A DNA stretch of 64,000 bases. It comes from Thalassobium sp. R2A62 (GTDB taxonomy: Bacteria > Pseudomonadota > Alphaproteobacteria > Rhodobacterales > Rhodobacteraceae). The position numbers and the translations under genes were made by a program. Numbering within the stretch: position 1 is the stretch's first letter; every line of letters begins with the position of its first letter. The stretch covers positions 3,398,267 to 3,462,266 of the forward strand of contig NZ_GG697169.2 of the NCBI RefSeq assembly GCF_000161835.1, written 5' to 3'. Below are positions 1 through 64,000 of the stretch, in pieces. The notes under the pieces were generated by a model. The model did not search any database and was not told the origin of the DNA. It saw only the letters and a list, made by a program, of their open reading frames with translations.

Positions 1-291
1 GGTTTGAAGATCCATCGCGCTGGAAATCGCTAGGTCAAAGGGCTGCTGTTCATTCAAGACCGCGCGCATCACTTCGGATGAGCTGGCGACGGTATAATCA
101 ACACGGACCACGTCGTTGTCCGCCAAATAGGACTGGATCATCGGCTCAAAGAAACTGATGTCGGCTGTTGATATGATCCGCAGGACTTGATCCGACCCAT
201 CGGGTCCAAAAACCGCACGATCTTCGATTTCAAAGGCATTCGCCAGTGTTGAGAAACATATCAGTCCGAGGGAAAGGACAAGGTTACGCAT
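1..291 (-). CDS. Periplasmic substrate-binding protein (N-terminal part, cut by window edge)
   Basis: The first 97 codons are visible; the gene runs off the left edge. It begins at an ATG preceded by GGAGGCGGCGC, and residues 1-19 form a signal peptide ending in LANA. The mature part (about 'VLRIISTADISFFEPMI') resembles the first strand and helix of a periplasmic solute-binding fold (ABC iron/organic-acid type). The start lies 31 nt inside the end of the histidine kinase gene, so the two are translationally linked. TctE-type kinases often have such a binding protein beside them, so it may supply ligand information to the kinase. The ligand is not known. Confidence 0.7.
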   Translation of the reverse strand, partial: MRNLVLSLGLICFSTLANAFEIEDRAVFGPDGSDQVLRIISTADISFFEPMIQSYLADNDVVRVDYTVASSSEVMRAVLNEQQPFDLAISSAMDLQT

Positions 292-1637
292 GCGCCGCCT
301 CCTGAATTATTGCTTAGTGTTATTGTGCCGCCATGGGCGCGGACCACTTCGTCAGCGATAGTCAATCCCAGCCCCGAGCCAACCACGGTATCTGCGTTTT
401 CGCCGCGCTCAAAACGTTCGAGCAATGTGCCACGATCCGTTTCGCTGAAACCCGGACCAGAGTCCGAGACAATGATCTCAAAGCCGCCATCTGCAATTTC
501 CAGGGAAACGTCGACAACCTTGCCGCTGCTTGAGTATTTGATCGCGTTGTCCAGCACGTTGTGAAACGCGCTTTGAAATAAAATCCGGTCACCAGTGATT
601 TCTATTGGATCCAAATGGAGAATGCGAACGGGGATCTCTTTTAGATCTGAAATGGGTTGTGACCTTTCCACGGTCTCGCTGATCAACTCGTGCAATTTTA
701 TGACCTCAGAGGACAGGTTGTCGGTCCGGAACGTCACCATTGCATGATCAAGCAACTGACCAGCCGTTCGAGAGCTTTCATCGATCGCACGGATCATTTC
801 ACGGACGGCACGGCGGTTTTCCTCTTTTTCGACCCTGCGCAGCGTGATTTCAGCCTGAGTTCGGACAATGGCCAGCGGGGTACGGACACGGTGGGCGGCT
901 TCGGCGATGAAATCCTCGGATCGGGCCAGTGATTTCTTGAGCCGAGCCATCAAGTTATTCAGCGACACAACAAGTGGTGCCATCTCGCTGGGGACCGGGG
1001 CTGCAACTGGTCGCAGGTCGGAGGGCCCTCGGCGCGAGACAGATTCTGTTAGGCTTTGGAGGGGGCGAATGGTGCTGCGTGCGATCAGCAATGCCATGAC
1101 TGCAGACAATGCAAAAAACCCAAGACCCACGCTAAGTGAAATTCTGGAAATACGCGCGAGGGCGAGGTTCACGCCCGTCAACGTTTGGGCGACTGACACC
1201 TCTAGAAACGCCTGCTTGTTGTCTATGGAAAAGCTGCGCCTCGTCGCTGCGATCCTGATGTCTTGCCCCAAGTACGCGGCCGATTGAAAGGTCATGTCTG
1301 CGTCGGCGAAATCGATCGAGCGGGGCAGGTTGTCGTAGCCTGATAAAAATTCATCATCCAAGCGGATCGAATAAAATGCGCGTTCGTCTGTGACCCTATC
1401 CAGCATCGACAGCGCCGAATATGGAAGGTCGACAGAGATCTCGCCACGTGACACCCGTGCGCTGTCCAAAATAGAAATGGCCGAGGCTGCAAGGATGTTG
1501 TCTTGGGTCTCTTGTGCGATCTGCTGAAAGACTGACTGCATCACGAAATATAGCAAAATGCCAGTAAGGGCAGAGCTGAACAACAGCATGACCAATAGCC
1601 GCTGTCGAATGCTGCGTTTTGTGTTGGGCGCTGTCAT
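261..1637 (-). CDS. Sensor histidine kinase, TctE-like
   Basis: A 458-residue membrane sensor kinase. TM1 lies at about residues 13-34, a periplasmic 2CSK_N-type domain spans about 35-165, and TM2 lies at about 166-187. A short HAMP-like linker follows, then the phospho-acceptor His249 in 'AEAAHRVRTPL', and an ATPase domain with N box (NVLDNAIKYS), G1 (DSGPGF) and G2 (GSGLGL). It overlaps the response regulator gene upstream by 4 nt and the binding-protein gene downstream by 31 nt. The divergent tctCBA operon suggests that it senses a di- or tricarboxylate and controls its uptake; this is inference from TctDE systems. Confidence 0.9.
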   Translation of the reverse strand: MTAPNTKRSIRQRLLVMLLFSSALTGILLYFVMQSVFQQIAQETQDNILAASAISILDSARVSRGEISVDLPYSALSMLDRVTDERAFYSIRLDDEFLSGYDNLPRSIDFADADMTFQSAAYLGQDIRIAATRRSFSIDNKQAFLEVSVAQTLTGVNLALARISRISLSVGLGFFALSAVMALLIARSTIRPLQSLTESVSRRGPSDLRPVAAPVPSEMAPLVVSLNNLMARLKKSLARSEDFIAEAAHRVRTPLAIVRTQAEITLRRVEKEENRRAVREMIRAIDESSRTAGQLLDHAMVTFRTDNLSSEVIKLHELISETVERSQPISDLKEIPVRILHLDPIEITGDRILFQSAFHNVLDNAIKYSSSGKVVDVSLEIADGGFEIIVSDSGPGFSETDRGTLLERFERGENADTVVGSGLGLTIADEVVRAHGGTITLSNNSGGGACVTLSFPSD

Positions 1638-2299
1638 GCCAGTTCTAGTTTGTAGCCCAAACCGCGGACCGTCGTGATCGAGACATCGGACGTATCAAGG
1701 TGGCGACGCAAACGCCCGACATAGACCTCGATTGCATTCTCCGAGGCTTCTTCGTCGTACGAAAACAAGCGGTCGACAAGCTTGGGTTTTGAGAAAACTT
1801 GGTTGGGGGCGTTCACGAAGATTTCGAACAACCGGAGTTCTCTCGTTCTGAGTTTTGTCTCATCGCCGCCGATCTTTAGCGTCCCCGCAAGAGAATCAAA
1901 TTCCAACTCGCCAAACGAAATGATATTGCGCGCAGCACCACCTTGGCGGCGCAAAACGGCACGACAGCGGGCTTCTAGTTCGGAAAAGTCGATGGGTTTT
2001 ACCATGTAGTCGTCAGCGCCCAGATCCAACATTCCGACGCGATCTGAGACTTCGGAACGGGCTGTCAGGACGATGATGGGCGTGCGGGATTTTGCCTCTC
2101 TTTGCTGTGCCAGAAAGCTGCGACCATCGCCATCTGGAAGCATAATATCCAGTAAAATCAGGTCGTAATCGGTCGTATGGGTGAAGTCAGAAGCAGTTTC
2201 CAAATCTCCTGCGTGATCTACAACATGACCATCCAAGGCGAGGCGATCCACCACGGCTCCGGCCAGCGCTTCATTGTCTTCGATGAGGAGGAAACGCAT
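1634..2299 (-). CDS. OmpR-family response regulator, TctD-like
   Basis: A 221-residue response regulator. The receiver domain (about 1-115) carries the acidic pair ED near residue 7, the phospho-acceptor Asp51 in 'LILLDIMLPDG', and the KP pair near residue 101. A winged-helix DNA-binding domain occupies the C-terminal half, ending '...TTVRGLGYKLELA'. The start is the ATG at 2299, where the receiver fold begins (MRFLLIEDNE); the longer reading frame adds only an unrelated 18-residue leader and is rejected. It is the partner of the kinase downstream and probably activates the divergent tctC operon across the 109-bp gap. Confidence 0.92.
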   Translation of the reverse strand: MRFLLIEDNEALAGAVVDRLALDGHVVDHAGDLETASDFTHTTDYDLILLDIMLPDGDGRSFLAQQREAKSRTPIIVLTARSEVSDRVGMLDLGADDYMVKPIDFSELEARCRAVLRRQGGAARNIISFGELEFDSLAGTLKIGGDETKLRTRELRLFEIFVNAPNQVFSKPKLVDRLFSYDEEASENAIEVYVGRLRRHLDTSDVSITTVRGLGYKLELA

Positions 2300-2324
2300 G
2301 ACGCTTTTGTCTTTCTCCGAGCTT

Positions 2325-2340
2325 GTCAGCTTTGTGTCAG
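2325..2340 (+). promoter_or_regulatory. Candidate TctD operator: GTCAG direct repeats 11 bp apart
   Basis: GTCAG occurs at 2325-2329 and again at 2336-2340, an exact 11-bp period, in the gap between the divergent regulator and tctC. OmpR/PhoB-family regulators bind direct repeats with this spacing. The assignment to TctD is inference. Confidence 0.4.
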
Positions 2341-2408
2341 TTTGGGTGGTCAACCTGATCGAACATGAGCGGCCTGTGCCGCAAATGTCAAATGGGAGGA
2401 AAAATCAA

Positions 2409-3401
2409 ATGACATTCAAAATGGGCCGTCGTGCCCTTCTCACTGCTATTGCAGCATTCGGACTTTCTGGCCCCGCGCTGGCGGATGGTCACCAAGTTGT
2501 AGACAGCCTTCACTTCTTGATCCCCGGCGGCGCTGGTGGCGGTTGGGATGGCACTGCACGCGGGACAGGCGAAGCCCTGACTGGCGCAGGTCTTGTTGGC
2601 TCGGCTTCTTACGAAAACATGTCAGGCGGCGGCGGCGGTAAAGCTATCGGTTATCTGATCGAAAATGCTGACAGCAACCACGGCACACTGATGGTGAATT
2701 CCACACCGATCGTGATCCGGTCTTTGACTGGTGTGTTCCCGCAAAGCTTCCGCGACCTGACACTGGTTGCGGGTACAATCGGTGACTACGCGGCGCTTGT
2801 TGTTGCGGCCGACAGCGACATCCAAGACGTCAACGGTCTGATCGACGCATTTAACGCAGACGCATCGGCTGTTGCGATTGGTGGCGGTTCGGTTCCAGGC
2901 GGCATGGACCACTTGGTCGCTGCTATGGTTTTCCAAGCGGCAGGTGCTGATCCGGTAGCTATGAAGTACGTCCCTTACGACGGCGGCGGCGCGACTATGG
3001 CCGGTCTTCTGTCCGGCGAAGTGCAAGCCGTTTCAACTGGTTTCTCCGAGGCTGTTGAACTGGCGAAAGCTGGCGAAGTACGCATCATCGGTGTGACTGC
3101 TGACGATCGCGTGGATGCATATGCTGACGCTCCGACTATGCTCGAGCAGGGCAACGACACGACCTTTGTCAACTGGCGCGGGTTCTTTGCAGCACCTGGT
3201 CTGCCTGATGACAAATTGGCCATGTACCAAGATGCCATCGCTAAGATGTACGAGACAGATGAGTGGGAAACTGTGCGTGCGCGCAACGGTTGGGTCAACA
3301 TCCACAACCCTGGTGCAGATTTCCAGACATTCTTGGAGAACCAAGAAACTGTCATCGGTGATCTGATGAAGAAGCGCCGTTCCTCTAAATCGCACCAATG
3401 A
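2409..3401 (+). CDS. tctC: Tripartite tricarboxylate transporter, periplasmic binding protein (TctC)
   Basis: 330 residues, usual for the family. The signal peptide is MTFKMGRRALLTAIAAF followed by ...PALADG (cleavage near residue 25). The mature domain begins 'LHFLIPGGAGGGWDGTAR', the TctC-family N-terminal strand and glycine loop that grips a carboxylate, and contains 'GGGSVPGGMDHL'. The start at 2409 has GGGAGG 8 nt upstream; an open frame extends farther back but lacks a ribosome site and would put 45 residues before the signal peptide. First gene of tctCBA. A strong hairpin after the stop probably keeps this subunit more abundant than the membrane parts. The ligand is probably citrate or a related acid, given the enzymes downstream. 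Confidence 0.94.
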   Translation: MTFKMGRRALLTAIAAFGLSGPALADGHQVVDSLHFLIPGGAGGGWDGTARGTGEALTGAGLVGSASYENMSGGGGGKAIGYLIENADSNHGTLMVNSTPIVIRSLTGVFPQSFRDLTLVAGTIGDYAALVVAADSDIQDVNGLIDAFNADASAVAIGGGSVPGGMDHLVAAMVFQAAGADPVAMKYVPYDGGGATMAGLLSGEVQAVSTGFSEAVELAKAGEVRIIGVTADDRVDAYADAPTMLEQGNDTTFVNWRGFFAAPGLPDDKLAMYQDAIAKMYETDEWETVRARNGWVNIHNPGADFQTFLENQETVIGDLMKKRRSSKSHQ

Positions 3402-3408
3402 AAACTCT

Positions 3409-3436
3409 GGCGCGCCCGATCCTGTTCGGGCGCGCC
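3409..3436 (+). terminator. Intergenic hairpin between tctC and tctB (attenuator or mRNA stabiliser)
   Basis: A perfect 11-bp stem, GGCGCGCCCGA (3409-3419) with TCGGGCGCGCC (3426-3436), closes a 6-nt loop. It is followed by ATTTTGGG, a poor U-tract, and then the tctB ribosome site. It probably causes partial termination or protects the 3' end of the tctC message, giving more binding protein than membrane subunit. Confidence 0.6.
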
Positions 3437-3456
3437 ATTTTGGGAGGGGACAAAAA

Positions 3457-3948
3457 ATGGCGATTGATCGCTGGATAGCCTTTGTGATCTTGCTGCTGTG
3501 CATCGCTTACGGATACGGCGCATTCTTTACTATGGACGGGCTTTTGCCGCCCATCATGAAACAACGCCCGATTTGGCCCTCTACCTTTCCAAAGGTCTTG
3601 GTTTGCGGTGGGATCGTCTTTTCGTTGGTCATTGTTTTGGGGCTAGAAAAAACGCCCGTCAAAGAGGACGCCGCGGACATCAATCTATCCCGTCTTGGCG
3701 ACTATAAATTCGGACAAGCCTTTCTGCTTCTTGCGCTTATGGTGGCCTATGCGGTGCTGTTGCGCCCACTGGGTTTTCTCGCCTCAACGTTCTTATTCCT
3801 AACGGCCAGTAGCTTTATCCTAGGAGAGCGGCGCTATCTTTTGATGGTGATCGTTTCTGCGATTGCAGCTGGGTTCGTTTGGTATCTGGTGGACTCGGTT
3901 TTAGGAATTTTCCTGCGCCCGCTCCCCTTCTTTTTGATCGGAGGCTGA
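3457..3948 (+). CDS. tctB: Tripartite tricarboxylate transporter, small membrane subunit (TctB)
   Basis: 163 residues, almost wholly hydrophobic, with four predicted membrane spans (about 6-24, 48-65, 87-108 and 118-150). This matches the TctB size and topology. The ATG follows GGGAGGGG at an appropriate distance. It ends one base before tctA. TctB binds the large subunit TctA in the inner membrane; its sequence is weakly conserved in general, so the identification rests on position, size and topology. Confidence 0.9.
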   Translation: MAIDRWIAFVILLLCIAYGYGAFFTMDGLLPPIMKQRPIWPSTFPKVLVCGGIVFSLVIVLGLEKTPVKEDAADINLSRLGDYKFGQAFLLLALMVAYAVLLRPLGFLASTFLFLTASSFILGERRYLLMVIVSAIAAGFVWYLVDSVLGIFLRPLPFFLIGG

Positions 3949-3949
3949 A

Positions 3950-5470
3950 ATGCTCGACGGACTTCTCGTTGGTCTTCAGACCGCATTCACATTCACAAAC
4001 ATTTTGATGGTCATCGGTGGCTGCCTGATCGGTACATTTATTGGAATGTTGCCCGGTCTTGGCCCGATGTCGATCATCGCAATCATGATCCCCGTCGCCA
4101 TCACGATTGGTGATCCATCGACGGCTCTTATCCTTTTGGCGGGCGTCTACTATGGCGCTGTCTTTGGCGGCTCGACCTCGTCGATCTTGATCAACGCGCC
4201 CGGAGTAGCATCAACCGTTGCGACCTCGTTTGATGGCTATCCAATGGCCCGCGCTGGGATGGCTGGCAAAGCGCTAACTATCGCTGCGATCTCATCGTTT
4301 GCGGGGGGCACAATTGGTGCGATTTTGCTTGCGATTTTTGCACCAGCGCTCGCCTCGGTCGCGCTGCTTTTCCACAGTTCTGAATATTTCGCGCTGATGG
4401 TTGTGGGCCTATCTGCCATCGCCGCGTTTGCTGGTACGGGGCAGGTGTCCAAGGCGCTATTGATGACCTTTGTCGGGTTGATGATGGCAACAGTGGGCGA
4501 GGGTGTTTTGTTCAACATGCCGCGCTTCACGATGGGTGTCATGGATCTGCAATCAGGCTTTGGCTTTATCACGCTTGCGATGGCCATGTTCGCCTTGCCC
4601 GAGGCGATCTACCTCGTTCTGGACCCTAGCCGTTCGAAAACAGGCGACGGAGATTCTGGCAAGATCAAAAACCTGCGCATTTCACGTCAAGAAGCCCGTT
4701 CCATTGCACCCGTCATTGGGCGCCAATCTCTTCAAGGTTTCTTTATCGGCGTTCTGCCTGGGGCAGGAGCGACGATCGCGTCCTTCCTCGGTTATGCAGT
4801 TGAACGCAACATCGCACCCAAAGAAGAACAAGCGCAGTTCGGCAAAGGCGCGCCAAAAGGCATTGCAGCACCTGAGGCCGCGAACAATGCGGCCTGCACC
4901 GGATCGTTCGTGCCGCTTTTGACCTTGGGTATCCCAGGGTCTGGCACGACTGCTATCTTGCTCGGTGCATTGATCGCCTTGAACGTCAGCCCCGGTCCGC
5001 GCTTGATGGTTGATGAGCCACAGATTTTCTGGGCAGTGATCATTTCGATGTACCTTGGCAATCTGGTACTTTTGATCCTGAACCTGCCGCTGATCCCGTA
5101 CATCGCTAAGGTGCTCGCAGTTCCGCGCAACTACCTGATCCCGTTCATTCTGTTCTTCACATTGATGGGCGCATACATCGGACAAAACAACGCAACCGAG
5201 CTGCTATTCCTGGTTGGCTTTGGTGTCTGTGCGACGATGCTGCGGTTTGCGGATTATCCTCTCGCGCCGTTGCTGATCGGCTTCATTCTTGGGCCACTCC
5301 TCGAAAACAACTTCTCGCGGGCGATGCAGCTTTATGATGGTGTTGGCTTCATTTGGGAGCGTCCGATGACGCTGGCTTTGTTGATTTTGGCACTGATCCT
5401 TGTTGTGCTTCCTAGCTACCGCCAGCGCCGTGCACGTGTACGTGCTGAAGGTGTGGCAGATGGGGACTAG
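3950..5470 (+). CDS. tctA: Tripartite tricarboxylate transporter, large permease subunit (TctA)
   Basis: 506 residues with about 12 membrane spans, the usual size for TctA. Characteristic segments are 'IGMLPGLGPMSIIAIMIP' near residue 30, the repeat-related 'GVLPGAGATIASFLGYA' near residue 265, and 'LTLGIPGSGTTAILLGAL' near residue 325. These conserved glycine/proline loops form the transport path for the carboxylate driven by a proton or sodium gradient. It starts one base after tctB and overlaps the CoA-transferase gene by 11 nt, so transport and first catabolic step are co-expressed. Confidence 0.95.
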   Translation: MLDGLLVGLQTAFTFTNILMVIGGCLIGTFIGMLPGLGPMSIIAIMIPVAITIGDPSTALILLAGVYYGAVFGGSTSSILINAPGVASTVATSFDGYPMARAGMAGKALTIAAISSFAGGTIGAILLAIFAPALASVALLFHSSEYFALMVVGLSAIAAFAGTGQVSKALLMTFVGLMMATVGEGVLFNMPRFTMGVMDLQSGFGFITLAMAMFALPEAIYLVLDPSRSKTGDGDSGKIKNLRISRQEARSIAPVIGRQSLQGFFIGVLPGAGATIASFLGYAVERNIAPKEEQAQFGKGAPKGIAAPEAANNAACTGSFVPLLTLGIPGSGTTAILLGALIALNVSPGPRLMVDEPQIFWAVIISMYLGNLVLLILNLPLIPYIAKVLAVPRNYLIPFILFFTLMGAYIGQNNATELLFLVGFGVCATMLRFADYPLAPLLIGFILGPLLENNFSRAMQLYDGVGFIWERPMTLALLILALILVVLPSYRQRRARVRAEGVADGD

Positions 5471-6647
5471 ACCTCTCGAAGGTATTAGAATTCTTGATCT
5501 GACAAACGTATTGGCGGGCCCCTATTGCTGTTATCAGCTGGCATTGATGGGGGCCGACGTCATCAAAGTAGAACGCCCCGGATCCGGAGACTTAGCTCGG
5601 GTTCTGGGGGCCGACCCCGCGCGGAACAAAGCGCAAATGGGCATCAGTTTTCTAGCCCAGAACGCGGGTAAGAAGTCTGTTACGCTAGATCTAAAATCAG
5701 AGCGCGGGAAAGAGCTGCTCAAAGATTTGGTTCGCAAAGCCGATGTGTTGGTTGAGAATTTTAGACCCGGAGTTATGAAACGTCTGGGGCTGGACTACCC
5801 AGTGCTCAAATCGGTGAAACCTAGGCTGATCTACTGTGCGATTTCGGGTTTTGGACAAACCGGCCCACGCAAGGGCGATCCCGCCTACGATCAAATTGTA
5901 CAGGGTGTGTCCGGCGTCATGTCGATCACAGGATCGCCCGACGATGCGCCATACCGCGTTGGCTATCCATTGGCCGATACGACGGGCGGCATGACCGCTG
6001 CCATGGCGATAGCGGCGGAACTCAACGCCAACCCTCGGGGTGCATTCTTGGATGTTTCCATGACGGATGCGGTGGTCTCGGCGATGGGTTGGGTGGTGTC
6101 GAACTACTTGATCGGGGGCGTCACACCGGCCGCCAATGGCAACGAGAACACAACGTCTGCGCCGTCGGGCACCTTTGCAACGGCAGATCAACCTCTCAAC
6201 ATCGCGGCAAATCGAGACGAGCAATGGGAAACCCTCGCGCGTCATTTGGGGCGTTCAGATCTCTTGGATGATCCAGACTATTTGACCCGCGAAAATCGCA
6301 AAACCAACCGCTACGCCCTACGCGCAGAGCTCGAAAAAACCCTGATCACAAAACCGGCCAGCGAGTGGGTCAAAGCATTGAATGCGATGGGCGTCCCTTC
6401 CGGTCCAGTTTTGACAGTGCCGCAGGTCCTTGATGACCCGCAACTGAAGGATCGCGGTATGATTGCGGACGTATCTATTGGGACGGAACAGGTCCAAGTT
6501 TCCGCAGCACCTGTGCTGGTCGACGGCGTAAGGCCCGCGCCAAAATCGCCGCCACCAACGTTGGGGCAACACAACGTGGAAATCTGGAGACAGGCCGGTT
6601 TGAGCGCAGATGAGATTTCAGCATTGCAGAACGAGGGCGTGATATGA
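5460..6647 (+). CDS. CaiB/BaiF (family III) CoA-transferase
   Basis: 395 residues. The family III signature at the N-terminus is 'RPLEGIRILDLTNVLAGPY', followed by 'ADVIKVERPGSGD' and the 'NPRGAFLDVSMTDAV' segment. The catalytic Asp is expected in the 'LVENFRPGVMKRLGLDY' to 'PAYDQIVQG' region (Asp in PAYD). The start at 5460 sits inside tctA with GAAGGTG upstream; earlier in-frame residues do not match the family. It probably transfers CoA from a donor such as succinyl-CoA or acetyl-CoA to the acid imported by TctCBA. The next gene (citryl-CoA-lyase-like) suggests citrate or a close analogue as acceptor; that substrate is inference. Confidence 0.9.
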   Translation: MGTRPLEGIRILDLTNVLAGPYCCYQLALMGADVIKVERPGSGDLARVLGADPARNKAQMGISFLAQNAGKKSVTLDLKSERGKELLKDLVRKADVLVENFRPGVMKRLGLDYPVLKSVKPRLIYCAISGFGQTGPRKGDPAYDQIVQGVSGVMSITGSPDDAPYRVGYPLADTTGGMTAAMAIAAELNANPRGAFLDVSMTDAVVSAMGWVVSNYLIGGVTPAANGNENTTSAPSGTFATADQPLNIAANRDEQWETLARHLGRSDLLDDPDYLTRENRKTNRYALRAELEKTLITKPASEWVKALNAMGVPSGPVLTVPQVLDDPQLKDRGMIADVSIGTEQVQVSAAPVLVDGVRPAPKSPPPTLGQHNVEIWRQAGLSADEISALQNEGVI

Positions 6648-7411
6648 GCGACGTTTCTGATTGGTGGCAAACATCGATTATCGACATGGAGCCGGGCCGG
6701 ATCGAATTGCGAGGGCAGCCGATCCAAGACCTGATTGGTAATGTTGGATTTGCTGAAATGATCTGGCTGATGGTGCGTGGAGACAGGCCAACGCCAGACC
6801 AGTTGAGTTTGTTCGAGGCCGCTCTTGTCTCGGCGGTCGATCACGGCCCGCAAGCCCCTTCAATCGCTGCTGCAAGGATGGCTGTGACTTGTGGGTTGTC
6901 GCTGAATAACGCGATGGCCAGTGCCGTAAATATGTTGGGCGATGTTCACGGTGGCGCAGGCGAACAGGCGGTCGAGCTTTGTCATCACATTCAGGGTTTT
7001 GACGGAGATTTGGGGCAAGCCTTGGACGTTTGGATCGCCGACAATGGCAAAATCATCCCGGGCTTTGGGCATCGCTTTCACAAGCCAGTCGATCCACGTG
7101 CGCCAAGATTGATGGAAATGGTCCAAGAGGCGATGCAAGCCGGAGCATGCACCGGAGAGTTCAGCCAAATCGCACAGCACGTCGAGGCCGAGCTTGCCAA
7201 CCGAAAACAAGAGCCAATTCCGATGAATGTCGATGGTGCCACCGCGGTCATCTATGCCGAATTGGGCTTTGCGCCACCGCTTGCCCGGGGCCTGTTTTGT
7301 ATCTCAAGGTCCGTTGGAATTCTGGCGCATTCTTGGGAGCAAGTTCAACAAGGCGGACGGAACAAAGGGCCGACACCGCCCAAATACCGTTGGACGTTCA
7401 CCAAAGACTAG
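6644..7411 (+). CDS. Citryl-CoA lyase-like protein (short citrate synthase fold)
   Basis: 255 residues, much shorter than citrate synthase (about 430), because most of the N-terminal large-domain region is missing. All three catalytic positions of citrate synthase are retained: His102 in 'GDVHGGAGE', His143 in 'PGFGHRFHKPVDPRAP' and Asp197 in 'NVDGATA'. The C-terminal arginine segment 'SRSVGILAHSWEQ' is also present. Stand-alone proteins of this type cleave citryl-CoA to acetyl-CoA and oxaloacetate. It overlaps the CoA-transferase gene by 4 nt. The pair would provide an ATP-free route for citrate (or citramalate-like) breakdown. Activity on another 3-hydroxy-3-carboxyacyl-CoA is possible. Confidence 0.82.
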   Translation: MSDVSDWWQTSIIDMEPGRIELRGQPIQDLIGNVGFAEMIWLMVRGDRPTPDQLSLFEAALVSAVDHGPQAPSIAAARMAVTCGLSLNNAMASAVNMLGDVHGGAGEQAVELCHHIQGFDGDLGQALDVWIADNGKIIPGFGHRFHKPVDPRAPRLMEMVQEAMQAGACTGEFSQIAQHVEAELANRKQEPIPMNVDGATAVIYAELGFAPPLARGLFCISRSVGILAHSWEQVQQGGRNKGPTPPKYRWTFTKD

Positions 7412-7575
7412 AAGCGGTTCTCTGTTTGTCCGAAAAGGTTTGACCGAACAGCCTCGTTGCGAACGCGTGGCCCTTGAACAGTGCCTACCCAGACACAGCT
7501 ATGTGACGATGCGGAAGGGCCATTGTTGTTCGCGCTTTAGCGACTAGGTGAGGTCTGAATGAATTGGAGTTCACT

Positions 7576-8433
7576 ATGACCTATACCCCACCCAAAAAAT
7601 GGACTTGGGACGCCGAAAGCGGCGGCAAGTTCGCGAGCATCAACCGCCCTATCGCTGGCCCAACCCACGACAAAGAACTTTCAGTGGGCAAGCACCCCCT
7701 TCAGCTTTATTCGTTGGCGACGCCGAACGGTGTCAAAGTCACTGTCATGCTAGAAGAGTTGCTCGCTGCAGGGCACACGGGGGCTGAATACGACGCTTGG
7801 TTGATCAACATCCAAGAGGGCGATCAGTTCTCAAGCGGGTTTGTTGACGTAAACCCCAACTCGAAAATTCCGGCGCTGCTGGACACGACGACAGGCACGC
7901 GCGTCTTCGAAAGCGGCGCAATCTTGTTGTATCTCGCCGAGAAATTCGGGGCGTTCTTGCCGACGGATCCAGCCGGTCGAACCGAAGCGTTGAACTGGCT
8001 GTTTTGGTTGCAAGGGTCGGCGCCATATTTGGGTGGTGGCTTTGGTCACTTCTACGCCTATGCGCCTGAAAAATTCGAATACCCGATCAACCGGTTTGCT
8101 ATGGAAGCCAAACGCCATTTGGACGTTCTCGAACGGAACTTGTCCGAACGTCGGTATCTTGCTGGCGATGACTATACGATTGCGGATATCGCAACGGTTC
8201 CGTGGTATGGTGCGCTGGTCAAAGGGCTGGTATATGACGCCGCCGAATTCCTCGATGTTGCGAGGTATGAGAACGTGAACCGCTGGACGGACGACGTGAT
8301 GGCGCGGCCTGCGTATAAACGCGGCAAGATCGTCAATCGGGCATGGGGCGAACCGCAAGAGCAATTGCATGAACGCCATGACTCCAGCGATTTCGAGACC
8401 AAGACCCAAGATAAGATCGCGCAAGACAGCTGA
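7576..8433 (+). CDS. yghU: Glutathione S-transferase family, YghU-type disulfide-bond oxidoreductase
   Basis: 285 residues, close to E. coli YghU (288) and similar along its full length: 'INRPIAGPTHDKELSVGKHP', 'LYSLATPNGVKVTVMLEEL', 'DQFSSGFVDVNPNSKIPAL', 'GGGFGHFYAYAPEKFEY' and 'EQLHERHDSSDFET'. The N-terminal thioredoxin-like domain spans about 45-130 and the helical domain about 135-270. YghU binds two glutathiones and reduces small disulfides. The ATG at 7576 follows TTGGAG; an upstream in-frame TTG is less likely. It lies 164 bp after the lyase gene and ends in a terminator, so it may be the last gene of that operon or separate. Confidence 0.92.
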   Translation: MTYTPPKKWTWDAESGGKFASINRPIAGPTHDKELSVGKHPLQLYSLATPNGVKVTVMLEELLAAGHTGAEYDAWLINIQEGDQFSSGFVDVNPNSKIPALLDTTTGTRVFESGAILLYLAEKFGAFLPTDPAGRTEALNWLFWLQGSAPYLGGGFGHFYAYAPEKFEYPINRFAMEAKRHLDVLERNLSERRYLAGDDYTIADIATVPWYGALVKGLVYDAAEFLDVARYENVNRWTDDVMARPAYKRGKIVNRAWGEPQEQLHERHDSSDFETKTQDKIAQDS

Positions 8434-8454
8434 TCATTTTCTAGGCGACTTTTG

Positions 8455-8483
8455 CGGCCCGTACATGATGTGCGGGCCGTTTT
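8455..8483 (+). terminator. Rho-independent terminator after yghU
   Basis: The stem CGGCCCG (8455-8461) and CGGGCCG (8473-8479) with an 11-nt loop is followed by TTTT. It lies between the convergent ends of yghU and oxyR. Confidence 0.75.
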
Positions 8484-9366
8484 ACGTTGCGCAGGCGCGG
8501 ACGATGTTTGCCACCTCGCGAAGCTGATCTGTCAACGGGTTGGTCTTGCGCCAGATCATTCCAATCTGACGACTTGGTTTTGGAACCTTAAAGCGGGTCA
8601 CCGATACATCCGCTGATCGGGTCTCCACTCCAATGGCCATTTCAGGCAACAGTGTTACGCCAATCCCCGCGCCAACCATCTGCACGAGGGTCGACAACGA
8701 ACTGCCATCCAGTCCTTGCCACGGGCGCGCGGTTTGGAGATTGCAAAATGACAAGGCTTGGTCGCGAAAGCAGTGGCCTTCTTCTAGCAGCAGCAGCCGC
8801 ATTTCACGCAGCTCATCGATGTTGGGGATCGGTGCGGTTGCGTCTTGTGCCGATCGGATCAGAACGAAGTCTTCTGAAAACAATGGCTCTTCGGCAAAGG
8901 CAGGTTCCGAGACTGGCAAAGCGACAATGGCAGTGTCGATACGCCCGTCTCCAAGCTCTTGGATCAGTTTTGGCGTCAGTGTCTCACGGACATGAAGATC
9001 AAGCTCGGGGTTCGCCTCGGTCAGACTGCGAATGATACGCGGCAGCAGGTAAGGCGCGATCGTCGGGATCACCCCAATCCGCAGCCGCCCCGTCAGTCCC
9101 GTTTCTGACGCACGCGCCATTTCCTCTAGCTCGTCGACCGATCGTAGGATGTCGCGAGCGCGCTGGGCAAAGATCTCACCAAAGGCGGTCAAACGCACTT
9201 GGCGTGGGCTTCTCTCGAAGAGTGGTGTGCCCAGCTTTTCCTCTAGCTCTTTGATCTGCATGGAGAGGGCGGGTTGTGAAATTGAACAGGCCTCGGCTGC
9301 ATGTCCAAAATGTGCGTGCTGAGCCAAAGCCTCGAAGTAGCGGAAGTGTTTGAGTGTCAAATTCAT
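8482..9366 (-). CDS. oxyR: Hydrogen-peroxide-sensing LysR regulator OxyR
   Basis: 294 residues. The N-terminal winged helix is typical of LysR proteins ('FGHAAEACSISQPALSMQIK'), followed by a two-lobed sensor domain. The redox pair falls exactly at Cys199 and Cys208 in 'EEGHCFRDQALSFC', the same numbering as E. coli OxyR; peroxide forms a disulfide between them and switches the protein to an activator. It is divergent from katG with a 109-bp gap, the usual arrangement in alphaproteobacteria. The short leader carries an OxyR-like site overlapping its own ribosome-binding region, which suggests self-control. Confidence 0.96.
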   Translation of the reverse strand: MNLTLKHFRYFEALAQHAHFGHAAEACSISQPALSMQIKELEEKLGTPLFERSPRQVRLTAFGEIFAQRARDILRSVDELEEMARASETGLTGRLRIGVIPTIAPYLLPRIIRSLTEANPELDLHVRETLTPKLIQELGDGRIDTAIVALPVSEPAFAEEPLFSEDFVLIRSAQDATAPIPNIDELREMRLLLLEEGHCFRDQALSFCNLQTARPWQGLDGSSLSTLVQMVGAGIGVTLLPEMAIGVETRSADVSVTRFKVPKPSRQIGMIWRKTNPLTDQLREVANIVRACAT

Positions 9367-9367
9367 G

Positions 9368-9404
9368 ATAAGAAAAAATTATCACGACTATCAGAATATT
9401 CAAC
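9368..9404. promoter_or_regulatory. Candidate OxyR binding site between oxyR and katG
   Basis: The pattern ATAA-N7-TTAT-N7-ATCA-N7-CAAC follows the OxyR spacing rule (four tetramers separated by 7 bp; consensus ATAG-N7-CTAT-N7-ATAG-N7-CTAT). The first half is palindromic; the second half is weak. It starts one base before the oxyR ATG, so it would serve autoregulation as well as katG. Confidence 0.45.
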
Positions 9405-9430
9405 TTAAACTAATGGTCAGCGCTTGTTAG

Positions 9431-11680
<2,250 letters not shown>

Positions 11681-11694
11681 GTCAATAAATTCGA

Positions 11695-11733
11695 AAACGG
11701 GTCGCACCTGAACTGGGTGCAGCCCGTTTTTTT
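11695..11733 (+). terminator. Rho-independent terminator of katG
   Basis: Outer stem AAACGGG (11695-11701) with CCCGTTT (11723-11729), inner stem GCACC with GGTGC, 7-nt loop, followed by a T-run to 11733. Confidence 0.9.
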
Positions 11734-11881
11734 ATGATAGGTCCAAATTTTAGGGCTGTGCGTGTGAATTGACTGAACGGTAGTTTCGCAATCAAATGGA
11801 TCAGCAGGCGGTGACACACTTCCAAAATGAAGGTGCCACCGAGTTCTGCTTCGCGTTTTCCTCAGAGGTCGCGATCGGCCT

Positions 11882-12670
11882 TTAGCCAGCCATTTGGCCA
11901 GCCATGATAGCGATCGTTTTTTGATAGACGCCTGCCGCATTCCATTCTTGGATTACGCGGAAATTGGGTTGGCCCTCTTGATAGCCCTGACCGAGGCGCC
12001 ACCCTTTTTGACGCAGGAAATTAGCTGTCGATGCTAGGCTGTCTGTCAGGTTGGTCAGATCAACACGACCGTCACCGTTGGCATCAACGCCGTAGCGCAG
12101 GGCGTTGCCAGGTAGGAATTGAGTGTGACCCAATTCGCCATGCATCGCCCCTTGGGTATTGGCAGCGAGCCCACCACCATCAACCAGTTTTAGCGCACCC
12201 AATGCGTGGCCAGAAAAGAACTCTGAGCGGCGACAGTCATAAGCCAGCGTCGTGATGGCAGAAACAACATTTGAGTCGCCCATAAAACGACCAAAGCCCG
12301 TTTCCATACCGTGGATCGCAACGATCACTTCTGCAGGCACGCCATAGCGGGCTTCAATGGCCCGATAAAAGCGGGGGTTCTGTGCAATTCGTTGGCGGCC
12401 TTGGCGGACAATTGTCGTCGCACCACGGATTTCCATAAATTTTTCCAGCGAGTAGCGAAAGCTCTTTTGATTGCGGTCTGCGGCGATTGTGCGGGTCGCA
12501 TAGCGTGCCGAGGCCAGTGCATTTAGCCCCCGTTGGCCCACACCTTGGGCCGCAGCTTCTTGTGAAAATTGAGATTTCCAGCGATCAAATCCTGACGCGT
12601 CATTTCCGCACTGGGCGGCAATTGCTGGAGTCGCAAAAACTGCGGCGATAAAGGCAAGTGACTTAAGCAT
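11882..12670 (-). CDS. Lytic murein transglycosylase (MltB-like, SLT_2)
   Basis: 262 residues with a clear signal peptide (MLKSLAFIAAVFATPAIAA). The SLT_2 fold follows, with the catalytic Glu in 'IHGMETGFGRFMGDS' near residue 122 and an EF-hand-like loop 'DANGDGRVDL' near residue 196, as in E. coli MltB, which binds calcium. It cleaves the glycan strands of peptidoglycan in the periplasm, leaving 1,6-anhydro ends. There is no lipobox, so the protein is soluble. It has no C-terminal peptidoglycan-binding domain and is thus a minimal member of the family. Expressed alone, convergent with katG. Confidence 0.92.
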   Translation of the reverse strand: MLKSLAFIAAVFATPAIAAQCGNDASGFDRWKSQFSQEAAAQGVGQRGLNALASARYATRTIAADRNQKSFRYSLEKFMEIRGATTIVRQGRQRIAQNPRFYRAIEARYGVPAEVIVAIHGMETGFGRFMGDSNVVSAITTLAYDCRRSEFFSGHALGALKLVDGGGLAANTQGAMHGELGHTQFLPGNALRYGVDANGDGRVDLTNLTDSLASTANFLRQKGWRLGQGYQEGQPNFRVIQEWNAAGVYQKTIAIMAGQMAG

Positions 12671-12679
12671 AACTATCCT

Positions 12680-12697
12680 CGTTAAAACTCCTTAACG
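12680..12697. promoter_or_regulatory. Palindrome CGTTAA-N6-TTAACG in the leader of the transglycosylase gene
   Basis: Perfect 6-bp arms (12680-12685 and 12692-12697) lie 10 bases upstream of the start codon. It resembles a CtrA site (TTAA-N7-TTAA) but has a 6-bp spacer, so the regulator is uncertain. Confidence 0.3.
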
Positions 12698-12835
12698 AAC
12701 GCTAGCACGTGGACCGTCACTGTCAAATAGCGCGCGGCTTACAGCTGGATTGGCTTGTAGCTATGGGACTGGATCACAAATTTTCGAATGTTTTCCACGC
12801 CCGTTTGTGGCCCAAGATGCCACTTGGTCCTTGGC

Positions 12836-14548
12836 CTATGCGCGGGTGCCAGAAAACCGTTCTTGCCAGTCTTCGCGCTCATCATCCGTGATTTTACGAA
12901 ATGTCACCTCTGGCACGGCAAAGGCATGACCCGCAGGCAGGGCCGTCATCGCCGCTGCAACATCATCTGGCCATGCGTCATTGTCGGTCTGCATTGCCTG
13001 CATCAATTCAGCGCTGGCGTCAGGGATGAACGGGGCGGATAGCACGGCATAGACGCGGATCAAATTGAGAGCGAGGCGAATTTGCGCGGCGGCTTGTTCG
13101 GGGGCCGTTTTGAACGTGGACCAAGGTGCAACGGTTTGCAGGTATTCATTGCCAGCCACCCAAATCGCGCGCAATTCGTTCGCAGATTTGCGGATCTCCA
13201 TCGCTTCCATGTAGCCTTCGTAGGCGCGGACGCGGGTCGTGATCTCTTGGATCAGGGACTCTTCCTCGGGGCCGTTTTTGCCGCCATCTGGGATCTCTTC
13301 AGAGAACTTAGAACGCGTGAACTTGGTGACGCGAGACACGAAATTTCCGAGTACATCGGCAAGGTCTTTGTTCACGCTGGCTTGGAAGTTCTCCCACGTA
13401 AACTCGCTGTCCGAATTCTCTGGTGCATGGCTCAACAGCCACCACCGCCAATAGTCTGACGGTAGAATTTCCAGCGCCTGATCCATGAACACACCGCGGC
13501 CGCGCGAGGTGCTGAATTGTCCGCCGTCATAGTTCAGATAGTTGAACGATTTGATGTAATCGACCAGTTTCCAAGGTTCATTCGAACCCATGATCGTCGC
13601 TGGGAACGACAATGTGTGGAATGGTACGTTGTCCTTGCCCATGAACTGGGTATAGCGCACATCGTCCGCACCTTTGTCGGTGCGCCACCAACGTTCCCAG
13701 TCGTCACCTTTGCCCGCTGCGACCCATTCTTGGGAACAGGCGATGTATTCGATGGGGGCATCAAACCAGACGTAAAAGACTTTGCCCTCCATACCGGGCC
13801 AATCGTCTGCACCCCGTTTGACAGGAACGCCCCAGTCGAGGTCACGGGTGATACCGCGGTCTTGCAATCCGTCACCGTCGTGCAGCCATTTCTTGGCGAT
13901 AGACGTAGTCAGAATTGGCCAATCCTTTTTGGATGAAATCCAGTTGTCGAGCTGGTCTTTCACTTTGGATTGCTTGAGATGCAAATGCTTGGTTTCACGC
14001 GGCTCCAGTTCGGTTGATCCAGAAATCGTCGAATAGGGATTGATGAGATCGGCGGGGTCCAACTGCTTGGTGCAATTGTCGCACTGGTCCCCACGCGCGC
14101 TCTCAAAGCCGCAGTTAGGGCAGGTACCTTCGATATAGCGATCGGGTAGGAAGCGACCATCAGCGATAGAATAGACCTGAGTTTCGACAGTTTCCTCGAT
14201 CAATCCTTCGTCGGCAAGACGTCCTGCGAAATGTTGGGTCAACGTGCGGTTCTCGTCGCTGGACGAGCGTCCGAAGTGATCGAATGACAGACGAAAGCCT
14301 TGGGCAATCTCGGCCTGCAAGGTCCACATTTCGGCGCAGTATTCAGCGACCGGTTTACCCGCTTTGGCTGCGGCTAGCTCGGCTGGGGTGCCGTGCTCGT
14401 CTGTGGCGCACAAGAACAGAACCTCGTTGCGCCGCGCGCGTTGAAAGCGGGCGAACAAATCCGCCGGCAACTGGCTGCCAACTAGGTTACCGAGATGTTT
14501 GATGCCGTTAATATACGGGATCGCTGAGGTGATCAGATGACGGGTCAT
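12836..14548 (-). CDS. metG: Methionyl-tRNA synthetase
   Basis: 570 residues. Class Ia synthetase with the ATP-site HIGH equivalent '[10 protein letters not shown]' at about residue 12, a four-cysteine zinc knuckle '[17 protein letters not shown]' near residue 143, and the second ATP motif as 'QFSTSRGRG' (a KMSKS variant) near residue 345. An anticodon-binding helical domain follows. There is no C-terminal EMAP-II tRNA-binding extension. It joins methionine to initiator and elongator tRNA-Met. The 165 bases between it and the transglycosylase gene hold nothing recognisable except the palindrome noted there. Confidence 0.97.
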
Positions 14549-14611
14549 GTTCTGTGCCTTGGCCTAGTGTTCGACTTGGTTTAGCCCAAGCCGCGCCCAA
14601 GTGCCATGCCT

Positions 14612-15844
14612 CTATCCTTTGTCTTTGTCACGCGCGCGTCGGGTCAGTCGCCCAATGATAAAGCTGGTACGCGGGACCCAGACATAGCGTGTCCGTTCGT
14701 TGACAGTTTCGCGAACCCGCATTCGTCCGAGACCAAAAATCACTAGGCCCACATGTCCGGTCGCAACGAATGCAAACAACGCAGGTGGCCCGAACCCTTC
14801 GATCAGGCGGGACGAGATATAGGGCGAGGCGATCGCGCCGATGGCGTACCAAAACATCAGAGCCGCGGAGAGTTCCACGCGCTGGTCGCTGTTGGCAAAG
14901 TCATGCGCGTGCGCGGCGGCAATCGAGTAGATGGGAAAGGTGGTGAATCCGAACATAAAGGCCGAAATCATAACAGTGTTGGTTCCCATATTTGAGGTGA
15001 CCATCGTCACCGCGCATCCCCCGATTGATGCAACGGATACCCAAATCAGGACCCACCGCCGGTCGTATTTGTCAGCGAGCCAGCCCGCGGGGTATTGCGC
15101 GATTGCCCCACCCAGAACAAAGGCCGCGAGAAAGAAACCGATCTGATCTGCTGTCAGACCGACTTCTTGGCCGTAAACCGGTCCGATCATCCTGAAGGAT
15201 GCCGCTGACATCGCTGCGACAATGACACCAGCCGCAGCCAGTGGAGACGCCGCAACCGCGGTCATTGGTCGAAGTTTGGTCGCCTTGGGGACCGCGGGCT
15301 GTTCGACCTTGGTCAGGGCTAGGGGCAAGAGTGACGCGCAGCACAGCAGCGTTAGAGTGTTATATGCAAGGTAGGTTTCGACATCCGCCAATGCACCGAT
15401 CATCAATTGTGCGAACAGGCTGCCACCCATATCCACGAGGCGGTAGGTGCCCATTGCGCGGCCGCGTGTCTCGTTGGTGACTTTGGATTGGAGCCAGGCC
15501 TCGATCACAGTGTAGCAGCCGGCGATACAGATACCCGACCCGATCCGCATGACGCTCCAGGCGAGGGGGTCGAAGATCAACGTATGACCGATTAGGCCAA
15601 TTGCGCCCATCGCTGAGAAGGTTGCAAAAGCGCGGGAATGCCCAACCGTCCCCATCAACCTTGGCGCCCACCAACATCCGATGAAAAAGCCGATAAAGTG
15701 GGCCGAGCCGAGGAAACCGACTTGGGCGCGCGTGAAATCATTTGCCAGCCCTGTTAATGCGTCGAGCGGGCCGACGCCTCCTGATGAGACCTGCAGCAAC
15801 AGGACCGATAGGAACAACGCGGCAAATGAAATTATCATCCGCAT
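14612..15844 (-). CDS. MFS transporter, YcaD-like
   Basis: 410 residues with about 12 membrane spans. It has the MFS inter-helix motif in each half: 'GCWWAPRLMGTVGHSRAF' after TM2 and 'YPAGWLADKYDRRWVL' after TM8, separated by a short cytoplasmic loop. The start chosen at 15844 (MRMIISFAALF) has AAAGG 7-8 nt upstream; a TTG 48 nt earlier is open but poorly placed. YcaD-like proteins are drug or small-metabolite exporters of unknown substrate. It lies 63 bp upstream of metG on the same strand. Confidence 0.85.
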   Translation of the reverse strand: MRMIISFAALFLSVLLLQVSSGGVGPLDALTGLANDFTRAQVGFLGSAHFIGFFIGCWWAPRLMGTVGHSRAFATFSAMGAIGLIGHTLIFDPLAWSVMRIGSGICIAGCYTVIEAWLQSKVTNETRGRAMGTYRLVDMGGSLFAQLMIGALADVETYLAYNTLTLLCCASLLPLALTKVEQPAVPKATKLRPMTAVAASPLAAAGVIVAAMSAASFRMIGPVYGQEVGLTADQIGFFLAAFVLGGAIAQYPAGWLADKYDRRWVLIWVSVASIGGCAVTMVTSNMGTNTVMISAFMFGFTTFPIYSIAAAHAHDFANSDQRVELSAALMFWYAIGAIASPYISSRLIEGFGPPALFAFVATGHVGLVIFGLGRMRVRETVNERTRYVWVPRTSFIIGRLTRRARDKDKG

Positions 15845-15973
15845 GAGGTAGCCTTTCAAAGCTGACAATAGGCGCATCCTACTGCACCACAAGACCCGAT
15901 ATTCGGGATTTACTTGCAGTCGCGCCGAGGTTGGATAGTGTCGGTGAAACGTCCCCCCAATAGGAGCATGATG

Positions 15974-17017
15974 ATGCAGATGAACGAACTCGGCCGCACC
16001 GGGATTATGGTGTCAGAATTGTGCCTCGGGACGATGACCTATGGTTCGCACAACACCGAGGCCGAGGGCCATCAACAGATGGATCGCGCGATTGCGGGGG
16101 GCATCAATTTCATCGACACCGCTGAAATGTATCCAGTGATGCCGATCTCGGCAGAAACTGTTGGCGACAGTGAACGCGTTGTTGGCAGTTGGCTAGCTCG
16201 TCGCGGTCGCCGTGATGATGTAGTCGTCGCGACCAAAGTCAGCGGCGACAATCCGGGGTGGGTTCGTGGCGGTGCCGGTTATGACGGCAAGACTATTCTA
16301 GAGACGGTTGATCAATCACTTGCTCGATTACAGACAGACTATATCGATCTGTATCAGCTGCACTGGCCAATCCGCGGTTCTTATATGTTCCGTCAAAACT
16401 GGACGTTTGATCCGTCTGGCCAAGAACGCGCCAAGACGATGGATCACATGCGTGACGTTCTCGACGCGATGGATACCGTCGTCAAAGCCGGCAAGGTTCG
16501 GTCTTTTGGTCTTTCTAACGAAAGCTGCTGGGGAACGTCGCAATGGTTGCGTCTGAGTGATGAATTGAATGCCCCGCGTGTGGCGTCAGTACAAAACGAA
16601 TACTCTTTGCTGTGCCGTCTCTATGACACCGATATGGCCGAGATGAGCGTCAACGAAGATGTCGGCCTGTTGTCGTTCTCACCGCTTGCGACTGGGTTGC
16701 TCAGCCGGAAATATACAGAAACGAAAACGCCCAAAGGGTCACGTCGCGATATCACCGGCGACCTCAGTGGGCGTGTCACACCACAAGTTTGGCCAGCCGT
16801 GGCGGCTTACGAGGCAGTGGCAGACAAGCACGGGCTCGACATCAATCAGATGTCGCTTGCGTGGTGTCGGACCCGTCCGTTTATGTGCTCGGCGATCTTT
16901 GGATCAACTAAGATGGAACAGCTTGAGACCGCACTAGGATCGGTGGATGTTGTGTTGTCAGACGAGGTTTTGGCAGACATTGATGCAGCTCACCGCGCTC
17001 ATCCGATGCCCTATTGA
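15974..17017 (+). CDS. Aldo/keto reductase (Tas/YajO-like)
   Basis: About 347 residues forming a TIM barrel. NADPH-dependent AKR features are Asp and Tyr of the catalytic tetrad ('NFIDTAEMYP', near residue 50), Lys in 'VVVATKVSG' and His in 'LYQLHWP'. The C-terminal cofactor segment 'AIFGSTKMEQLETAL' is typical. Three ATGs follow GGAG in a row; the third (15974) has the best spacing. It reduces an aldehyde or ketone; the substrate cannot be read from sequence. Divergent from the MFS gene (129 bp) and upstream of the carnitine operon. Confidence 0.9.
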   Translation: MQMNELGRTGIMVSELCLGTMTYGSHNTEAEGHQQMDRAIAGGINFIDTAEMYPVMPISAETVGDSERVVGSWLARRGRRDDVVVATKVSGDNPGWVRGGAGYDGKTILETVDQSLARLQTDYIDLYQLHWPIRGSYMFRQNWTFDPSGQERAKTMDHMRDVLDAMDTVVKAGKVRSFGLSNESCWGTSQWLRLSDELNAPRVASVQNEYSLLCRLYDTDMAEMSVNEDVGLLSFSPLATGLLSRKYTETKTPKGSRRDITGDLSGRVTPQVWPAVAAYEAVADKHGLDINQMSLAWCRTRPFMCSAIFGSTKMEQLETALGSVDVVLSDEVLADIDAAHRAHPMPY

Positions 17018-17034
17018 GGCGCGATGGAACGATG

Positions 17035-17074
17035 ATGTCGTAAACGCGGCCTCATGTCGTAAACACGGTTTACG
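17035..17074. promoter_or_regulatory. Tandem operator-like repeats and palindrome before the carnitine operon
   Basis: A 15-bp element ATGTCGTAAACgCGG (17035-17049) recurs as ATGTCGTAAACaCGG (17054-17068), 19 bp apart. The second copy overlaps a 17-bp palindrome CGTAAAC-ACG-GTTTACG (17058-17074). The spacing puts the copies on nearly the same DNA face. It lies 52-91 bases before the ATG of the BKACE gene and looks like a repressor or activator site. No regulator gene lies beside it. Confidence 0.55.
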
Positions 17075-17125
17075 GATAGTTATAGAATCAGCAAAGACTG
17101 TCTGAACACATAGAGAGAGCATGAC

Positions 17126-18037
17126 ATGCCACTAGAGATGAACCGCGAAGTCTTTGTCACCGCAGCGATTACAGGATCGGGCAGCACCCAAGACAGAAGC
17201 CCGCATGTCCCGCGTTCGCCAGAACAGATTGCCAATAGCGCAATCGACGCGGCCAAGGCGGGTGCGGCGGTTGTGCACTGCCACGTCCGTGATCCCGAAA
17301 CAGGTGTGCCGAGCCGCAAGCTGGATCTATACCGCGAGGTCACTGACCGCATTCGAGCGGCCGAGGTGGACGTTGTTCTAAACCTGACCGCGGGAATGGG
17401 CGGCGACATCGTGTTTGGTGGTGTCGAAAAGCCGTTTCCAACAGTTGACGGAACAGACCTCGTGGGGGCAACTGAACGGGTGGCTCACGTGGCAGAATGC
17501 CTGCCGGAGATTTGTACATTAGATTGCGGCACGATGAACTTTGCCGAGGCCGACTACGTCATGACCAACACCCCTGGTGCATTGGTCGCGATGGGGCGCA
17601 TGATGACCGAGCTTGGTGTCAAACCCGAGATCGAAGCCTTTGACACCGGGCACCTTTGGTATGCGAAACAGTTGGTCAAGGACGGTGTCCTAGACAGCCC
17701 AGCATTGGTTCAATTGTGTATGGGGGTGCCTTGGGGCGCGCCCGATGATCTCAATACCTTTATGGCGATGGTTAACAATGTACCTGATGATTGGATGTTC
17801 TCGGCCTTTGGTCTGGGGCGTCACCAGATGCCCTATGTTGCGGCTTCGGTTCTTGCGGGCGGCAACGTGCGCGTCGGGCTCGAGGACAACTTGATGCTGG
17901 ATCGCGGCGTGTTCGCAACGAATGCACAACTGGTTGAGCGGGCGGTCAACGTCGTTGAAAACCTAGGCGCCAAAGTCATTGGTCCAGAAGAGGTGCGGGC
18001 CAAGCTGGGCTTGACCAAGCGCGCGCCGCAGGGGTGA
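17126..18037 (+). CDS. BKACE-family 3-keto acid cleavage enzyme, probably dehydrocarnitine-cleaving (CdhC-like)
   Basis: 303 residues in a TIM barrel of the beta-keto acid cleavage (DUF849/Kce) family. Zinc ligands are His51 and His53 in 'VVHCHVRDPETG', with a third acidic ligand expected in 'VRVGLEDNLML' near residue 250, which also carries the catalytic Arg and Asp. These enzymes combine a beta-keto acid with acetyl-CoA, giving acetoacetate and a new acyl-CoA. With a carnitine dehydrogenase fusion in the same operon, the likely substrate is 3-dehydrocarnitine, giving betainyl-CoA, as for CdhC. First gene of a tight operon. Confidence 0.88.
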   Translation: MPLEMNREVFVTAAITGSGSTQDRSPHVPRSPEQIANSAIDAAKAGAAVVHCHVRDPETGVPSRKLDLYREVTDRIRAAEVDVVLNLTAGMGGDIVFGGVEKPFPTVDGTDLVGATERVAHVAECLPEICTLDCGTMNFAEADYVMTNTPGALVAMGRMMTELGVKPEIEAFDTGHLWYAKQLVKDGVLDSPALVQLCMGVPWGAPDDLNTFMAMVNNVPDDWMFSAFGLGRHQMPYVAASVLAGGNVRVGLEDNLMLDRGVFATNAQLVERAVNVVENLGAKVIGPEEVRAKLGLTKRAPQG

Positions 18038-18564
18038 AACGTTTCGCCGCTCTGATCTTGGCACTAGCGGGGTGTTTGCCGACACAAGAAGCTGCGACCC
18101 CGTTGGGGCCTGCGACTTTGCCGCTGCGCAATCCGACCGCCCCGATCGCAAGCCAAGTCAACGTGGACCCGATTGAATTTGCGGGCTCGTGGCGTGTGTC
18201 GAGCGTGGCAGGCGCTGACTGGCTGGCTGCTGGTGCTACAGTGCAAGCAGCGGTCAGTGGGTTAAACATAGTGTTGACTGCGCCGCTGGCTGATTGCACT
18301 GGCGAGGCGTGCTTTACCCGCATTTCGATGCGCAACACTGCAGACGGACGCTGGGCAGTGGCCGAGGGTGCCAGCACATTTTCGGGCGAAATTTGGTTGT
18401 TATGGACCGATGTGGGTCGCAGAACTGTCGTGTTTGGCTCTCCCGAAGGAGACGTCTTGGTGCTGTTGGATAAAGCTTTGCCGATCTCGCCGGATCGGCG
18501 TGCGGCGGCACGGGACATTCTGCGCTGGTATGGCTATGATCTGAGTCGCCTCAGAGGGAATTGA
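18034..18564 (+). CDS. Putative lipoprotein of unknown function in the carnitine operon
   Basis: 176 residues starting at GTG, overlapping the BKACE stop by 4 nt. The signal sequence ends in a lipobox (LALAGC, Cys14), so the mature protein should be lipid-anchored. A 'FAGSWRVSSVAGADW' segment near residue 49 recalls the GxW strand of lipocalin-like barrels, and two further Cys lie close together (DCTGEAC). The lipocalin resemblance is weak and no function is assigned. Its position between two carnitine enzymes is shared with the next small lipoprotein. Confidence 0.8.
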   Translation: MKRFAALILALAGCLPTQEAATPLGPATLPLRNPTAPIASQVNVDPIEFAGSWRVSSVAGADWLAAGATVQAAVSGLNIVLTAPLADCTGEACFTRISMRNTADGRWAVAEGASTFSGEIWLLWTDVGRRTVVFGSPEGDVLVLLDKALPISPDRRAAARDILRWYGYDLSRLRGN

Positions 18565-18565
18565 A

Positions 18566-18838
18566 ATGCAAAGACGAGTGAAATTTAGTGTGTTGGCCGT
18601 ATGTGCGACTTTGGCTGGCTGTGACGAGGCGTCGATGGGCGCTTTGGGTGGCAGTGGCGGCGGTGGTCGTTCAGAGCAAATGGTTCTGGGGTCCAACATC
18701 AGCTTTGCCACATGCAAAGAACGCGGTGGTCTGATCATCCGTGATGCGAACACATCGATGGTGGCGTGCGATCCACGTGTGATCCGGCGCAACCAACCGA
18801 CTGACGAAGAAGAATTTGTGAAAATCGAGGAAAGTTAA
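18566..18838 (+). CDS. Small lipoprotein of unknown function
   Basis: 90 residues. The signal peptide ends in a lipobox (ATLAGC, Cys19). The mature chain begins with a glycine-rich flexible stretch (GALGGSGGGG), followed by a short domain with two Cys (near 50 and 68) that could form a disulfide. It starts one base after the previous lipoprotein gene ends, and its stop overlaps the ATG of the carnitine dehydrogenase gene by one base, so it is surely co-translated. No known family was recognised. Confidence 0.75.
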   Translation: MQRRVKFSVLAVCATLAGCDEASMGALGGSGGGGRSEQMVLGSNISFATCKERGGLIIRDANTSMVACDPRVIRRNQPTDEEEFVKIEES

Positions 18839-20280
18839 TGGCTCCAAGAACGGCCGCCATCATCGGCGGGGGTGTAATCGGTGGTGGCTGGGCCGCCCGA
18901 TTTCTGCTCATGGGTTGGGATGTTCGGGTCTTTGATCCCGATCCCGAAGCGACACGCAAAATCGACGAGGTGCTGTCGAATGCCCGCCGTTCTTTGCCCG
19001 GCTTGACCGATCAGGCAATGCCCGAAGAAGGGCGCCTGACATTTCACAAAACGATGTCCGACGCTGTCGATGGTGTTGTCTGGATTCAAGAGAGCGTGCC
19101 TGAACGGTTAGATCTCAAGTCCAAGGTCTACGCGACACTGCAGGAACATGCGCCGAAGGCTGCGATCATCGGATCGTCGACCAGCGGCTTTAAGCCCAGC
19201 GAGCTTCAGAACTGTGTTCCGAACCCTGCGCAAATTGTTGTCACCCATCCGTTTAATCCGGTCTATCTCTTGCCATTGGTCGAACTGGTGACCACCGACA
19301 AGAACCCGACCGATGTGATTGAGCGGGCCAAAGAGATCATCACCGGACTCGGTATGTTTCCACTGCACGTCAAAAAAGAGATTGATGCGCATATCGCCGA
19401 TCGTTTCCTAGAAGCTGTCTGGCGCGAAGCGCTGTGGTTGATCAACGACGGGATTGCGACGACCGAAGAAATTGACAATGCGATCCGCTATGGCTTTGGC
19501 GTTCGTTGGGCGCAAATGGGGCTGTTTGAGACTTACCGCGTTGCTGGTGGCGAGGCGGGCATGAAGCACTTTATTGCGCAATTTGGCCCCTGCCTGGAAT
19601 GGCCGTGGACCAAGCTGATGGATGTGCCCGAGCTGACAGACGAATTGGTTAACGAGATCGCAGATCAATCCGACGCGCAGTCTGGGCAATATTCGATCCG
19701 CGAACTCGAACGTATCCGTGACAACAACCTTGTTGCGATGATGCGTGCGCTCAAGGCGCAAGACTGGGGTGCGGGCGCACTGTTGAATGTGTCCGAGACG
19801 AAACCGGATGCGGGTGACACGACCCAATTGATCACAACGGTACGTCGTGCCGTGCCTTTGGATTGGACGGACTACAACGGTCACATGAACGAAGCACGAT
19901 ATTTGCAAGCCTTTGGTGACGCAACGGACCGGTTCATGGAGATCATTGGCTGCGACGCAGATTATATCGCCAGCGGCGGCAGCTATTTCACTGCCGAAAC
20001 CCACATCCGCCACATCGACGAGGTCCACGCTGGGACCAAAATCCGTGTTGAAACCCAATGTTTGCTTGGCGAAGGCAAGAAGCTCCACCTCTTCCACCGG
20101 ATGTTTGATGGCGACAGGTTGTTGGCGACCGGCGAACATATGTTGATCCACGTCAGTCTTGAAACCCGCAAGGCCAGAGCCCCAAGCGACGCCATCGCGG
20201 CGACTTTGGGGGCCATCGCGCAGGCACATGCAATGTTGCCAGTCCCCGATGGGGCCGGTGCGGCGGTGGGCAAACGATGA
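18838..20280 (+). CDS. L-carnitine dehydrogenase fused to a hotdog thioesterase (CdhAB-like)
   Basis: 480 residues in two parts. Residues 1-320 form a 3-hydroxyacyl-CoA-dehydrogenase-type NAD enzyme: dinucleotide loop 'GGGVIGGGWAARF' at about 10, and 'VVTHPFNPVYLLPLVELV' near 137, which carries the catalytic His. Residues about 335-480 form a 4HBT hotdog thioesterase beginning 'RRAVPLDWTDYNGHMNEARY'. The first part oxidises L-carnitine to 3-dehydrocarnitine; the second would hydrolyse betainyl-CoA to glycine betaine. In Pseudomonas these are separate proteins (CdhA, CdhB). With the BKACE enzyme this completes carnitine to glycine betaine. Confidence 0.9.
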   Translation: MAPRTAAIIGGGVIGGGWAARFLLMGWDVRVFDPDPEATRKIDEVLSNARRSLPGLTDQAMPEEGRLTFHKTMSDAVDGVVWIQESVPERLDLKSKVYATLQEHAPKAAIIGSSTSGFKPSELQNCVPNPAQIVVTHPFNPVYLLPLVELVTTDKNPTDVIERAKEIITGLGMFPLHVKKEIDAHIADRFLEAVWREALWLINDGIATTEEIDNAIRYGFGVRWAQMGLFETYRVAGGEAGMKHFIAQFGPCLEWPWTKLMDVPELTDELVNEIADQSDAQSGQYSIRELERIRDNNLVAMMRALKAQDWGAGALLNVSETKPDAGDTTQLITTVRRAVPLDWTDYNGHMNEARYLQAFGDATDRFMEIIGCDADYIASGGSYFTAETHIRHIDEVHAGTKIRVETQCLLGEGKKLHLFHRMFDGDRLLATGEHMLIHVSLETRKARAPSDAIAATLGAIAQAHAMLPVPDGAGAAVGKR

Positions 20281-21032
20281 ACCGTGTTTTGATCACCGCA
20301 GGCGCGTCGGGTATCGGTCTGGCGATGGGCCACGCATTCGACGCGGCAGGGTTCGATGTTTGGGTGACGGACGTTAACAGCGCGGCCCTAGAGGATGTCC
20401 CGGAAGCATGGACAGCGCTAGAAGCCGATGCTTCGGACGAAGAGGTCATGCGCGCTGTGTTTGACACGATCAAGGACGCTGGCGGGTTGGATGTTCTTTG
20501 TGCAAACGCTGGCATTGCTGGTCCAACGGCCGCCTTGGAAGACGTCGAGCTGGCTGATTGGCGGACCTGTGTTTCAATCAATCTCGAAGGAGCGTTTCTC
20601 GCGTCCAAGCTTGCCGCTCCGATGATGAAAGGAGCTGCACATGGCGCGATCATTTTCACGTCGTCCACTGCTGGCATCTATGGCTACCCAAACCGCGCTC
20701 CCTATGCTGCAGCGAAGTGGGCGATCATTGGATTGATGAAGACCGTCGCAATGGAGCTGGGCCCACACGGGATCCGCGCCAATGCGATTTGTCCGGGTGC
20801 GGTCGAAGGGCACCGCATGGAAGGCGTGCTCGAACGAGAAGCCGCTGCTAAGAACATGACCCGTGACGCGGTCTACGATGGCTACGCAGCTGGAACCTCG
20901 ATGCGATCGTTCGTCGAGGCGCAAGACATCGCGAACATGGCGGTGTTTTTGGGCTCGCAAGCGGCGCGCATGGTCTCGGGGCAAGTCATCGCCGTGGATG
21001 GTCACACCGAGAACCCAGACCCCAAGGTTTAG
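20277..21032 (+). CDS. Short-chain dehydrogenase/reductase
   Basis: 251 residues, classical SDR. Cofactor loop 'AGASGIGLAMGHAF' at about 8-21, an acidic residue after strand 2 (WVTDVN, suggesting NAD), 'CANAGIAG' near 80, catalytic Ser in 'FTSSTAG', and Tyr-x-x-x-Lys in 'YAAAKWA' near 151-155. It overlaps the previous gene by 4 nt (ATGA), so it belongs to the carnitine operon. It might act on acetoacetate/3-hydroxybutyrate released by the BKACE enzyme or on another 3-hydroxy acid; this is inference. Confidence 0.9.
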   Translation: MNRVLITAGASGIGLAMGHAFDAAGFDVWVTDVNSAALEDVPEAWTALEADASDEEVMRAVFDTIKDAGGLDVLCANAGIAGPTAALEDVELADWRTCVSINLEGAFLASKLAAPMMKGAAHGAIIFTSSTAGIYGYPNRAPYAAAKWAIIGLMKTVAMELGPHGIRANAICPGAVEGHRMEGVLEREAAAKNMTRDAVYDGYAAGTSMRSFVEAQDIANMAVFLGSQAARMVSGQVIAVDGHTENPDPKV

Positions 21033-21106
21033 GGGCGGTCAAAAGCGACATCGCTTTGGGCGTAAATGGCGCAGCCGGTCTGCACCTTTGCGGCTACACA
21101 GTCGGC

Positions 21107-21988
21107 ATGGGAAAAGGATTACGGGAATGGCCGACGCTCTTGGCGTTGGTTCTGTGTTACGCCGCATGGATAGCGGCACTATGGTTGCTGCCAGCTTGGG
21201 TCGCCGTGCCTGCATTGGCAGTCATTCTCGCGTTTCATTCATCTCTTTCACACGAAGCCTTGCATGGGCATCCGTTCCCGTCTGAGTTTGCAAACTCGTT
21301 GGTGGTGTTTCCGGCGCTTGGTCTATGGGTCCCGTATTTGCGGTTCCGCGATACACATTTGGCGCACCACGAAGACAGCCGCCTGACGGACCCCTATGAA
21401 GATCCAGAAACCAACTATGTTTGCCCTCAGGTGTGGGCACGGCTGCCTCGTGCGTCACAGCGCCTGCTGGAATGGAACAACACGTTGTTGGGACGCTTGG
21501 TGATTGGTCCCGTTATCGGACAGATCATGTTCATGCGCGCCGATTGGAAAGATCGAGCTACGCCTGCGGTCTGGCGGGGATGGGCCGTGCATCTCTTGGC
21601 ATTAGTTCCCGTTCTAATGTGCGTTTGGATCAGTGACACCAGCCTCTGGGCGTATGTGATCGCCAGCTACTTTGCACTTTCGCTATTGAAAATTCGCACA
21701 TTTGCAGAGCACCTCGCTGCCGAGCATTTTGCCCACCGTACTGTCGTCATCGAAGATCGTGGCTGGCTCGCCTTTTTGTTTTTGAACAACAACTTGCACG
21801 TCGTTCATCACATGAAACCGGCGGTCCCTTGGTACGATCTTCCTGCCCTTTATGTATCAGACAGACAAAGATATCTGTCGCGCAATGGCGGGTATGTCTT
21901 TGCGAACTACCGCGCATTGTTTGCGTGCTATTTCCTGCGGGCCAAGGACCCCGTTGCGCACCCGCTCTGGCAACCGCCAACGGACTAG
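21107..21988 (+). CDS. Membrane fatty acid desaturase/hydroxylase family protein
   Basis: About 293 residues. The three di-iron histidine boxes are present: 'HEALHGH', 'HLAHHED' and 'NNLHVVHH', with membrane spans around them. This is the fold of acyl-lipid desaturases and related hydroxylases. The start is uncertain: the frame is open from a TTG at 21056, but the hydrophobic domain begins just after the ATG at 21107, and neither has a strong ribosome site. It lies 75 bp after the SDR gene on the same strand. The substrate cannot be read from the sequence. Confidence 0.85.
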   Translation: MGKGLREWPTLLALVLCYAAWIAALWLLPAWVAVPALAVILAFHSSLSHEALHGHPFPSEFANSLVVFPALGLWVPYLRFRDTHLAHHEDSRLTDPYEDPETNYVCPQVWARLPRASQRLLEWNNTLLGRLVIGPVIGQIMFMRADWKDRATPAVWRGWAVHLLALVPVLMCVWISDTSLWAYVIASYFALSLLKIRTFAEHLAAEHFAHRTVVIEDRGWLAFLFLNNNLHVVHHMKPAVPWYDLPALYVSDRQRYLSRNGGYVFANYRALFACYFLRAKDPVAHPLWQPPTD

Positions 21989-22001
21989 GGGATAAGCGCG
22001 T

Positions 22002-22907
22002 ATGAGCCCTTGGATTATCGCTACAGTCATTGCTGCGTTTTCGCAAAACTTGCGCTTTATGCTGCAAAAGCACCTCAAGACCGCGACCCTGTCGACCGGT
22101 GGTGCTACTTTTGCACGCTTCCTTTATTCGGCACCGATCATCGCTGTGCTGGCCATCGGCTATGCCCAAGTGATCGGGCAGGGTACACCAACACTCTCGT
22201 CCGTGTTTTGGGGATACGCGTTGGTCGGTGGGGTGTCTCAAATCACGGCAACCATGTGCGTGGTCGCGCTCTTTGCTCACCGCAACTTTGGTGTCGGGAT
22301 TACCTTCAAAAAGACCGAGGTCCTGATGGCTGTTGGGGTTGGTGTGCTCGTCTTAGGAGAAGGCGTCAGCCTATGGGGGTTCGGCGCAATTTTGATCGGG
22401 CTTGCGGGTGTGTTGATCCTGTCAGACCCGCCGGGTGCCGAAGGGCGCTGGATCAAACGCATTTGGAACCGCGCGGCTGGGCTTGGGCTTGCTTCGGGAT
22501 TGTTTTTCGCAATTTCGGGCGTGACTTACCGCGGTGCGACGCTTCAGATTGACTCTGACGATGCAATTTTCCGTGCCTTGGTCACGCTGGCCTGTGTGAC
22601 CAGCGCGCAGACAATTGGAATGGCGGGTTGGCTTGCATGGCGCGAGCGGGGCGAAATCACGCGCGTCCTGTCGGTCTGGCGTGTCGCCGGATTGGTGGGG
22701 TTGACCAGCATGGTCGGATCAGTGGGCTGGTTCATCGCGTTTTCGCTGCAAACAGTTGCCTACGTCAAAGCCTTGGGGCAAATCGAGCTGGTCTTTAGTT
22801 TTGTGGCGTCCGTCTTTGTGTTCAAAGAATCCGTCACAAGGCGCGAGATCGCGGGCGTCACACTGGTGGCCATCAGTGTCTTGCTGTTGATTCTAATCAT
22901 TCGCTAG
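22002..22907 (+). CDS. EamA/DMT-family transporter
   Basis: 301 residues with ten predicted membrane spans arranged as two repeats of five. Repeat 1 ends near residue 142 (LIGLAGVLILSD) and repeat 2 near residue 300 (GVTLVAISVLLLI), both typical EamA ends. The motif 'ALGQIELVFSFVASVFVFKE' is typical of the second repeat. These carriers move metabolites, often out of the cell. It starts 13 bp after the desaturase gene and overlaps the convergent NUDIX gene by 15 nt. Substrate unknown. Confidence 0.88.
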   Translation: MSPWIIATVIAAFSQNLRFMLQKHLKTATLSTGGATFARFLYSAPIIAVLAIGYAQVIGQGTPTLSSVFWGYALVGGVSQITATMCVVALFAHRNFGVGITFKKTEVLMAVGVGVLVLGEGVSLWGFGAILIGLAGVLILSDPPGAEGRWIKRIWNRAAGLGLASGLFFAISGVTYRGATLQIDSDDAIFRALVTLACVTSAQTIGMAGWLAWRERGEITRVLSVWRVAGLVGLTSMVGSVGWFIAFSLQTVAYVKALGQIELVFSFVASVFVFKESVTRREIAGVTLVAISVLLLILIIR

Positions 22908-23543
22908 CGGATGACGCCCTGACAGTTGATCAACGAGATGCCGTTCGTCGTCATTGCGAAAAAATGGGACAGAGGTGCGCGTTCCAGGTTTGTCTAACGT
23001 ATCGATGACCTCGGCCAGTACGACTTGGGTGATGAACGGCAAATTCAAACCACGCGCATCGCCCAGCGGCACCCATTGCAAATGACTAAGCTCGTCTTCG
23101 GCGTTTGAGAAGTCATCAAGATCACCATGGATATGATCGGCATCCACCAAAAAGAACCGCGCGTCAAAACGGCGAGGCCGCCCTTGAGGTGTCACGGCGC
23201 GAAATACGAATGAAAGAGCAGCAGCATCCGGGCATATCCCTGCTGCAGCGAAATTTTCCCAACCCTCTGGTGGGTTGTCCCATGTAACAGGGGACCCCAA
23301 CATCAGTCCGGTTTCTTCGCTCAACTCTCGGATCGCGGCGACCTGCAAGGCATGGACCAACGGCATTTCGGTTTCGACCGCTAGACAGGCAGCTTGATGC
23401 GGGCTGACCGAATTGGTCAGTGGAATCTCAGCGTCTGCGACATCGACCGCGCCGCCGGGGAATACGAATTTATTTGGCATAAAGGCGGCGTTTGCACCGC
23501 GCTGACCCATCAAGATACGCGGTTCAGTCGCCCGATCACGCAA
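22893..23543 (-). CDS. NUDIX hydrolase; true start probably farther upstream at a non-standard ATC
   Basis: 216 residues from the only standard start, a TTG at 23543. A Nudix box is present in modified form: 'GAVDVADAEIP...' then 'AAIRELSEETGLMLG', whose REXXEE(T)G core binds the metal. It hydrolyses a nucleoside diphosphate linked to another moiety. In the same frame upstream the sequence reads IDKTAIRDAATVIV joined to LRDRATEP, the usual first strand of this family, yet no ATG, GTG or TTG exists between the TTG and the TAA at 23609. Two ATC codons (23588, 23585) follow AAGGGG with good spacing. The real protein is thus probably about 230 residues. Confidence 0.88.
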   Translation of the reverse strand: MRDRATEPRILMGQRGANAAFMPNKFVFPGGAVDVADAEIPLTNSVSPHQAACLAVETEMPLVHALQVAAIRELSEETGLMLGSPVTWDNPPEGWENFAAAGICPDAAALSFVFRAVTPQGRPRRFDARFFLVDADHIHGDLDDFSNAEDELSHLQWVPLGDARGLNLPFITQVVLAEVIDTLDKPGTRTSVPFFRNDDERHLVDQLSGRHPLAND

Positions 23544-23606
23544 GACGATAACTGTCGCTGCGTCTCTGATAGCCGTCTTGTCGATGATCCTGACCCCTTG
23601 TTCAGG

Positions 23607-24008
23607 TTAAGGAGCCGCCCCAAACCCATGCATTCGACGGGCCCATTGAATGTTCACGACCATTCCTTTGAACCGAGGCAAAAGGTAGAGAGACAATCCA
23701 ACGGTGCCAAGAGTGAATACGGTAGCCAACACCAGCGGATCAGGCCGGTAATGGACAAACGCGAAATGGATCAAGGGTGCCATAAGGTGCCCGACTACTA
23801 GAATAGTCAGATAGGCCGGACCATCATCTGCACGATGATGAGACAGGTCTTCTTCACAGACGGGGCAGGTGTCTCGCACGGTCAGATACCCTTTGAGCAG
23901 CGCGCCTTCTCCGCAATTCGGACATTTACAGCGCAACCCGCGCCAGATCGCCGGTTTCATGGGGCGATCGTCGCCAGTTGCGGCGTCAAGGCTGTCATCT
24001 AAGGGCAT
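23607..24008 (-). CDS. DUF983 membrane protein
   Basis: 133 residues. A zinc-ribbon-like segment 'LRCKCPNCGEGALLKGYL' pairs with 'CPVCEEDLSHH', giving four cysteines (residues about 27-53) before two membrane spans (about 66-86 and 92-110). This is the DUF983 pattern, common in alphaproteobacteria and sometimes near cytochrome oxidase genes. Function unknown. Its stop lies 21-24 bases upstream of the likely ATC start of the NUDIX gene, so the two are co-transcribed. Between it and the divergent EF-hand gene lie 201 bases with no clear feature. Confidence 0.88.
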   Translation of the reverse strand: MPLDDSLDAATGDDRPMKPAIWRGLRCKCPNCGEGALLKGYLTVRDTCPVCEEDLSHHRADDGPAYLTILVVGHLMAPLIHFAFVHYRPDPLVLATVFTLGTVGLSLYLLPRFKGMVVNIQWARRMHGFGAAP

Positions 24009-24209
24009 CGTGTCTCTCCGGTCTGATCAGCAGATGCGCCTTTTGCAGGTACATTTCCAGTGCAAACCGTGGGGCCGTGCGGGTTTGTCGCAAACAAATT
24101 TCAAAAATATCGACAGAAGTTTGCGGCTGCGCCGTTTGTCCTTTTGAACGCAGCAGTTGAGGGCCGTGTTCATACACATAACTGACTTACCCTATTGAGG
24201 ATCAACAAA

Positions 24210-24710
24210 ATGAAAACACTTCTTCTTATGAGCGCGATTGCATCAAGTTTCGCACTGACAATGGCAGAACCCGCCCAAGCACGCGGCGGCGACCGTGAAC
24301 GCCCTGCATTTTCCGAGCTGGACGCAAACAGCGATGGCGAAGTGAGCCAAGAGGAACTCGTTACATTCCGTACGGCCAAGGCAGCCGAACGGTTTGAAGC
24401 CGCAGACATAAATGGCGACGGTGCCTTGTCTGCAGAAGAGATCGCCGCGCGCGGTGAACGTGAGGCATCTGAGCGTTCAACACGTCGGGCCAACAAAATG
24501 ATCGAGCGTCTTGATGCAAATGAAGACGGCTTGCTGCAGCAGGCTGAAATCACTGTGCGTATGAATTCCAATGACCGGATGACTGAACGCTTCACCGAAG
24601 CCGACACAGACGGCAGCGGTGGCCTGTCCGAAGCCGAGATGGAAGAGATGAAAGGTGACCGTGGCGGTCGCGGTGGGAAACGCGGCGGTAAGCGCGGTGA
24701 TAGCAACTAA
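24210..24710 (+). CDS. Exported EF-hand calcium-binding protein
   Basis: 166 residues with a signal peptide (MKTLLLMSAIASSFALTMA, cleaved near ...AQA). Four EF-hand loops follow in two pairs: 'LDANSDGEVSQEE', 'ADINGDGALSAEE', 'LDANEDGLLQQAE' and 'ADTDGSGGLSEAE', each with Asp at position 1 and Glu at position 12. The tail is Gly/Arg/Lys-rich. It is a periplasmic or secreted calcium binder. The ATG at 24210 follows TTGAGGATC. It lies 85 bp upstream of the ECF sigma gene with a hairpin between, so it may be regulated by, or with, that system. Confidence 0.92.
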   Translation: MKTLLLMSAIASSFALTMAEPAQARGGDRERPAFSELDANSDGEVSQEELVTFRTAKAAERFEAADINGDGALSAEEIAARGEREASERSTRRANKMIERLDANEDGLLQQAEITVRMNSNDRMTERFTEADTDGSGGLSEAEMEEMKGDRGGRGGKRGGKRGDSN

Positions 24711-24725
24711 TTGACCTATGATCTT

Positions 24726-24758
24726 GCCCATCCGCTTGCTGTTGTAACGCGGGTGGGC
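24726..24758 (+). terminator. Hairpin after the EF-hand gene
   Basis: A 10-bp stem GCCCATCCGC (24726-24735) with GCGGGTGGGC (24749-24758), one G-U pair, 13-nt loop. No U-tract follows, so it may be a partial terminator or an mRNA end stabiliser between the EF-hand and sigma factor genes. Confidence 0.45.
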
Positions 24759-24795
24759 GACATTCACTCTACGCTATTGGAGCCGACTGCGCTTG

Positions 24796-25383
24796 ATGAC
24801 CATGCTCGATCCAGATTTGGACGGTGTTCCGGACGATGCCCTGCTGATCGCCTATGCAAACGGTGACCTGTCGGTGGCTCGTGTCTTGACCGAGCGATTG
24901 AGCCCACGCATTCTGGCCTACGCAACACGCACTTTGGGAGATCGGGCAGAAGCCGAAGATGTCACCCAAGACGCGATGATGCGACTTTGGAATATCGCGC
25001 CGGACTGGCGACAGGGCGAAGCAAAGGTCAGTACATGGGTCTACCGCGTTGCAATGAACCTATGCATTGACCGGATGCGCAAGACGCGCAGGCAGCGCCC
25101 GCTCGATGCGGCACCCGAGCCAGTCGACGAAGCGGCGTCACCCGTTGAGATGATGCAATCGGGTGCACGTGTCGCGGCATTACAGGCAGCCCTCGCTGAG
25201 TTGCCAGATCGGCAGGCCCAAGCGGTCAGCCTTAGACATTTACAGGGTTTGCCGAACCCGCAAATTGCCGACATCATGGGGCAATCTGTCGAAGGGGTTG
25301 AAAGCCTGACGGCGCGCGGAAAACGCGCGCTCAAGGCCATACTATCAGGACGCAAAGACGAGTTGGGGTTTGAAGATGACTAG
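24796..25383 (+). CDS. ECF-family RNA polymerase sigma factor
   Basis: 195 residues. Region 2 contains 'LGDRAEAEDVTQDAMMRLW' and 'VSTWVYRVAMNLCIDRMRK' (about 50-95); region 4 is 'LPDRQAQAVSLRHLQGLPNPQIADIMG...' (about 135-185) with the DNA-binding helix. An ATG at 24802 is an alternative start. The next two genes encode a small single-span protein and a Spy/CnrX-like periplasmic protein, overlapping or adjacent. This matches the cnrYXH-type layout in which a membrane anti-sigma and a periplasmic sensor hold the sigma factor. The signal is unknown; metal or envelope stress are candidates. Confidence 0.92.
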   Translation: MTMLDPDLDGVPDDALLIAYANGDLSVARVLTERLSPRILAYATRTLGDRAEAEDVTQDAMMRLWNIAPDWRQGEAKVSTWVYRVAMNLCIDRMRKTRRQRPLDAAPEPVDEAASPVEMMQSGARVAALQAALAELPDRQAQAVSLRHLQGLPNPQIADIMGQSVEGVESLTARGKRALKAILSGRKDELGFEDD

Positions 25384-25735
25384 AAACCTAGATGAACAAT
25401 TTGAAGCTGCCGAACTGGACGCATTGTTCGCCGAAGCTGCGGCAGAGGTGCCGGTGCCATCGGATGCATTGACCGCGCGCATTCTTGCAGATGCGCAAAG
25501 CCAATTGCCGCAAGCCGCGCCGCAGTCAAACATAGCCGAGCCGTTCTGGGCCAGCCTATTCCAAGGCTTAGGTGGGTGGCCCGCGATAAGCGGTTTGGCC
25601 GCCGCTACCGTGGCTGGCGTTTATATCGGGGTCGCACCAACAGCCGCACTAGAAGCGATCACAACGAATGTTTTGGGAAGCAGCATCGTTGTCGATGTGG
25701 CTCCTGATTTCGACTATTTTGCGTTGGAGGGTTGA
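25376..25735 (+). CDS. Small single-span membrane protein, putative anti-sigma factor
   Basis: 119 residues. The N-terminal 65 residues are acidic and hydrophilic (cytoplasmic), rich in Ala/Glu ('FEAAELDALFAEAAAEVPVP'), followed by one membrane span at about 72-92 ('AISGLAAATVAGVYIGVAP') and a short periplasmic tail. The gene overlaps the sigma gene by 8 nt and ends one base before the sensor gene. Position and topology match an anti-sigma factor of the CnrY/RsrA-like kind, without any zinc-binding motif. No clear family match; the role is inferred from context. Confidence 0.75.
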   Translation: MTRNLDEQFEAAELDALFAEAAAEVPVPSDALTARILADAQSQLPQAAPQSNIAEPFWASLFQGLGGWPAISGLAAATVAGVYIGVAPTAALEAITTNVLGSSIVVDVAPDFDYFALEG

Positions 25736-25736
25736 A

Positions 25737-26216
25737 ATGACCAAAGCACCTCAAAACCGGATCTTGCGTTGGGTTCTTGTCGCGTCACTTGCGGTCAACT
25801 TGTTGGTTGTCGGGGTTGTGGCTGGTTCATTTGCCAAAACTGGCAATGGCCCTCGCGGGGGAGCTGATCTGGGTGTTGGTCCCTTTGTGCGCGCGCTTGA
25901 TGCCGATGGTCGGCGCGAGGTTCTGCGCGAATTGCGGAGCAATCGACAGGTCAGCGGCGAGTTTCGCAATCTTCACCGTCAAGGGTTCCGCGATATTATT
26001 GAAGTGCTCAACACAGAGCCGTTCGATCCCGAGGCCATGCAGGCGTTGTTTGAAAGCCAGCGTGGCCAAACCCAAGCGATCCAAGCTGCCGGTCAGCAGG
26101 CGCTGTTAGAGCATCTGACCGACATGACCCCAGAAGAACGTGCTGCATTCGCCACGCGTTTCGAGACAGAAATCAAACGCCCACGCGGCCCCAGACGTCC
26201 ACGTTCAGGCGGCTGA
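25737..26216 (+). CDS. Periplasmic sensor-like protein (Spy/CnrX type)
   Basis: 159 residues. A single N-terminal membrane span (about 12-33, 'WVLVASLAVNLLVVGVVAG') anchors a helical periplasmic domain of about 110 residues rich in Arg/Gln/Glu, with the 'LTDMTPEERAAFATRFE' segment typical of the Spy/CpxP/heavy-metal-sensor superfamily (LTxxQ-like). Such domains sense metal or misfolded protein in complex with an anti-sigma factor. The start at 25737 follows GGAGGGTTGAA. It overlaps the convergent diguanylate cyclase gene by 12 nt. There are few His or Cys in the chain, so a metal ligand set is not obvious. Confidence 0.85.
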   Translation: MTKAPQNRILRWVLVASLAVNLLVVGVVAGSFAKTGNGPRGGADLGVGPFVRALDADGRREVLRELRSNRQVSGEFRNLHRQGFRDIIEVLNTEPFDPEAMQALFESQRGQTQAIQAAGQQALLEHLTDMTPEERAAFATRFETEIKRPRGPRRPRSGG

Positions 26217-27584
26217 GGCGCTGATTTCGACTGTGTTTCGGCCGGCGTTTTTGGCCGAATACAAAGCCGCGTCCGCGCGACCAAAAAGATGGTCAAACGG
26301 CGGAGTTAACAGGGCTTCATCCCCGCTCATCGCGACACCAATGCTTAGGGTCACGGGCACGGGCATGCCCAGTTGGGGAATATGAAACGGAGTATCATCG
26401 ACGACTGACCTCAACCGTTGGGCCGCAATTTCGGCTTCCTCTTGGGTTGTCTCAGGCAAAGTCACTAGAAATTCTTCGCCCCCGACACGCGCGATCAGAT
26501 CAATCAGTCGCAAGTTGTTGCGCAACCGGCGTGCGACCTCGATCAAAACAGCGTCGCCTGCTCGGTGTCCATATTTGTCGTTCACTGATTTAAAGTGATC
26601 GATATCCAACATCATCACTGCAAATTCGCGACCAGATTCTTTGGCCCTTTCCGCGATACGTTCCAAATGGGGCATCGCATAACGGCGATTGAACAGGCCG
26701 GTCAACGGATCGGTTACCGCAGCATTCAAGCCGTCACTCACACCTTTGCGCAGCCGGTCTTGCTGTTGCTTTCGTCGGACCTGAGTGTGAATGCGAAGTC
26801 TCAGCTCTTGATCCTCAAACGGATAGGGCAAAACATCGTTTGCCCCCAAATCCAATGCCATGGCAGCGATATCCGGTTGGGTGTCGGATAAAACAACGAC
26901 GATCGTAGCCAATCGGGTGTCCTTTCGGCTTCGCAGTTCTGAGACCAATTGCATTGCGCGTACTGTCGACAGGCTCGCGGCATCGAGCACGAAAACATCT
27001 GAATGAGAGGCCCCACTGCCAACTTCGAACACATCGTCGATATGCAATTTGATGGTCTTTATGCCACTTACAGAGGTCAAGACAGACGTCCATCGTTGAG
27101 ACGCCGCAGGAGGCGCGGTAATCAGGGAAACGGTGCTAGGGGCCTCAAAATTCGTGGCTTGTTCCGCGAACCCGAGCGCGCGTTTGGTGTCGTCGCGCAG
27201 CTTTAGTTCCGATGCTGCGTCCTTTGCGCGAAGCAGACTGCGAATTCGGGCCAACAGCAATGTTTCGTTCAGCGGTTTGAGCAGAACCTCATCGGCACCG
27301 GCGGCAAAGGCTGCGATCTTGTCGTCGCTGCTTTCGTGGGTCGCGGTGACGATGATCGGTACATCGGGAAATGACGTGCGGATATGCTGGCACAATGTGA
27401 CAGCCCCCAAATCAGGAAAACCAAGATCCATGACAACAACGTCTGGGCATTTTTGATCAATCTGGGCAATCGCGTCTTTGACGGACATGCTTTGTACAAC
27501 GTCATATTTTGCGGACGCCAGTTTGACCTTCAGGACGATACGGTTGGTGGCAACTTCGTCAACAATCAGCACCTGTCCCGACAT
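26205..27584 (-). CDS. pleD: PleD-like response regulator diguanylate cyclase
   Basis: 459 residues arranged as receiver-receiver-GGDEF, the PleD order. Receiver 1 has phospho-acceptor Asp53 ('VVVMDLGFPD') and the KP pair near 103. Receiver 2 (about 150-270) is an adaptor. The cyclase domain has GGEEF at 368-372 and an inhibitory site Arg359-x-x-Asp362 five residues before it, so it should make c-di-GMP and be inhibited by its product. In Caulobacter this protein governs the swarmer to stalked change. Single gene, divergent (107 bp gap) from the DUF3572 gene. No partner kinase (DivJ/PleC) in the window. Confidence 0.93.
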   Translation of the reverse strand: MSGQVLIVDEVATNRIVLKVKLASAKYDVVQSMSVKDAIAQIDQKCPDVVVMDLGFPDLGAVTLCQHIRTSFPDVPIIVTATHESSDDKIAAFAAGADEVLLKPLNETLLLARIRSLLRAKDAASELKLRDDTKRALGFAEQATNFEAPSTVSLITAPPAASQRWTSVLTSVSGIKTIKLHIDDVFEVGSGASHSDVFVLDAASLSTVRAMQLVSELRSRKDTRLATIVVVLSDTQPDIAAMALDLGANDVLPYPFEDQELRLRIHTQVRRKQQQDRLRKGVSDGLNAAVTDPLTGLFNRRYAMPHLERIAERAKESGREFAVMMLDIDHFKSVNDKYGHRAGDAVLIEVARRLRNNLRLIDLIARVGGEEFLVTLPETTQEEAEIAAQRLRSVVDDTPFHIPQLGMPVPVTLSIGVAMSGDEALLTPPFDHLFGRADAALYSAKNAGRNTVEISASAA

Positions 27585-27691
27585 TCGTTTACGTCCTTTC
27601 CGACAGTAAGAGCGTCACCTTCTGTCTTTCCTTGGGGCCAATGTCGTGGCAAATGGTTAAGAAAGGGTTTCTGTTTGCGTAAGGAAAATGA

Positions 27692-27970
27692 ATGACACCA
27701 GCCGCTGCAGAGACAATTGGCCTACAGGCGCTTGCTTGGTTGGTCGGCGACGAAGAATTGTGCCCCGTCTTTATGGGATCGACGGGTGCCTCGGTCGACG
27801 ATTTGCGCGTTCGGGCCAATGATCCTGCGTTTTTGGGCTCGGTTCTCGAATTTCTGACAATGAACGATCAGTGGGTCATGCAGTTTTGCGATGCGAATGA
27901 ATTGAAGTACGAAATGCCCCTTCATGCGCGGTATGCCTTGCCCGGTGCGCAGGACGTTCATTGGACATGA
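27692..27970 (+). CDS. DUF3572 protein
   Basis: 92 residues, all helical in character, starting 'TPAAAETIGLQALAWLVGD', a typical DUF3572 start with 'QALAWL'. The tail includes 'SVLEFLTMNDQWVMQFCD'. These small proteins occur throughout the alphaproteobacteria next to phosphatase or receiver genes, with no known function. ATG at 27692 follows AAGGAAAATGA. Its stop overlaps the HAD phosphatase start (ATGA) and the two are an operon. Confidence 0.88.
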   Translation: MTPAAAETIGLQALAWLVGDEELCPVFMGSTGASVDDLRVRANDPAFLGSVLEFLTMNDQWVMQFCDANELKYEMPLHARYALPGAQDVHWT

Positions 27971-28695
27971 ATGTTAAGAAAGATCTCGGAATGGGTAACC
28001 AAGGCACGGGCATCAAGGGCGTTCTCTTTGACAAAGATGGAACGCTTTTTGACTTTGACGCCACATGGGGTGTTTGGGCTGCGCGTTTCCTGACCCAAGA
28101 GGCTGGCGGCGATCCGGAGCTTGCCCAAAGATTGGGTGATGCTGTCGGGTATGACATGGCGCAGACGCGGTTTCGAAGATCAAGCGTCGTTGTCGCGGGC
28201 ACACCGCGCGAAATCGCTGAACAATTGCTGCCGCAGCTTCCGTCTCAGCCCATTTCTGAGCTGATGGACCGGATGAACACGATGGCGCAACAGGTGCCGC
28301 AGGTCGAAGTCGTTCCATTGCACGAGTTCGTGCTGGACCTTAAGGCGCGTGGCCTGAAAATTGGTGTCGCGACAAATGACGCCGAAGCACCAGCTCGAAC
28401 TCATCTGGAACGCGCGGGAGTCGAAGCTCACTTTGATTTCGTCGCGGGATCAGACAGCGGATATGGTGGAAAACCATCGGCGGGGCAGTTGATAGCATTT
28501 TGTGACGCGGTCGGCCTGGCCCCCGAAGATTGTGCAATGGTTGGGGATAGCTTGCATGACCTATCCGCAGGTCAAGCGGCTGGAATGTTTCGGATCGGCG
28601 TCCTGACAGGCACGGCGACGGAACAAGATTTGGGGCCGCATTGTGATCTGCTCTTGTCCAGCATTGGCGCTTTAGGTGCGTGGCTCGACGCCTAA
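27967..28695 (+). CDS. HAD-family phosphatase, phosphoglycolate phosphatase-like
   Basis: About 242 residues from the ATG at 27967 (an in-frame TTG lies two codons earlier). HAD motifs: I 'LFDKDGTLFDFD' near residue 20 with nucleophile Asp, II 'VATNDAE' near 135, III Lys in 'GYGGKPSAGQ', IV 'MVGDSLHDLSAG' near 190. A four-helix cap inserted after motif I makes it a subclass I enzyme. It hydrolyses a small phosphomonoester, possibly 2-phosphoglycolate. Four-base overlap with DUF3572. Confidence 0.9.
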   Translation: MNVKKDLGMGNQGTGIKGVLFDKDGTLFDFDATWGVWAARFLTQEAGGDPELAQRLGDAVGYDMAQTRFRRSSVVVAGTPREIAEQLLPQLPSQPISELMDRMNTMAQQVPQVEVVPLHEFVLDLKARGLKIGVATNDAEAPARTHLERAGVEAHFDFVAGSDSGYGGKPSAGQLIAFCDAVGLAPEDCAMVGDSLHDLSAGQAAGMFRIGVLTGTATEQDLGPHCDLLLSSIGALGAWLDA

Positions 28696-28797
28696 TCCGA
28701 ACCAACGTTCGTCAAAAACGACACCAGATGTCGCCCGAGGCGCGGTAATCCCATTGTGACTATTGTCCGATCAAGACAGTCATAAGAGGAGAACCCG

Positions 28798-30357
28798 ATG
28801 TCTGATACTGGTCCCAAACGCCGTCGTGGCGGTGGCCGCGCTGGAAATGCCGCCAGACGTGGTGGCAATGTGATCGATCAGATGCCGTGGCGAATTCCTG
28901 TAAATATTGACGCCCCGACCGAACCATTGACCCCAGAGGGGGTAGAAGCGGTTCATGATGGTGCCATGCGCATTCTCGAAGAGATCGGGATCGTCTTTCT
29001 CAACGAAGAGAGCCTTGCATTGTTCAAAGAGGCTGGATGCAAAGTCGAAGGTGAAACCGTTAAGATGGGTCGTGACTGGGTCATGGAGATGATTGCTCAG
29101 GCCCCTGCAGAATTCACAATCACGCCGCGTAACCCTGCGAGGGCGTTGCCAATCGGTGGCAAACATATCTTGTTTGGAAATGTGTCTTCACCGCCCAACT
29201 ATTACGACCTCGAGATTGGGAAAAAGGTTCCCGGTAATCGCAAGCAATGTGCGGATCTGTTGCGGCTCACACAGTATTTTAACTGTATCCACTTTGCCGG
29301 TGGCTATCCTGTGGAACCGGTCGATATCCATGCCAGCATTAGGCACCTCGATGTTGTGCATGACAAACTGACCCTGACGGACAAAGTCGCCCATGCCTAT
29401 TCCTTGGGGCAAGAGCGGGTTGAGGATGTGATGGAGATGGTGCGTATCTCTGGCGGCTGGACCCATGAAGAATTTGAAGCCAGCCCCAAGATGTACACTA
29501 ACATCAATTCAACCTCGCCGCTAAAACATGACGTCCCGATGATCGACGGCTGCTTGCGGATGATCCGCAGAGGGCAGGCGGTGTTCGTGACCCCATTCAC
29601 ATTGGCAGGAGCCATGGCGCCGGTCACAATGGCAGGTGCCGTGGCACAGTCTATTGCCGAAGCGCTCGCCGCGATTGCGTTGTTCCAGTACGTCCGGCCG
29701 GGATCGGCCTGCGTTATCGGTACATTCACATCCAACGTAGACATGAAATCTGGTGCGCCAGCGTTTGGAACACCTGAATATATGCGTGCGACGCAAATGA
29801 CGGGCCAAATGGCGCGGTGCTACGGATTGCCGATGCGCGCCTCCGGCTCTTGTGCGGCTAACGTACCTGACGGCCAAGCCATGTGGGAAACCTCGAACGC
29901 CATGTGGTCAGCCGTTCAGTCAGGTACAAACGTAGTCTACCACGCTGCAGGTTGGCTCGAAGGAGGGCTGATCGCCAGCCCGGAAAAGTTTGTGATGGAC
30001 TGTGAAGTTCTGCAAATGATCCAACGCTATATGGAGCCCCAAATTTGCGACACCAGCGCCGATGGCATTGCTCTCGACGCTATTCGAGAGGTGGGCAGTG
30101 ATGGGCACTTCTTTGGGATTGAACACACCCAAGAACGCTATGAAACTGCGTTCTACCAACCGTTCGTATCGGACTGGCGGAACTTTGAAGGCTGGGATCT
30201 CGCCGGCGGCGTTTGGACTGCCGAGCGTGCGCATGGGATATTCAAAGAGATCATCGCCAATTTTGAAGAACCACCAATGGACGCGGGGATCAAAGAAGAG
30301 CTCGCCGCATTTGTAGAGAAACGCAAACGCGAAGGCGGAGCCCCGACCGACTTCTAA
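28798..30357 (+). CDS. MttB-superfamily corrinoid-dependent methyltransferase without pyrrolysine
   Basis: 519 residues in the trimethylamine methyltransferase (MttB) family TIM barrel. The frame is fully open with no internal amber codon, so it belongs to the non-pyrrolysine group, some members of which (MtgB-type) demethylate glycine betaine or other quaternary amines. The first 25 residues are a basic Gly/Arg stretch (KRRRGGGRAGNAARRGG) common in Roseobacter members. Conserved features include 'YFNCIHFAGGYPVEPVDI' and 'MASGxx-type' glycine turns ('MRASGSCAANVPDGQAMWET'). No corrinoid protein gene lies next to it. With the carnitine and sarcosine genes in this window, a methylated-amine substrate is plausible. 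Confidence 0.9.
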   Translation: MSDTGPKRRRGGGRAGNAARRGGNVIDQMPWRIPVNIDAPTEPLTPEGVEAVHDGAMRILEEIGIVFLNEESLALFKEAGCKVEGETVKMGRDWVMEMIAQAPAEFTITPRNPARALPIGGKHILFGNVSSPPNYYDLEIGKKVPGNRKQCADLLRLTQYFNCIHFAGGYPVEPVDIHASIRHLDVVHDKLTLTDKVAHAYSLGQERVEDVMEMVRISGGWTHEEFEASPKMYTNINSTSPLKHDVPMIDGCLRMIRRGQAVFVTPFTLAGAMAPVTMAGAVAQSIAEALAAIALFQYVRPGSACVIGTFTSNVDMKSGAPAFGTPEYMRATQMTGQMARCYGLPMRASGSCAANVPDGQAMWETSNAMWSAVQSGTNVVYHAAGWLEGGLIASPEKFVMDCEVLQMIQRYMEPQICDTSADGIALDAIREVGSDGHFFGIEHTQERYETAFYQPFVSDWRNFEGWDLAGGVWTAERAHGIFKEIIANFEEPPMDAGIKEELAAFVEKRKREGGAPTDF

Positions 30358-30448
30358 TCTATAAAGTGGTTAAGGTCTCTCGAAGGGCATAAGGCTTTTG
30401 TTAACATCCGTCGGTCATACCCGAACGTGGTAACTGTTTGGAGGTGTT

Positions 30449-31033
30449 ATGCACGGGCTCATAAATCGCGCATTTCAAAGTTTTGTGTGTGATACATATG
30501 GCGAAGCGATCTGGGAAACGATCGTGCGCAAGGCTGCGCTTGAGGTCACAACCTTTGAGGCGATGCTGGTCTATGATGACCAGATTTTGTTCGACATGAT
30601 CAGGGCTGCTTCAGAAACCCTCCAAAAACCGTGCTCGGTCCTGCTCGAAGACGTCGGTACCTATCTGGTGTCTCACCCGACCAGCGGTGGCCTACGTCGC
30701 CTGTTACGGTTCGGTGGCGATACGTTCGGTGACTTCTTGCTGACGCTTGATGATATGCCGGATTGGGCCCAGCTCGCATTGCCCGAACTCTACATCCCGC
30801 CCCTTGAGGTGCGCCAAACAGGCCCTGATGGATACCGCATTGTCGTTAATTCACCGCTGGCAGGGATCGCGTTTGGGATTTTGGGCGTGCTGCGGGCAAT
30901 GGCTGATGACTATGGAGCGCTTGTTCTTATGGACCTTGCAAAAGGTGAGACAGGGCTCGATCAGATTGAGGTCCAATTGTTAGACGTCAAATTTGCCAAG
31001 GCTCGGGAATTTGAACTGGCGCATAGCCAATGA
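30449..31033 (+). CDS. H-NOX-fold protein lacking haem-ligating residues
   Basis: 194 residues, the usual length of stand-alone haem-NO/O2-binding proteins, starting 'MHGLINRAFQSFV'. The region that normally carries the proximal haem histidine reads 'LLTLDDMPDWAQL', with Pro104 in place of His. The propionate-binding YxSxR triad is replaced by Val133-x-Ser135-x-Leu137. The only other His are at 2, 76 and 191. It should therefore not hold haem in the classical way, yet its partner is intact. Its stop overlaps the HNOBA-GGDEF start (ATGA). It may bind another ligand or act as a constitutive or protein-sensing module. Confidence 0.85.
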   Translation: MHGLINRAFQSFVCDTYGEAIWETIVRKAALEVTTFEAMLVYDDQILFDMIRAASETLQKPCSVLLEDVGTYLVSHPTSGGLRRLLRFGGDTFGDFLLTLDDMPDWAQLALPELYIPPLEVRQTGPDGYRIVVNSPLAGIAFGILGVLRAMADDYGALVLMDLAKGETGLDQIEVQLLDVKFAKAREFELAHSQ

Positions 31034-32067
31034 CTGTTCAATCTCATGATTTCAACGCTGATGTGTGCCAAGTGGATGCCGTCTTGGACGTTGTTTGCCC
31101 GATGCACGTGCGGCTCGGTGCAGGTGGGGAAATTCTGAACATTGGCCCAACCCTGCGGAAATGTTGGTCTCAACACTTTGCAATTGGTGATCCGGTTTTC
31201 GATGCGTTTTCGATGCTTCGTCCGCGTGCGGGTGACAAATTCAGTGATCTCATCGAAACGGCAGGGCAAAAACTTCACCTCGCATTCGTCGCGAACCCAG
31301 AGACACGTCTCAAGGGGGTGCTTGTACCGCTTGGGGATCAGCTGGGGTATTTGTTGACCTTGTCTTTCGGAATCGGCGTGATCGATGCGGTGCGACGCTT
31401 TGATCTGACGTCAGCGGATTTTGCCCATACCGATCTTGCCATCGAAATGCTTTACCTCGTCGAGGCCAAAAACGCGGTTATGGACGAAACCAAAAAGCTG
31501 AACCTGCGCCTTCAATCGGCCCGCGAAGCCGCTGAAGAACAGGCATTTGCAGATGCTTTGACAGGGCTTAGCAACCGCCGAGCTCTGGACCAGATGCTTG
31601 AGCAAACTCTGACCCAAGGCAATGATTTTGCATTGATGCAAATAGATCTCGACCACTTCAAAGCAGTCAATGATACGTTGGGACATGCAGCCGGTGATCA
31701 TGTGTTGACGGCAGTTGCCGAAATTTTGCGGGACGTGACACGTTCCGATGACGTCGTGACGCGGATCGGGGGCGACGAATTTGTCATTTTGTTCTTGGGG
31801 CTGGTCGACCGCGAACGACTAGGCACAATCGCGTCGCGGGTGATTGAACGGATTGAAGTACCGATTCCATTCGAAGGCGAGATGTGTCGAATTTCTGCGA
31901 GCGCGGGCACAACCTTGTCCACGTATTATTCTGACCCAACGGCGATTCAGATGCTCGCAGACGCGGACCGGGCTCTCTATCGCAGCAAGTCGTTAGGCCG
32001 CGCCCAACACTGCTTTTTTAAACCTGAACAAGACATAACCCTGGCGCAGCGCGCTGAAGACCAATAA
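31030..32067 (+). CDS. HNOBA-domain diguanylate cyclase
   Basis: 345 residues. The first 160 form an HNOBA (haem-NO-binding-associated, PAS-like) domain as in soluble guanylate cyclases: 'CPMHVRLGAGGEILNIGPTL' and 'RPRAGDKFSDLI'. A coiled coil (about 148-172) leads to a cyclase domain with GGDEF at 247-251 and an inhibitory site Arg238-x-x-Asp241. It makes c-di-GMP, normally under control of the H-NOX partner encoded just upstream. Since that partner lacks haem ligands, the input may differ from NO. Ends 15 bases before the tRNA region. Confidence 0.92.
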   Translation: MTVQSHDFNADVCQVDAVLDVVCPMHVRLGAGGEILNIGPTLRKCWSQHFAIGDPVFDAFSMLRPRAGDKFSDLIETAGQKLHLAFVANPETRLKGVLVPLGDQLGYLLTLSFGIGVIDAVRRFDLTSADFAHTDLAIEMLYLVEAKNAVMDETKKLNLRLQSAREAAEEQAFADALTGLSNRRALDQMLEQTLTQGNDFALMQIDLDHFKAVNDTLGHAAGDHVLTAVAEILRDVTRSDDVVTRIGGDEFVILFLGLVDRERLGTIASRVIERIEVPIPFEGEMCRISASAGTTLSTYYSDPTAIQMLADADRALYRSKSLGRAQHCFFKPEQDITLAQRAEDQ

Positions 32068-32081
32068 TTTTGGGGAAACCG

Positions 32082-32156
32082 TGGCAGCCCGTAGGGGAAT
32101 CGAACCCCTCTTTCCAGGTTGAAAACCTGGCGTCCTAACCGATAGACGAACGGGCC
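32082..32156 (-). tRNA. tRNA-Glu(TTC)
   Basis: On the minus strand the cloverleaf reads from 32156: acceptor GGCCCGT paired with ACGGGCT, D arm, anticodon stem CCAGG / CCTGG around the loop TTTTCAA (anticodon TTC), T arm GGGGTTCGATTCCCC, and an encoded CCA (32082-32084). It starts with a G1-U72 pair, as is usual for alphaproteobacterial tRNA-Glu. Confidence 0.97.
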
Positions 32157-32253
32157 ACGTTGGTAGGCGTGTGATTAGGCCAAGCCGCATGCGAGAGCAA
32201 GAGGATTCTTTCGCATTTTTATGGGTTTTTTTGACCATGCAAATTTTCGAAAA

Positions 32254-34002
32254 TTATGCCGGTGCTGCATCTTCTAATCGGAGCTGGACACGGTCTCTGC
32301 CTTGCCAGCTGTTGATTTCCAATCGACCGGCCAAATGAAACCGCGCGCCGCCATGTTTTTCAAGCGTTGGCCCCAATGGGCCATCAAACGCACCAAATGA
32401 AATCGCTTCGATCCTTGCCCCCATTCCGTCACCAAACGTGATTTTTAGGTGGCTGTCTCCAACCCGCTTGGCAAAATTAATTTGGACATCTGGAAATGCA
32501 AATCGGGGCGCAGAGGCGCCGGCTCCGAATGGACCAGCTTGTTCAAGCTGTGCGATCAATTCTGGTGTCGCGGCACTTGGCATCAATACACCGTCTAGTT
32601 TGAGATCTGATGGGCCTAGCTCACCGGCCCCTTGTTTGCCAAGCAACTCAGACAATCGGGCCATTGCAGGTTCTAATTGTGCGCGTGCAACGGTCAAGCC
32701 AGCCGCCATTTTATGTCCGCCGCCCTTGATCAATAGTCCTTCGGCAGCAACCCGCTGGATCGCGGCTCCCAAATCGATCCCGCTGACGGATCGACCTGAT
32801 CCTTTGCCTTCATCACCGTCTAGTCCGATCACGATGGAAGGCCGGTTTGTTTGTTCCTTGATCCGGCTTGCGATGATGCCGACAACGCCCGGGTGCCAAC
32901 CATCCCCTGCCGCCCAAACCAGTGGCGCGCTTTGATCACGTTGTTCCATTTGATCGGTCGCGGCGGCTCTGACTTGCCCCTCGATCTCGCGTCGTTCTGA
33001 ATTGAGTTGGTCGAGACGTTCCGCCAAGGCGCGTGCCTCGTTCATATCGGTGCTGGCCAACAACCGAGCACCCATGTCCGCCGCCCCGATCCGCCCCCCT
33101 GCATTCACGCGAGGACCTAGCAGAAACCCAAGATGATAAGATGTCGGAGCCGCATCCATGCGAGCGACATCCGCCAATGCAACAAGGCCGATCCGCTTGC
33201 GTTGTGCCATGACCTGCAAACCAGTTCTGACAAACGCGCGGTTAAGCCCGATCAACGGCGCTACATCTGCAACCGTGGCCAATGCAACAAGATCGAGCAT
33301 CGACATTAAATCCGGCCCTTTGACGTCGTCTTGACGCATCTGGCGGTTCGCTTCGACCAGCATCATAAACACAACGCCTGCTGCACATAAATGTGCCAGA
33401 TCGCCTGTTTCATCTTGCCGGTTTGGGTTGACGACCGAATGCGCGGGCGGAAGTGTTTCACCACCTAAGTGGTGATCCAAGACGACCACATCGGCGCTCT
33501 GAGCTGCCTCGATCGGGCCGTGAGACAGGGTCCCACAATCGACGCAGACGATCAGATCGTGTTGATCCGCCAACTTCTTCATCGCCGCATCGTTGGGGCC
33601 GTATCCCTCGTCTATCCGGTCAGGGATATAAAGCGTTGCATCGTGGTTCATAGCGCGTAGCCACGCCAAAAGAAGAGCTGCAGAGGCACCGCCGTCCACA
33701 TCGTAGTCGGCGAAGATGGCGATCTTCTCTCGTTTTTTCAGAGCTTGAACACACCGCAAAGCCGCGCGTTCCATGTCCAAAAGGCTACGAGGGTCAGGCA
33801 TCAAGTCCCGCAAGGCAGGCGTGAGAAACGCCGACGCCTCGGGTGCTGGTACACCGCGCCGGACGAGTGTCCGGCAAATTGGCAAGGGCAGATCGGAGTC
33901 TTGGGCCATCGCTTGCGCGAGACGGTCTTGGTCCGCGGTGGGACCAACCCAACGCCGCCCCGTGACCGAGGCGGCAACTCCGAGAAACCCGTTATCTACC
34001 AA
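32254..34002 (-). CDS. recJ: Single-stranded-DNA-specific exonuclease RecJ
   Basis: 582 residues. DHH-family phosphoesterase motifs: 'FADYDVDGGASAALLLAWL' (I), 'VCVDCGTL' (II), 'VVLDHHLGG' (III, DHH) and the DHHA1 motif 'GGHKMAAGLTV' near residue 440. It degrades single-stranded DNA 5' to 3' in recombination and mismatch repair with Mn2+/Mg2+. The start is a TTG at 34002 that overlaps the glpX stop by 11 nt; no ATG or GTG lies close by. Third gene of hom-glpX-recJ. Confidence 0.96.
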   Translation of the reverse strand: MVDNGFLGVAASVTGRRWVGPTADQDRLAQAMAQDSDLPLPICRTLVRRGVPAPEASAFLTPALRDLMPDPRSLLDMERAALRCVQALKKREKIAIFADYDVDGGASAALLLAWLRAMNHDATLYIPDRIDEGYGPNDAAMKKLADQHDLIVCVDCGTLSHGPIEAAQSADVVVLDHHLGGETLPPAHSVVNPNRQDETGDLAHLCAAGVVFMMLVEANRQMRQDDVKGPDLMSMLDLVALATVADVAPLIGLNRAFVRTGLQVMAQRKRIGLVALADVARMDAAPTSYHLGFLLGPRVNAGGRIGAADMGARLLASTDMNEARALAERLDQLNSERREIEGQVRAAATDQMEQRDQSAPLVWAAGDGWHPGVVGIIASRIKEQTNRPSIVIGLDGDEGKGSGRSVSGIDLGAAIQRVAAEGLLIKGGGHKMAAGLTVARAQLEPAMARLSELLGKQGAGELGPSDLKLDGVLMPSAATPELIAQLEQAGPFGAGASAPRFAFPDVQINFAKRVGDSHLKITFGDGMGARIEAISFGAFDGPLGPTLEKHGGARFHLAGRLEINSWQGRDRVQLRLEDAAPA

Positions 34003-34960
34003 TGGGATTACGATAATTCATGCGCCGGACAGACCCTGTTTTCGAACGCATCAGGATCGTCTCGGTCGTCAGGTACCCCGGTTCGCGTTTGATACCGGGC
34101 AGGATCGATCCGTCGGTCACGCCGGTTGCCGCAAAGATCACGTCTTGCGTCACCATGTCATCGCGAGTGTAGACGCGGTCAAAATTGGTGATTCCAGCTT
34201 TTGATGCACGACCACGTTCGTCGTCATTGCGGAACAACAAGCGGCCAAAGATTTGCCCACCCATACACTTCAATGCAGCTGCGGCCAGCACACCCTCGGG
34301 GGCGCCACCTGAACCCATGTACATGTCGATGCCTGTCGTTTCAGCCTCGGCACAGTGGATGATGCCCGCGACATCACCATCTGTGATCAGACGGATCGCG
34401 GCACCAGTTGTGCGAATTTCATCGATCATATCTTCGTGGCGGGGGCGTTCTAGAACGCAAACGGTGATGTCTTCTGTCGAGCAACCCTTGGCCGCAGCCA
34501 ACGCAGAGACGCGTTCGGCTGGGGACATATCTAGCGTGACGACGCCTGTGCGAAATCTGGGACCGATCGCCAGCTTGTCCATGTAAACGTCGGGCGCGTG
34601 CAGCATCGATCCGCGAGGCCCCATCGCGATGACGGTCAGCGCGTTTGGCATGTCTTTCGCGGTGAGGGTGGTTCCCTCCAGAGGATCCAACGCAATGTCG
34701 ACAGCTGGGCCTTCGCCGTTGCCGACCTCTTCGCCGATATACAGCATTGGTGCTTCGTCGCGTTCGCCTTCGCCAATCACGACAACACCTTGGATGTTGA
34801 GCAGGTTTAGCTGTTCGCGCATGGCATTGACCGCGGCTTGGTCCGCAGCTTTTTCATCCCCGCGACCGATCAACTTGGCCGAAGCAAGGGCAGCAGCCTC
34901 TGACACACGGGCAAGGCCCAATGACAACATACGGTCGTTAAAGTCAGCAGATTTCGCCAT
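33992..34960 (-). CDS. glpX: Class II fructose-1,6-bisphosphatase GlpX
   Basis: 322 residues. Sequence features of class II FBPases: 'VVIGEGERDEAPMLYIGE' (metal-binding Glu and Asp), 'DIALDPLEGTTLTAKD' (DPLEGT, substrate phosphate and metal site), and 'MGSGGAPEGVLAAAALKC'. It hydrolyses fructose-1,6-bisphosphate to fructose-6-phosphate in gluconeogenesis, needed for growth on organic acids and amino acids. It sits between hom and recJ; gap of 90 bp after hom, 11-nt overlap with recJ. Confidence 0.97.
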   Translation of the reverse strand: MAKSADFNDRMLSLGLARVSEAAALASAKLIGRGDEKAADQAAVNAMREQLNLLNIQGVVVIGEGERDEAPMLYIGEEVGNGEGPAVDIALDPLEGTTLTAKDMPNALTVIAMGPRGSMLHAPDVYMDKLAIGPRFRTGVVTLDMSPAERVSALAAAKGCSTEDITVCVLERPRHEDMIDEIRTTGAAIRLITDGDVAGIIHCAEAETTGIDMYMGSGGAPEGVLAAAALKCMGGQIFGRLLFRNDDERGRASKAGITNFDRVYTRDDMVTQDVIFAATGVTDGSILPGIKREPGYLTTETILMRSKTGSVRRMNYRNPIGR

Positions 34961-35050
34961 TTCGGTCGTCCTTTTAAACTAAACTACCCAGCGCATAGCC
35001 GCTTGTGTTCGCGTTGCGAACCCCCGCTTGAGAGGTTTAACGCTAACAGT

Positions 35051-36346
35051 TTACGAAACTGCCTCGATCCGAATTGCGACCGGACCGTCTGCCAATATTT
35101 TGGTCGCCTCAAAGCCTGAAATCGCGCTGTCCAGCGCCTCTCGTGTGGTTTTATGTGTTACGATCAAAACCGGGGCCGTCCCGCCAGCATGATCATATTG
35201 CCGCATACGGTCGATCGAAATGCCAGCCTCGCCCAAAACGGTCGCAATCTTGGCGAGCGCTCCGGGCTTGTCATCGAGCATCATGCGCAAATAGTAGGGC
35301 GCAGGGGCAGATGTACGTGCCGCACGGCTGTCTTCAAGCTCAACCGCAGGTTTGCCAAATGTCGAAATACGTGTGCCGCGCGCGATGTCGATGACATCAG
35401 ACATCACCGCACTCGCAGTCGGGCCTTCGCCAGCACCCGCTCCGCGCAAAACGATCTGGCCGACTTGGTCACCCTCGATAACGACCATATTGGTGCCGCC
35501 TTCCAGTTGACCCAGCGGACTGGTTGCCGGAACAAGACACGGCGTCATGCGTTGCTCTAGGCCGCGTCCGGTCAGTTGTGCCACACCCAACAGTTTGATT
35601 TTGTAACCCATATCAGCGGCATGTTTGATGTCGTCGATGGTAATGCTGCCGATACCTTCCAACTCGACCGCGTCGAAATCAACGCGGGTTCCGTAAGCAA
35701 TCGCCGCCAGCAGGGCCAGTTTGTGACCCGCATCAATTCCGCCGACGTCTAAATTCGGGTCTGCTTCCAGATAGCCAAGCTGATTGGCTTCCTTAAAGAC
35801 CTCGTCATAGGGCAAGCCTGCGCTCTCCATACGGGTCAGGATGTAGTTGCACGTGCCGTTCATGACACCCATGACGCGGTCGATATCGTTGCCAGCAAGA
35901 CCTTCGGTCAATGATTTCACGACGGGGATACCGCCCGCGACTGCGGCTTCGAACCGAATGACACGGCCTGCAGCCTCGGCAGATTGTGCCAGCGCGTGAC
36001 CGTGGTGCGCAAGAAGCGCTTTGTTTGCGGTTACGACGTCTTTGCCCGCAGCAATTGCGGCTTCTGTGGCGTCCTTGGCAGGGCCTTCGTCGCCCCCCAT
36101 CAGTTCGACAAAAACATCGACATCATCGCGGGTGGCCAATGCGACTGGATCATCTTCCCACGCGTAGTCAGCCAAATTCACACCGCGATCTTTGTCACGT
36201 GAACGCGCCGATACTGCGGTAATGACGACTGGGCGGCCTGTGCGGCTCGCCAACAAATTCGCCTTTTGACGAATGATTTTCACAACACCCGCACCAACGG
36301 TGCCCAAGCCCGCAATTCCAAGCCGAAGTGGTGTCATGTCAGTCAT
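35051..36346 (-). CDS. hom: Homoserine dehydrogenase
   Basis: 431 residues. NAD(P)-binding N-terminus 'LGIAGLGTVGAGVVKII', catalytic domain with 'GIPVVKSLTEGLAGNDIDRV' and 'GVMNGTCNYILTRM' (catalytic Lys follows near 205), and a C-terminal ACT domain (about 350-425, 'KPGALAKIATVLGEAGISID') for feedback by threonine. It reduces aspartate semialdehyde to homoserine, the precursor of threonine, methionine and isoleucine. Start at 36346 with AAGGA upstream. Confidence 0.97.
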   Translation of the reverse strand: MTDMTPLRLGIAGLGTVGAGVVKIIRQKANLLASRTGRPVVITAVSARSRDKDRGVNLADYAWEDDPVALATRDDVDVFVELMGGDEGPAKDATEAAIAAGKDVVTANKALLAHHGHALAQSAEAAGRVIRFEAAVAGGIPVVKSLTEGLAGNDIDRVMGVMNGTCNYILTRMESAGLPYDEVFKEANQLGYLEADPNLDVGGIDAGHKLALLAAIAYGTRVDFDAVELEGIGSITIDDIKHAADMGYKIKLLGVAQLTGRGLEQRMTPCLVPATSPLGQLEGGTNMVVIEGDQVGQIVLRGAGAGEGPTASAVMSDVIDIARGTRISTFGKPAVELEDSRAARTSAPAPYYLRMMLDDKPGALAKIATVLGEAGISIDRMRQYDHAGGTAPVLIVTHKTTREALDSAISGFEATKILADGPVAIRIEAVS

Positions 36347-36401
36347 TTCAAAATCCTTGTCGGAGCGTTACTTGCCGCACGCTGTTACCCTAAGGTCGCA
36401 G

Positions 36402-36686
36402 CTACTGCAATGTCACTCCGCGCCTCATCCGTACGCGCGTGTTGGCGCGAATGACAGGCCCGCGTAGGCGATTTGCCCGAGCATTAAGAGCTGCGATCTG
36501 CGCATCGACATTCGCCAAAACAGCCGGCGTCGTGCGCGTGTCTGGAACGCCCGCCAAAAGGGGTTCGAGAGGGATGAGTTTTGGAAAGGCGGCGTCACGC
36601 ACAGCCGGATCAAGCGTATCATCCAGATCGGGAAAAGGGGTGCATGCCGCCAGCATCACAACAAAAAAGATTGGCAAGGCACGCAT
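36402..36686 (-). CDS. Small lipoprotein of unknown function
   Basis: 94 residues from the ATG at 36686; a longer open frame upstream would hide the signal sequence and is rejected. Signal peptide with lipobox (VMLAAC, Cys15), then a short helical region 'TPAVLANVDAQIAALNARANRL' and an Arg-rich tail (RGPVIRANTRVRMRRG). Such a small, conserved lipoprotein with an acidic/proline linker is often found upstream of hom or TetR genes in this group, with no known role. Divergent from the TetR gene by 114 bp. Confidence 0.75.
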   Translation of the reverse strand: MRALPIFFVVMLAACTPFPDLDDTLDPAVRDAAFPKLIPLEPLLAGVPDTRTTPAVLANVDAQIAALNARANRLRGPVIRANTRVRMRRGVTLQ

Positions 36687-36800
36687 AAATGGCAGGTCCG
36701 CTATTGGGTCTGTCTGCAGATTAGGCTTGCGAGCGCGTAGGGGCAAGGGCAGGTTGAGGGCGTAAAGCAAACAGGCGGGATTTTCGCCGAGAGGTGCGGC

Positions 36801-37388
36801 ATGGCACGCAAAACGGGATCACACTCGCAAATTACTGGCCCACGGGTCCGCGAAGCCGCGTTGCGCTTGATTGCGCGGCATGGGTTCGCAGCTGTTTCCA
36901 TGCGCCAAATCGCGGCCGAGGTCGGAATTCAGGCGGGTGCGCTCTATTCTTATACGCCTGATAAGCAAACCTTGCTGTTCAATCTGATGCGCGAACATAT
37001 GGACGCGCTGCTAAACGATTGGGCGGCAGTCCAAAAGCCCGAGGGCGGTATGGCTCAACTAGAGAGCTTTGCGCGGTTTCACATGGGCTATCACCTTCCG
37101 CGCCCCGATCTGGTGTTCATCTCTTATATGGAACTGCGCAATCTCAGCCCCGAGAATTTCGCCGTGATCGAACAGCTGCGCAAGACCTACGAGACCGAAG
37201 TCGAGCTGATCCTCAAACGGGGCCAAGAAGACGGCAGCATTGCGACCCAAGACGCCAAGATCACATCTCTTGCGATCATCGCGATGCTGACGGGCGTCTC
37301 TACATTGTACCGCCAAGATGGTCGGCTGCCTGAAACTGCAGTTGCAGACCTATATTGGGATTTGGTGCGAAAATCCGTGGCGCCCTAG
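36801..37388 (+). CDS. TetR-family transcriptional regulator
   Basis: 195 residues. N-terminal helix-turn-helix 'RVREAALRLIARHGFAAVSM' then 'RQIAAEVGIQAGALYSYTPD' (about 15-60), and a C-terminal helical ligand-binding domain of TetR_C_33/AcrR type. It would repress nearby genes until it binds an acyl-CoA or other small molecule. No clear partner operon adjoins it; the convergent pirin gene overlaps its end by 4 nt. The ligand is not known. Confidence 0.92.
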   Translation: MARKTGSHSQITGPRVREAALRLIARHGFAAVSMRQIAAEVGIQAGALYSYTPDKQTLLFNLMREHMDALLNDWAAVQKPEGGMAQLESFARFHMGYHLPRPDLVFISYMELRNLSPENFAVIEQLRKTYETEVELILKRGQEDGSIATQDAKITSLAIIAMLTGVSTLYRQDGRLPETAVADLYWDLVRKSVAP

Positions 37389-38296
37389 TGCGCGGGCTTG
37401 ATGAATGTGCCGTTGTTCAATTCTTTGACGGCTTGGACCAGTTCGTCGCGTGTATTCATCACGATGGGGCCGTGCCAGGCGACCGGCTCTTCGATCGGTG
37501 CGCCGGAAATGAGCAGAAACCGCATTCCGTCTGGTCCGGCCTGAACTGTAACCTTGTCGCCGTTTCCGAAGCGAACCAATGTACGATCACCTGACATGTC
37601 GCGAATGTTCAGCTCTTCACCCATGACCTCTTTTTCGAGCAACACGCCTGATGGGTTTGATGCGTCCACAAATGCTCCAGCCCCTTCAAAAATATAGGCA
37701 AAGGCACGACGGTAGGTGTCGATCTGAAAGGTTTTGCGCACGCCAGCGGGTACAGTCACATCTAGGTATTGAGGGTCTGCCGCAATGCCGTCCACCGGAC
37801 CTTTTTTACCCCAAAACTCACCTGTGATGATGCGCACGGCGACACCGTCATCGTCAATGACGGTCGGGATCGCACCGGCTGTCACATCTTGGTAACGTGG
37901 CGCCGTCATTTTTTGTGCGGCTGGCAAGTTACCCCACAACTGAAAGCCGTGCATCTGTCCGCGCGTGTTTCCGTGGGGCATTTCTTGGTGCAGAATGCCG
38001 GACCCTGCGGTCATCCATTGAACATCACCCGCACCCAGCGAACCGTTATTTCCAAGGCTGTCAGAATGATCAACCGTACCATTCAGAACGTAGGTGATCG
38101 TCTCGATCCCGCGGTGAGGATGCCAAGGGAATCCTTTCTCGAAATCTTCGGGATGGTCGTTGCGAAAATCATCAAACAACAGAAACGGATCCATCTCGCT
38201 TGGATCTTGGAACCCAAAGGCCCGATGCAGTTTAACACCTGCACCTTCCATTGTTGGTGTGGCTTGGCGGGTTTCCAAAGTGGGGCGTAGTGACAT
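37385..38296 (-). CDS. Pirin family protein
   Basis: 303 residues from the ATG at 38296, which follows AAAGGAGAC. Bicupin fold: N-terminal cupin with metal ligands in 'GFPWHPHRGIETITYVLNG' (His near 58-60), then 'HQE' near 102, and a C-terminal cupin with 'GDRTLVRFGNGDKV'. Bacterial pirins act as quercetin dioxygenases or modulate metabolic enzymes. Divergent from the dehydrogenase gene at 38482 with a 185-bp gap that holds the promoters but no other clear element. Confidence 0.94.
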   Translation of the reverse strand: MSLRPTLETRQATPTMEGAGVKLHRAFGFQDPSEMDPFLLFDDFRNDHPEDFEKGFPWHPHRGIETITYVLNGTVDHSDSLGNNGSLGAGDVQWMTAGSGILHQEMPHGNTRGQMHGFQLWGNLPAAQKMTAPRYQDVTAGAIPTVIDDDGVAVRIITGEFWGKKGPVDGIAADPQYLDVTVPAGVRKTFQIDTYRRAFAYIFEGAGAFVDASNPSGVLLEKEVMGEELNIRDMSGDRTLVRFGNGDKVTVQAGPDGMRFLLISGAPIEEPVAWHGPIVMNTRDELVQAVKELNNGTFIKPAH

Positions 38297-38481
38297 GATC
38301 TGTCTCCTTTGATCTGTACCTAATGATCCAGCGGGTTTGGGGCAATTGCACAAACTGTGCAGACGAACATGGATTTGGTGCGGCGCTGCACATGAAAAAT
38401 TGCACTCTAAGCGTCGCAAATAGACCTGACGTTTCCAGCGAAACCCGTTTGTCTGGGTAAAATATTGCGATGGAGAGCAGG

Positions 38482-39426
38482 ATGAAAGTTGGATTTATTG
38501 GACTAGGAAATGTCGGGGGCAAACTCTCGGGCAGCTTGCTGCGCAACGGGGTTGATCTGGTTGTTCATGATCTGAATTCGGAACTGGTTGCCGATTGTGT
38601 GGCACGTGGTGCCCAAGACGGAGGGTCGCCTGCTCAGATGATGCAAGACTGCGACGCCGTCATCACCTGTTTGCCGTCACCTGCTGCATCGGACGCTGTC
38701 GTCAGCCAAATGATGCCCCATGCGACGGCTGGCAAAATCTGGATGGAGATGAGCACAACAGACGAAGCCGAAGTCAAACGATTGGGAAGCCAAGTGATTG
38801 CTCAGGGCGGTGCAGCGGTTGATTGCCCGGTCTCTGGTGGGTGCCACCGTGCCGATACAGGCAACATCAGCATCTTTGCTGGATGTGATCGCGCGACGTT
38901 CGAGAAAATTCTGCCTTTGCTCACCGTGATGGGCCGCCGCGTGTTGCACACTGGCGATCTGGGATCTGCGTCCGTTCTCAAGGTTGTGACGAATTTTCTA
39001 GCCACTGCGAACCTGATTTCCTGCGCCGAAGCGCTGACTGTATGCAAAGGGGCCGATATGGATATGGGCGTCGCTTACGAGGCGATCGCGATGTCATCGG
39101 GCACCAGCTTTGTTCATGAAACCGAAAGCCAAGTCATCTTGAATGGCAGCCGCGATATTTCGTTCACCATGGATTTGGTAGCCAAAGACATCGGCCTGTT
39201 CCAAGAGGTTGCTGATCGCGCTGGCGTCGAGCTGGAAATGAGCCCGCTCATGATCAACATCTTCAATGATGGTATCGAGAAATACGGACCCCGCGAATTG
39301 TCCCCCAATATTATTCGCCGTCTCGAAGATCGTACCGGATTGGACGTTACAGCACCGGGCTTTCCGCCAGAGATGAAAGATGATGAACCAGAAGAGCGTG
39401 GCGCCGAGATCGTCGTCCGTCGCTAG
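38482..39426 (+). CDS. 3-Hydroxyisobutyrate dehydrogenase family oxidoreductase
   Basis: About 314 residues (an in-frame ATG four codons earlier is the alternative). NAD-binding 'VGFIGLGNVGGKLSGSLL', substrate segment 'DCPVSGGCHRADTGNISIF' near 118, and catalytic Lys in 'VLKVVTNFLATANL' near 172. This is the beta-hydroxyacid dehydrogenase family (MmsB, GarR, TSR). It oxidises a 3-hydroxy acid with NAD(P). The C-terminus extends about 20 residues past the usual end and is acidic (EMKDDEPEERG). Single gene. Confidence 0.9.
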   Translation: MKVGFIGLGNVGGKLSGSLLRNGVDLVVHDLNSELVADCVARGAQDGGSPAQMMQDCDAVITCLPSPAASDAVVSQMMPHATAGKIWMEMSTTDEAEVKRLGSQVIAQGGAAVDCPVSGGCHRADTGNISIFAGCDRATFEKILPLLTVMGRRVLHTGDLGSASVLKVVTNFLATANLISCAEALTVCKGADMDMGVAYEAIAMSSGTSFVHETESQVILNGSRDISFTMDLVAKDIGLFQEVADRAGVELEMSPLMINIFNDGIEKYGPRELSPNIIRRLEDRTGLDVTAPGFPPEMKDDEPEERGAEIVVRR

Positions 39427-39482
39427 TATTTTCGCGGATAGCGCGATATGAGGCAGTCACTTGATGACAAAAGGCTGCCCTG

Positions 39483-39959
39483 ATGACCACTGACGCTCCA
39501 CTCGCTACTCTGACCGCCTCGGCTCCGCGCCGTATATTTGCTTGTGCGGTTTTGATTTCGTTGGGGGCGATGCTGGTCTATCTCGCCTTTTCGACGGCTC
39601 CATCGTTTGGCTGGCGGATCTTCTTGCTGGCGTTTGGGGCGGGTGTCTTGTGGATCGCGGAACGTTTGCGCCGTGCCACGCTAATGGTCATCACCTTTGA
39701 TGAAACAGGGGTGTGGGACAATACCGGCGAAATGATCGCTGAAACGGATGATATTCAGGCCGTCGAACGCGGTGTGTTTGCGATGAAGCCGTCAAACGGG
39801 TTTACGCTTGTTCTGAAAAACCGTCAGAAACGGCGCTGGGCGCCGGGGATGTTTTGGCAGTCAGGTCGTCGTGTTGGTGTCGGTGGTGTTACTGCTGCAG
39901 GGGCCGCAAAATTTATGGCCGAACGCATCGCGACCGAAATCGCGCTGCGTCAGAGCTAA
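39483..39959 (+). CDS. Conserved membrane protein of unknown function
   Basis: 158 residues with two membrane spans (about 17-38 and 44-62) followed by a soluble PH-like beta domain: 'MVITFDETGVWDNTGEMIAE' and 'FTLVLKNRQKRRWAPGMFW'. The arrangement resembles small bacterial proteins with a YdbS/PH-type fold, but no function is assigned. It is convergent with, and abuts, the TadE-like gene. Confidence 0.75.
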   Translation: MTTDAPLATLTASAPRRIFACAVLISLGAMLVYLAFSTAPSFGWRIFLLAFGAGVLWIAERLRRATLMVITFDETGVWDNTGEMIAETDDIQAVERGVFAMKPSNGFTLVLKNRQKRRWAPGMFWQSGRRVGVGGVTAAGAAKFMAERIATEIALRQS

Positions 39960-40550
39960 TTAGCAATCGACGACCGGAGCGTCGTCACCACCCCAGTTGT
40001 TGCTCAAATTGCCTGGTTGTTCCCAGCAAACCTGTGGCGCAAAACGGGGGCGTGTCACCACATGGTTGTAGATCGTAAAGGGCTCAAGTCCGACGTTGAA
40101 TGACGGCATGAAGTCGAGCCAGCTTTCAAACAGGATGACAACTTCGCCATCTGGCATCACAGGCAACTGGTTGTGTATCTGTGCCAACGACGTGGTGTTC
40201 AAGACGCCAACTCCGCCACGTTCTTTGGACCAGTTAACACGGTACTGATTATTGCCCGCGTCAAACCGCACCATGGTGAGGCGGATGCGCGCTGTGTTCG
40301 GGGATTCTGTCATAAAGTTAAACAACTGCTGCATCGACATCATGTAGGTCGGGTTCACATAGTCCAACTCGCGGCTTAACAAGTCCGAGAACGTATAGGT
40401 TGCTTTGGTCGCGTTGGCCTTTGTGCGGTAGGCATCAAAGAACACAAACATGGCCAAATAGGTCCACACCAGCATCGGGGCCACAAGCGCCATCTCGACG
40501 GACAAGCTGCCGCGTTCATCATGGTGGAATGATTTGAGGTACGACCACAT
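39960..40550 (-). CDS. TadE/TadG-like pilus assembly protein
   Basis: 196 residues. N-terminus 'HHDERGSLSVEMALVAPML' matches the TadE pilin-like cleavage/transmembrane motif (GS(L)SVExA), with one span to about residue 42. The remaining 150 residues are periplasmic, with two Cys near the end. Such pseudopilins take part in Flp pilus assembly. It follows the second TadE-like gene by 3 bp, on the same strand. No tadA, tadB or flp gene is in the window. Confidence 0.85.
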   Translation of the reverse strand: MWSYLKSFHHDERGSLSVEMALVAPMLVWTYLAMFVFFDAYRTKANATKATYTFSDLLSRELDYVNPTYMMSMQQLFNFMTESPNTARIRLTMVRFDAGNNQYRVNWSKERGGVGVLNTTSLAQIHNQLPVMPDGEVVILFESWLDFMPSFNVGLEPFTIYNHVVTRPRFAPQVCWEQPGNLSNNWGGDDAPVVDC

Positions 40551-40553
40551 AAC

Positions 40554-41189
40554 TTAGGGCTCCATCACAAAGGCGGAGTAGGCGATCAATGGGATACCGC
40601 TCTTTTTGATTAACGGAACACCATTGGCGTCGCGCATAATGTCGCCGTTCTCATTTGTTCTCGGGACCAGCTTGCCGTTTTCATCGACCAAAAAGCGTTT
40701 GCCCAAACCGACGGTTGGAAAGAACGGGTCGATCAACGCGCACACGCGCAAGACCATAAGCTGGTTCTGAGTGCCTGACGTGACTTCACGAGCAGGGACC
40801 GCAGGATCATCACGGTCGCGGCAATCTGCAACCGTCGGGATCAAAGTCAGAGAACGCGGATCAATTGGCCGCATCTCAACTTTTACCTGATTGACGCAAT
40901 CGGGAATGATGCTAGCCGTGCTGCAGATCATGTTGGTTATCTGAGCTGCGCCGACTGGACCCGGTGACGTCGTTCCCAAGCGGATCGCACGTACGGCCAA
41001 GTCGGTGCCGCGTTCTAGCATCACTTGGCGTGTCATGACGAGGCCAACCTCAATCGATGTCGCAACCAGCACGATGAACACAGGGAACAGGATTACAAAC
41101 TCGACGCTTGAACTGCCGTCTTCGTTCTTACGAAAGCGAACGACAGGGGCAAGCCAATCTGCCACCCTAGATTTGAGTGCCTGGATCAT
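40554..41189 (-). CDS. TadE-like pilus assembly protein
   Basis: 211 residues. N-terminal motif 'NEDGSSSVEFVILFPVFIVL' is the TadE signature (G-S-x-x-VE-F) with one membrane span, followed by a periplasmic domain with four Cys (near 88, 97, 121 and 149), probably disulfide-linked, and a C-terminal repeat-like segment 'DENGKLVPRTNENGDIMRD'. Overlaps the TadG-like gene by 4 nt, so the three pseudopilin genes form an operon. Confidence 0.88.
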   Translation of the reverse strand: MIQALKSRVADWLAPVVRFRKNEDGSSSVEFVILFPVFIVLVATSIEVGLVMTRQVMLERGTDLAVRAIRLGTTSPGPVGAAQITNMICSTASIIPDCVNQVKVEMRPIDPRSLTLIPTVADCRDRDDPAVPAREVTSGTQNQLMVLRVCALIDPFFPTVGLGKRFLVDENGKLVPRTNENGDIMRDANGVPLIKKSGIPLIAYSAFVMEP

Positions 41190-42622
41190 AGGACCAGTCT
41201 CAGCTGGTTGATCTGACGTGCAATCGACGCAAACGCTTCGCTGAGCTCGACGCCTTCCACACGGAAGAAGTGGCTAGGCGACGACGCACAGTCCAGCATT
41301 TCGCCAGCAGCATGGTTCGAGACCTCAAAGCCGATTGTCCAAACTAGGATGCCTTCAGCTTTTGCAGCGTCACAGATCGACTGCAGCATGGTGTCGGCTT
41401 GGGTCGCTGTGAACTTCTTGTAGTAGTAGTTCTGGTCGATATCACGATCGATGTAATTGTTAGTAAAGAAGAACAGTTGGTAACGATCCCAGTGCGCAAT
41501 CTGCGACGGGGTAGAATAGAATTCGTCGCTGATACGGTAGGTGTCTACGTTTTGACCATCTGTCATCAGAACAATCGTCTTGAGCGTCTCTGGGTCGTTG
41601 TAAGCGACAGGACGACCAGCGAACTCAGGGTCTACTTTGTTGTTCGCAATCATGGCTGTCACGATCGGACGGAAGGTCGGGTCAAGCATCGACACACCCC
41701 ATTTCATCCCAAGGTGGATCGCCGTGTTTGCACGGGCTCGTAGGCTTGTCACTGTACTCTTGAGCGATGTCGCGTCCTGGCTGAACGGAACGATCCGCTC
41801 ATAACTCTGCATTGGACAACCTGGGTTGTTCACGTAGCTCGAAGACCAGCCGTATTGGAAGTGCTGCATCTGCTTATAGGTCCGGGTCGACACAGGCGGA
41901 ACATCCAGAGCTGCCGTGTTGAAGTCGGCTGGTTCAAAGTCGATGCAATGCGAAAAGTTGTGCTTTTGGTCTACCGTCAGCTGATCAAAGATATCTGGCC
42001 CTGCGTTCACCTGCGCAGTGTAGGGAATAATATTGAGCGAGATCAGATCCTCTGTTTCTGGACGGATCACTGTATCAATGAATGTATGGGAGGCGGTCCG
42101 CAGTGTGCTCAACTTGTTGTTGCGGCCCATCGAGCCTGAAATATCTACAACAAGCGAAATCTCTACGTTGGATACACGTTCCTCTGCGGTTGCGTCGCCG
42201 CGGATCGCCAATTCGGTTTGACCCGACAGACGCATAAAGGTCGTTGGCATCGTCATGTTGCCTTGGGCGCTGATGATTCTGTAGTTCAGGCCTTGGTCGA
42301 CAGTCGTCGACGTCAAAAAGCTCGAGAGTCCGGCTTTGGCGAAATAATCGGTGACAACCGCTGCGGGCGATAGTGTCTGGTCCAGATCGGCTGCAGCGAG
42401 AACGGCGCGATCTAGCGTACCTTGAAGGCGCGCGCGGTGTGTTTCGTAACGCATGAGGTCCAGCGCCATACCAGCGGTCAGCAACATCAACACAAACATA
42501 AACAAAGAGAAGATGATAAACGCACCATCTTCGTCTCTTGCGAACTCTTTAACAAATCGCTTGGCCGAGCGCGTGGTGCGTGCGGCATTCCACACCTCTT
42601 TCAAGGTCACAGCGTGTTTCAT
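41186..42622 (-). CDS. TadG-like protein with von Willebrand factor A domain
   Basis: 478 residues from the ATG at 42622, which follows AAGGGATTGAA. The N-terminus has 'FARDEDGAFIIFSLFMFVLM' (TadE/G-type span, about 30-52). A vWA domain follows with MIDAS residues Asp-x-Ser-x-Ser in 'LVVDISGSMGRNNKL' (near 163) and 'LMTDGQNVDTYRISD' (near 350). TadG proteins anchor the Flp pilus apparatus to the envelope. First gene of the three-gene TadE/TadG operon. No ATPase or secretin is nearby, so the operon works with a Tad system elsewhere, or alone. Confidence 0.9.
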   Translation of the reverse strand: MKHAVTLKEVWNAARTTRSAKRFVKEFARDEDGAFIIFSLFMFVLMLLTAGMALDLMRYETHRARLQGTLDRAVLAAADLDQTLSPAAVVTDYFAKAGLSSFLTSTTVDQGLNYRIISAQGNMTMPTTFMRLSGQTELAIRGDATAEERVSNVEISLVVDISGSMGRNNKLSTLRTASHTFIDTVIRPETEDLISLNIIPYTAQVNAGPDIFDQLTVDQKHNFSHCIDFEPADFNTAALDVPPVSTRTYKQMQHFQYGWSSSYVNNPGCPMQSYERIVPFSQDATSLKSTVTSLRARANTAIHLGMKWGVSMLDPTFRPIVTAMIANNKVDPEFAGRPVAYNDPETLKTIVLMTDGQNVDTYRISDEFYSTPSQIAHWDRYQLFFFTNNYIDRDIDQNYYYKKFTATQADTMLQSICDAAKAEGILVWTIGFEVSNHAAGEMLDCASSPSHFFRVEGVELSEAFASIARQINQLRLVL

Positions 42623-42997
42623 TTCAATCCCTTCACAGCCCCAAAAAAAGGGGCATTGGCTGGACGACGCACTTGTCGCCAAGGAAGTTTTAATCAGAGC
42701 AGGGTGTTCAAATTTGGGCGAGAGAGGTTCAATCTTGGCGGAAGTTTGTCAAACTGTGCTCGTTTTCGCGTCAATCGGCCCCTTTGGCGGGGGATTGGAC
42801 ACAAATTTCACAAAAATTATAAATTGAGACAGAAAGGCTCAATGGAACGTTAACCAATTGGATGCTTTTTGGGATCCGAAACAAAAAGTTTTTAAAGTGA
42901 TGAAAATTTGTGCGTTTTCCGGTGGCTTTTGTTTCGCTGCTGCGCTTTGATAACAACGTGCGGGCATTGGCGCGCACCGTCATTGCAGGAGGGCCAG
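42623..42997. other. 375-bp gene-free region between tadG-like and gdhA
   Basis: No convincing gene. It is AT-rich in its middle (42801-42830) and must carry the two divergent promoters. A GCCCC-A7-GGGGC hairpin (42638-42654) lies 16 bases before the tadG-like start, and an inverted repeat ATTGAG-N9-CTCAAT (42823-42843) lies 155 bases before gdhA. No known regulator motif is recognised. Confidence 0.5.
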
Positions 42998-44428
42998 ATG
43001 GCCGACATCCAAGAGCCGAGCTTTCGTGAATCCGTTGATATTATGGTCAAGCGCGCCATGGCGCTTATGGATCTTCCGCCGGGTCTAGAAGAAAAAATCA
43101 GAGTATGTAACGCGACCTATACGGTCCGTTTTGGCGTTCGTTTGCGCGGCGAAATTCAAACGTTTACAGGGTATCGGTCGGTCCACTCCGAACATATGGA
43201 ACCTGTGAAAGGCGGAATACGCTATTCACTAGGCGTACATCAGGACGAGGTCGAGGCGCTCGCTGCGCTGATGACCTACAAATGCGCGCTGGTTGAGGCG
43301 CCGTTTGGTGGGTCCAAAGGCGGGCTTTGCATCAATCCGAACGAATATGAAGAGCACGAACTTGAACTGATTACGCGCCGCTTTGCGTATGAGCTCGCGA
43401 AACGTGACCTGATCCATCCATCACAAAACGTCCCCGCTCCCGACATGGGCACAGGCGAGCGCGAAATGGCGTGGATTGCGGACCAATACAAACGCATGAA
43501 CACAACGGACATCAACTCGGCCGCGTGTGTCACCGGTAAACCGATCAATGCGGGCGGCATCCAAGGCCGGACCGAGGCGACAGGTCGTGGTGTCCAATAT
43601 GCATTGCAAGAGTTCTTCCGTCATCCTGAAGACATGAAGGCTGCCGGCCTAACAGGTAATCTTTCTGGCAAACGCGTTGTCGTTCAGGGCCTCGGCAATG
43701 TGGGCTACCACGCGGCCAAGTTTCTTCAGGAAGAAGACGGCTCGAAAATCATTGGCATTATCGAACATGATGGCGCACTTTTCGATGAAAATGGACTTGA
43801 TGTCGAAGACGTGAGGGCTTGGATTGGTGAACGCCGCGGTGTGACCGGCTATCCAAAAGCCACGCACACGACTGACGGGTCCAGCATTCTCGAGGTGGAT
43901 TGCGATATCCTGATCCCTGCGGCGCTCGAAGGGGTGATCCACATGGGCAACGCGGCCAACGTCAAGGCGCCTTTGATCATCGAGGCAGCGAATGGACCTG
44001 TGACGGCTGGGGCCGATGACATCCTGCGCGAAAAGGGCTGTGTGATTATCCCTGACATGTTTGCGAACGCAGGTGGTGTGACCGTCAGCTACTTTGAATG
44101 GGTCAAAAACCTGAGCCACATCCGGTTTGGACGCATGCAGCGTCGCGCCGAGGAATCGCGCCACCAGTTGGTTGTCGACGAGCTCGAGCGTTTGTCCAAG
44201 GACAGCGGCATTGGTTGGGAACTGAGCCCTGATTTCAAAGAGCGCTACCTGCGAGGCGCAGGCGAGCTCGAGCTTGTCCGGTCAGGTCTCGATGACACAA
44301 TGCGTGCGGCGTATCAGTCGATGCGAGAGGTCTGGCACAGCCGCGACGATGTCACGGACTTGCGCACCGCGGCCTATCTGGTTGCAATCGGCAAAGTGTC
44401 AGCAAGCTACCGCGCCAAAGGTCTCTGA
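42998..44428 (+). CDS. gdhA: Glu/Leu/Phe/Val dehydrogenase (glutamate dehydrogenase)
   Basis: 476 residues from the ATG at 42998 with GCAGGAGG upstream; the open frame before it is not homologous. Substrate domain with catalytic Lys in 'MTYKCALVEAPFGGSKGG' (near 92) and Asp in 'NVPAPDMGTGEREM', followed by the Rossmann domain 'VVVQGLGNVGYHAAKF' (near 230). It deaminates glutamate (or a related amino acid) to 2-oxoglutarate and ammonium with NAD(P). It is transcribed alone, ending in a strong terminator. Confidence 0.94.
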   Translation: MADIQEPSFRESVDIMVKRAMALMDLPPGLEEKIRVCNATYTVRFGVRLRGEIQTFTGYRSVHSEHMEPVKGGIRYSLGVHQDEVEALAALMTYKCALVEAPFGGSKGGLCINPNEYEEHELELITRRFAYELAKRDLIHPSQNVPAPDMGTGEREMAWIADQYKRMNTTDINSAACVTGKPINAGGIQGRTEATGRGVQYALQEFFRHPEDMKAAGLTGNLSGKRVVVQGLGNVGYHAAKFLQEEDGSKIIGIIEHDGALFDENGLDVEDVRAWIGERRGVTGYPKATHTTDGSSILEVDCDILIPAALEGVIHMGNAANVKAPLIIEAANGPVTAGADDILREKGCVIIPDMFANAGGVTVSYFEWVKNLSHIRFGRMQRRAEESRHQLVVDELERLSKDSGIGWELSPDFKERYLRGAGELELVRSGLDDTMRAAYQSMREVWHSRDDVTDLRTAAYLVAIGKVSASYRAKGL

Positions 44429-44453
44429 CCTTAGGCACAAAACCCTATCATTG

Positions 44454-44483
44454 AGGCGGCTCTTTCATCAGAGCCGCCTTTTT
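44454..44483 (+). terminator. Rho-independent terminator of gdhA
   Basis: The 9-bp perfect stem AGGCGGCTC (44454-44462) and GAGCCGCCT (44471-44479) with an 8-nt loop is followed by TTTTC. Confidence 0.9.
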
Positions 44484-44570
44484 CGATCTGGCGGTCGGGT
44501 TTTTCGAAATTGACGCATTGAACATCCAGTGATGCGGTGCTTTTCTGCCTCGTAAGGGGAGACAGGGCAG

Positions 44571-45824
44571 ATGACCTATTCAGGGTTCCGCGTAATATCT
44601 GAAGCGTTGCGAGGTCAGCGCGGCTGGAAGCCCGTTTGGCGCACGCCGGATCCCAAACCTGAATACGATATCATCATTATTGGCGGTGGCGGGCACGGGT
44701 TGGCGACTGCCTATAACCTTGCCCGCGAGCATGGGCTCAAGAATATCGCCGTTCTGGAAAAGGGATATCTGGGCGGTGGCAATGTCGGGCGCAACACGAC
44801 GATCGTGCGGGCCAATTATTTCCTCGATGGCAACTCTGAATTCTACTCACATTCGCTCAAGCTGTGGGAGAATATGGAGCAAGAGCTGAACTATAATACG
44901 ATGATGTCGCAACGCGGCATCCTGAACTTGTTTCACTCGGACGGTCAGCGCGATGCGTTTGCGCGTCGCGGCAACGCGATGATCAACCAAGGCGACGACG
45001 CAGAGCTGCTAGATCAAAATGGCGTTCGAGACTTGGTTCCTTATCTCGATTTTGAAAACACGCGTTTTCCGATCTATGGCGGCTTGTTGCACAAACGGGG
45101 CGGCACGGCGCGGCATGACGCTGTTGCTTGGGGCTACGCTCGTGGTGCGGACCGGCTCGGAGTTGACCTAATCCAGAATTGCGAAGTCACTGGCATCGAT
45201 ATCGAAAACGGTGCCGTGCGCGGTGTGCAAACCACACGCGGAGCCATCTGCGCAAAAAAGATCGGCATGGTCGTGGCGGGTCGCTCTAGTCAGGTCGCCG
45301 AAATGGCAGGGATGCGCTTGCCGATTGAGAGCCACGTCTTGCAGGCGTTTGTGACCGAAGGCCTGAAACCTGTGATTGATCAGGTGATCAGTTTTGGCAT
45401 GGGCCATTTCTATATCAGTCAATCTGACAAGGGCGGTCTCGTCTTTGGGGGTGATCTTGATTTCTACGCCTCATACGCAGCGCGCGGCAATTTGCCGATG
45501 AAAGAGCATGTGATGGAGGCGGGCATGACCCTGATGCCCATGATCGGCAAGGCCAAGGTCTTACGATCTTGGGGTGGCATTATGGATATGACGCCTGACG
45601 GATCCCCAATCATTGACCGTACAGATGTTCAGGGTCTCTATATTAATTGTGGCTGGTGCTATGGTGGCTTTAAAGCTGTACCGGCTTCGGGCAATGTTTT
45701 TGCTCATTTAATGGCCACTGACACCTACCATGACGCGGCTACTAAATTTAGGCTCGATCGGTTCCGAACGGGTCGCAATCTATTGGACGAAGAGGGCACA
45801 GGCTCTCAACACAACCTTCATTAA
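44571..45824 (+). CDS. soxB: Sarcosine oxidase subunit beta
   Basis: 417 residues. FAD-dependent DAO-type subunit: dinucleotide motif 'YDIIIIGGGGHGLATAYNLA' near residue 32, 'YLGGGNVGRNTTIVRANYF' and the segment 'GGTARHDAVAWGYAR' whose His is the site of covalent FMN in characterised enzymes. The C-terminal 'GWCYGGFKAVPASG' closes the fold. It oxidises the N-methyl group of sarcosine to an iminium in the heterotetrameric (alpha-beta-gamma-delta) enzyme. First gene of soxB-lipoprotein-soxD-soxA-soxG. Confidence 0.97.
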   Translation: MTYSGFRVISEALRGQRGWKPVWRTPDPKPEYDIIIIGGGGHGLATAYNLAREHGLKNIAVLEKGYLGGGNVGRNTTIVRANYFLDGNSEFYSHSLKLWENMEQELNYNTMMSQRGILNLFHSDGQRDAFARRGNAMINQGDDAELLDQNGVRDLVPYLDFENTRFPIYGGLLHKRGGTARHDAVAWGYARGADRLGVDLIQNCEVTGIDIENGAVRGVQTTRGAICAKKIGMVVAGRSSQVAEMAGMRLPIESHVLQAFVTEGLKPVIDQVISFGMGHFYISQSDKGGLVFGGDLDFYASYAARGNLPMKEHVMEAGMTLMPMIGKAKVLRSWGGIMDMTPDGSPIIDRTDVQGLYINCGWCYGGFKAVPASGNVFAHLMATDTYHDAATKFRLDRFRTGRNLLDEEGTGSQHNLH

Positions 45825-45843
45825 TCACTTTTTAGGAAACCTT

Positions 45844-46242
45844 ATGACCTTTTCTGCATTCTTCAAAAGCGCACTCCTTGTGGCGGGCCTTGGCTTTCTC
45901 GCGGCTTGCGAGCCCATTCCACAACAGGGCACGCCGTGCCCATCGGAACTGACGTGCCAGTTGGCCCAAGCGGTCGCGCAAGATATTGATCGCGAGCGTG
46001 GACGTGATTTTGCACCTGGCTTCAAATTGTCCCGCGCCGTGGCGATAGGCCCGACAGTTTTGATGGATATCAACGTAGGGCTCGACCAAGCGATCATTCC
46101 GGCCGATGAGCGCGCCGAAGTGAAAAAGATTGCGGCTGCGGCGTTTGCGGAGGGTGTCTGCGAGGGCGACAGCCGTGAGTACAGACATTCTTTGATGTGG
46201 CTGGTGGGTTCCGTTTGCGTCTCTTGGACGTTAACCGCGTGA
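45844..46242 (+). CDS. Lipoprotein of unknown function in the sox operon, with a probable late frameshift
   Basis: 132 residues from the ATG at 45844. The signal sequence ends in a lipobox (GFLAAC, Cys22), then a mature domain with Cys pairs ('TPCPSELTC') and helical segments. The last 20 residues (HSLMWLVGSVCVSWTLTA) look unlike the rest. In the shifted frame, open from 46179, the sequence reads FFDVAGGFRLRLLDVNRV and on to a TAA at 46281-46283, 6 bases before soxD. That version would match the tight operon spacing and ends in a Cys. A one-base indel near 46175-46185 is likely. No known function; unusual between soxB and soxD. Confidence 0.75.
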   Translation: MTFSAFFKSALLVAGLGFLAACEPIPQQGTPCPSELTCQLAQAVAQDIDRERGRDFAPGFKLSRAVAIGPTVLMDINVGLDQAIIPADERAEVKKIAAAAFAEGVCEGDSREYRHSLMWLVGSVCVSWTLTA

Positions 46243-46289
46243 CCTTTGTTGATGTGGTCCTTCAATCTTGCAGAGGTGGCTAAGCCCGA

Positions 46290-46553
46290 ATGCGTATCCC
46301 ATGTCCTATCTGTGGCGATCGTGATCGTCGGGAGTTTTACTATCAGGGCGACGCTGTCGCCCTGAACCGCCCTGACCCTGATGCGGGCGAGGCAGCATGG
46401 GACGACTATGTACATTTGCGTGATAATCCGGCGGGGATCACCCGTGATCTGTGGTGTCATGAGGGAGGCTGTTCGGCGTGGATTGTCGTCACTCGGAACA
46501 CTGCTACGCACGAGGTGATCAAGGCCGAGCTTGCGCGAAAGGCCACGAAATGA
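46290..46553 (+). CDS. soxD: Sarcosine oxidase subunit delta
   Basis: 87 residues. Four Cys in two pairs ('IPCPICGDRDRREFYY' and 'DLWCHEGGCSAW') form the zinc site of subunit delta, which stabilises the holoenzyme. The size (about 90-100 residues) is normal. The ribosome site AGAGG lies just before the ATG. Its end overlaps the soxA start by 4 nt. Confidence 0.96.
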   Translation: MRIPCPICGDRDRREFYYQGDAVALNRPDPDAGEAAWDDYVHLRDNPAGITRDLWCHEGGCSAWIVVTRNTATHEVIKAELARKATK

Positions 46554-49477
46554 GGCTGGTTGGAAAGGGACATATTAACCGCGCCAAGCCAGTGGCCTTT
46601 ACCTTTGATGGTACGGCTTACCAAGGCTTTGAGGGTGATACTTTGGCCTCTGCTTTGTTGGCCAACGACGTGCGTTTGGTCGGGCGGTCGTTCAAATACC
46701 ACCGGCCTCGGGGCATTCTGACCGCAGGAAGCGAAGAGCCAAACGCGCTTATGACGATTGGCCGCGATGCACGCGCCGAGCCGAATGTGCGCGCCACAGT
46801 CCAAGAGCTGTTCAATGGTCTCGAGGCACGGTCGCAAAACGCTTGGCCGTCGCTGCGTCACGATGCCATGGCGATCAACGATTTGCTGTCACCATTTCTA
46901 AGTGCCGGTTTTTACTACAAGACATTCATGTGGCCAAAAGCACTTTGGGAAGGTCTATACGAACCGTTCATTCGAAACGCTGCAGGTCTTGGTACGCTGA
47001 GTGGCAAGGCTAATCCGGATCTCTATGAAAAGGCATTCGCCCATTGCGATGTTCTGGTGATTGGTGCGGGTCCTGCGGGCCTGATGGCTGCGCTTAGTGC
47101 GGGTCAAGGCGGCGCACAGGTCATTCTCGCTGACGAAGACAGCATGATCGGGGGGCGTTTGAATGCCGAGACGGGCTCGCTTGATGGCTGGTCTGGGTCG
47201 GATTGGGCGGCTTCGACGCGCGCCCAACTAGAGGCGATGGACAATGTTCGGATCATGCCACGCACAACCGTCACCGGTGCATATGACCAAGGCACTTACG
47301 GTGCGCTCGAACGGGTGAGCAAACACCGCGCACGTGGTGGCGAGGCGCCACTCGAATGCTTTTGGCGGATCGTCACAAAACGCGCTGTTCTGTGCGCTGG
47401 AGCAATCGAACGGCCCGTGGCCTTCCCGAACAATGACAGACCCGGCGTGATGATGGCCAGCGCGGCGCGTGCCTATGTTAACCGCTGGGGCGTGGCCCCT
47501 GGCGCGCGCGTAACGGTCTTTGGCAATAACGATGACGCGCACCAAACTGTGCATGATCTGCTGGATGCTGGCGTCGACGTTGCCGCCCTGATCGACAGCC
47601 GCAAGGACGTATCATTGAATGCCGATGTTCCGGTTTATGCAGGTGGACGGGTCACCGCGACCAAGGGGCGGCACGGACTGCAAGAGATCACAGTCGCGAA
47701 TTCAAATGGCACGCATGTGATCCGCACGGATTGCCTTGCTATGTCAGGAGGGTGGAACCCGTCAGTGCATCTGACTTGTCACATGAATGGTCGGCCGCAA
47801 TGGAACGAAGACATATTATCCTTTGTCCCAACCGCGGGCGCCGTACCCGGTATGACGGTTGCAGGCGCCGCTGCTGGGCAGATGGACACGGCAAGCTGTC
47901 TCGCAAGCGGTGCGCAGGCGGGTGCGGCGGCGGCAACCGATCTGGCATTTAACGAGAAACCGGCTCCACTCCCCGAGGCCGAGGCGAAAACATATGCGAT
48001 TGGCCCCCTTTGGTCAGTCGAGGGCAAAGGCCGCAAATGGCTCGATTTTCAAAATGATGTCACGGTCAAAGATATCAATCTTGCGGCCCAAGAGGGCTTT
48101 CGCTCGGTAGAGCATATGAAGCGGTACACGACGCAGGGGATGGCGACGGATCAGGGCAAGAACTCGAACGTGTCAGCCCTGGCGGTCCTCGCAGATGCGA
48201 CGGGTCGCGGAATTCCCGAGACGGGGACGACAACGTTTCGACCACCGTATTCACCTGTCTCTATCGCATCGATGGGGGCCGGCGGGCAGGGACATGGATT
48301 TGCGCCCGAACGTCTGACAACCAGCCACGCCGCGACGATCGCGCGCGGTGCCCCAATGATCGAAGCGGGCCTTTGGTATCGCCCTTCGTATTTTCCTGCG
48401 GTGGGCGAGACAACTTGGCGCGAAAGCTGCGACCGCGAAGTCGGCTATGTTCGAAACGCGGTCGGTGTCTGTGATGTCAGCACCCTAGGCAAGATTGATA
48501 TCCAAGGGCAAGACGCTGCTGCGTTGCTCGATTTGGCCTATACCAACATGATGTCCACGCTCAAAGTCGCGCGGGTCCGCTATGGCCTGATGTTGCGCGA
48601 AGATGGTCATGTTTTAGATGATGGAACCTGCGCACGGCTGGGCGATCAGCACTATGTCATCACTACGACGACTACGGCTGCAGGTCTGGTGATGCGGCAT
48701 CTCGAATTCATCCGTCAGGCCTTGCGCCCGGACTGGCGTGTCAGCCTTGCAAGCGCGACGGAACAATGGGCGCAGTTCGCCGTTGCGGGCCCCAAGTCGC
48801 GAGAGCTGCTTAGTAGGTTTCTCGACAGCACGATTGATGACGAAAACTGGCCCTTTATGGCCTGCGGCAATGTCGAGGTCGCAGGTGTCTCAGGCCGTTT
48901 GTTCCGCATCTCCTTTTCTGGTGAACATGCCTATGAAATCGCAGTTCCTGCCAGATACGGTGACAGCCTCTTCCGACTTTTGACCGCGACCGCAGAAACG
49001 ATGGGCGGTGGTCCTTACGGGATGGAGGCGCTCAACGTATTGCGGATCGAAAAGGGTTTTATCACCCATGCGGAAATCCATGGGCGCGTGACGGCCTTTG
49101 ATATCGGGATGGACCGGATGGTGTCGGTCAAAAAGGATTGCATCGGCAAGACGATGGCGGCTCGTGTCGGTTTGGTCGAGGATCGGGACGAACTGATTGG
49201 CTTGCGCCCTATCGCCTTCGATGGCGAACTGACGGCCGGTGCGCATCTGTTTGAACGCGGTGCCGACGCGACGCGTCAGAACTCTGCGGGATACGTCACC
49301 AGCGTTTGTTATTCCCCAACGTTGTGCCAAAATCTTGGCCTAGGTTTCTTGCGCGACGGGCGCGACAGGATGGGTGAAACCATCCGGCTTGTGGATCATT
49401 TGCGTAGTGTTGAAACGCTATGCGAGGTCGTGAACCCCGTTTTTTTTGATCCAGAGGGGAGGCGTGTCCGTGGTTAA
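46550..49477 (+). CDS. soxA: Sarcosine oxidase subunit alpha
   Basis: 975 residues from the ATG at 46550 (ATGA overlap with soxD). An N-terminal ferredoxin-like/NAD-associated domain ('FTFDGTAYQGFEGDTLASAL') is followed by an FAD/NAD domain ('VLVIGAGPAGLMAALSAGQG' near residue 195) and a C-terminal GcvT/aminomethyltransferase domain (about 580-975) that binds tetrahydrofolate. It receives formaldehyde from sarcosine oxidation as 5,10-methylene-THF and channels electrons to oxygen, giving H2O2. Usual length for this subunit. Confidence 0.97.
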   Translation: MRLVGKGHINRAKPVAFTFDGTAYQGFEGDTLASALLANDVRLVGRSFKYHRPRGILTAGSEEPNALMTIGRDARAEPNVRATVQELFNGLEARSQNAWPSLRHDAMAINDLLSPFLSAGFYYKTFMWPKALWEGLYEPFIRNAAGLGTLSGKANPDLYEKAFAHCDVLVIGAGPAGLMAALSAGQGGAQVILADEDSMIGGRLNAETGSLDGWSGSDWAASTRAQLEAMDNVRIMPRTTVTGAYDQGTYGALERVSKHRARGGEAPLECFWRIVTKRAVLCAGAIERPVAFPNNDRPGVMMASAARAYVNRWGVAPGARVTVFGNNDDAHQTVHDLLDAGVDVAALIDSRKDVSLNADVPVYAGGRVTATKGRHGLQEITVANSNGTHVIRTDCLAMSGGWNPSVHLTCHMNGRPQWNEDILSFVPTAGAVPGMTVAGAAAGQMDTASCLASGAQAGAAAATDLAFNEKPAPLPEAEAKTYAIGPLWSVEGKGRKWLDFQNDVTVKDINLAAQEGFRSVEHMKRYTTQGMATDQGKNSNVSALAVLADATGRGIPETGTTTFRPPYSPVSIASMGAGGQGHGFAPERLTTSHAATIARGAPMIEAGLWYRPSYFPAVGETTWRESCDREVGYVRNAVGVCDVSTLGKIDIQGQDAAALLDLAYTNMMSTLKVARVRYGLMLREDGHVLDDGTCARLGDQHYVITTTTTAAGLVMRHLEFIRQALRPDWRVSLASATEQWAQFAVAGPKSRELLSRFLDSTIDDENWPFMACGNVEVAGVSGRLFRISFSGEHAYEIAVPARYGDSLFRLLTATAETMGGGPYGMEALNVLRIEKGFITHAEIHGRVTAFDIGMDRMVSVKKDCIGKTMAARVGLVEDRDELIGLRPIAFDGELTAGAHLFERGADATRQNSAGYVTSVCYSPTLCQNLGLGFLRDGRDRMGETIRLVDHLRSVETLCEVVNPVFFDPEGRRVRG

Positions 49478-49988
49478 GCTGATTGCGAAAACACCCTGTG
49501 CCGATCTTTTGCCTTTCTCTTGGGGCGGGGTGTCTTTGATCGAACAGGTGATTGATCAAATGCACTTGGTCGAGCCATTTAACGGGACCTCGGCTGCTGG
49601 TCTCACGCTTCCTCGCATCGGGCGCAGCAATGGGGGCAAAGACGCCCGCATTTTGTGGTTTGGGCAAGGGCATTGGATGGTACATGGTCCCGCCCCACGG
49701 CCCGCTGATGCCGCCGTTACGGATCAATCAGATGCGTGGGCATGTGTGACGATTGTCGGCGCAACTGCACCTGACGTTTTGTCGCGCCTTGTCCCAGCGG
49801 ACATCACCGCACTTAAACGTGGTGATGTGATCCGCACGCAGATCCAGCATATGAACGGCGCGGTCCATTGCACGGGCGACAACAGTTTCGATCTCTATGT
49901 CTTTCGTTCGATGGCTGGGACATTGGTGCATGAGCTGAAAACCGCGATGCGCGGTGTCGCCGCGCGCGAGGGACTCTCGACTCTCTGA
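49470..49988 (+). CDS. soxG: Sarcosine oxidase subunit gamma
   Basis: 172 residues from a GTG at 49470, placed 7 bases after GGAGG; a second GTG at 49464 is too close to that site. GcvT-like fold with 'VTIVGATAPDVLSRLVPADI' and 'FDLYVFRSMAGTLVHEL', typical of SoxG. It overlaps the end of soxA by 8 nt. It completes the heterotetramer with SoxA, SoxB and SoxD. 23 bases separate it from dnaG. Confidence 0.93.
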   Translation: MVKLIAKTPCADLLPFSWGGVSLIEQVIDQMHLVEPFNGTSAAGLTLPRIGRSNGGKDARILWFGQGHWMVHGPAPRPADAAVTDQSDAWACVTIVGATAPDVLSRLVPADITALKRGDVIRTQIQHMNGAVHCTGDNSFDLYVFRSMAGTLVHELKTAMRGVAAREGLSTL

Positions 49989-50011
49989 ACGCGCTGAGCG
50001 ATATTGTCTAA

Positions 50012-51961
50012 ATGAGTTTGCCCGACGGTTTCCTTGATGAATTGCGTACCCGACTGAGCATCGCTCAGGTTGTTGGGCGCAAAGTTATTTGGGACCCGCG
50101 CAAGTCCAATCAGGGCAAGGGCGATATGTGGGCACCATGCCCGTTTCATCAGGAAAAATCGGCCAGTTTTCACGTCGACGATCAAAAGGGCTATTACTAT
50201 TGCTTTGGGTGTCACGCCAAAGGTGATGCGATTTCCTTTGTCCGAGAAACCGAAAATGTCGGGTTCATGGAAGCTGTTCAAATCCTAGCCGGTGAGGCGG
50301 GCATGCCAATGCCCCAACGCGATCCCGAGGCGCAAAAAAAAGCAGACCGACGCACCCAGCTTGCCGACGTGATGGAACAAGCGGTCCAGTTTTTTCGTCT
50401 TTCGCTGAAAACTGGTCCCGCAAGTGAAGCGCGTGATTATCTGGTCGGGCGTGGGTTCAATGACACGTCTCTTGAACGCTGGGAAATCGGATTTGCACCT
50501 GACGGTTGGCAAAACTTGTGGGACCACCTGACGGCCAAAGGTGTCTCGCCTGACATGATGATGGACTGTGGTTTGGCCAAACCGTCGTCCAAGGGCGGCA
50601 AGCCCTATGACACGTTCCGCAACCGGATCATGTTTCCAATCCGCGATGGACTGGGCCGTGCGATTGCCTTTGGCGGGCGTGCGATGGATCCAAATGATAA
50701 TGCGAAATACCTCAATTCGCCCGAAACCGTCCTCTTTGACAAAGGTCGCAACCTCTACAATCAGAAACCTGCGCGCGAGGCGGCGGGCAAAGGTGGCGAT
50801 CTGATCGTGGCCGAGGGGTATATGGATGTGATCGCGCTGTCAGAGGCCGGTTTTGGTGCGACGGTCGCCCCGCTAGGAACTGCGATCACCGAGGATCAAT
50901 TGCGTCTGATGTGGCGCATCGCGCGCGAACCAATCATCGCGCTGGATGGTGACACTGCTGGTATGCGTGCGGCGATGCGTGTGATCGACACCGCCTTGCC
51001 TATGCTCGAGGCTGGGCAGTCCGTGCGCTTTGCCTTGATGCCCGAGGGTATGGATCCTGACGATTTGGTCAAAGGGCAGGGCCCTGGTGCGATGCAGGCC
51101 TTGCTCGATCAAGCGATCCCAATGGTTCAGCTCCTGTGGCGTCGTGAGACCGAAGGCAAAGTCTTTGACAGTCCAGAGCGCAAGGCCGCACTCGATAAAG
51201 CACTGCGTGCCAAGATCCAAGAGATCAAAGACCCGTCGATCCGCAGCCACTATGGCGAAGAAATCAAGTCGCTCAGATGGGAGCTATTTCGCCAGAACCG
51301 TGGCGGCACGGCGAAGTCGACCTATCAGCCACGGGGCAAATGGCAGCCCCAAGGTGTGCCCATGGCCAGCACCAAAGCATCGGTCTTGGGAGCAGGTGCT
51401 GCGGCCGAGGACCATCTGCGCGAGAGCGTGATCCTTGCGACCTTGATCAGCAACCCTGCAATCCTTGGACAATTCGAAAGCGCGTTAGAGCGTATGATCT
51501 GTGCGTCGTCCGAGCACGAAGCCATCCGTCATGCCCTGTTGCGGCACGTTGGGGACCAGCCAGAGGTGTTGCGTGGAAATTTAGTTGGCGAACTGGGGCC
51601 GGACACTCTTGAAAAGCTGATGTCCCAGAGCCATGTCGCAATCACTCCGGCTGTTCGGCGAGCGGGCGATACAGAAATCGCGGCAGCGTGCGTGGCCGAA
51701 GAGTTGGACAAGCTGGGCGCTAAACGCGGTCATGCCCGAGAAATCGCAGATGCAGTTGAAGACCTAAGCGGTATAGCCGACGAAGGTGTGACATGGCGGT
51801 TAAGCCAAGCAGCAAATGCGATCAACGGGACAGGGCGCGGTGCCCAAGAAGATAAGACAGAATTTGAGACCGGTGAAAACGGGGCCAAGATGAAGAAAGA
51901 CGAGCGCAGCAAGTTTGATGCGCTTCTGGATCAGATTGGCTTTGGTAAAGGGGACGCTTAG
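50012..51961 (+). CDS. dnaG: DNA primase
   Basis: 649 residues. N-terminal zinc finger (CHC2): '[16 protein letters not shown]' and '[12 protein letters not shown]' (about 40-68). TOPRIM domain (about 265-350) with '[11 protein letters not shown]' and '[10 protein letters not shown]' metal acids. A C-terminal DnaB-binding helical domain follows. It lays RNA primers for DNA replication. It follows the sox operon and precedes rpoD by 163 bases, as in the macromolecular synthesis operon; rpsU is not present here. Confidence 0.97.
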
Positions 51962-52011
51962 TCGCGCCCTTGGTAAGCAACACGTTAAGAAAATCAGCCT
52001 AAATCTGGTTG

Positions 52012-52054
52012 CGAATCACCTGAATCGCAGATTGATTCGTAATTGGACGAATCA
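52012..52054. promoter_or_regulatory. Four GANTC sites in nested inverted repeats before rpoD
   Basis: GANTC occurs at 52013-52017, 52022-52026, 52034-52038 and 52049-52053. CGAATCA appears at 52012 and 52048, with TGATTCG inverted at 52033. TGATTCGT (52033-52040) and ACGAATCA (52047-52054) form a perfect 8-bp hairpin around AATTGG. GANTC is the CcrM methylation site. The cluster lies 71-113 bases before the rpoD start. Confidence 0.6.
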
Positions 52055-52124
52055 TCCCGACCTAGTCAGGCTATTCCACGCCGGGACGACACGCCGAGTG
52101 ACACATGTGACAGGAGCCTCTTTG

Positions 52125-54101
52125 ATGGCCGCGAAAGACAACGACGATCGCAAATCCGATAACTCTGACGCCGACATCTCGCTCGATATGAGCCAAGCTG
52201 CGGTCAAAAAGATGATCGGTGAGGCGCGGGAACGCGGCTACATCACATATGACCAGCTCAATCAGGTTCTACCACCTGAGCAGGTTAGTTCCGAACAGAT
52301 CGAAGACGTGATGTCGATGCTCTCAGAAATGGGCATCAATATCATCGAAGAAGAAACCGAAGACGAAGAGCAAAAGGGTGGCACCGACGTCACCACGACG
52401 GGCGGCAACCGCGAAGTTGCCGTATCGTCCGGCGAGACCGAAAAGCTGGACCGCACCGATGACCCCGTCCGCATGTACTTGCGTGAAATGGGCAGCGTTG
52501 AGTTGTTGTCGCGCGAGGGCGAGATTGCGATCGCCAAACGTATTGAGGCTGGCCGCAACACAATGATCTTGGGCCTCTGCGAGAGCCCGCTGACATTCCA
52601 AGCGATTACAATTTGGCGCGACGAACTTTTGTCCGAGGACATTCTGCTGCGCGACGTCATTGATCTGGAAACCACCTTTGGCGACCAGATGGGCGAGGAC
52701 GAAGAAGAAGCACCTGTTGTCGACACGACCGCTGGCGCGGCCGCTCCGAAAAAAGAAGAGGCGCAAGAGTTGGACGCCGACGGCAATCCGATTGCCAAGG
52801 AAGACGATGACGACGAGGACGAGCAGGCCAACATGAGCCTTGCTGCAATGGAGGCCGCACTTAAGCCGCGCGTGCTGGAAACCCTCGACCTGATTGCAAA
52901 CGACTTTGCTAAGCTCTCGGAAATGCAGGACGCTCGTATCAGTGCGACCCTTAACGAAGACGAGAGCTTTTCCGACAAAGCCGAGAAGTCCTATCAAAAA
53001 CTGCGCTCGGAAATTGTTGAGCTGGTGAATTCGATGCATCTGCACAACAACCGTATCGAGGCGCTTATCGACCAGCTCTACGGTATCAACCGTCGTATCA
53101 TGTCGATCGACTCAAGCATGGTGAAGCTCGCTGACCAAGCGCGCATCAACCGCCGCGAATTTATCGATGCCTATCGTGGTCATGAACTTGACCCGACGTG
53201 GCTAGAGCAGATGGGTGAAAAACCTGGTCGTGGTTGGCAGGCGTTGATTGAAAAGAGCACAGGTAAGATCGAAGACTTGCGCGCAGATATGGCCCAAGTT
53301 GGTCAATACATCGGCCTCGATATCTCTGAATTCCGCCGCATCGTGCAGCAGGTTCAAAAGGGTGAAAAAGAGGCGCGTCAGGCGAAAAAAGAAATGGTCG
53401 AGGCGAACCTGCGTCTCGTTATTTCGATCGCCAAGAAATACACGAACCGTGGCCTACAATTCCTTGATCTTATTCAGGAAGGTAACATTGGCCTGATGAA
53501 GGCGGTCGATAAATTCGAATACCGCCGCGGTTACAAATTCTCGACCTATGCGACGTGGTGGATCCGTCAGGCGATCACCCGTTCGATTGCTGATCAGGCG
53601 CGCACGATCCGTATTCCGGTTCACATGATCGAAACGATCAACAAGCTGGTCCGCACCGGTCGCCAGATGCTGCACGAGATTGGTCGCGAGCCGACGCCAG
53701 AGGAATTGGCGGAAAAGCTGCAGATGCCGCTGGAAAAAGTCCGCAAGGTCATGAAGATCGCCAAAGAGCCGATCAGTCTCGAGACACCGATTGGCGACGA
53801 AGAAGACAGCCAGTTGGGCGATTTCATCGAGGACAAGAACGCAGTTCTACCTCTCGACAGTGCGATCCAAGAGAACCTCAAAGAGACGACGACCCGCGTT
53901 CTCGCTTCGCTTACACCGCGTGAAGAGCGGGTTCTGCGGATGCGTTTTGGCATCGGTATGAACACGGACCACACTCTCGAAGAGGTTGGTCAGCAGTTCA
54001 GCGTGACCCGCGAACGTATTCGTCAAATCGAAGCCAAAGCTCTGCGCAAACTCAAGCACCCAAGCCGGTCGCGTAAACTGCGGTCGTTCTTGGACCAGTG
54101 A
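52125..54101 (+). CDS. rpoD: Primary sigma factor (sigma-70) RpoD
   Basis: 658 residues from the ATG at 52125 (CAGGAGCC upstream; the open frame before it reads through the leader). Region 1.1 at the N-terminus, an acidic non-conserved insert (EDDDDEDEQ near 228), region 2 '[20 protein letters not shown]' and the core '[20 protein letters not shown]' (-10 recognition), region 3 with '[11 protein letters not shown]', and region 4 '[20 protein letters not shown]' (-35 recognition). It directs RNA polymerase to housekeeping promoters. Ends 4 bases into the next reading frame. Confidence 0.97.
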
Positions 54102-54649
54102 TCCGGAAACTGCTCTGCGCGGCGGCCTTGTCCGGGGCCACCGGCAGTGCGATGTCCCAAGATCACACTTTGGGCCTGCATGACGTCGACGGCGTCACGG
54201 GCTGATCCGACTTCGAACCCCAAGCCCTGCAATCAATGTTCCCAAATGCTGACCTGCGTCTTGGCACCTATCCCGGTCAGGCCACAGGCATTGTGGATAC
54301 GATCGAATGGTGGGACGGTGGCGATCTCGTTTTTAGGTTTGACGCGAACGACCACGGCGATGGGATCTTTTCTGTCATCACAACGTCTGCTGCGGTCTCT
54401 GGCCCCTTCGGCTTTCGACCCACGATCAGCACATTATCGGAGGTCAGTCGCCAGCTCGAGTGCGGTCGTGGTTTTACCGCGATGAAACGCCAAGTCATTT
54501 GTTCGGTCCGCGAGGACGATGGCGTCATGCGCTACCGGTTTGACCTACCTGAGGATTTGATTGACCGCGCCCCGAGCGGCGCATTGTCTGTGGATTGGGA
54601 TGTGATCCCTCTTGTCAATATCCGCAGATACCGAAGGCTCCGGTTCTAA
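54098..54649 (+). pseudogene. Exported protein gene interrupted by an in-frame TGA
   Basis: A GTG at 54098 overlaps the rpoD stop and begins [20 protein letters not shown], a good signal peptide, and continues for 35 codons to a TGA at 54203-54205. The same frame is then open from SDFEPQALQSMF to a stop at 54647-54649, about 148 more residues, rich in beta strands and containing two Cys ('LECGRGF', 'QVICSV'). The two halves make one 184-codon exported protein broken by a single stop (TGG, CGA or GGA could give TGA by one change). No selenoprotein family applies. If real, the protein's role is unknown. Confidence 0.75.
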
Positions 54650-54761
54650 ACTTCTATTGTGCTTCAACAAACATCACGTGCGCGTGCAAGGGGATTTCTT
54701 TGGCGTCAAATTCGCCTATCTGGCGAGTATCAGTCTTAACCCTTTGTTTGAGAGACCCCTC

Positions 54762-55025
54762 ATGCTTCGCCTTGCTTTGATCTCTGCCGCTCTACTGTCC
54801 GCCACCACAGCGACCGCCAACATTGGCGCTCTGGATGAGGCTGACATCCAACTCACGGCATTCAATTTCATTTCCCAACCTGTGGACGGTCCAAGTCTGT
54901 CGAACGGGATCATCGCACTGTCCGAGGCTCCGGCCTGTGCAGTGCCTGCATCGTCTTTGATCGCGATGGCGCCAGAGGTTCAGACGCCCGAAAATACCGT
55001 CGCATTGGCCTGCGCCGCGCAGTAA
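54762..55025 (+). CDS. Small exported protein of unknown function
   Basis: 87 residues with a signal peptide (MLRLALISAALLSATTATA, cleavage before NIGAL). The mature domain contains two Cys near the end (PACAVP and LACAAQ) that could pair. Start at 54762 after GAGAGACCCC; a longer frame upstream has no signal function. It lies 112 bp after the interrupted exported gene and 9 bp before yjbQ. No family recognised. Confidence 0.65.
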   Translation: MLRLALISAALLSATTATANIGALDEADIQLTAFNFISQPVDGPSLSNGIIALSEAPACAVPASSLIAMAPEVQTPENTVALACAAQ

Positions 55026-55034
55026 GTTAGGCTC

Positions 55035-55445
55035 ATGCAGGGCCAATTTTCCATCCAGACCCGTGGGTCTGGTCTCTATGAATTCACGGATCACGTCACC
55101 GACTGGGCCATAGGGACCGGTCTGTTGACGCTGTTTGTGCAGCACACATCTTGTTCGCTGTTGATCCAAGAGAACGCCGACCCTGAGGTGCAGACCGATC
55201 TGAACGCATTCTTTCGGCGATTGGTTCCGCCCACGACGGACCCGTCGATGTCCTATCTGACCCACACATACGAAGGCCCAGATGACATGCCCGCCCACAT
55301 CAAATCTGCGATGATGCCTGTGTCGCTGGCCATTCCTGTAACAGAGGGGCGTTTGGCGCTGGGGACGTGGCAGGGCATCTATTTGTTCGAGCATCGTGAA
55401 GCCCCAAAGACCCGCCATGTTGTGGCGCATCTGACTCACTCTTAG
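55035..55445 (+). CDS. yjbQ: YjbQ/UPF0047 family protein
   Basis: 136 residues. The UPF0047 fold is recognised by 'GSGLYEFTDHV', 'LLTLFVQHTSCSLLIQENAD' and 'LGTWQGIYLFEHREAP'. Members have weak thiamine-phosphate-synthase activity in Escherichia coli YjbQ, though the physiological role is unclear. His and Asp in 'QHTSCSLL...' and 'HIKSAM' sit at the putative active site. Separated by 113 bases from nrdR, with a TATAAT at 55499-55504 in the gap. Confidence 0.93.
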   Translation: MQGQFSIQTRGSGLYEFTDHVTDWAIGTGLLTLFVQHTSCSLLIQENADPEVQTDLNAFFRRLVPPTTDPSMSYLTHTYEGPDDMPAHIKSAMMPVSLAIPVTEGRLALGTWQGIYLFEHREAPKTRHVVAHLTHS

Positions 55446-55498
55446 CCTCACGATCTAGGGGGTGAAATTGCCCACTACCCAAATCCTAGAGTTCTTCC

Positions 55499-55504
55499 TA
55501 TAAT
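55499..55504 (+). promoter_or_regulatory. Candidate -10 element of nrdR-ribD
   Basis: TATAAT lies 55 bases before the nrdR ATG in the gap after yjbQ. No good -35 lies at the right distance, so the strength of this promoter is uncertain. Confidence 0.35.
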
Positions 55505-55558
55505 ACTGGACATAAATGGGGACAAAACCCCAACAGGCAGTGAATAAGGGGATATGCG

Positions 55559-56029
55559 ATGCGCTGTCCATTTTGTGGAAATGTAGACACACAGGTCAAG
55601 GACTCGCGTCCAGCCGAGGATCACGTTGCGATCCGCCGGCGTCGGTTCTGTCCGGCTTGTGGTGGACGATTTACAACATACGAGCGGGTACAACTGCGCG
55701 ATCTGGTGGTGATTAAAACCAACGGACGCCGAGAAGACTTTGACCGTGACAAACTCGAACGTTCGATCCGGATCGCGTTGCAAAAACGCCCTGTCGAGCC
55801 CGAGCGCATGGATCAAATGATTTCAGGCATCGTGCGCAGACTTGAAAGCATGGGCGAGACCGATATTCCATCGGGTACAATAGGTGAGATCGTGATGGAG
55901 GCTTTGGCCCGCATCGACACGGTGGCCTATGTGCGTTTTGCCAGTGTTTACAAGAACTTCCAGGCGGCAGATGATTTTGACAAATTCGTCTCAGAACTGC
56001 GCCCGGACATCAAACCAGAAGACGACTGA
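55559..56029 (+). CDS. nrdR: Transcriptional repressor NrdR
   Basis: 156 residues, the normal length. N-terminal zinc ribbon '[15 protein letters not shown]' with '[14 protein letters not shown]', then an ATP-cone ('[20 protein letters not shown]'). It represses ribonucleotide reductase genes according to dATP/ATP level. In alphaproteobacteria it starts the ribD operon, as here (2 bp gap to ribD). Confidence 0.97.
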
Positions 56030-56031
56030 AC

Positions 56032-57123
56032 ATGAGTGATGCGCGCTGGATGGCGCTTGCCCTAGAGCTTGGGCGGCGTGGTCTGGGGCGTGTCTGGCCC
56101 AACCCATCGGTTGGGTGTGTGATCGTCAAGGACGGTCGCGTCGTTGGACGCGGCTGGACCCAAGACGGCGGGCGGCCGCATGCGGAAACTCATGCGCTCG
56201 CAGCAGCTGGGACTGCGGCACGCGGCTCTGACGTCTATGTCACGTTGGAACCCTGTTCCCATTATGGCCATACCCCCCCTTGCGCCCAAGCATTGATCGA
56301 TGCTGGTGTTTCTCGAGTTATCGTGGCGGCCGGTGACAGTGACCCCCGCGTCTCTGGTCGGGGCTACGCGATGCTTCGCGACGCTGGAATCTGTGTCGAC
56401 ATTGGTCTGTGCGAGTCCGAAGCACGCAATGATTTGGCAGGGTTTTTCAAACGAATTGAGACGGGCCGCCCTTGGGTGACGCTCAAACTTGCCAACAGTT
56501 TCGACGGACGTATCGCCACAGCGAGCGGAGACAGCCAATGGATCACAGGGGCAGACGCACGCCGGTATGTCCATATGTCCCGAGCACGGCACGATGCCGT
56601 GATGGTGGGGGCGGGCACTGTCCGTGCGGATAATCCGTCACTGAACGTTCGTGATCTCGGGGTGGCGCGCCAACCTATTCGCGTGGTGCTTTCGCGCAAA
56701 CTTGACCTGCCAACTGATTGCAAGCTGGCTGTGACTGCCGGAGACCCGCCTGTTTGGATTTTACACAGCGATGACGCCTCTCAATCTCGGATTGAGGATT
56801 GGACGGGCCACGGCGCAAATTGTCTTGCCGCCGGTCCAGAAGCTCACCGCCAGCTCGACCCATCGGCCTGCCTGCAAACGCTTGGTGCCCAAGGGCTGAC
56901 GCGTGTTTATTGCGAAGGCGGCGGTGCGCTTGCTGCGTCTCTTTTGGGTGCGGGTCTCATCGACGAAGTCATTGGATATACCGCCGGTGTCGCCATCGGT
57001 GCTGAAGGAACGCCGTCGCTGGGGGCTCTTGGCCTTTCGGTTCTGGCCGAGGCGCCACGATTTCAATTGCTAGAAACACGCGCGATCGGCGCGGACGTGC
57101 TGCACCGTTGGCGTCCGCTCTAG
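56032..57123 (+). CDS. ribD: Riboflavin biosynthesis bifunctional deaminase/reductase RibD
   Basis: 363 residues. N-terminal deaminase with zinc ligands in 'PHAETHALAAAG' (HAE) and 'YVTLEPCSHYGHTPPCAQAL' (PCxxxxxxPPC), and a C-terminal reductase with 'LKLANSFDGRIATASGDSQW' and 'YCEGGGALAASLL'. It converts the first pyrimidine intermediate to 5-amino-6-ribitylamino-uracil phosphate. It overlaps the end of the convergent kpsC gene by 4 nt. The later rib genes continue at 61.8 kb after three kps genes. Confidence 0.96.
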   Translation: MSDARWMALALELGRRGLGRVWPNPSVGCVIVKDGRVVGRGWTQDGGRPHAETHALAAAGTAARGSDVYVTLEPCSHYGHTPPCAQALIDAGVSRVIVAAGDSDPRVSGRGYAMLRDAGICVDIGLCESEARNDLAGFFKRIETGRPWVTLKLANSFDGRIATASGDSQWITGADARRYVHMSRARHDAVMVGAGTVRADNPSLNVRDLGVARQPIRVVLSRKLDLPTDCKLAVTAGDPPVWILHSDDASQSRIEDWTGHGANCLAAGPEAHRQLDPSACLQTLGAQGLTRVYCEGGGALAASLLGAGLIDEVIGYTAGVAIGAEGTPSLGALGLSVLAEAPRFQLLETRAIGADVLHRWRPL

Positions 57124-59120
57124 CGCCATAGATGCGCGTAGCTTGCAAACACACCCTGCAGTTTCGCAACACTGCGATTGAATGGCCCAGGTGATGGAAG
57201 ATTCCCGCTGGCCAGTCTTTCGATGATCACCTCGACAGGACAGGCTAGCCCCGATTTTGGGTCGAAATAGCGCGGGTAGTCGATCAAAACCGCGTGGGCG
57301 AGAGCGGTGAGATCAGGGCGCGCAGTCCGGCGAGGATGCGGATGGCGATCAGTGGTGAGCCCCCAACCACTGTAGAACGGTTGCCCCAGACAGGTCACGG
57401 GAACGCCGCGCAACAGCGCCTCGAACCCCAACAGTGACGTCATCGTCCAGACCTCTCGGACCGCATCAATGAGATCGATTGGATCGCCATTTTGGACAAC
57501 CATATCCGCAATTTCAGTGGCATCGGCGACATCACCATCGCGCAATCCTGCTTCGACGTCAGGGTGCGGTTTATAGAGGATCACCGCGTCGGGACGGGCG
57601 TCTCTTGCGGCCAAAAGCAGGTCGCGGTTGGTCGTGACATCTAGGGTGCCCAGCATGATAGAGGCGTCATCTTCGACCTGACCCGGCACCAAAATGCGGT
57701 GTCCGTCGGGTAATTGGGGTGTGTCCCGCTGCAGGTTGTATTTGCTCAGCTTGCTGGCAGTGACCGCTCGGATCACGGTCTTGGCACGGTCCCGTGCAGC
57801 ATTTGAGAGGCTTGGGCTGTCCGCAATCAACTGTTCAAGATCACTGGGCGATGTTGGATCATAGTATATTCCAGAGGTGTCCGTGACGAGGCTGAGTGGC
57901 GGGATCAGTTCCGCGCCCAATCCGCGTGACCGCAAAAATCCGTCCTCGACCCGCACAACGTCGCCCATCTCTGGTGTCGCCTTGCCGGCCCAAACCATCA
58001 ATCGCCGTTCATCTGTTGCCGCATCGCCAAACCGCATTTTCAAATAGCGACCAAAGACCTGTTGCAACGGTTTACGTTTCCACAGCCGCATCTCGGCACC
58101 TGTCCATCCGCAATGATCTTCGCGCCATTCACGCACCTGCGCCTCTAGCGTGGCAAGCGCATCTTCAAATTCGCAAAGACGGTCGCGATAAGGGTCGTAC
58201 CAAGTCGCATAGCGCATCATCACACCGGCAAAGAGTTGTGCGCGGGTGAGCTTGCGTTGGCGGCGTTGAACTGGATTGCGGTCTTCTGTCAGCCCCCAAC
58301 CCGCATAGCAGGGTTGGCCAAACACATGGGGGCGGTGGCCTGCAAAAATCGCCTCAAACCCCATTTGGGACGAAACCGTATAGACGCTGGTTGCGCCGTC
58401 GAACAACGCCCACGGGCTAACGGCGGCACCAAATAATGTGACCTGACCATTTTCGATGCTTTTGTCGAAATACCCATCTCGGTGGCCGCCCGCGGTTTCA
58501 GGATGCGTCTTAACGATGATCCGCGCGCCCGGATTTTCCTCTTGGGCGTAATACAACATTTCGAGAAAGGTGTTTTTGTCCGCGCGGCTTGCTTTGACAG
58601 ATGCATCGCCGCGGGTTTGGTCGATGACCAAAACATAACCCGGTTTGGGGGTAGGGGCGTCTAGATCATAGGTATTGTATTTGCTCAGATGTGCGGCACG
58701 TACGCGGTCAATCGCAGCCCGTGCGCGGTTTAACAGAGCCGTGTCATCCAGCGGATCATGGGTCAGCAGTTGCTCGAGATCGCTGATCGTTGCTGGGTCA
58801 AAATGAACGCCGCGCTTGTCGAGAAACAGACCCAACGGCGGCTGCCCGTCCCGACCGGGTAGAACTGAACGCAAGAATGCGTCCTCAACCCGCAGGATTG
58901 GTGTCTCTGTTTTTGCGGCGACGGCTTCACCCCGTGGCGAGGTCGGGGATTGACCCCAGACACCGACTAAATCGCCATCCGACGGTTTGCCCAGTTTAAT
59001 GTCATACCCCGAAAGATCCAAAATCCGCCGGATACGCTTTTGCGTGAGAAACCCACCGTTATAGACAAAAAGACGCTGCCGGTTTGCTCCAGCAGCGGCC
59101 TGTTGTTCATGCGATGTCAT
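57120..59120 (-). CDS. kpsC: Capsule polysaccharide Kdo-linker glycosyltransferase KpsC-like, two domains
   Basis: 666 residues in two related halves. Half 1 (about 15-340) contains 'VLVIDQTRGDASVKASRADK' and 'ARIIVKTHPETAGGHRDGYF'. Half 2 (about 345-640) contains 'RILVPGQVEDDASIMLG' and 'AVILYKPHPDVEAGLRDGD'. The tandem layout and the paired TRGD/PGQVED and K-x-HP motifs match KpsC, where the two domains add alternating beta-Kdo units of the linker on lysophosphatidylglycerol in group 2 capsules. Last gene of kpsS-kpsD-kpsC on the minus strand. Confidence 0.92.
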   Translation of the reverse strand: MTSHEQQAAAGANRQRLFVYNGGFLTQKRIRRILDLSGYDIKLGKPSDGDLVGVWGQSPTSPRGEAVAAKTETPILRVEDAFLRSVLPGRDGQPPLGLFLDKRGVHFDPATISDLEQLLTHDPLDDTALLNRARAAIDRVRAAHLSKYNTYDLDAPTPKPGYVLVIDQTRGDASVKASRADKNTFLEMLYYAQEENPGARIIVKTHPETAGGHRDGYFDKSIENGQVTLFGAAVSPWALFDGATSVYTVSSQMGFEAIFAGHRPHVFGQPCYAGWGLTEDRNPVQRRQRKLTRAQLFAGVMMRYATWYDPYRDRLCEFEDALATLEAQVREWREDHCGWTGAEMRLWKRKPLQQVFGRYLKMRFGDAATDERRLMVWAGKATPEMGDVVRVEDGFLRSRGLGAELIPPLSLVTDTSGIYYDPTSPSDLEQLIADSPSLSNAARDRAKTVIRAVTASKLSKYNLQRDTPQLPDGHRILVPGQVEDDASIMLGTLDVTTNRDLLLAARDARPDAVILYKPHPDVEAGLRDGDVADATEIADMVVQNGDPIDLIDAVREVWTMTSLLGFEALLRGVPVTCLGQPFYSGWGLTTDRHPHPRRTARPDLTALAHAVLIDYPRYFDPKSGLACPVEVIIERLASGNLPSPGPFNRSVAKLQGVFASYAHLWR

Positions 59121-59127
59121 CGTTAGA

Positions 59128-60267
59128 TCAGTTTGTTGTGCCAGCGTTGGCCAGTGAACTGATCGTGTTCACAGCCCCAAGCGAGCCTGTCAGCGCCGCA
59201 ATAGATTTATCAAACTGAACAAACGGCGCTTCGGTAACATAGACAGTGTCTTCGTCGCGAATTGCGAAATCTCGTGCCATGAACATGCCGTTCGGCTTGG
59301 TCAGGTCCAGAACATAGACAACACGCTGTTCGCCCGTCAGATCAGTCCCAACAAGTTGTTCTGCGATCTCTTCAGGCTCGTTGCGGAAGACAAAGACGCC
59401 GGTCGGATCCGCCACAGCAGATGATAGACCGCCAACTTGGGCGATGGCTTCGATCGCCGAGATTGTCTGGCTTTCAAAGGCTACGCGGTTCTGCGTGCCA
59501 GTGGCGCCAAGCGCGGTAAAGCTGCGAGTGTCTTCTTCTACGATGATCCGGTCACCACCGCGCAATGCGATATCATGACCGGGGTGATCATAGAGATCTT
59601 CGAACCAGATCGATCCGCTGTGCGAGCCACGAACAACTGTCACCTGTGCAATTTCAGGACGAACTGTGACGCCACCTGCGCGGGCCAACATCGACGCAAG
59701 CGTGCGGGTTGGGCGCTCGATTGCATAGACACCTTGGGCACCAACTACGCCCACAATTGAAATCGTTGATCCGTCGCCGGCCAGACGGCGCACCTGAACC
59801 TGCGGGTCAGGGGTCTGGTCGTTCAGCTTGGATGTAATGATGCGGCGGATGGCTTCGGGTGTGTTGCCCGCCGCTTTGATCCGGCCTGCATAGGGCACAA
59901 AGATAAAACCAGCACCGTCTACTTGTACTTCTTCGAGAACGGTCGCGTTTTGACCTTCGGGGACCAGCAAACCGTCGTCGACGTTTTCCCAAATGGTCAA
60001 TCCCAATGTGTCGCCTGCGCGGATCGTGTCAGAGCCAATAACGCCTGCATCGCGGAAGCCTGCGGAAAAGCCCAAAGCCGGAGTTACCGAAGCAATCCGG
60101 TTTACGCGGTCGTTGACGCTTAGAACAAAGGCGTCGCCTTCCTGCAAAACAGAGCCGGAAAAGATCTCGGCCTTGTTCGGTCCAGAACGGGGCAGACCAC
60201 AAGCGACCAAAGCCAGCGTTGCGACAAATACTGCGCCTTTCGCGAGGCGCGATAGGGTGATGGTCAC
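59128..60267 (-). CDS. Polysaccharide export outer-membrane lipoprotein (Wza/KpsD-like)
   Basis: 379 residues from a GTG at 60267 with GAGGAGACC upstream. Signal with lipobox (LALVAC, Cys23). Poly_export domain 'GDTLGLTIWENVDDGLLVPE' (about 75-165), then SLBB repeats beginning 'QVRRLAGDGSTISIVGVVGA' and 'NRVAFESQTISAIEAIAQVG'. It forms the outer-membrane exit for capsular polysaccharide. Between the kpsS-like and kpsC-like genes on the same strand. Confidence 0.93.
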   Translation of the reverse strand: MTITLSRLAKGAVFVATLALVACGLPRSGPNKAEIFSGSVLQEGDAFVLSVNDRVNRIASVTPALGFSAGFRDAGVIGSDTIRAGDTLGLTIWENVDDGLLVPEGQNATVLEEVQVDGAGFIFVPYAGRIKAAGNTPEAIRRIITSKLNDQTPDPQVQVRRLAGDGSTISIVGVVGAQGVYAIERPTRTLASMLARAGGVTVRPEIAQVTVVRGSHSGSIWFEDLYDHPGHDIALRGGDRIIVEEDTRSFTALGATGTQNRVAFESQTISAIEAIAQVGGLSSAVADPTGVFVFRNEPEEIAEQLVGTDLTGEQRVVYVLDLTKPNGMFMARDFAIRDEDTVYVTEAPFVQFDKSIAALTGSLGAVNTISSLANAGTTN

Positions 60268-60382
60268 TGCTTTGGTCTCCTCGACCTATGAACTTGCCTC
60301 AAAATCGGACCCATTTCCGGCCTCGTTGTTGCTGAAACTACCGGAATCGCGCAGCAAAAGATAGCCATACAGGTTGTGTCTG

Positions 60383-61669
60383 TTACTTCACGACACGCAA
60401 CTGTTGCCTCGGTGCCGCGTTTCCCGTGCTCAACGCATCATAAGGATCATGCGGCGCGAGCATCATATCAACGACCTGTCGCAACAGCTGTCTGCGGCCC
60501 CGCGCGGCGTAAAATCCACCTGCAACCTGACTGGTTTCCAACAAATATCGGCGATAGTCGCGATAGGCCCGATTGTCGGGACGTTTTGGGTTGGCAAAAA
60601 ACTTGGCAAGTGGTTGCTGCGATACAAATGCGGATTTGGCGTAAACGGCCGCACCGAACGTCCGAAGCGGCAAACCGCGCCACAATACCTGTTGGCCAGC
60701 GGTCGAATTTACCGTCACAGCAGTCCGCGCATGATCCAGAAGACGAGCCAACTTGCCACCCTGCACATAATGGACCCGACCCGAAACGCCATTTTCACGT
60801 GCCAAACGTTTGACGATCATGCGAATGGGCGAGCGGCCATTTTCCAACGGATGCGCCTTGAGAACCAAATGGTGATGACGCGGCGCGCCTTTTGCGAAAC
60901 CTCTTATCACAACCGTCAGGAACTCTTCCATTCGGGTGAATGGCGAATGCTCTTGGAAACTAGCGTCATGCTCTAGTTGCATCAACGCGAGGTGATATGG
61001 GAAACCACCATGTTTGATGTGAAGCGTCGAAATCATCCGGTTTATCGAGATGAACGGCATCAGCGCCAAGCATCTGAAATATAGCGCGAATTCGGCGGCG
61101 ACTGGCAGTTCGCGGTGACGTTTCATCTGGCGGTAGTCGCCATTCCTGAACATCACAAACCAATGATAAAGCGCGCCGTAAAACACGTGTTGGCGCATGT
61201 CGCCCCAATGGGCCGGTGCCTCTGGGACATCCAAATCAGATTGTTTCAGCGCGGTGCGCATTTCGGCCACGTCCATATCCATGAGACGGGAATTGCCGTT
61301 TGTGCCGCCGCGCTCATACGTCACCCAATAGGGCCGCATATACCCTTCTTCAAAGACATGAACCCGCAGGCCCAATTCATTCGCTGCGGCAACTGCGTTC
61401 GCGTGCACGGGGCGAGTGTCGCCATAGAGCACGATATCGGTGATGGATTTGGTTTCGATCAGCGATCGAAATGTCTCGTCCCAGCCGTCAACTGTGCCCG
61501 TGTATGGAATGTAGCTGCGCGAATGGAGCCAAAATGCACGGTCGCCCGCGTTAAAACCGACACGCCACACTTCTGCTCCGGCCATGCGCAACATTTTCCC
61601 CAAACGCCAGAAAAACGGCCCATGGGGGCCCTGAAGAAACAAAAATTTGCGTTGATCTACTTCGATCAC
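60383..61669 (-). CDS. kpsS: Capsule polysaccharide export protein KpsS-like
   Basis: About 429 residues from a GTG at 61669, preceded by GAGGTTAAC; an upstream TTG is the alternative. 'FLFLQGPHGPFFWRLGKMLR' at the N-terminus is the KpsS signature, with 'VFEEGYMRPYWVTYERGG' and 'HLVLKAHPLENGRSPIRMIV' later. KpsS adds the first beta-Kdo residue to the lipid carrier of group 2 capsules; it shares the K-x-HP motif with KpsC. First gene of the kps trio, divergent from ribE by 179 bp that hold the two promoters but no recognisable riboswitch. Confidence 0.9.
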   Translation of the reverse strand: MIEVDQRKFLFLQGPHGPFFWRLGKMLRMAGAEVWRVGFNAGDRAFWLHSRSYIPYTGTVDGWDETFRSLIETKSITDIVLYGDTRPVHANAVAAANELGLRVHVFEEGYMRPYWVTYERGGTNGNSRLMDMDVAEMRTALKQSDLDVPEAPAHWGDMRQHVFYGALYHWFVMFRNGDYRQMKRHRELPVAAEFALYFRCLALMPFISINRMISTLHIKHGGFPYHLALMQLEHDASFQEHSPFTRMEEFLTVVIRGFAKGAPRHHHLVLKAHPLENGRSPIRMIVKRLARENGVSGRVHYVQGGKLARLLDHARTAVTVNSTAGQQVLWRGLPLRTFGAAVYAKSAFVSQQPLAKFFANPKRPDNRAYRDYRRYLLETSQVAGGFYAARGRRQLLRQVVDMMLAPHDPYDALSTGNAAPRQQLRVVK

Positions 61670-61848
61670 GTTAACCTCAACTGTCTTTTTCCCAAGGCTA
61701 TCGGGGCATCGGGGCAAAAATAGGGCCAAAATCCTATTTTACGGCAAAGAATGGCCTAGCGGGAACCTATCGATTTACCAAAGGGAAACGCGCGCGTCTT
61801 GTCCCCCCTAAGCGGAAACGCTAGGTCATGGTACAAAGGAGAGCACCT

Positions 61849-62436
61849 ATGTTCACTGGCATCATAACAGATATTGGCGAAGTCGTCGAAACAGAACAAC
61901 GCGGCGACCTGCGGGCTCGGATTAAAACCAGCTATGATACCGCCACAATCGACATTGGTGCGTCGATCGCATGTGATGGTGTGTGCCTGACCGCGATCAA
62001 ACTGGGTGACGGGTGGTTTGACGTCGAAATCAGCGCTGAAAGCGTTTCAAAAACCAACCTGACCACATGGGCCCCCGGCAAGCGTCTGAACCTAGAGCGC
62101 GCCCTCAAACTTGGGGATGAGTTGGGTGGGCACATCGTGTCTGGCCATGTCGACGGTGTTGCGCAAGTGGTTGATATCAAAGAAGAAGGTGACAGCACGC
62201 GTGTCACCCTGCGCGCGCCTGAGGCGCTTGCTAAATTTATCGCGCCCAAGGGTTCTGTCGCTTTGAATGGCACGTCGTTGACCGTCAACGAAGTAAACGG
62301 CAAAGATTTTGGCATCAACTTTATCCCACATACCAAGGTCGCCACGACATGGGGTGATGTGGCGATGGGCGATCCTGTTAACCTCGAAATTGATACGCTC
62401 GCGCGCTATGTGGCGCGGCTTCAGGACTGGGCATAA
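61849..62436 (+). CDS. ribE: Riboflavin synthase alpha subunit
   Basis: 195 residues from the ATG at 61849 with AAAGGAGAG upstream. Two lumazine-binding halves: 'MFTGIITDIGEVVETEQRG' and 'HIVSGHVDGVAQVVDIKEEG', with 'GVCLTAI' and 'GTSLTVNEV' in the substrate clefts. It makes riboflavin from two molecules of 6,7-dimethyl-8-ribityllumazine. First gene of the second rib block (26 bases before ribBX). Confidence 0.97.
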   Translation: MFTGIITDIGEVVETEQRGDLRARIKTSYDTATIDIGASIACDGVCLTAIKLGDGWFDVEISAESVSKTNLTTWAPGKRLNLERALKLGDELGGHIVSGHVDGVAQVVDIKEEGDSTRVTLRAPEALAKFIAPKGSVALNGTSLTVNEVNGKDFGINFIPHTKVATTWGDVAMGDPVNLEIDTLARYVARLQDWA

Positions 62437-62462
62437 CACCCGTCTCGTACAAGGAACCTGTT

Positions 62463-63599
62463 ATGAGCTTTGAAGACCCCGGACCCGTCGAAGAGAACTG
62501 GCGCGACGCAATCAGTTCAGTCGAAGAGATTATCGAAGACGCCCGCAATGGCCGGATGTTTATCCTTGTCGACCACGAAGACCGCGAAAACGAAGGCGAT
62601 TTGGTGATCCCTGCGCAAATGGCGACGCCGGATGCGATCAATTTCATGGCGACGCACGGGCGGGGTTTGATTTGTTTGACGCTGACTGGCGAACGGATTG
62701 ACGCGCTTGGGCTGCCGTTAATGGCGTCTCACAACTCGTCCCGTCACGAAACGGCGTTTACCGTTTCGATCGAAGCGCGAGAGGGCGTCACAACTGGCAT
62801 TTCCGCCGCTGACCGCGCACGTACAGTGGCGACTGCGATCGACAGTGCAGCGACGGCTGCGGATATCGCGTCCCCCGGGCACGTGTTCCCATTGCGTGCG
62901 CGTGATGGTGGCGTTCTGGTCCGCGCAGGTCATACCGAGGCGGCGGTCGATGTTAGCCGGCTTGCTGGTTTGAACCCATCAGGCGTGATCTGCGAGATCA
63001 TGAACGAAGACGGGACAATGTCGCGCCTGCCTGATCTGGTCAGCTTTGCCCAGATGCACAATCTCAAGATCGGAACAATCAGTGATCTGATCAAATACCG
63101 CCGCCGCCACGATAACCTCGTTCGTGTGCGCGAAACCGACACCATTACGTCCGAATTTGGCGGTGAATGGGAAATGCGGATTTACACCGACGAGACTCAA
63201 GGCGCGGAGCACATCGCGTTGATCAAGGGCGACATCACTGGTGATGACGGAAATGCGGACCCGGTGATGGTGCGGATGCACGCGCTAGACCCGATGTTGG
63301 ACATGGTCGGCATTGGTGGGAAAGGTCGCGCCGCTGAATTTGGTGACGCCATGCAGATGATCGCCGAGCACGGACGCGGCGCACTGGTGCTATTGCGTGA
63401 TGTTCATATGAAACTGACGGCGGACGATGATGTGTCGCCTCAAACTCTGCGGCAATACGGGTTGGGCGCGCAAATCTTGTCCTCTCTTGGGCTCAGTGAA
63501 ATTGTTTTGATGACCAATTCGCCCCAGCCCAAGGTTGTCGGGCTTGATGCCTATGGTCTCGAAATTGTTGGCACGCAGAAAATCTCGGAGATCGGATAA
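62463..63599 (+). CDS. ribB: RibB with degenerate GTP cyclohydrolase II domain (RibBX)
   Basis: 378 residues. Residues 1-215 form 3,4-dihydroxy-2-butanone-4-phosphate synthase: '[20 protein letters not shown]' (acidic loop), '[20 protein letters not shown]' and '[20 protein letters not shown]'. The C-terminal third resembles GTP cyclohydrolase II, but the zinc site C-x-x-G-D...R-C-D-C is replaced ('[16 protein letters not shown]', '[10 protein letters not shown]') and has no Cys. Thus only the RibB half should be active, as in the RibBX proteins of other alphaproteobacteria. Ends one codon boundary before ribH. Confidence 0.93.
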
Positions 63600-64000
63600 A
63601 TGGCCGGACACGAACAGCACTACATAATGCCGCGTGTGGAATTCGACAAACCGACCAAAGTCTTGATCGTTGTCTCGCCTTATTACAAGGACATCGCCGA
63701 CAACATGCTGGCTGGTGCGCGTGCCGAGATCGAGGCCTCAGGTGCCACGCATGAGACCATCGAGGTGCCCGGCGCACTGGAAATCCCAACCGCTATTGGT
63801 ATTGCCAATCGGATGAGCAACTTTGATGGCTTTGTCGCGCTAGGGTGCGTGATCCGCGGCGAGACAACCCACTATGAAACCGTCTGCAATGACAGCAGCC
63901 GCGCGATCCAGCTCTTGGCGCTGCAAGGGCTGTGCATCGGCAACGGTATCTTGACGGTTGAAACCAGACCCCAAGCCGAAGTCCGCGCAGATCCCGCCGA
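63600..64000 (+). CDS. ribH: 6,7-Dimethyl-8-ribityllumazine synthase RibH (cut by window end)
   Basis: 133 codons visible, starting right after the ribBX stop. 'VLIVVSPYYKDIADNMLAGA', 'EVPGALEIPTAIGIANR', 'FVALGCVIRGETTHYETVC' and 'GNGILTVETRPQAEVRA' match lumazine synthase, which joins 5-amino-6-ribitylamino-uracil with the RibB product. His in 'GETTHYE' is the catalytic residue. The gene runs off the window before its stop (full length near 150-180). Confidence 0.96.
   Translation, partial: MAGHEQHYIMPRVEFDKPTKVLIVVSPYYKDIADNMLAGARAEIEASGATHETIEVPGALEIPTAIGIANRMSNFDGFVALGCVIRGETTHYETVCNDSSRAIQLLALQGLCIGNGILTVETRPQAEVRADPA

Follow-up and report, generated by a model that had tools for sequence, protein, structure and literature searches.

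A Group 5 H-NOX protein without haem ligands, co-encoded with an HNOBA-GGDEF cyclase in Thalassobium sp. R2A62

How might an H-NOX protein control a cyclase when the residues expected to hold its haem are gone? In canonical H-NOX proteins NO signals via breakage of the Fe-His bond, a switch that is unusable where the protein has no such His. A protein of this kind is encoded in the window analysed here, a stretch of 64,000 nucleotides from Thalassobium sp. R2A62 (contig NZ_GG697169.2), and its gene runs into that of a predicted diguanylate cyclase. The H-NOX gene and its haem-related sites are:

30449..31033, plus strand: H-NOX (HNOB) protein of 194 aa, haem-ligand-less, Group 5 type (PF07700 84 bits, cut-off 25.5; AF2 pLDDT 91.4; TM-score 0.86 to Nostoc H-NOX 2o09)
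30758..30760, plus strand: codon of Pro104, which aligns with His105 of alr2278 and so stands where the proximal haem His would be
30797..30799, plus strand: codon of Pro117, the counterpart of haem-packing Pro118 in alr2278, invariant in 180/180 relatives
30845..30859, plus strand: V133-N-S135-P-L137, in the place of the YxSxR propionate triad (alignment with Nostoc alr2278)
31013..31015, plus strand: codon of Glu189, part of the GRxFxL motif that the family has at its C-terminus; an acid at 189 accompanies the absence of His104

The Pfam match of the open reading frame and the AlphaFold model place the protein in the H-NOX fold family. An earlier note on this DNA had read Pro104 at the proximal His, and V-x-S-x-L where YxSxR would stand; the alignment with alr2278 gives the same reading, and the lack of both features supports the expectation that classical haem binding does not take place. 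Two other known variants of the fold do not describe the protein either. It starts MHGLI at residue 1 of alr2278, with no N-terminal extension that could block the pocket as in the alpha subunit of soluble guanylate cyclase (sGC), and it contains only two Cys, so that the 3-Cys zinc site of redox-sensing H-NOX proteins of the V. cholerae type is absent. Two residues past the lost His, the window copy carries a Trp106 of its own (codon 30764-30766); the residue is Arg in 114 of 120 relatives and in alr2278.

A private mutation or a sequencing error was rejected as the source of Pro104 after a census of the family. The window protein was searched against 397 Rhodobacteraceae genomes, one per genus, and relatives were present in 290 of them; in the remainder of the class H-NOX is rare. 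For gene comparison, 180 genera spread across the whole similarity range were taken, and Pro is the majority state at the His site (125 genera, against 18 with His and 37 with Q, R, N, A, S, G, T, E or K). His is thus absent from 162 of the 180, and the full YxSxR from all of them. A long open reading frame lies directly 3' of the H-NOX gene in 179 of these genera and carries a GGDEF motif in 172, and dN/dS among close pairs ranges from 0.04 to 0.29; given this breadth of occurrence and this purifying selection, the window pair is no product of chance. One member of the family (L190, 297 aa in total) has a long low-complexity insert rich in Pro, Ala and Gly ahead of the C-terminal motif; it was considered as a fusion of H-NOX and cyclase and rejected as such, and no natural fusion of the kind wanted for modelling the complex was found.

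The same data bear on the possibility that the H-NOX gene is decaying and persists as a relic only through its coupling to the cyclase gene. Broken copies do occur in a few genera, one split into two pieces (G036:C34:227374-227947) and another with an internal TAA (G176:C2:234637-235215), and Trp106 of the window copy would also fit with decay. Against this, the gene is intact in nearly all 290 genera, including the window as the earlier note had stated, dN/dS lies far below 1, the promoter element described below is conserved, and deletion of the P. denitrificans homologue has a phenotype. A relic is therefore strongly disfavoured and appears very improbable.

Proteins of this kind have been described before. 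Lee-Lopez & Yukl 2022 (PMC8738867) delineated a cluster, Group 5, in which fewer than 10% of the members have the His and most have Pro, conserved Cys residues are reported absent, and the gene neighbours encode HAD, MttB and GGDEF proteins; the type protein is Pden_3719 of P. denitrificans, paired with DgcA (Pden_3720), and the authors posed the question of how Group 5 senses anything. The window H-NOX belongs to this group, judging by its Pro site, the adjacent GGDEF gene, its HAD and MttB neighbours, and homology (34% identity to the P. denitrificans H-NOX over 194 aa, E 7e-18), so that the Pro substitution, taken at first for a novelty, is not one.

The partner gene has the following features:

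31030..32067, plus strand: diguanylate cyclase of 345 aa, HNOBA - signalling helix - GGDEF (GGDEF 133 bits; profile match to sGC beta-1 207-382; AF2 pLDDT 93.2)
31030..31033, plus strand: ATGA overlap of the cyclase start and the H-NOX stop, at equal offset in 120/180 genera
31741..31752, plus strand: I-site R238-x-x-D241 (among 38 relatives, R238 invariant and D241 in at least 90%)
31768..31782, plus strand: GGDEF motif, residues 247-251, invariant in 38 relatives

With regard to the cyclase, the earlier note had claimed an intact HNOBA domain, GGDEF active site and inhibitory site, translated from the overlap. The overlap, the active site and the inhibitory site were confirmed. The HNOBA domain fails by Pfam alone, as the N-terminal domain of the window protein scores only 19 bits, under the cut-off of 23.4, and stands on its family: 31 of 38 cyclase relatives match HNOBA, and the profile built from the 38 matches residues 207-382 of sGC beta-1 (E 3e-8) and the HNOXA domain of a Nostoc kinase, 2p04 (E 4e-7), which establishes the domain as HNOBA-type. 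In the AlphaFold model an N-terminal sensor domain is followed by a long signalling helix and the GGDEF domain. By its GGDEF active site, I-site and HNOBA domain, the partner is an HNOBA-GGDEF diguanylate cyclase whose activity is predicted from sequence. Directly behind its gene, a tRNA-Glu (ttc) lies on the minus strand (32082-32156).

The partnership is real and conserved, as is its neighbourhood. Two further features lie upstream:

26205..30357, mixed strands: PleD-like response-regulator cyclase (minus), HAD hydrolase (plus) and MttB-family methyltransferase (plus), conserved neighbours
30398..30405, plus strand: TTGTTAAC, a promoter-like conserved element (TTnTTAAC), 51 nt ahead of the H-NOX start

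Where 5-kb flanks were available, most loci show the PleD, HAD and MttB genes upstream in equal order, as does that of D. shibae, and in Phaeobacter sp. G2 (L290, CP104104.1) the entire PleD-HAD-MttB-HNOX-DGC block is located on a 120-kb plasmid. Moreover, of 243 distinct upstream regions, 178 have [GC]TTAA at -75 to -35, compared with 12 after shuffling, and a TAnnnT-like hexamer comes 10 nt further on. The conservation of TTnTTAAC about 51 nt before the start suggests that the H-NOX/cyclase pair probably has its own promoter. A full CtrA box (TTAA-N7-TTAA) was rejected as the upstream element, since it was seen in only 1 of 240 regions; the conserved element looks instead like a CtrA half-site, which agrees with the CtrA control reported in D. 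shibae and R. capsulatus.

What could such a protein do for its cyclase? In the reading we favour, to which we give about an even chance, the window protein is a Group 5 pseudo-H-NOX and holds its cyclase in check with no NO-haem chemistry involved. An H-NOX fold without ligated haem would act as a regulatory subunit dedicated to the HNOBA-GGDEF cyclase translated along with it, docking on the HNOBA domain and the signalling helix as in soluble guanylate cyclase. Its resting state would resemble the NO-bound, cyclase-inhibiting form and would not respond to NO, and synthesis of c-di-GMP would be restrained through co-translated dose and transcription rather than through NO. The notion of a locked, NO-bound-like state is an extrapolation from Shewanella H-NOX mutants that affect the Fe-His bond.

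Published genetics in P. denitrificans bear on this proposal. Kumar & Spiro 2017 reported that the His is missing from the H-NOX proteins of P. denitrificans and R. sphaeroides, and that in P. denitrificans deletion of the H-NOX gene lowers biofilm and BapA while deletion of dgcAB raises both; in their own model, NO acts through H-NOX. The Pro at the His site of the P. denitrificans protein was verified here in its sequence, and these genetics thus back control of biofilm by a Pro-type member. The opposite deletion phenotypes fit a His-less H-NOX that inhibits the cyclase, an inhibition that is a genetic inference because c-di-GMP in P. denitrificans is below detection. The authors' model of NO acting through this H-NOX counts against the pseudo-H-NOX reading, and in the literature searched no purified Pro-type protein with a measured haem content was found.

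Haem could still be bound without the His, through another axial ligand, through water, or solely as five-coordinate haem-NO, with NO sensed as usual. The kept fold and the invariant Pro117 would permit this, as would the pocket itself: at the cavity-lining positions, taken from the Nostoc structure, the side chains take up less space than those of canonical H-NOX, so that the cavity is not visibly filled, a point against the pseudo-H-NOX reading, and a pocket plugged by bulky residues, the opposite of what was found, was rejected. Additionally, the D. shibae orthologue lacks YxSxR and is listed as a haem NO sensor all the same. His2 is conserved in 164 of 180 relatives, which might point to a substitute ligand; however, it is equally conserved with or without His104, and was rejected as a compensating ligand. 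Furthermore, members that have lost the His tend also to have lost Trp or His at position 135 and to have acquired an acid at 189, as one would expect if the propionates were no longer bound. Taken on both sides, we regard haem binding without the His as unlikely.

This covariation was followed across the family. The fewest changes between His and non-His on the family tree number 15, on a tree with many weakly supported inner branches. Among all other positions, Trp or His at 135 is the residue class most tied to His104, being present in 13 of 18 members with His and 19 of 162 without. An independent-pairs test of 104 and 135 had only three well-supported pairs, and a likelihood test with background columns was used for that reason. 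In Pagel tests on the tree, His104 with Trp/His135 gave a likelihood-ratio statistic (LRT) of 27.8 and His104 with a non-acid 189 one of 20.1, ranking first and second of 355 tests run (of 460 planned); since the Trp/His class was chosen after the data had been seen, how the pair ranks against the background columns is a fairer guide. A second tree, built with FastTree without these columns, gave 27.0 and 24.8. The covariation implies that the Pro form has also lost propionate-side features, and an acidic residue close to the propionates would work against haem binding. His retention was also considered as a correlate of denitrification and rejected, as members with and without His show no link to NirK (3/18 vs 6/62) or NnrS (11/18 vs 32/62), a result that counts against the pseudo-H-NOX reading.

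A third possibility is that the vacated pocket binds another small molecule, such as a tetrapyrrole, a lipid or a metabolite, making the protein a sensor with a changed ligand. Core side-chain volume is about 195 cubic angstroms below canonical, which would leave room (the fraction of random position sets as low is 0.004), and the near-invariant residues E67, D68, R83, R84 and R87 and the GRxFxL tail are specific to the family. No ligand is known, however; the core is equally small in members that bear the His, and the range of residues seen at 104, from Pro and His to Glu and Lys, argues against a specific contact. A changed ligand therefore seems improbable, to much the same degree as haem binding without the His.

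The orthologue of D. shibae offers a comparison at one locus. We take genome G035 to be D. shibae DFL 12, because Dshi_2815 and its neighbour agree with it in gene order, strand and position. Its H-NOX keeps the His, in LDDLHDRARL, and has CIWHR at the place of the triad; the states at 104/135/189 are H/W/S, compared with P/S/E in the window. By these residues the family would split into a haem-competent type, represented by D. shibae, and a haem-less type, represented by the window. A bolder proposal, which we consider tentative and somewhat less probable than the pseudo-H-NOX reading, is that Group 5 holds two interchanging types, one sensing NO through haem (His104, Trp/His135, neutral 189) and one haem-less (Pro104, small 135, acid 189), with many moves between NO-gated and NO-independent control of one cyclase; the haem-less type may use a new pocket ligand. 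Reviews list the D. shibae protein as a haem NO sensor that inhibits Dgc1. As it is a His-bearing orthologue, its NO sensing does not carry over to Pro-type members without a test.

The pair is found in most sampled Rhodobacteraceae genera, commonly under the annotation of a haem NO-binding sensor, a name that is probably wrong for about 90% of them. The Pro-type kind itself was already known as Group 5; what is new here is the genus-level census, the His-bearing orthologue of D. shibae at the equal locus, the Pro of P. denitrificans, the covarying trio and the promoter element. The question of how Group 5 senses becomes testable through orthologues at one locus, with D. shibae for His and the window or P. 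denitrificans for Pro.

Among known systems, the alpha subunit of sGC likewise pairs a haem-free H-NOX fold with an HNOBA-type domain within a cyclase complex, although that pseudo-H-NOX domain is blocked by its N-terminal extension and fused, whereas the window protein stands alone and lacks such an extension. The window genome itself encodes a second, canonical H-NOX (L288:6358-8650, G000:C1 at about 1.62 Mb; about 132 bits HNOB), which shares the fold and differs by its His, its YTSPR and its partner, an adjoining hybrid histidine kinase that includes receiver and Hpt domains; genes for IS3-type transposases lie next to this pair. With this pair present, and neither NirK nor NnrS found in the genome, NO sensing, if needed, would be housed elsewhere than in the Pro-type protein. 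Dshi_2815/Dgc1 shares the family, the gene order PleD-HAD-MttB-HNOX-DGC and the lack of YxSxR, and differs by His104, W135, S189 and its reported NO binding and inhibition of Dgc1. The earlier suggestion that the window pair differs from known NO-sensing H-NOX/DGC pairs thus stands for the missing haem ligand and falls for the locus, which is orthologous. The closest counterpart is Group 5 with Pden_3719, which has Pro for His at the equal site, a GGDEF partner, and HAD and MttB neighbours; identity is only about 34%, and there is no difference of kind.
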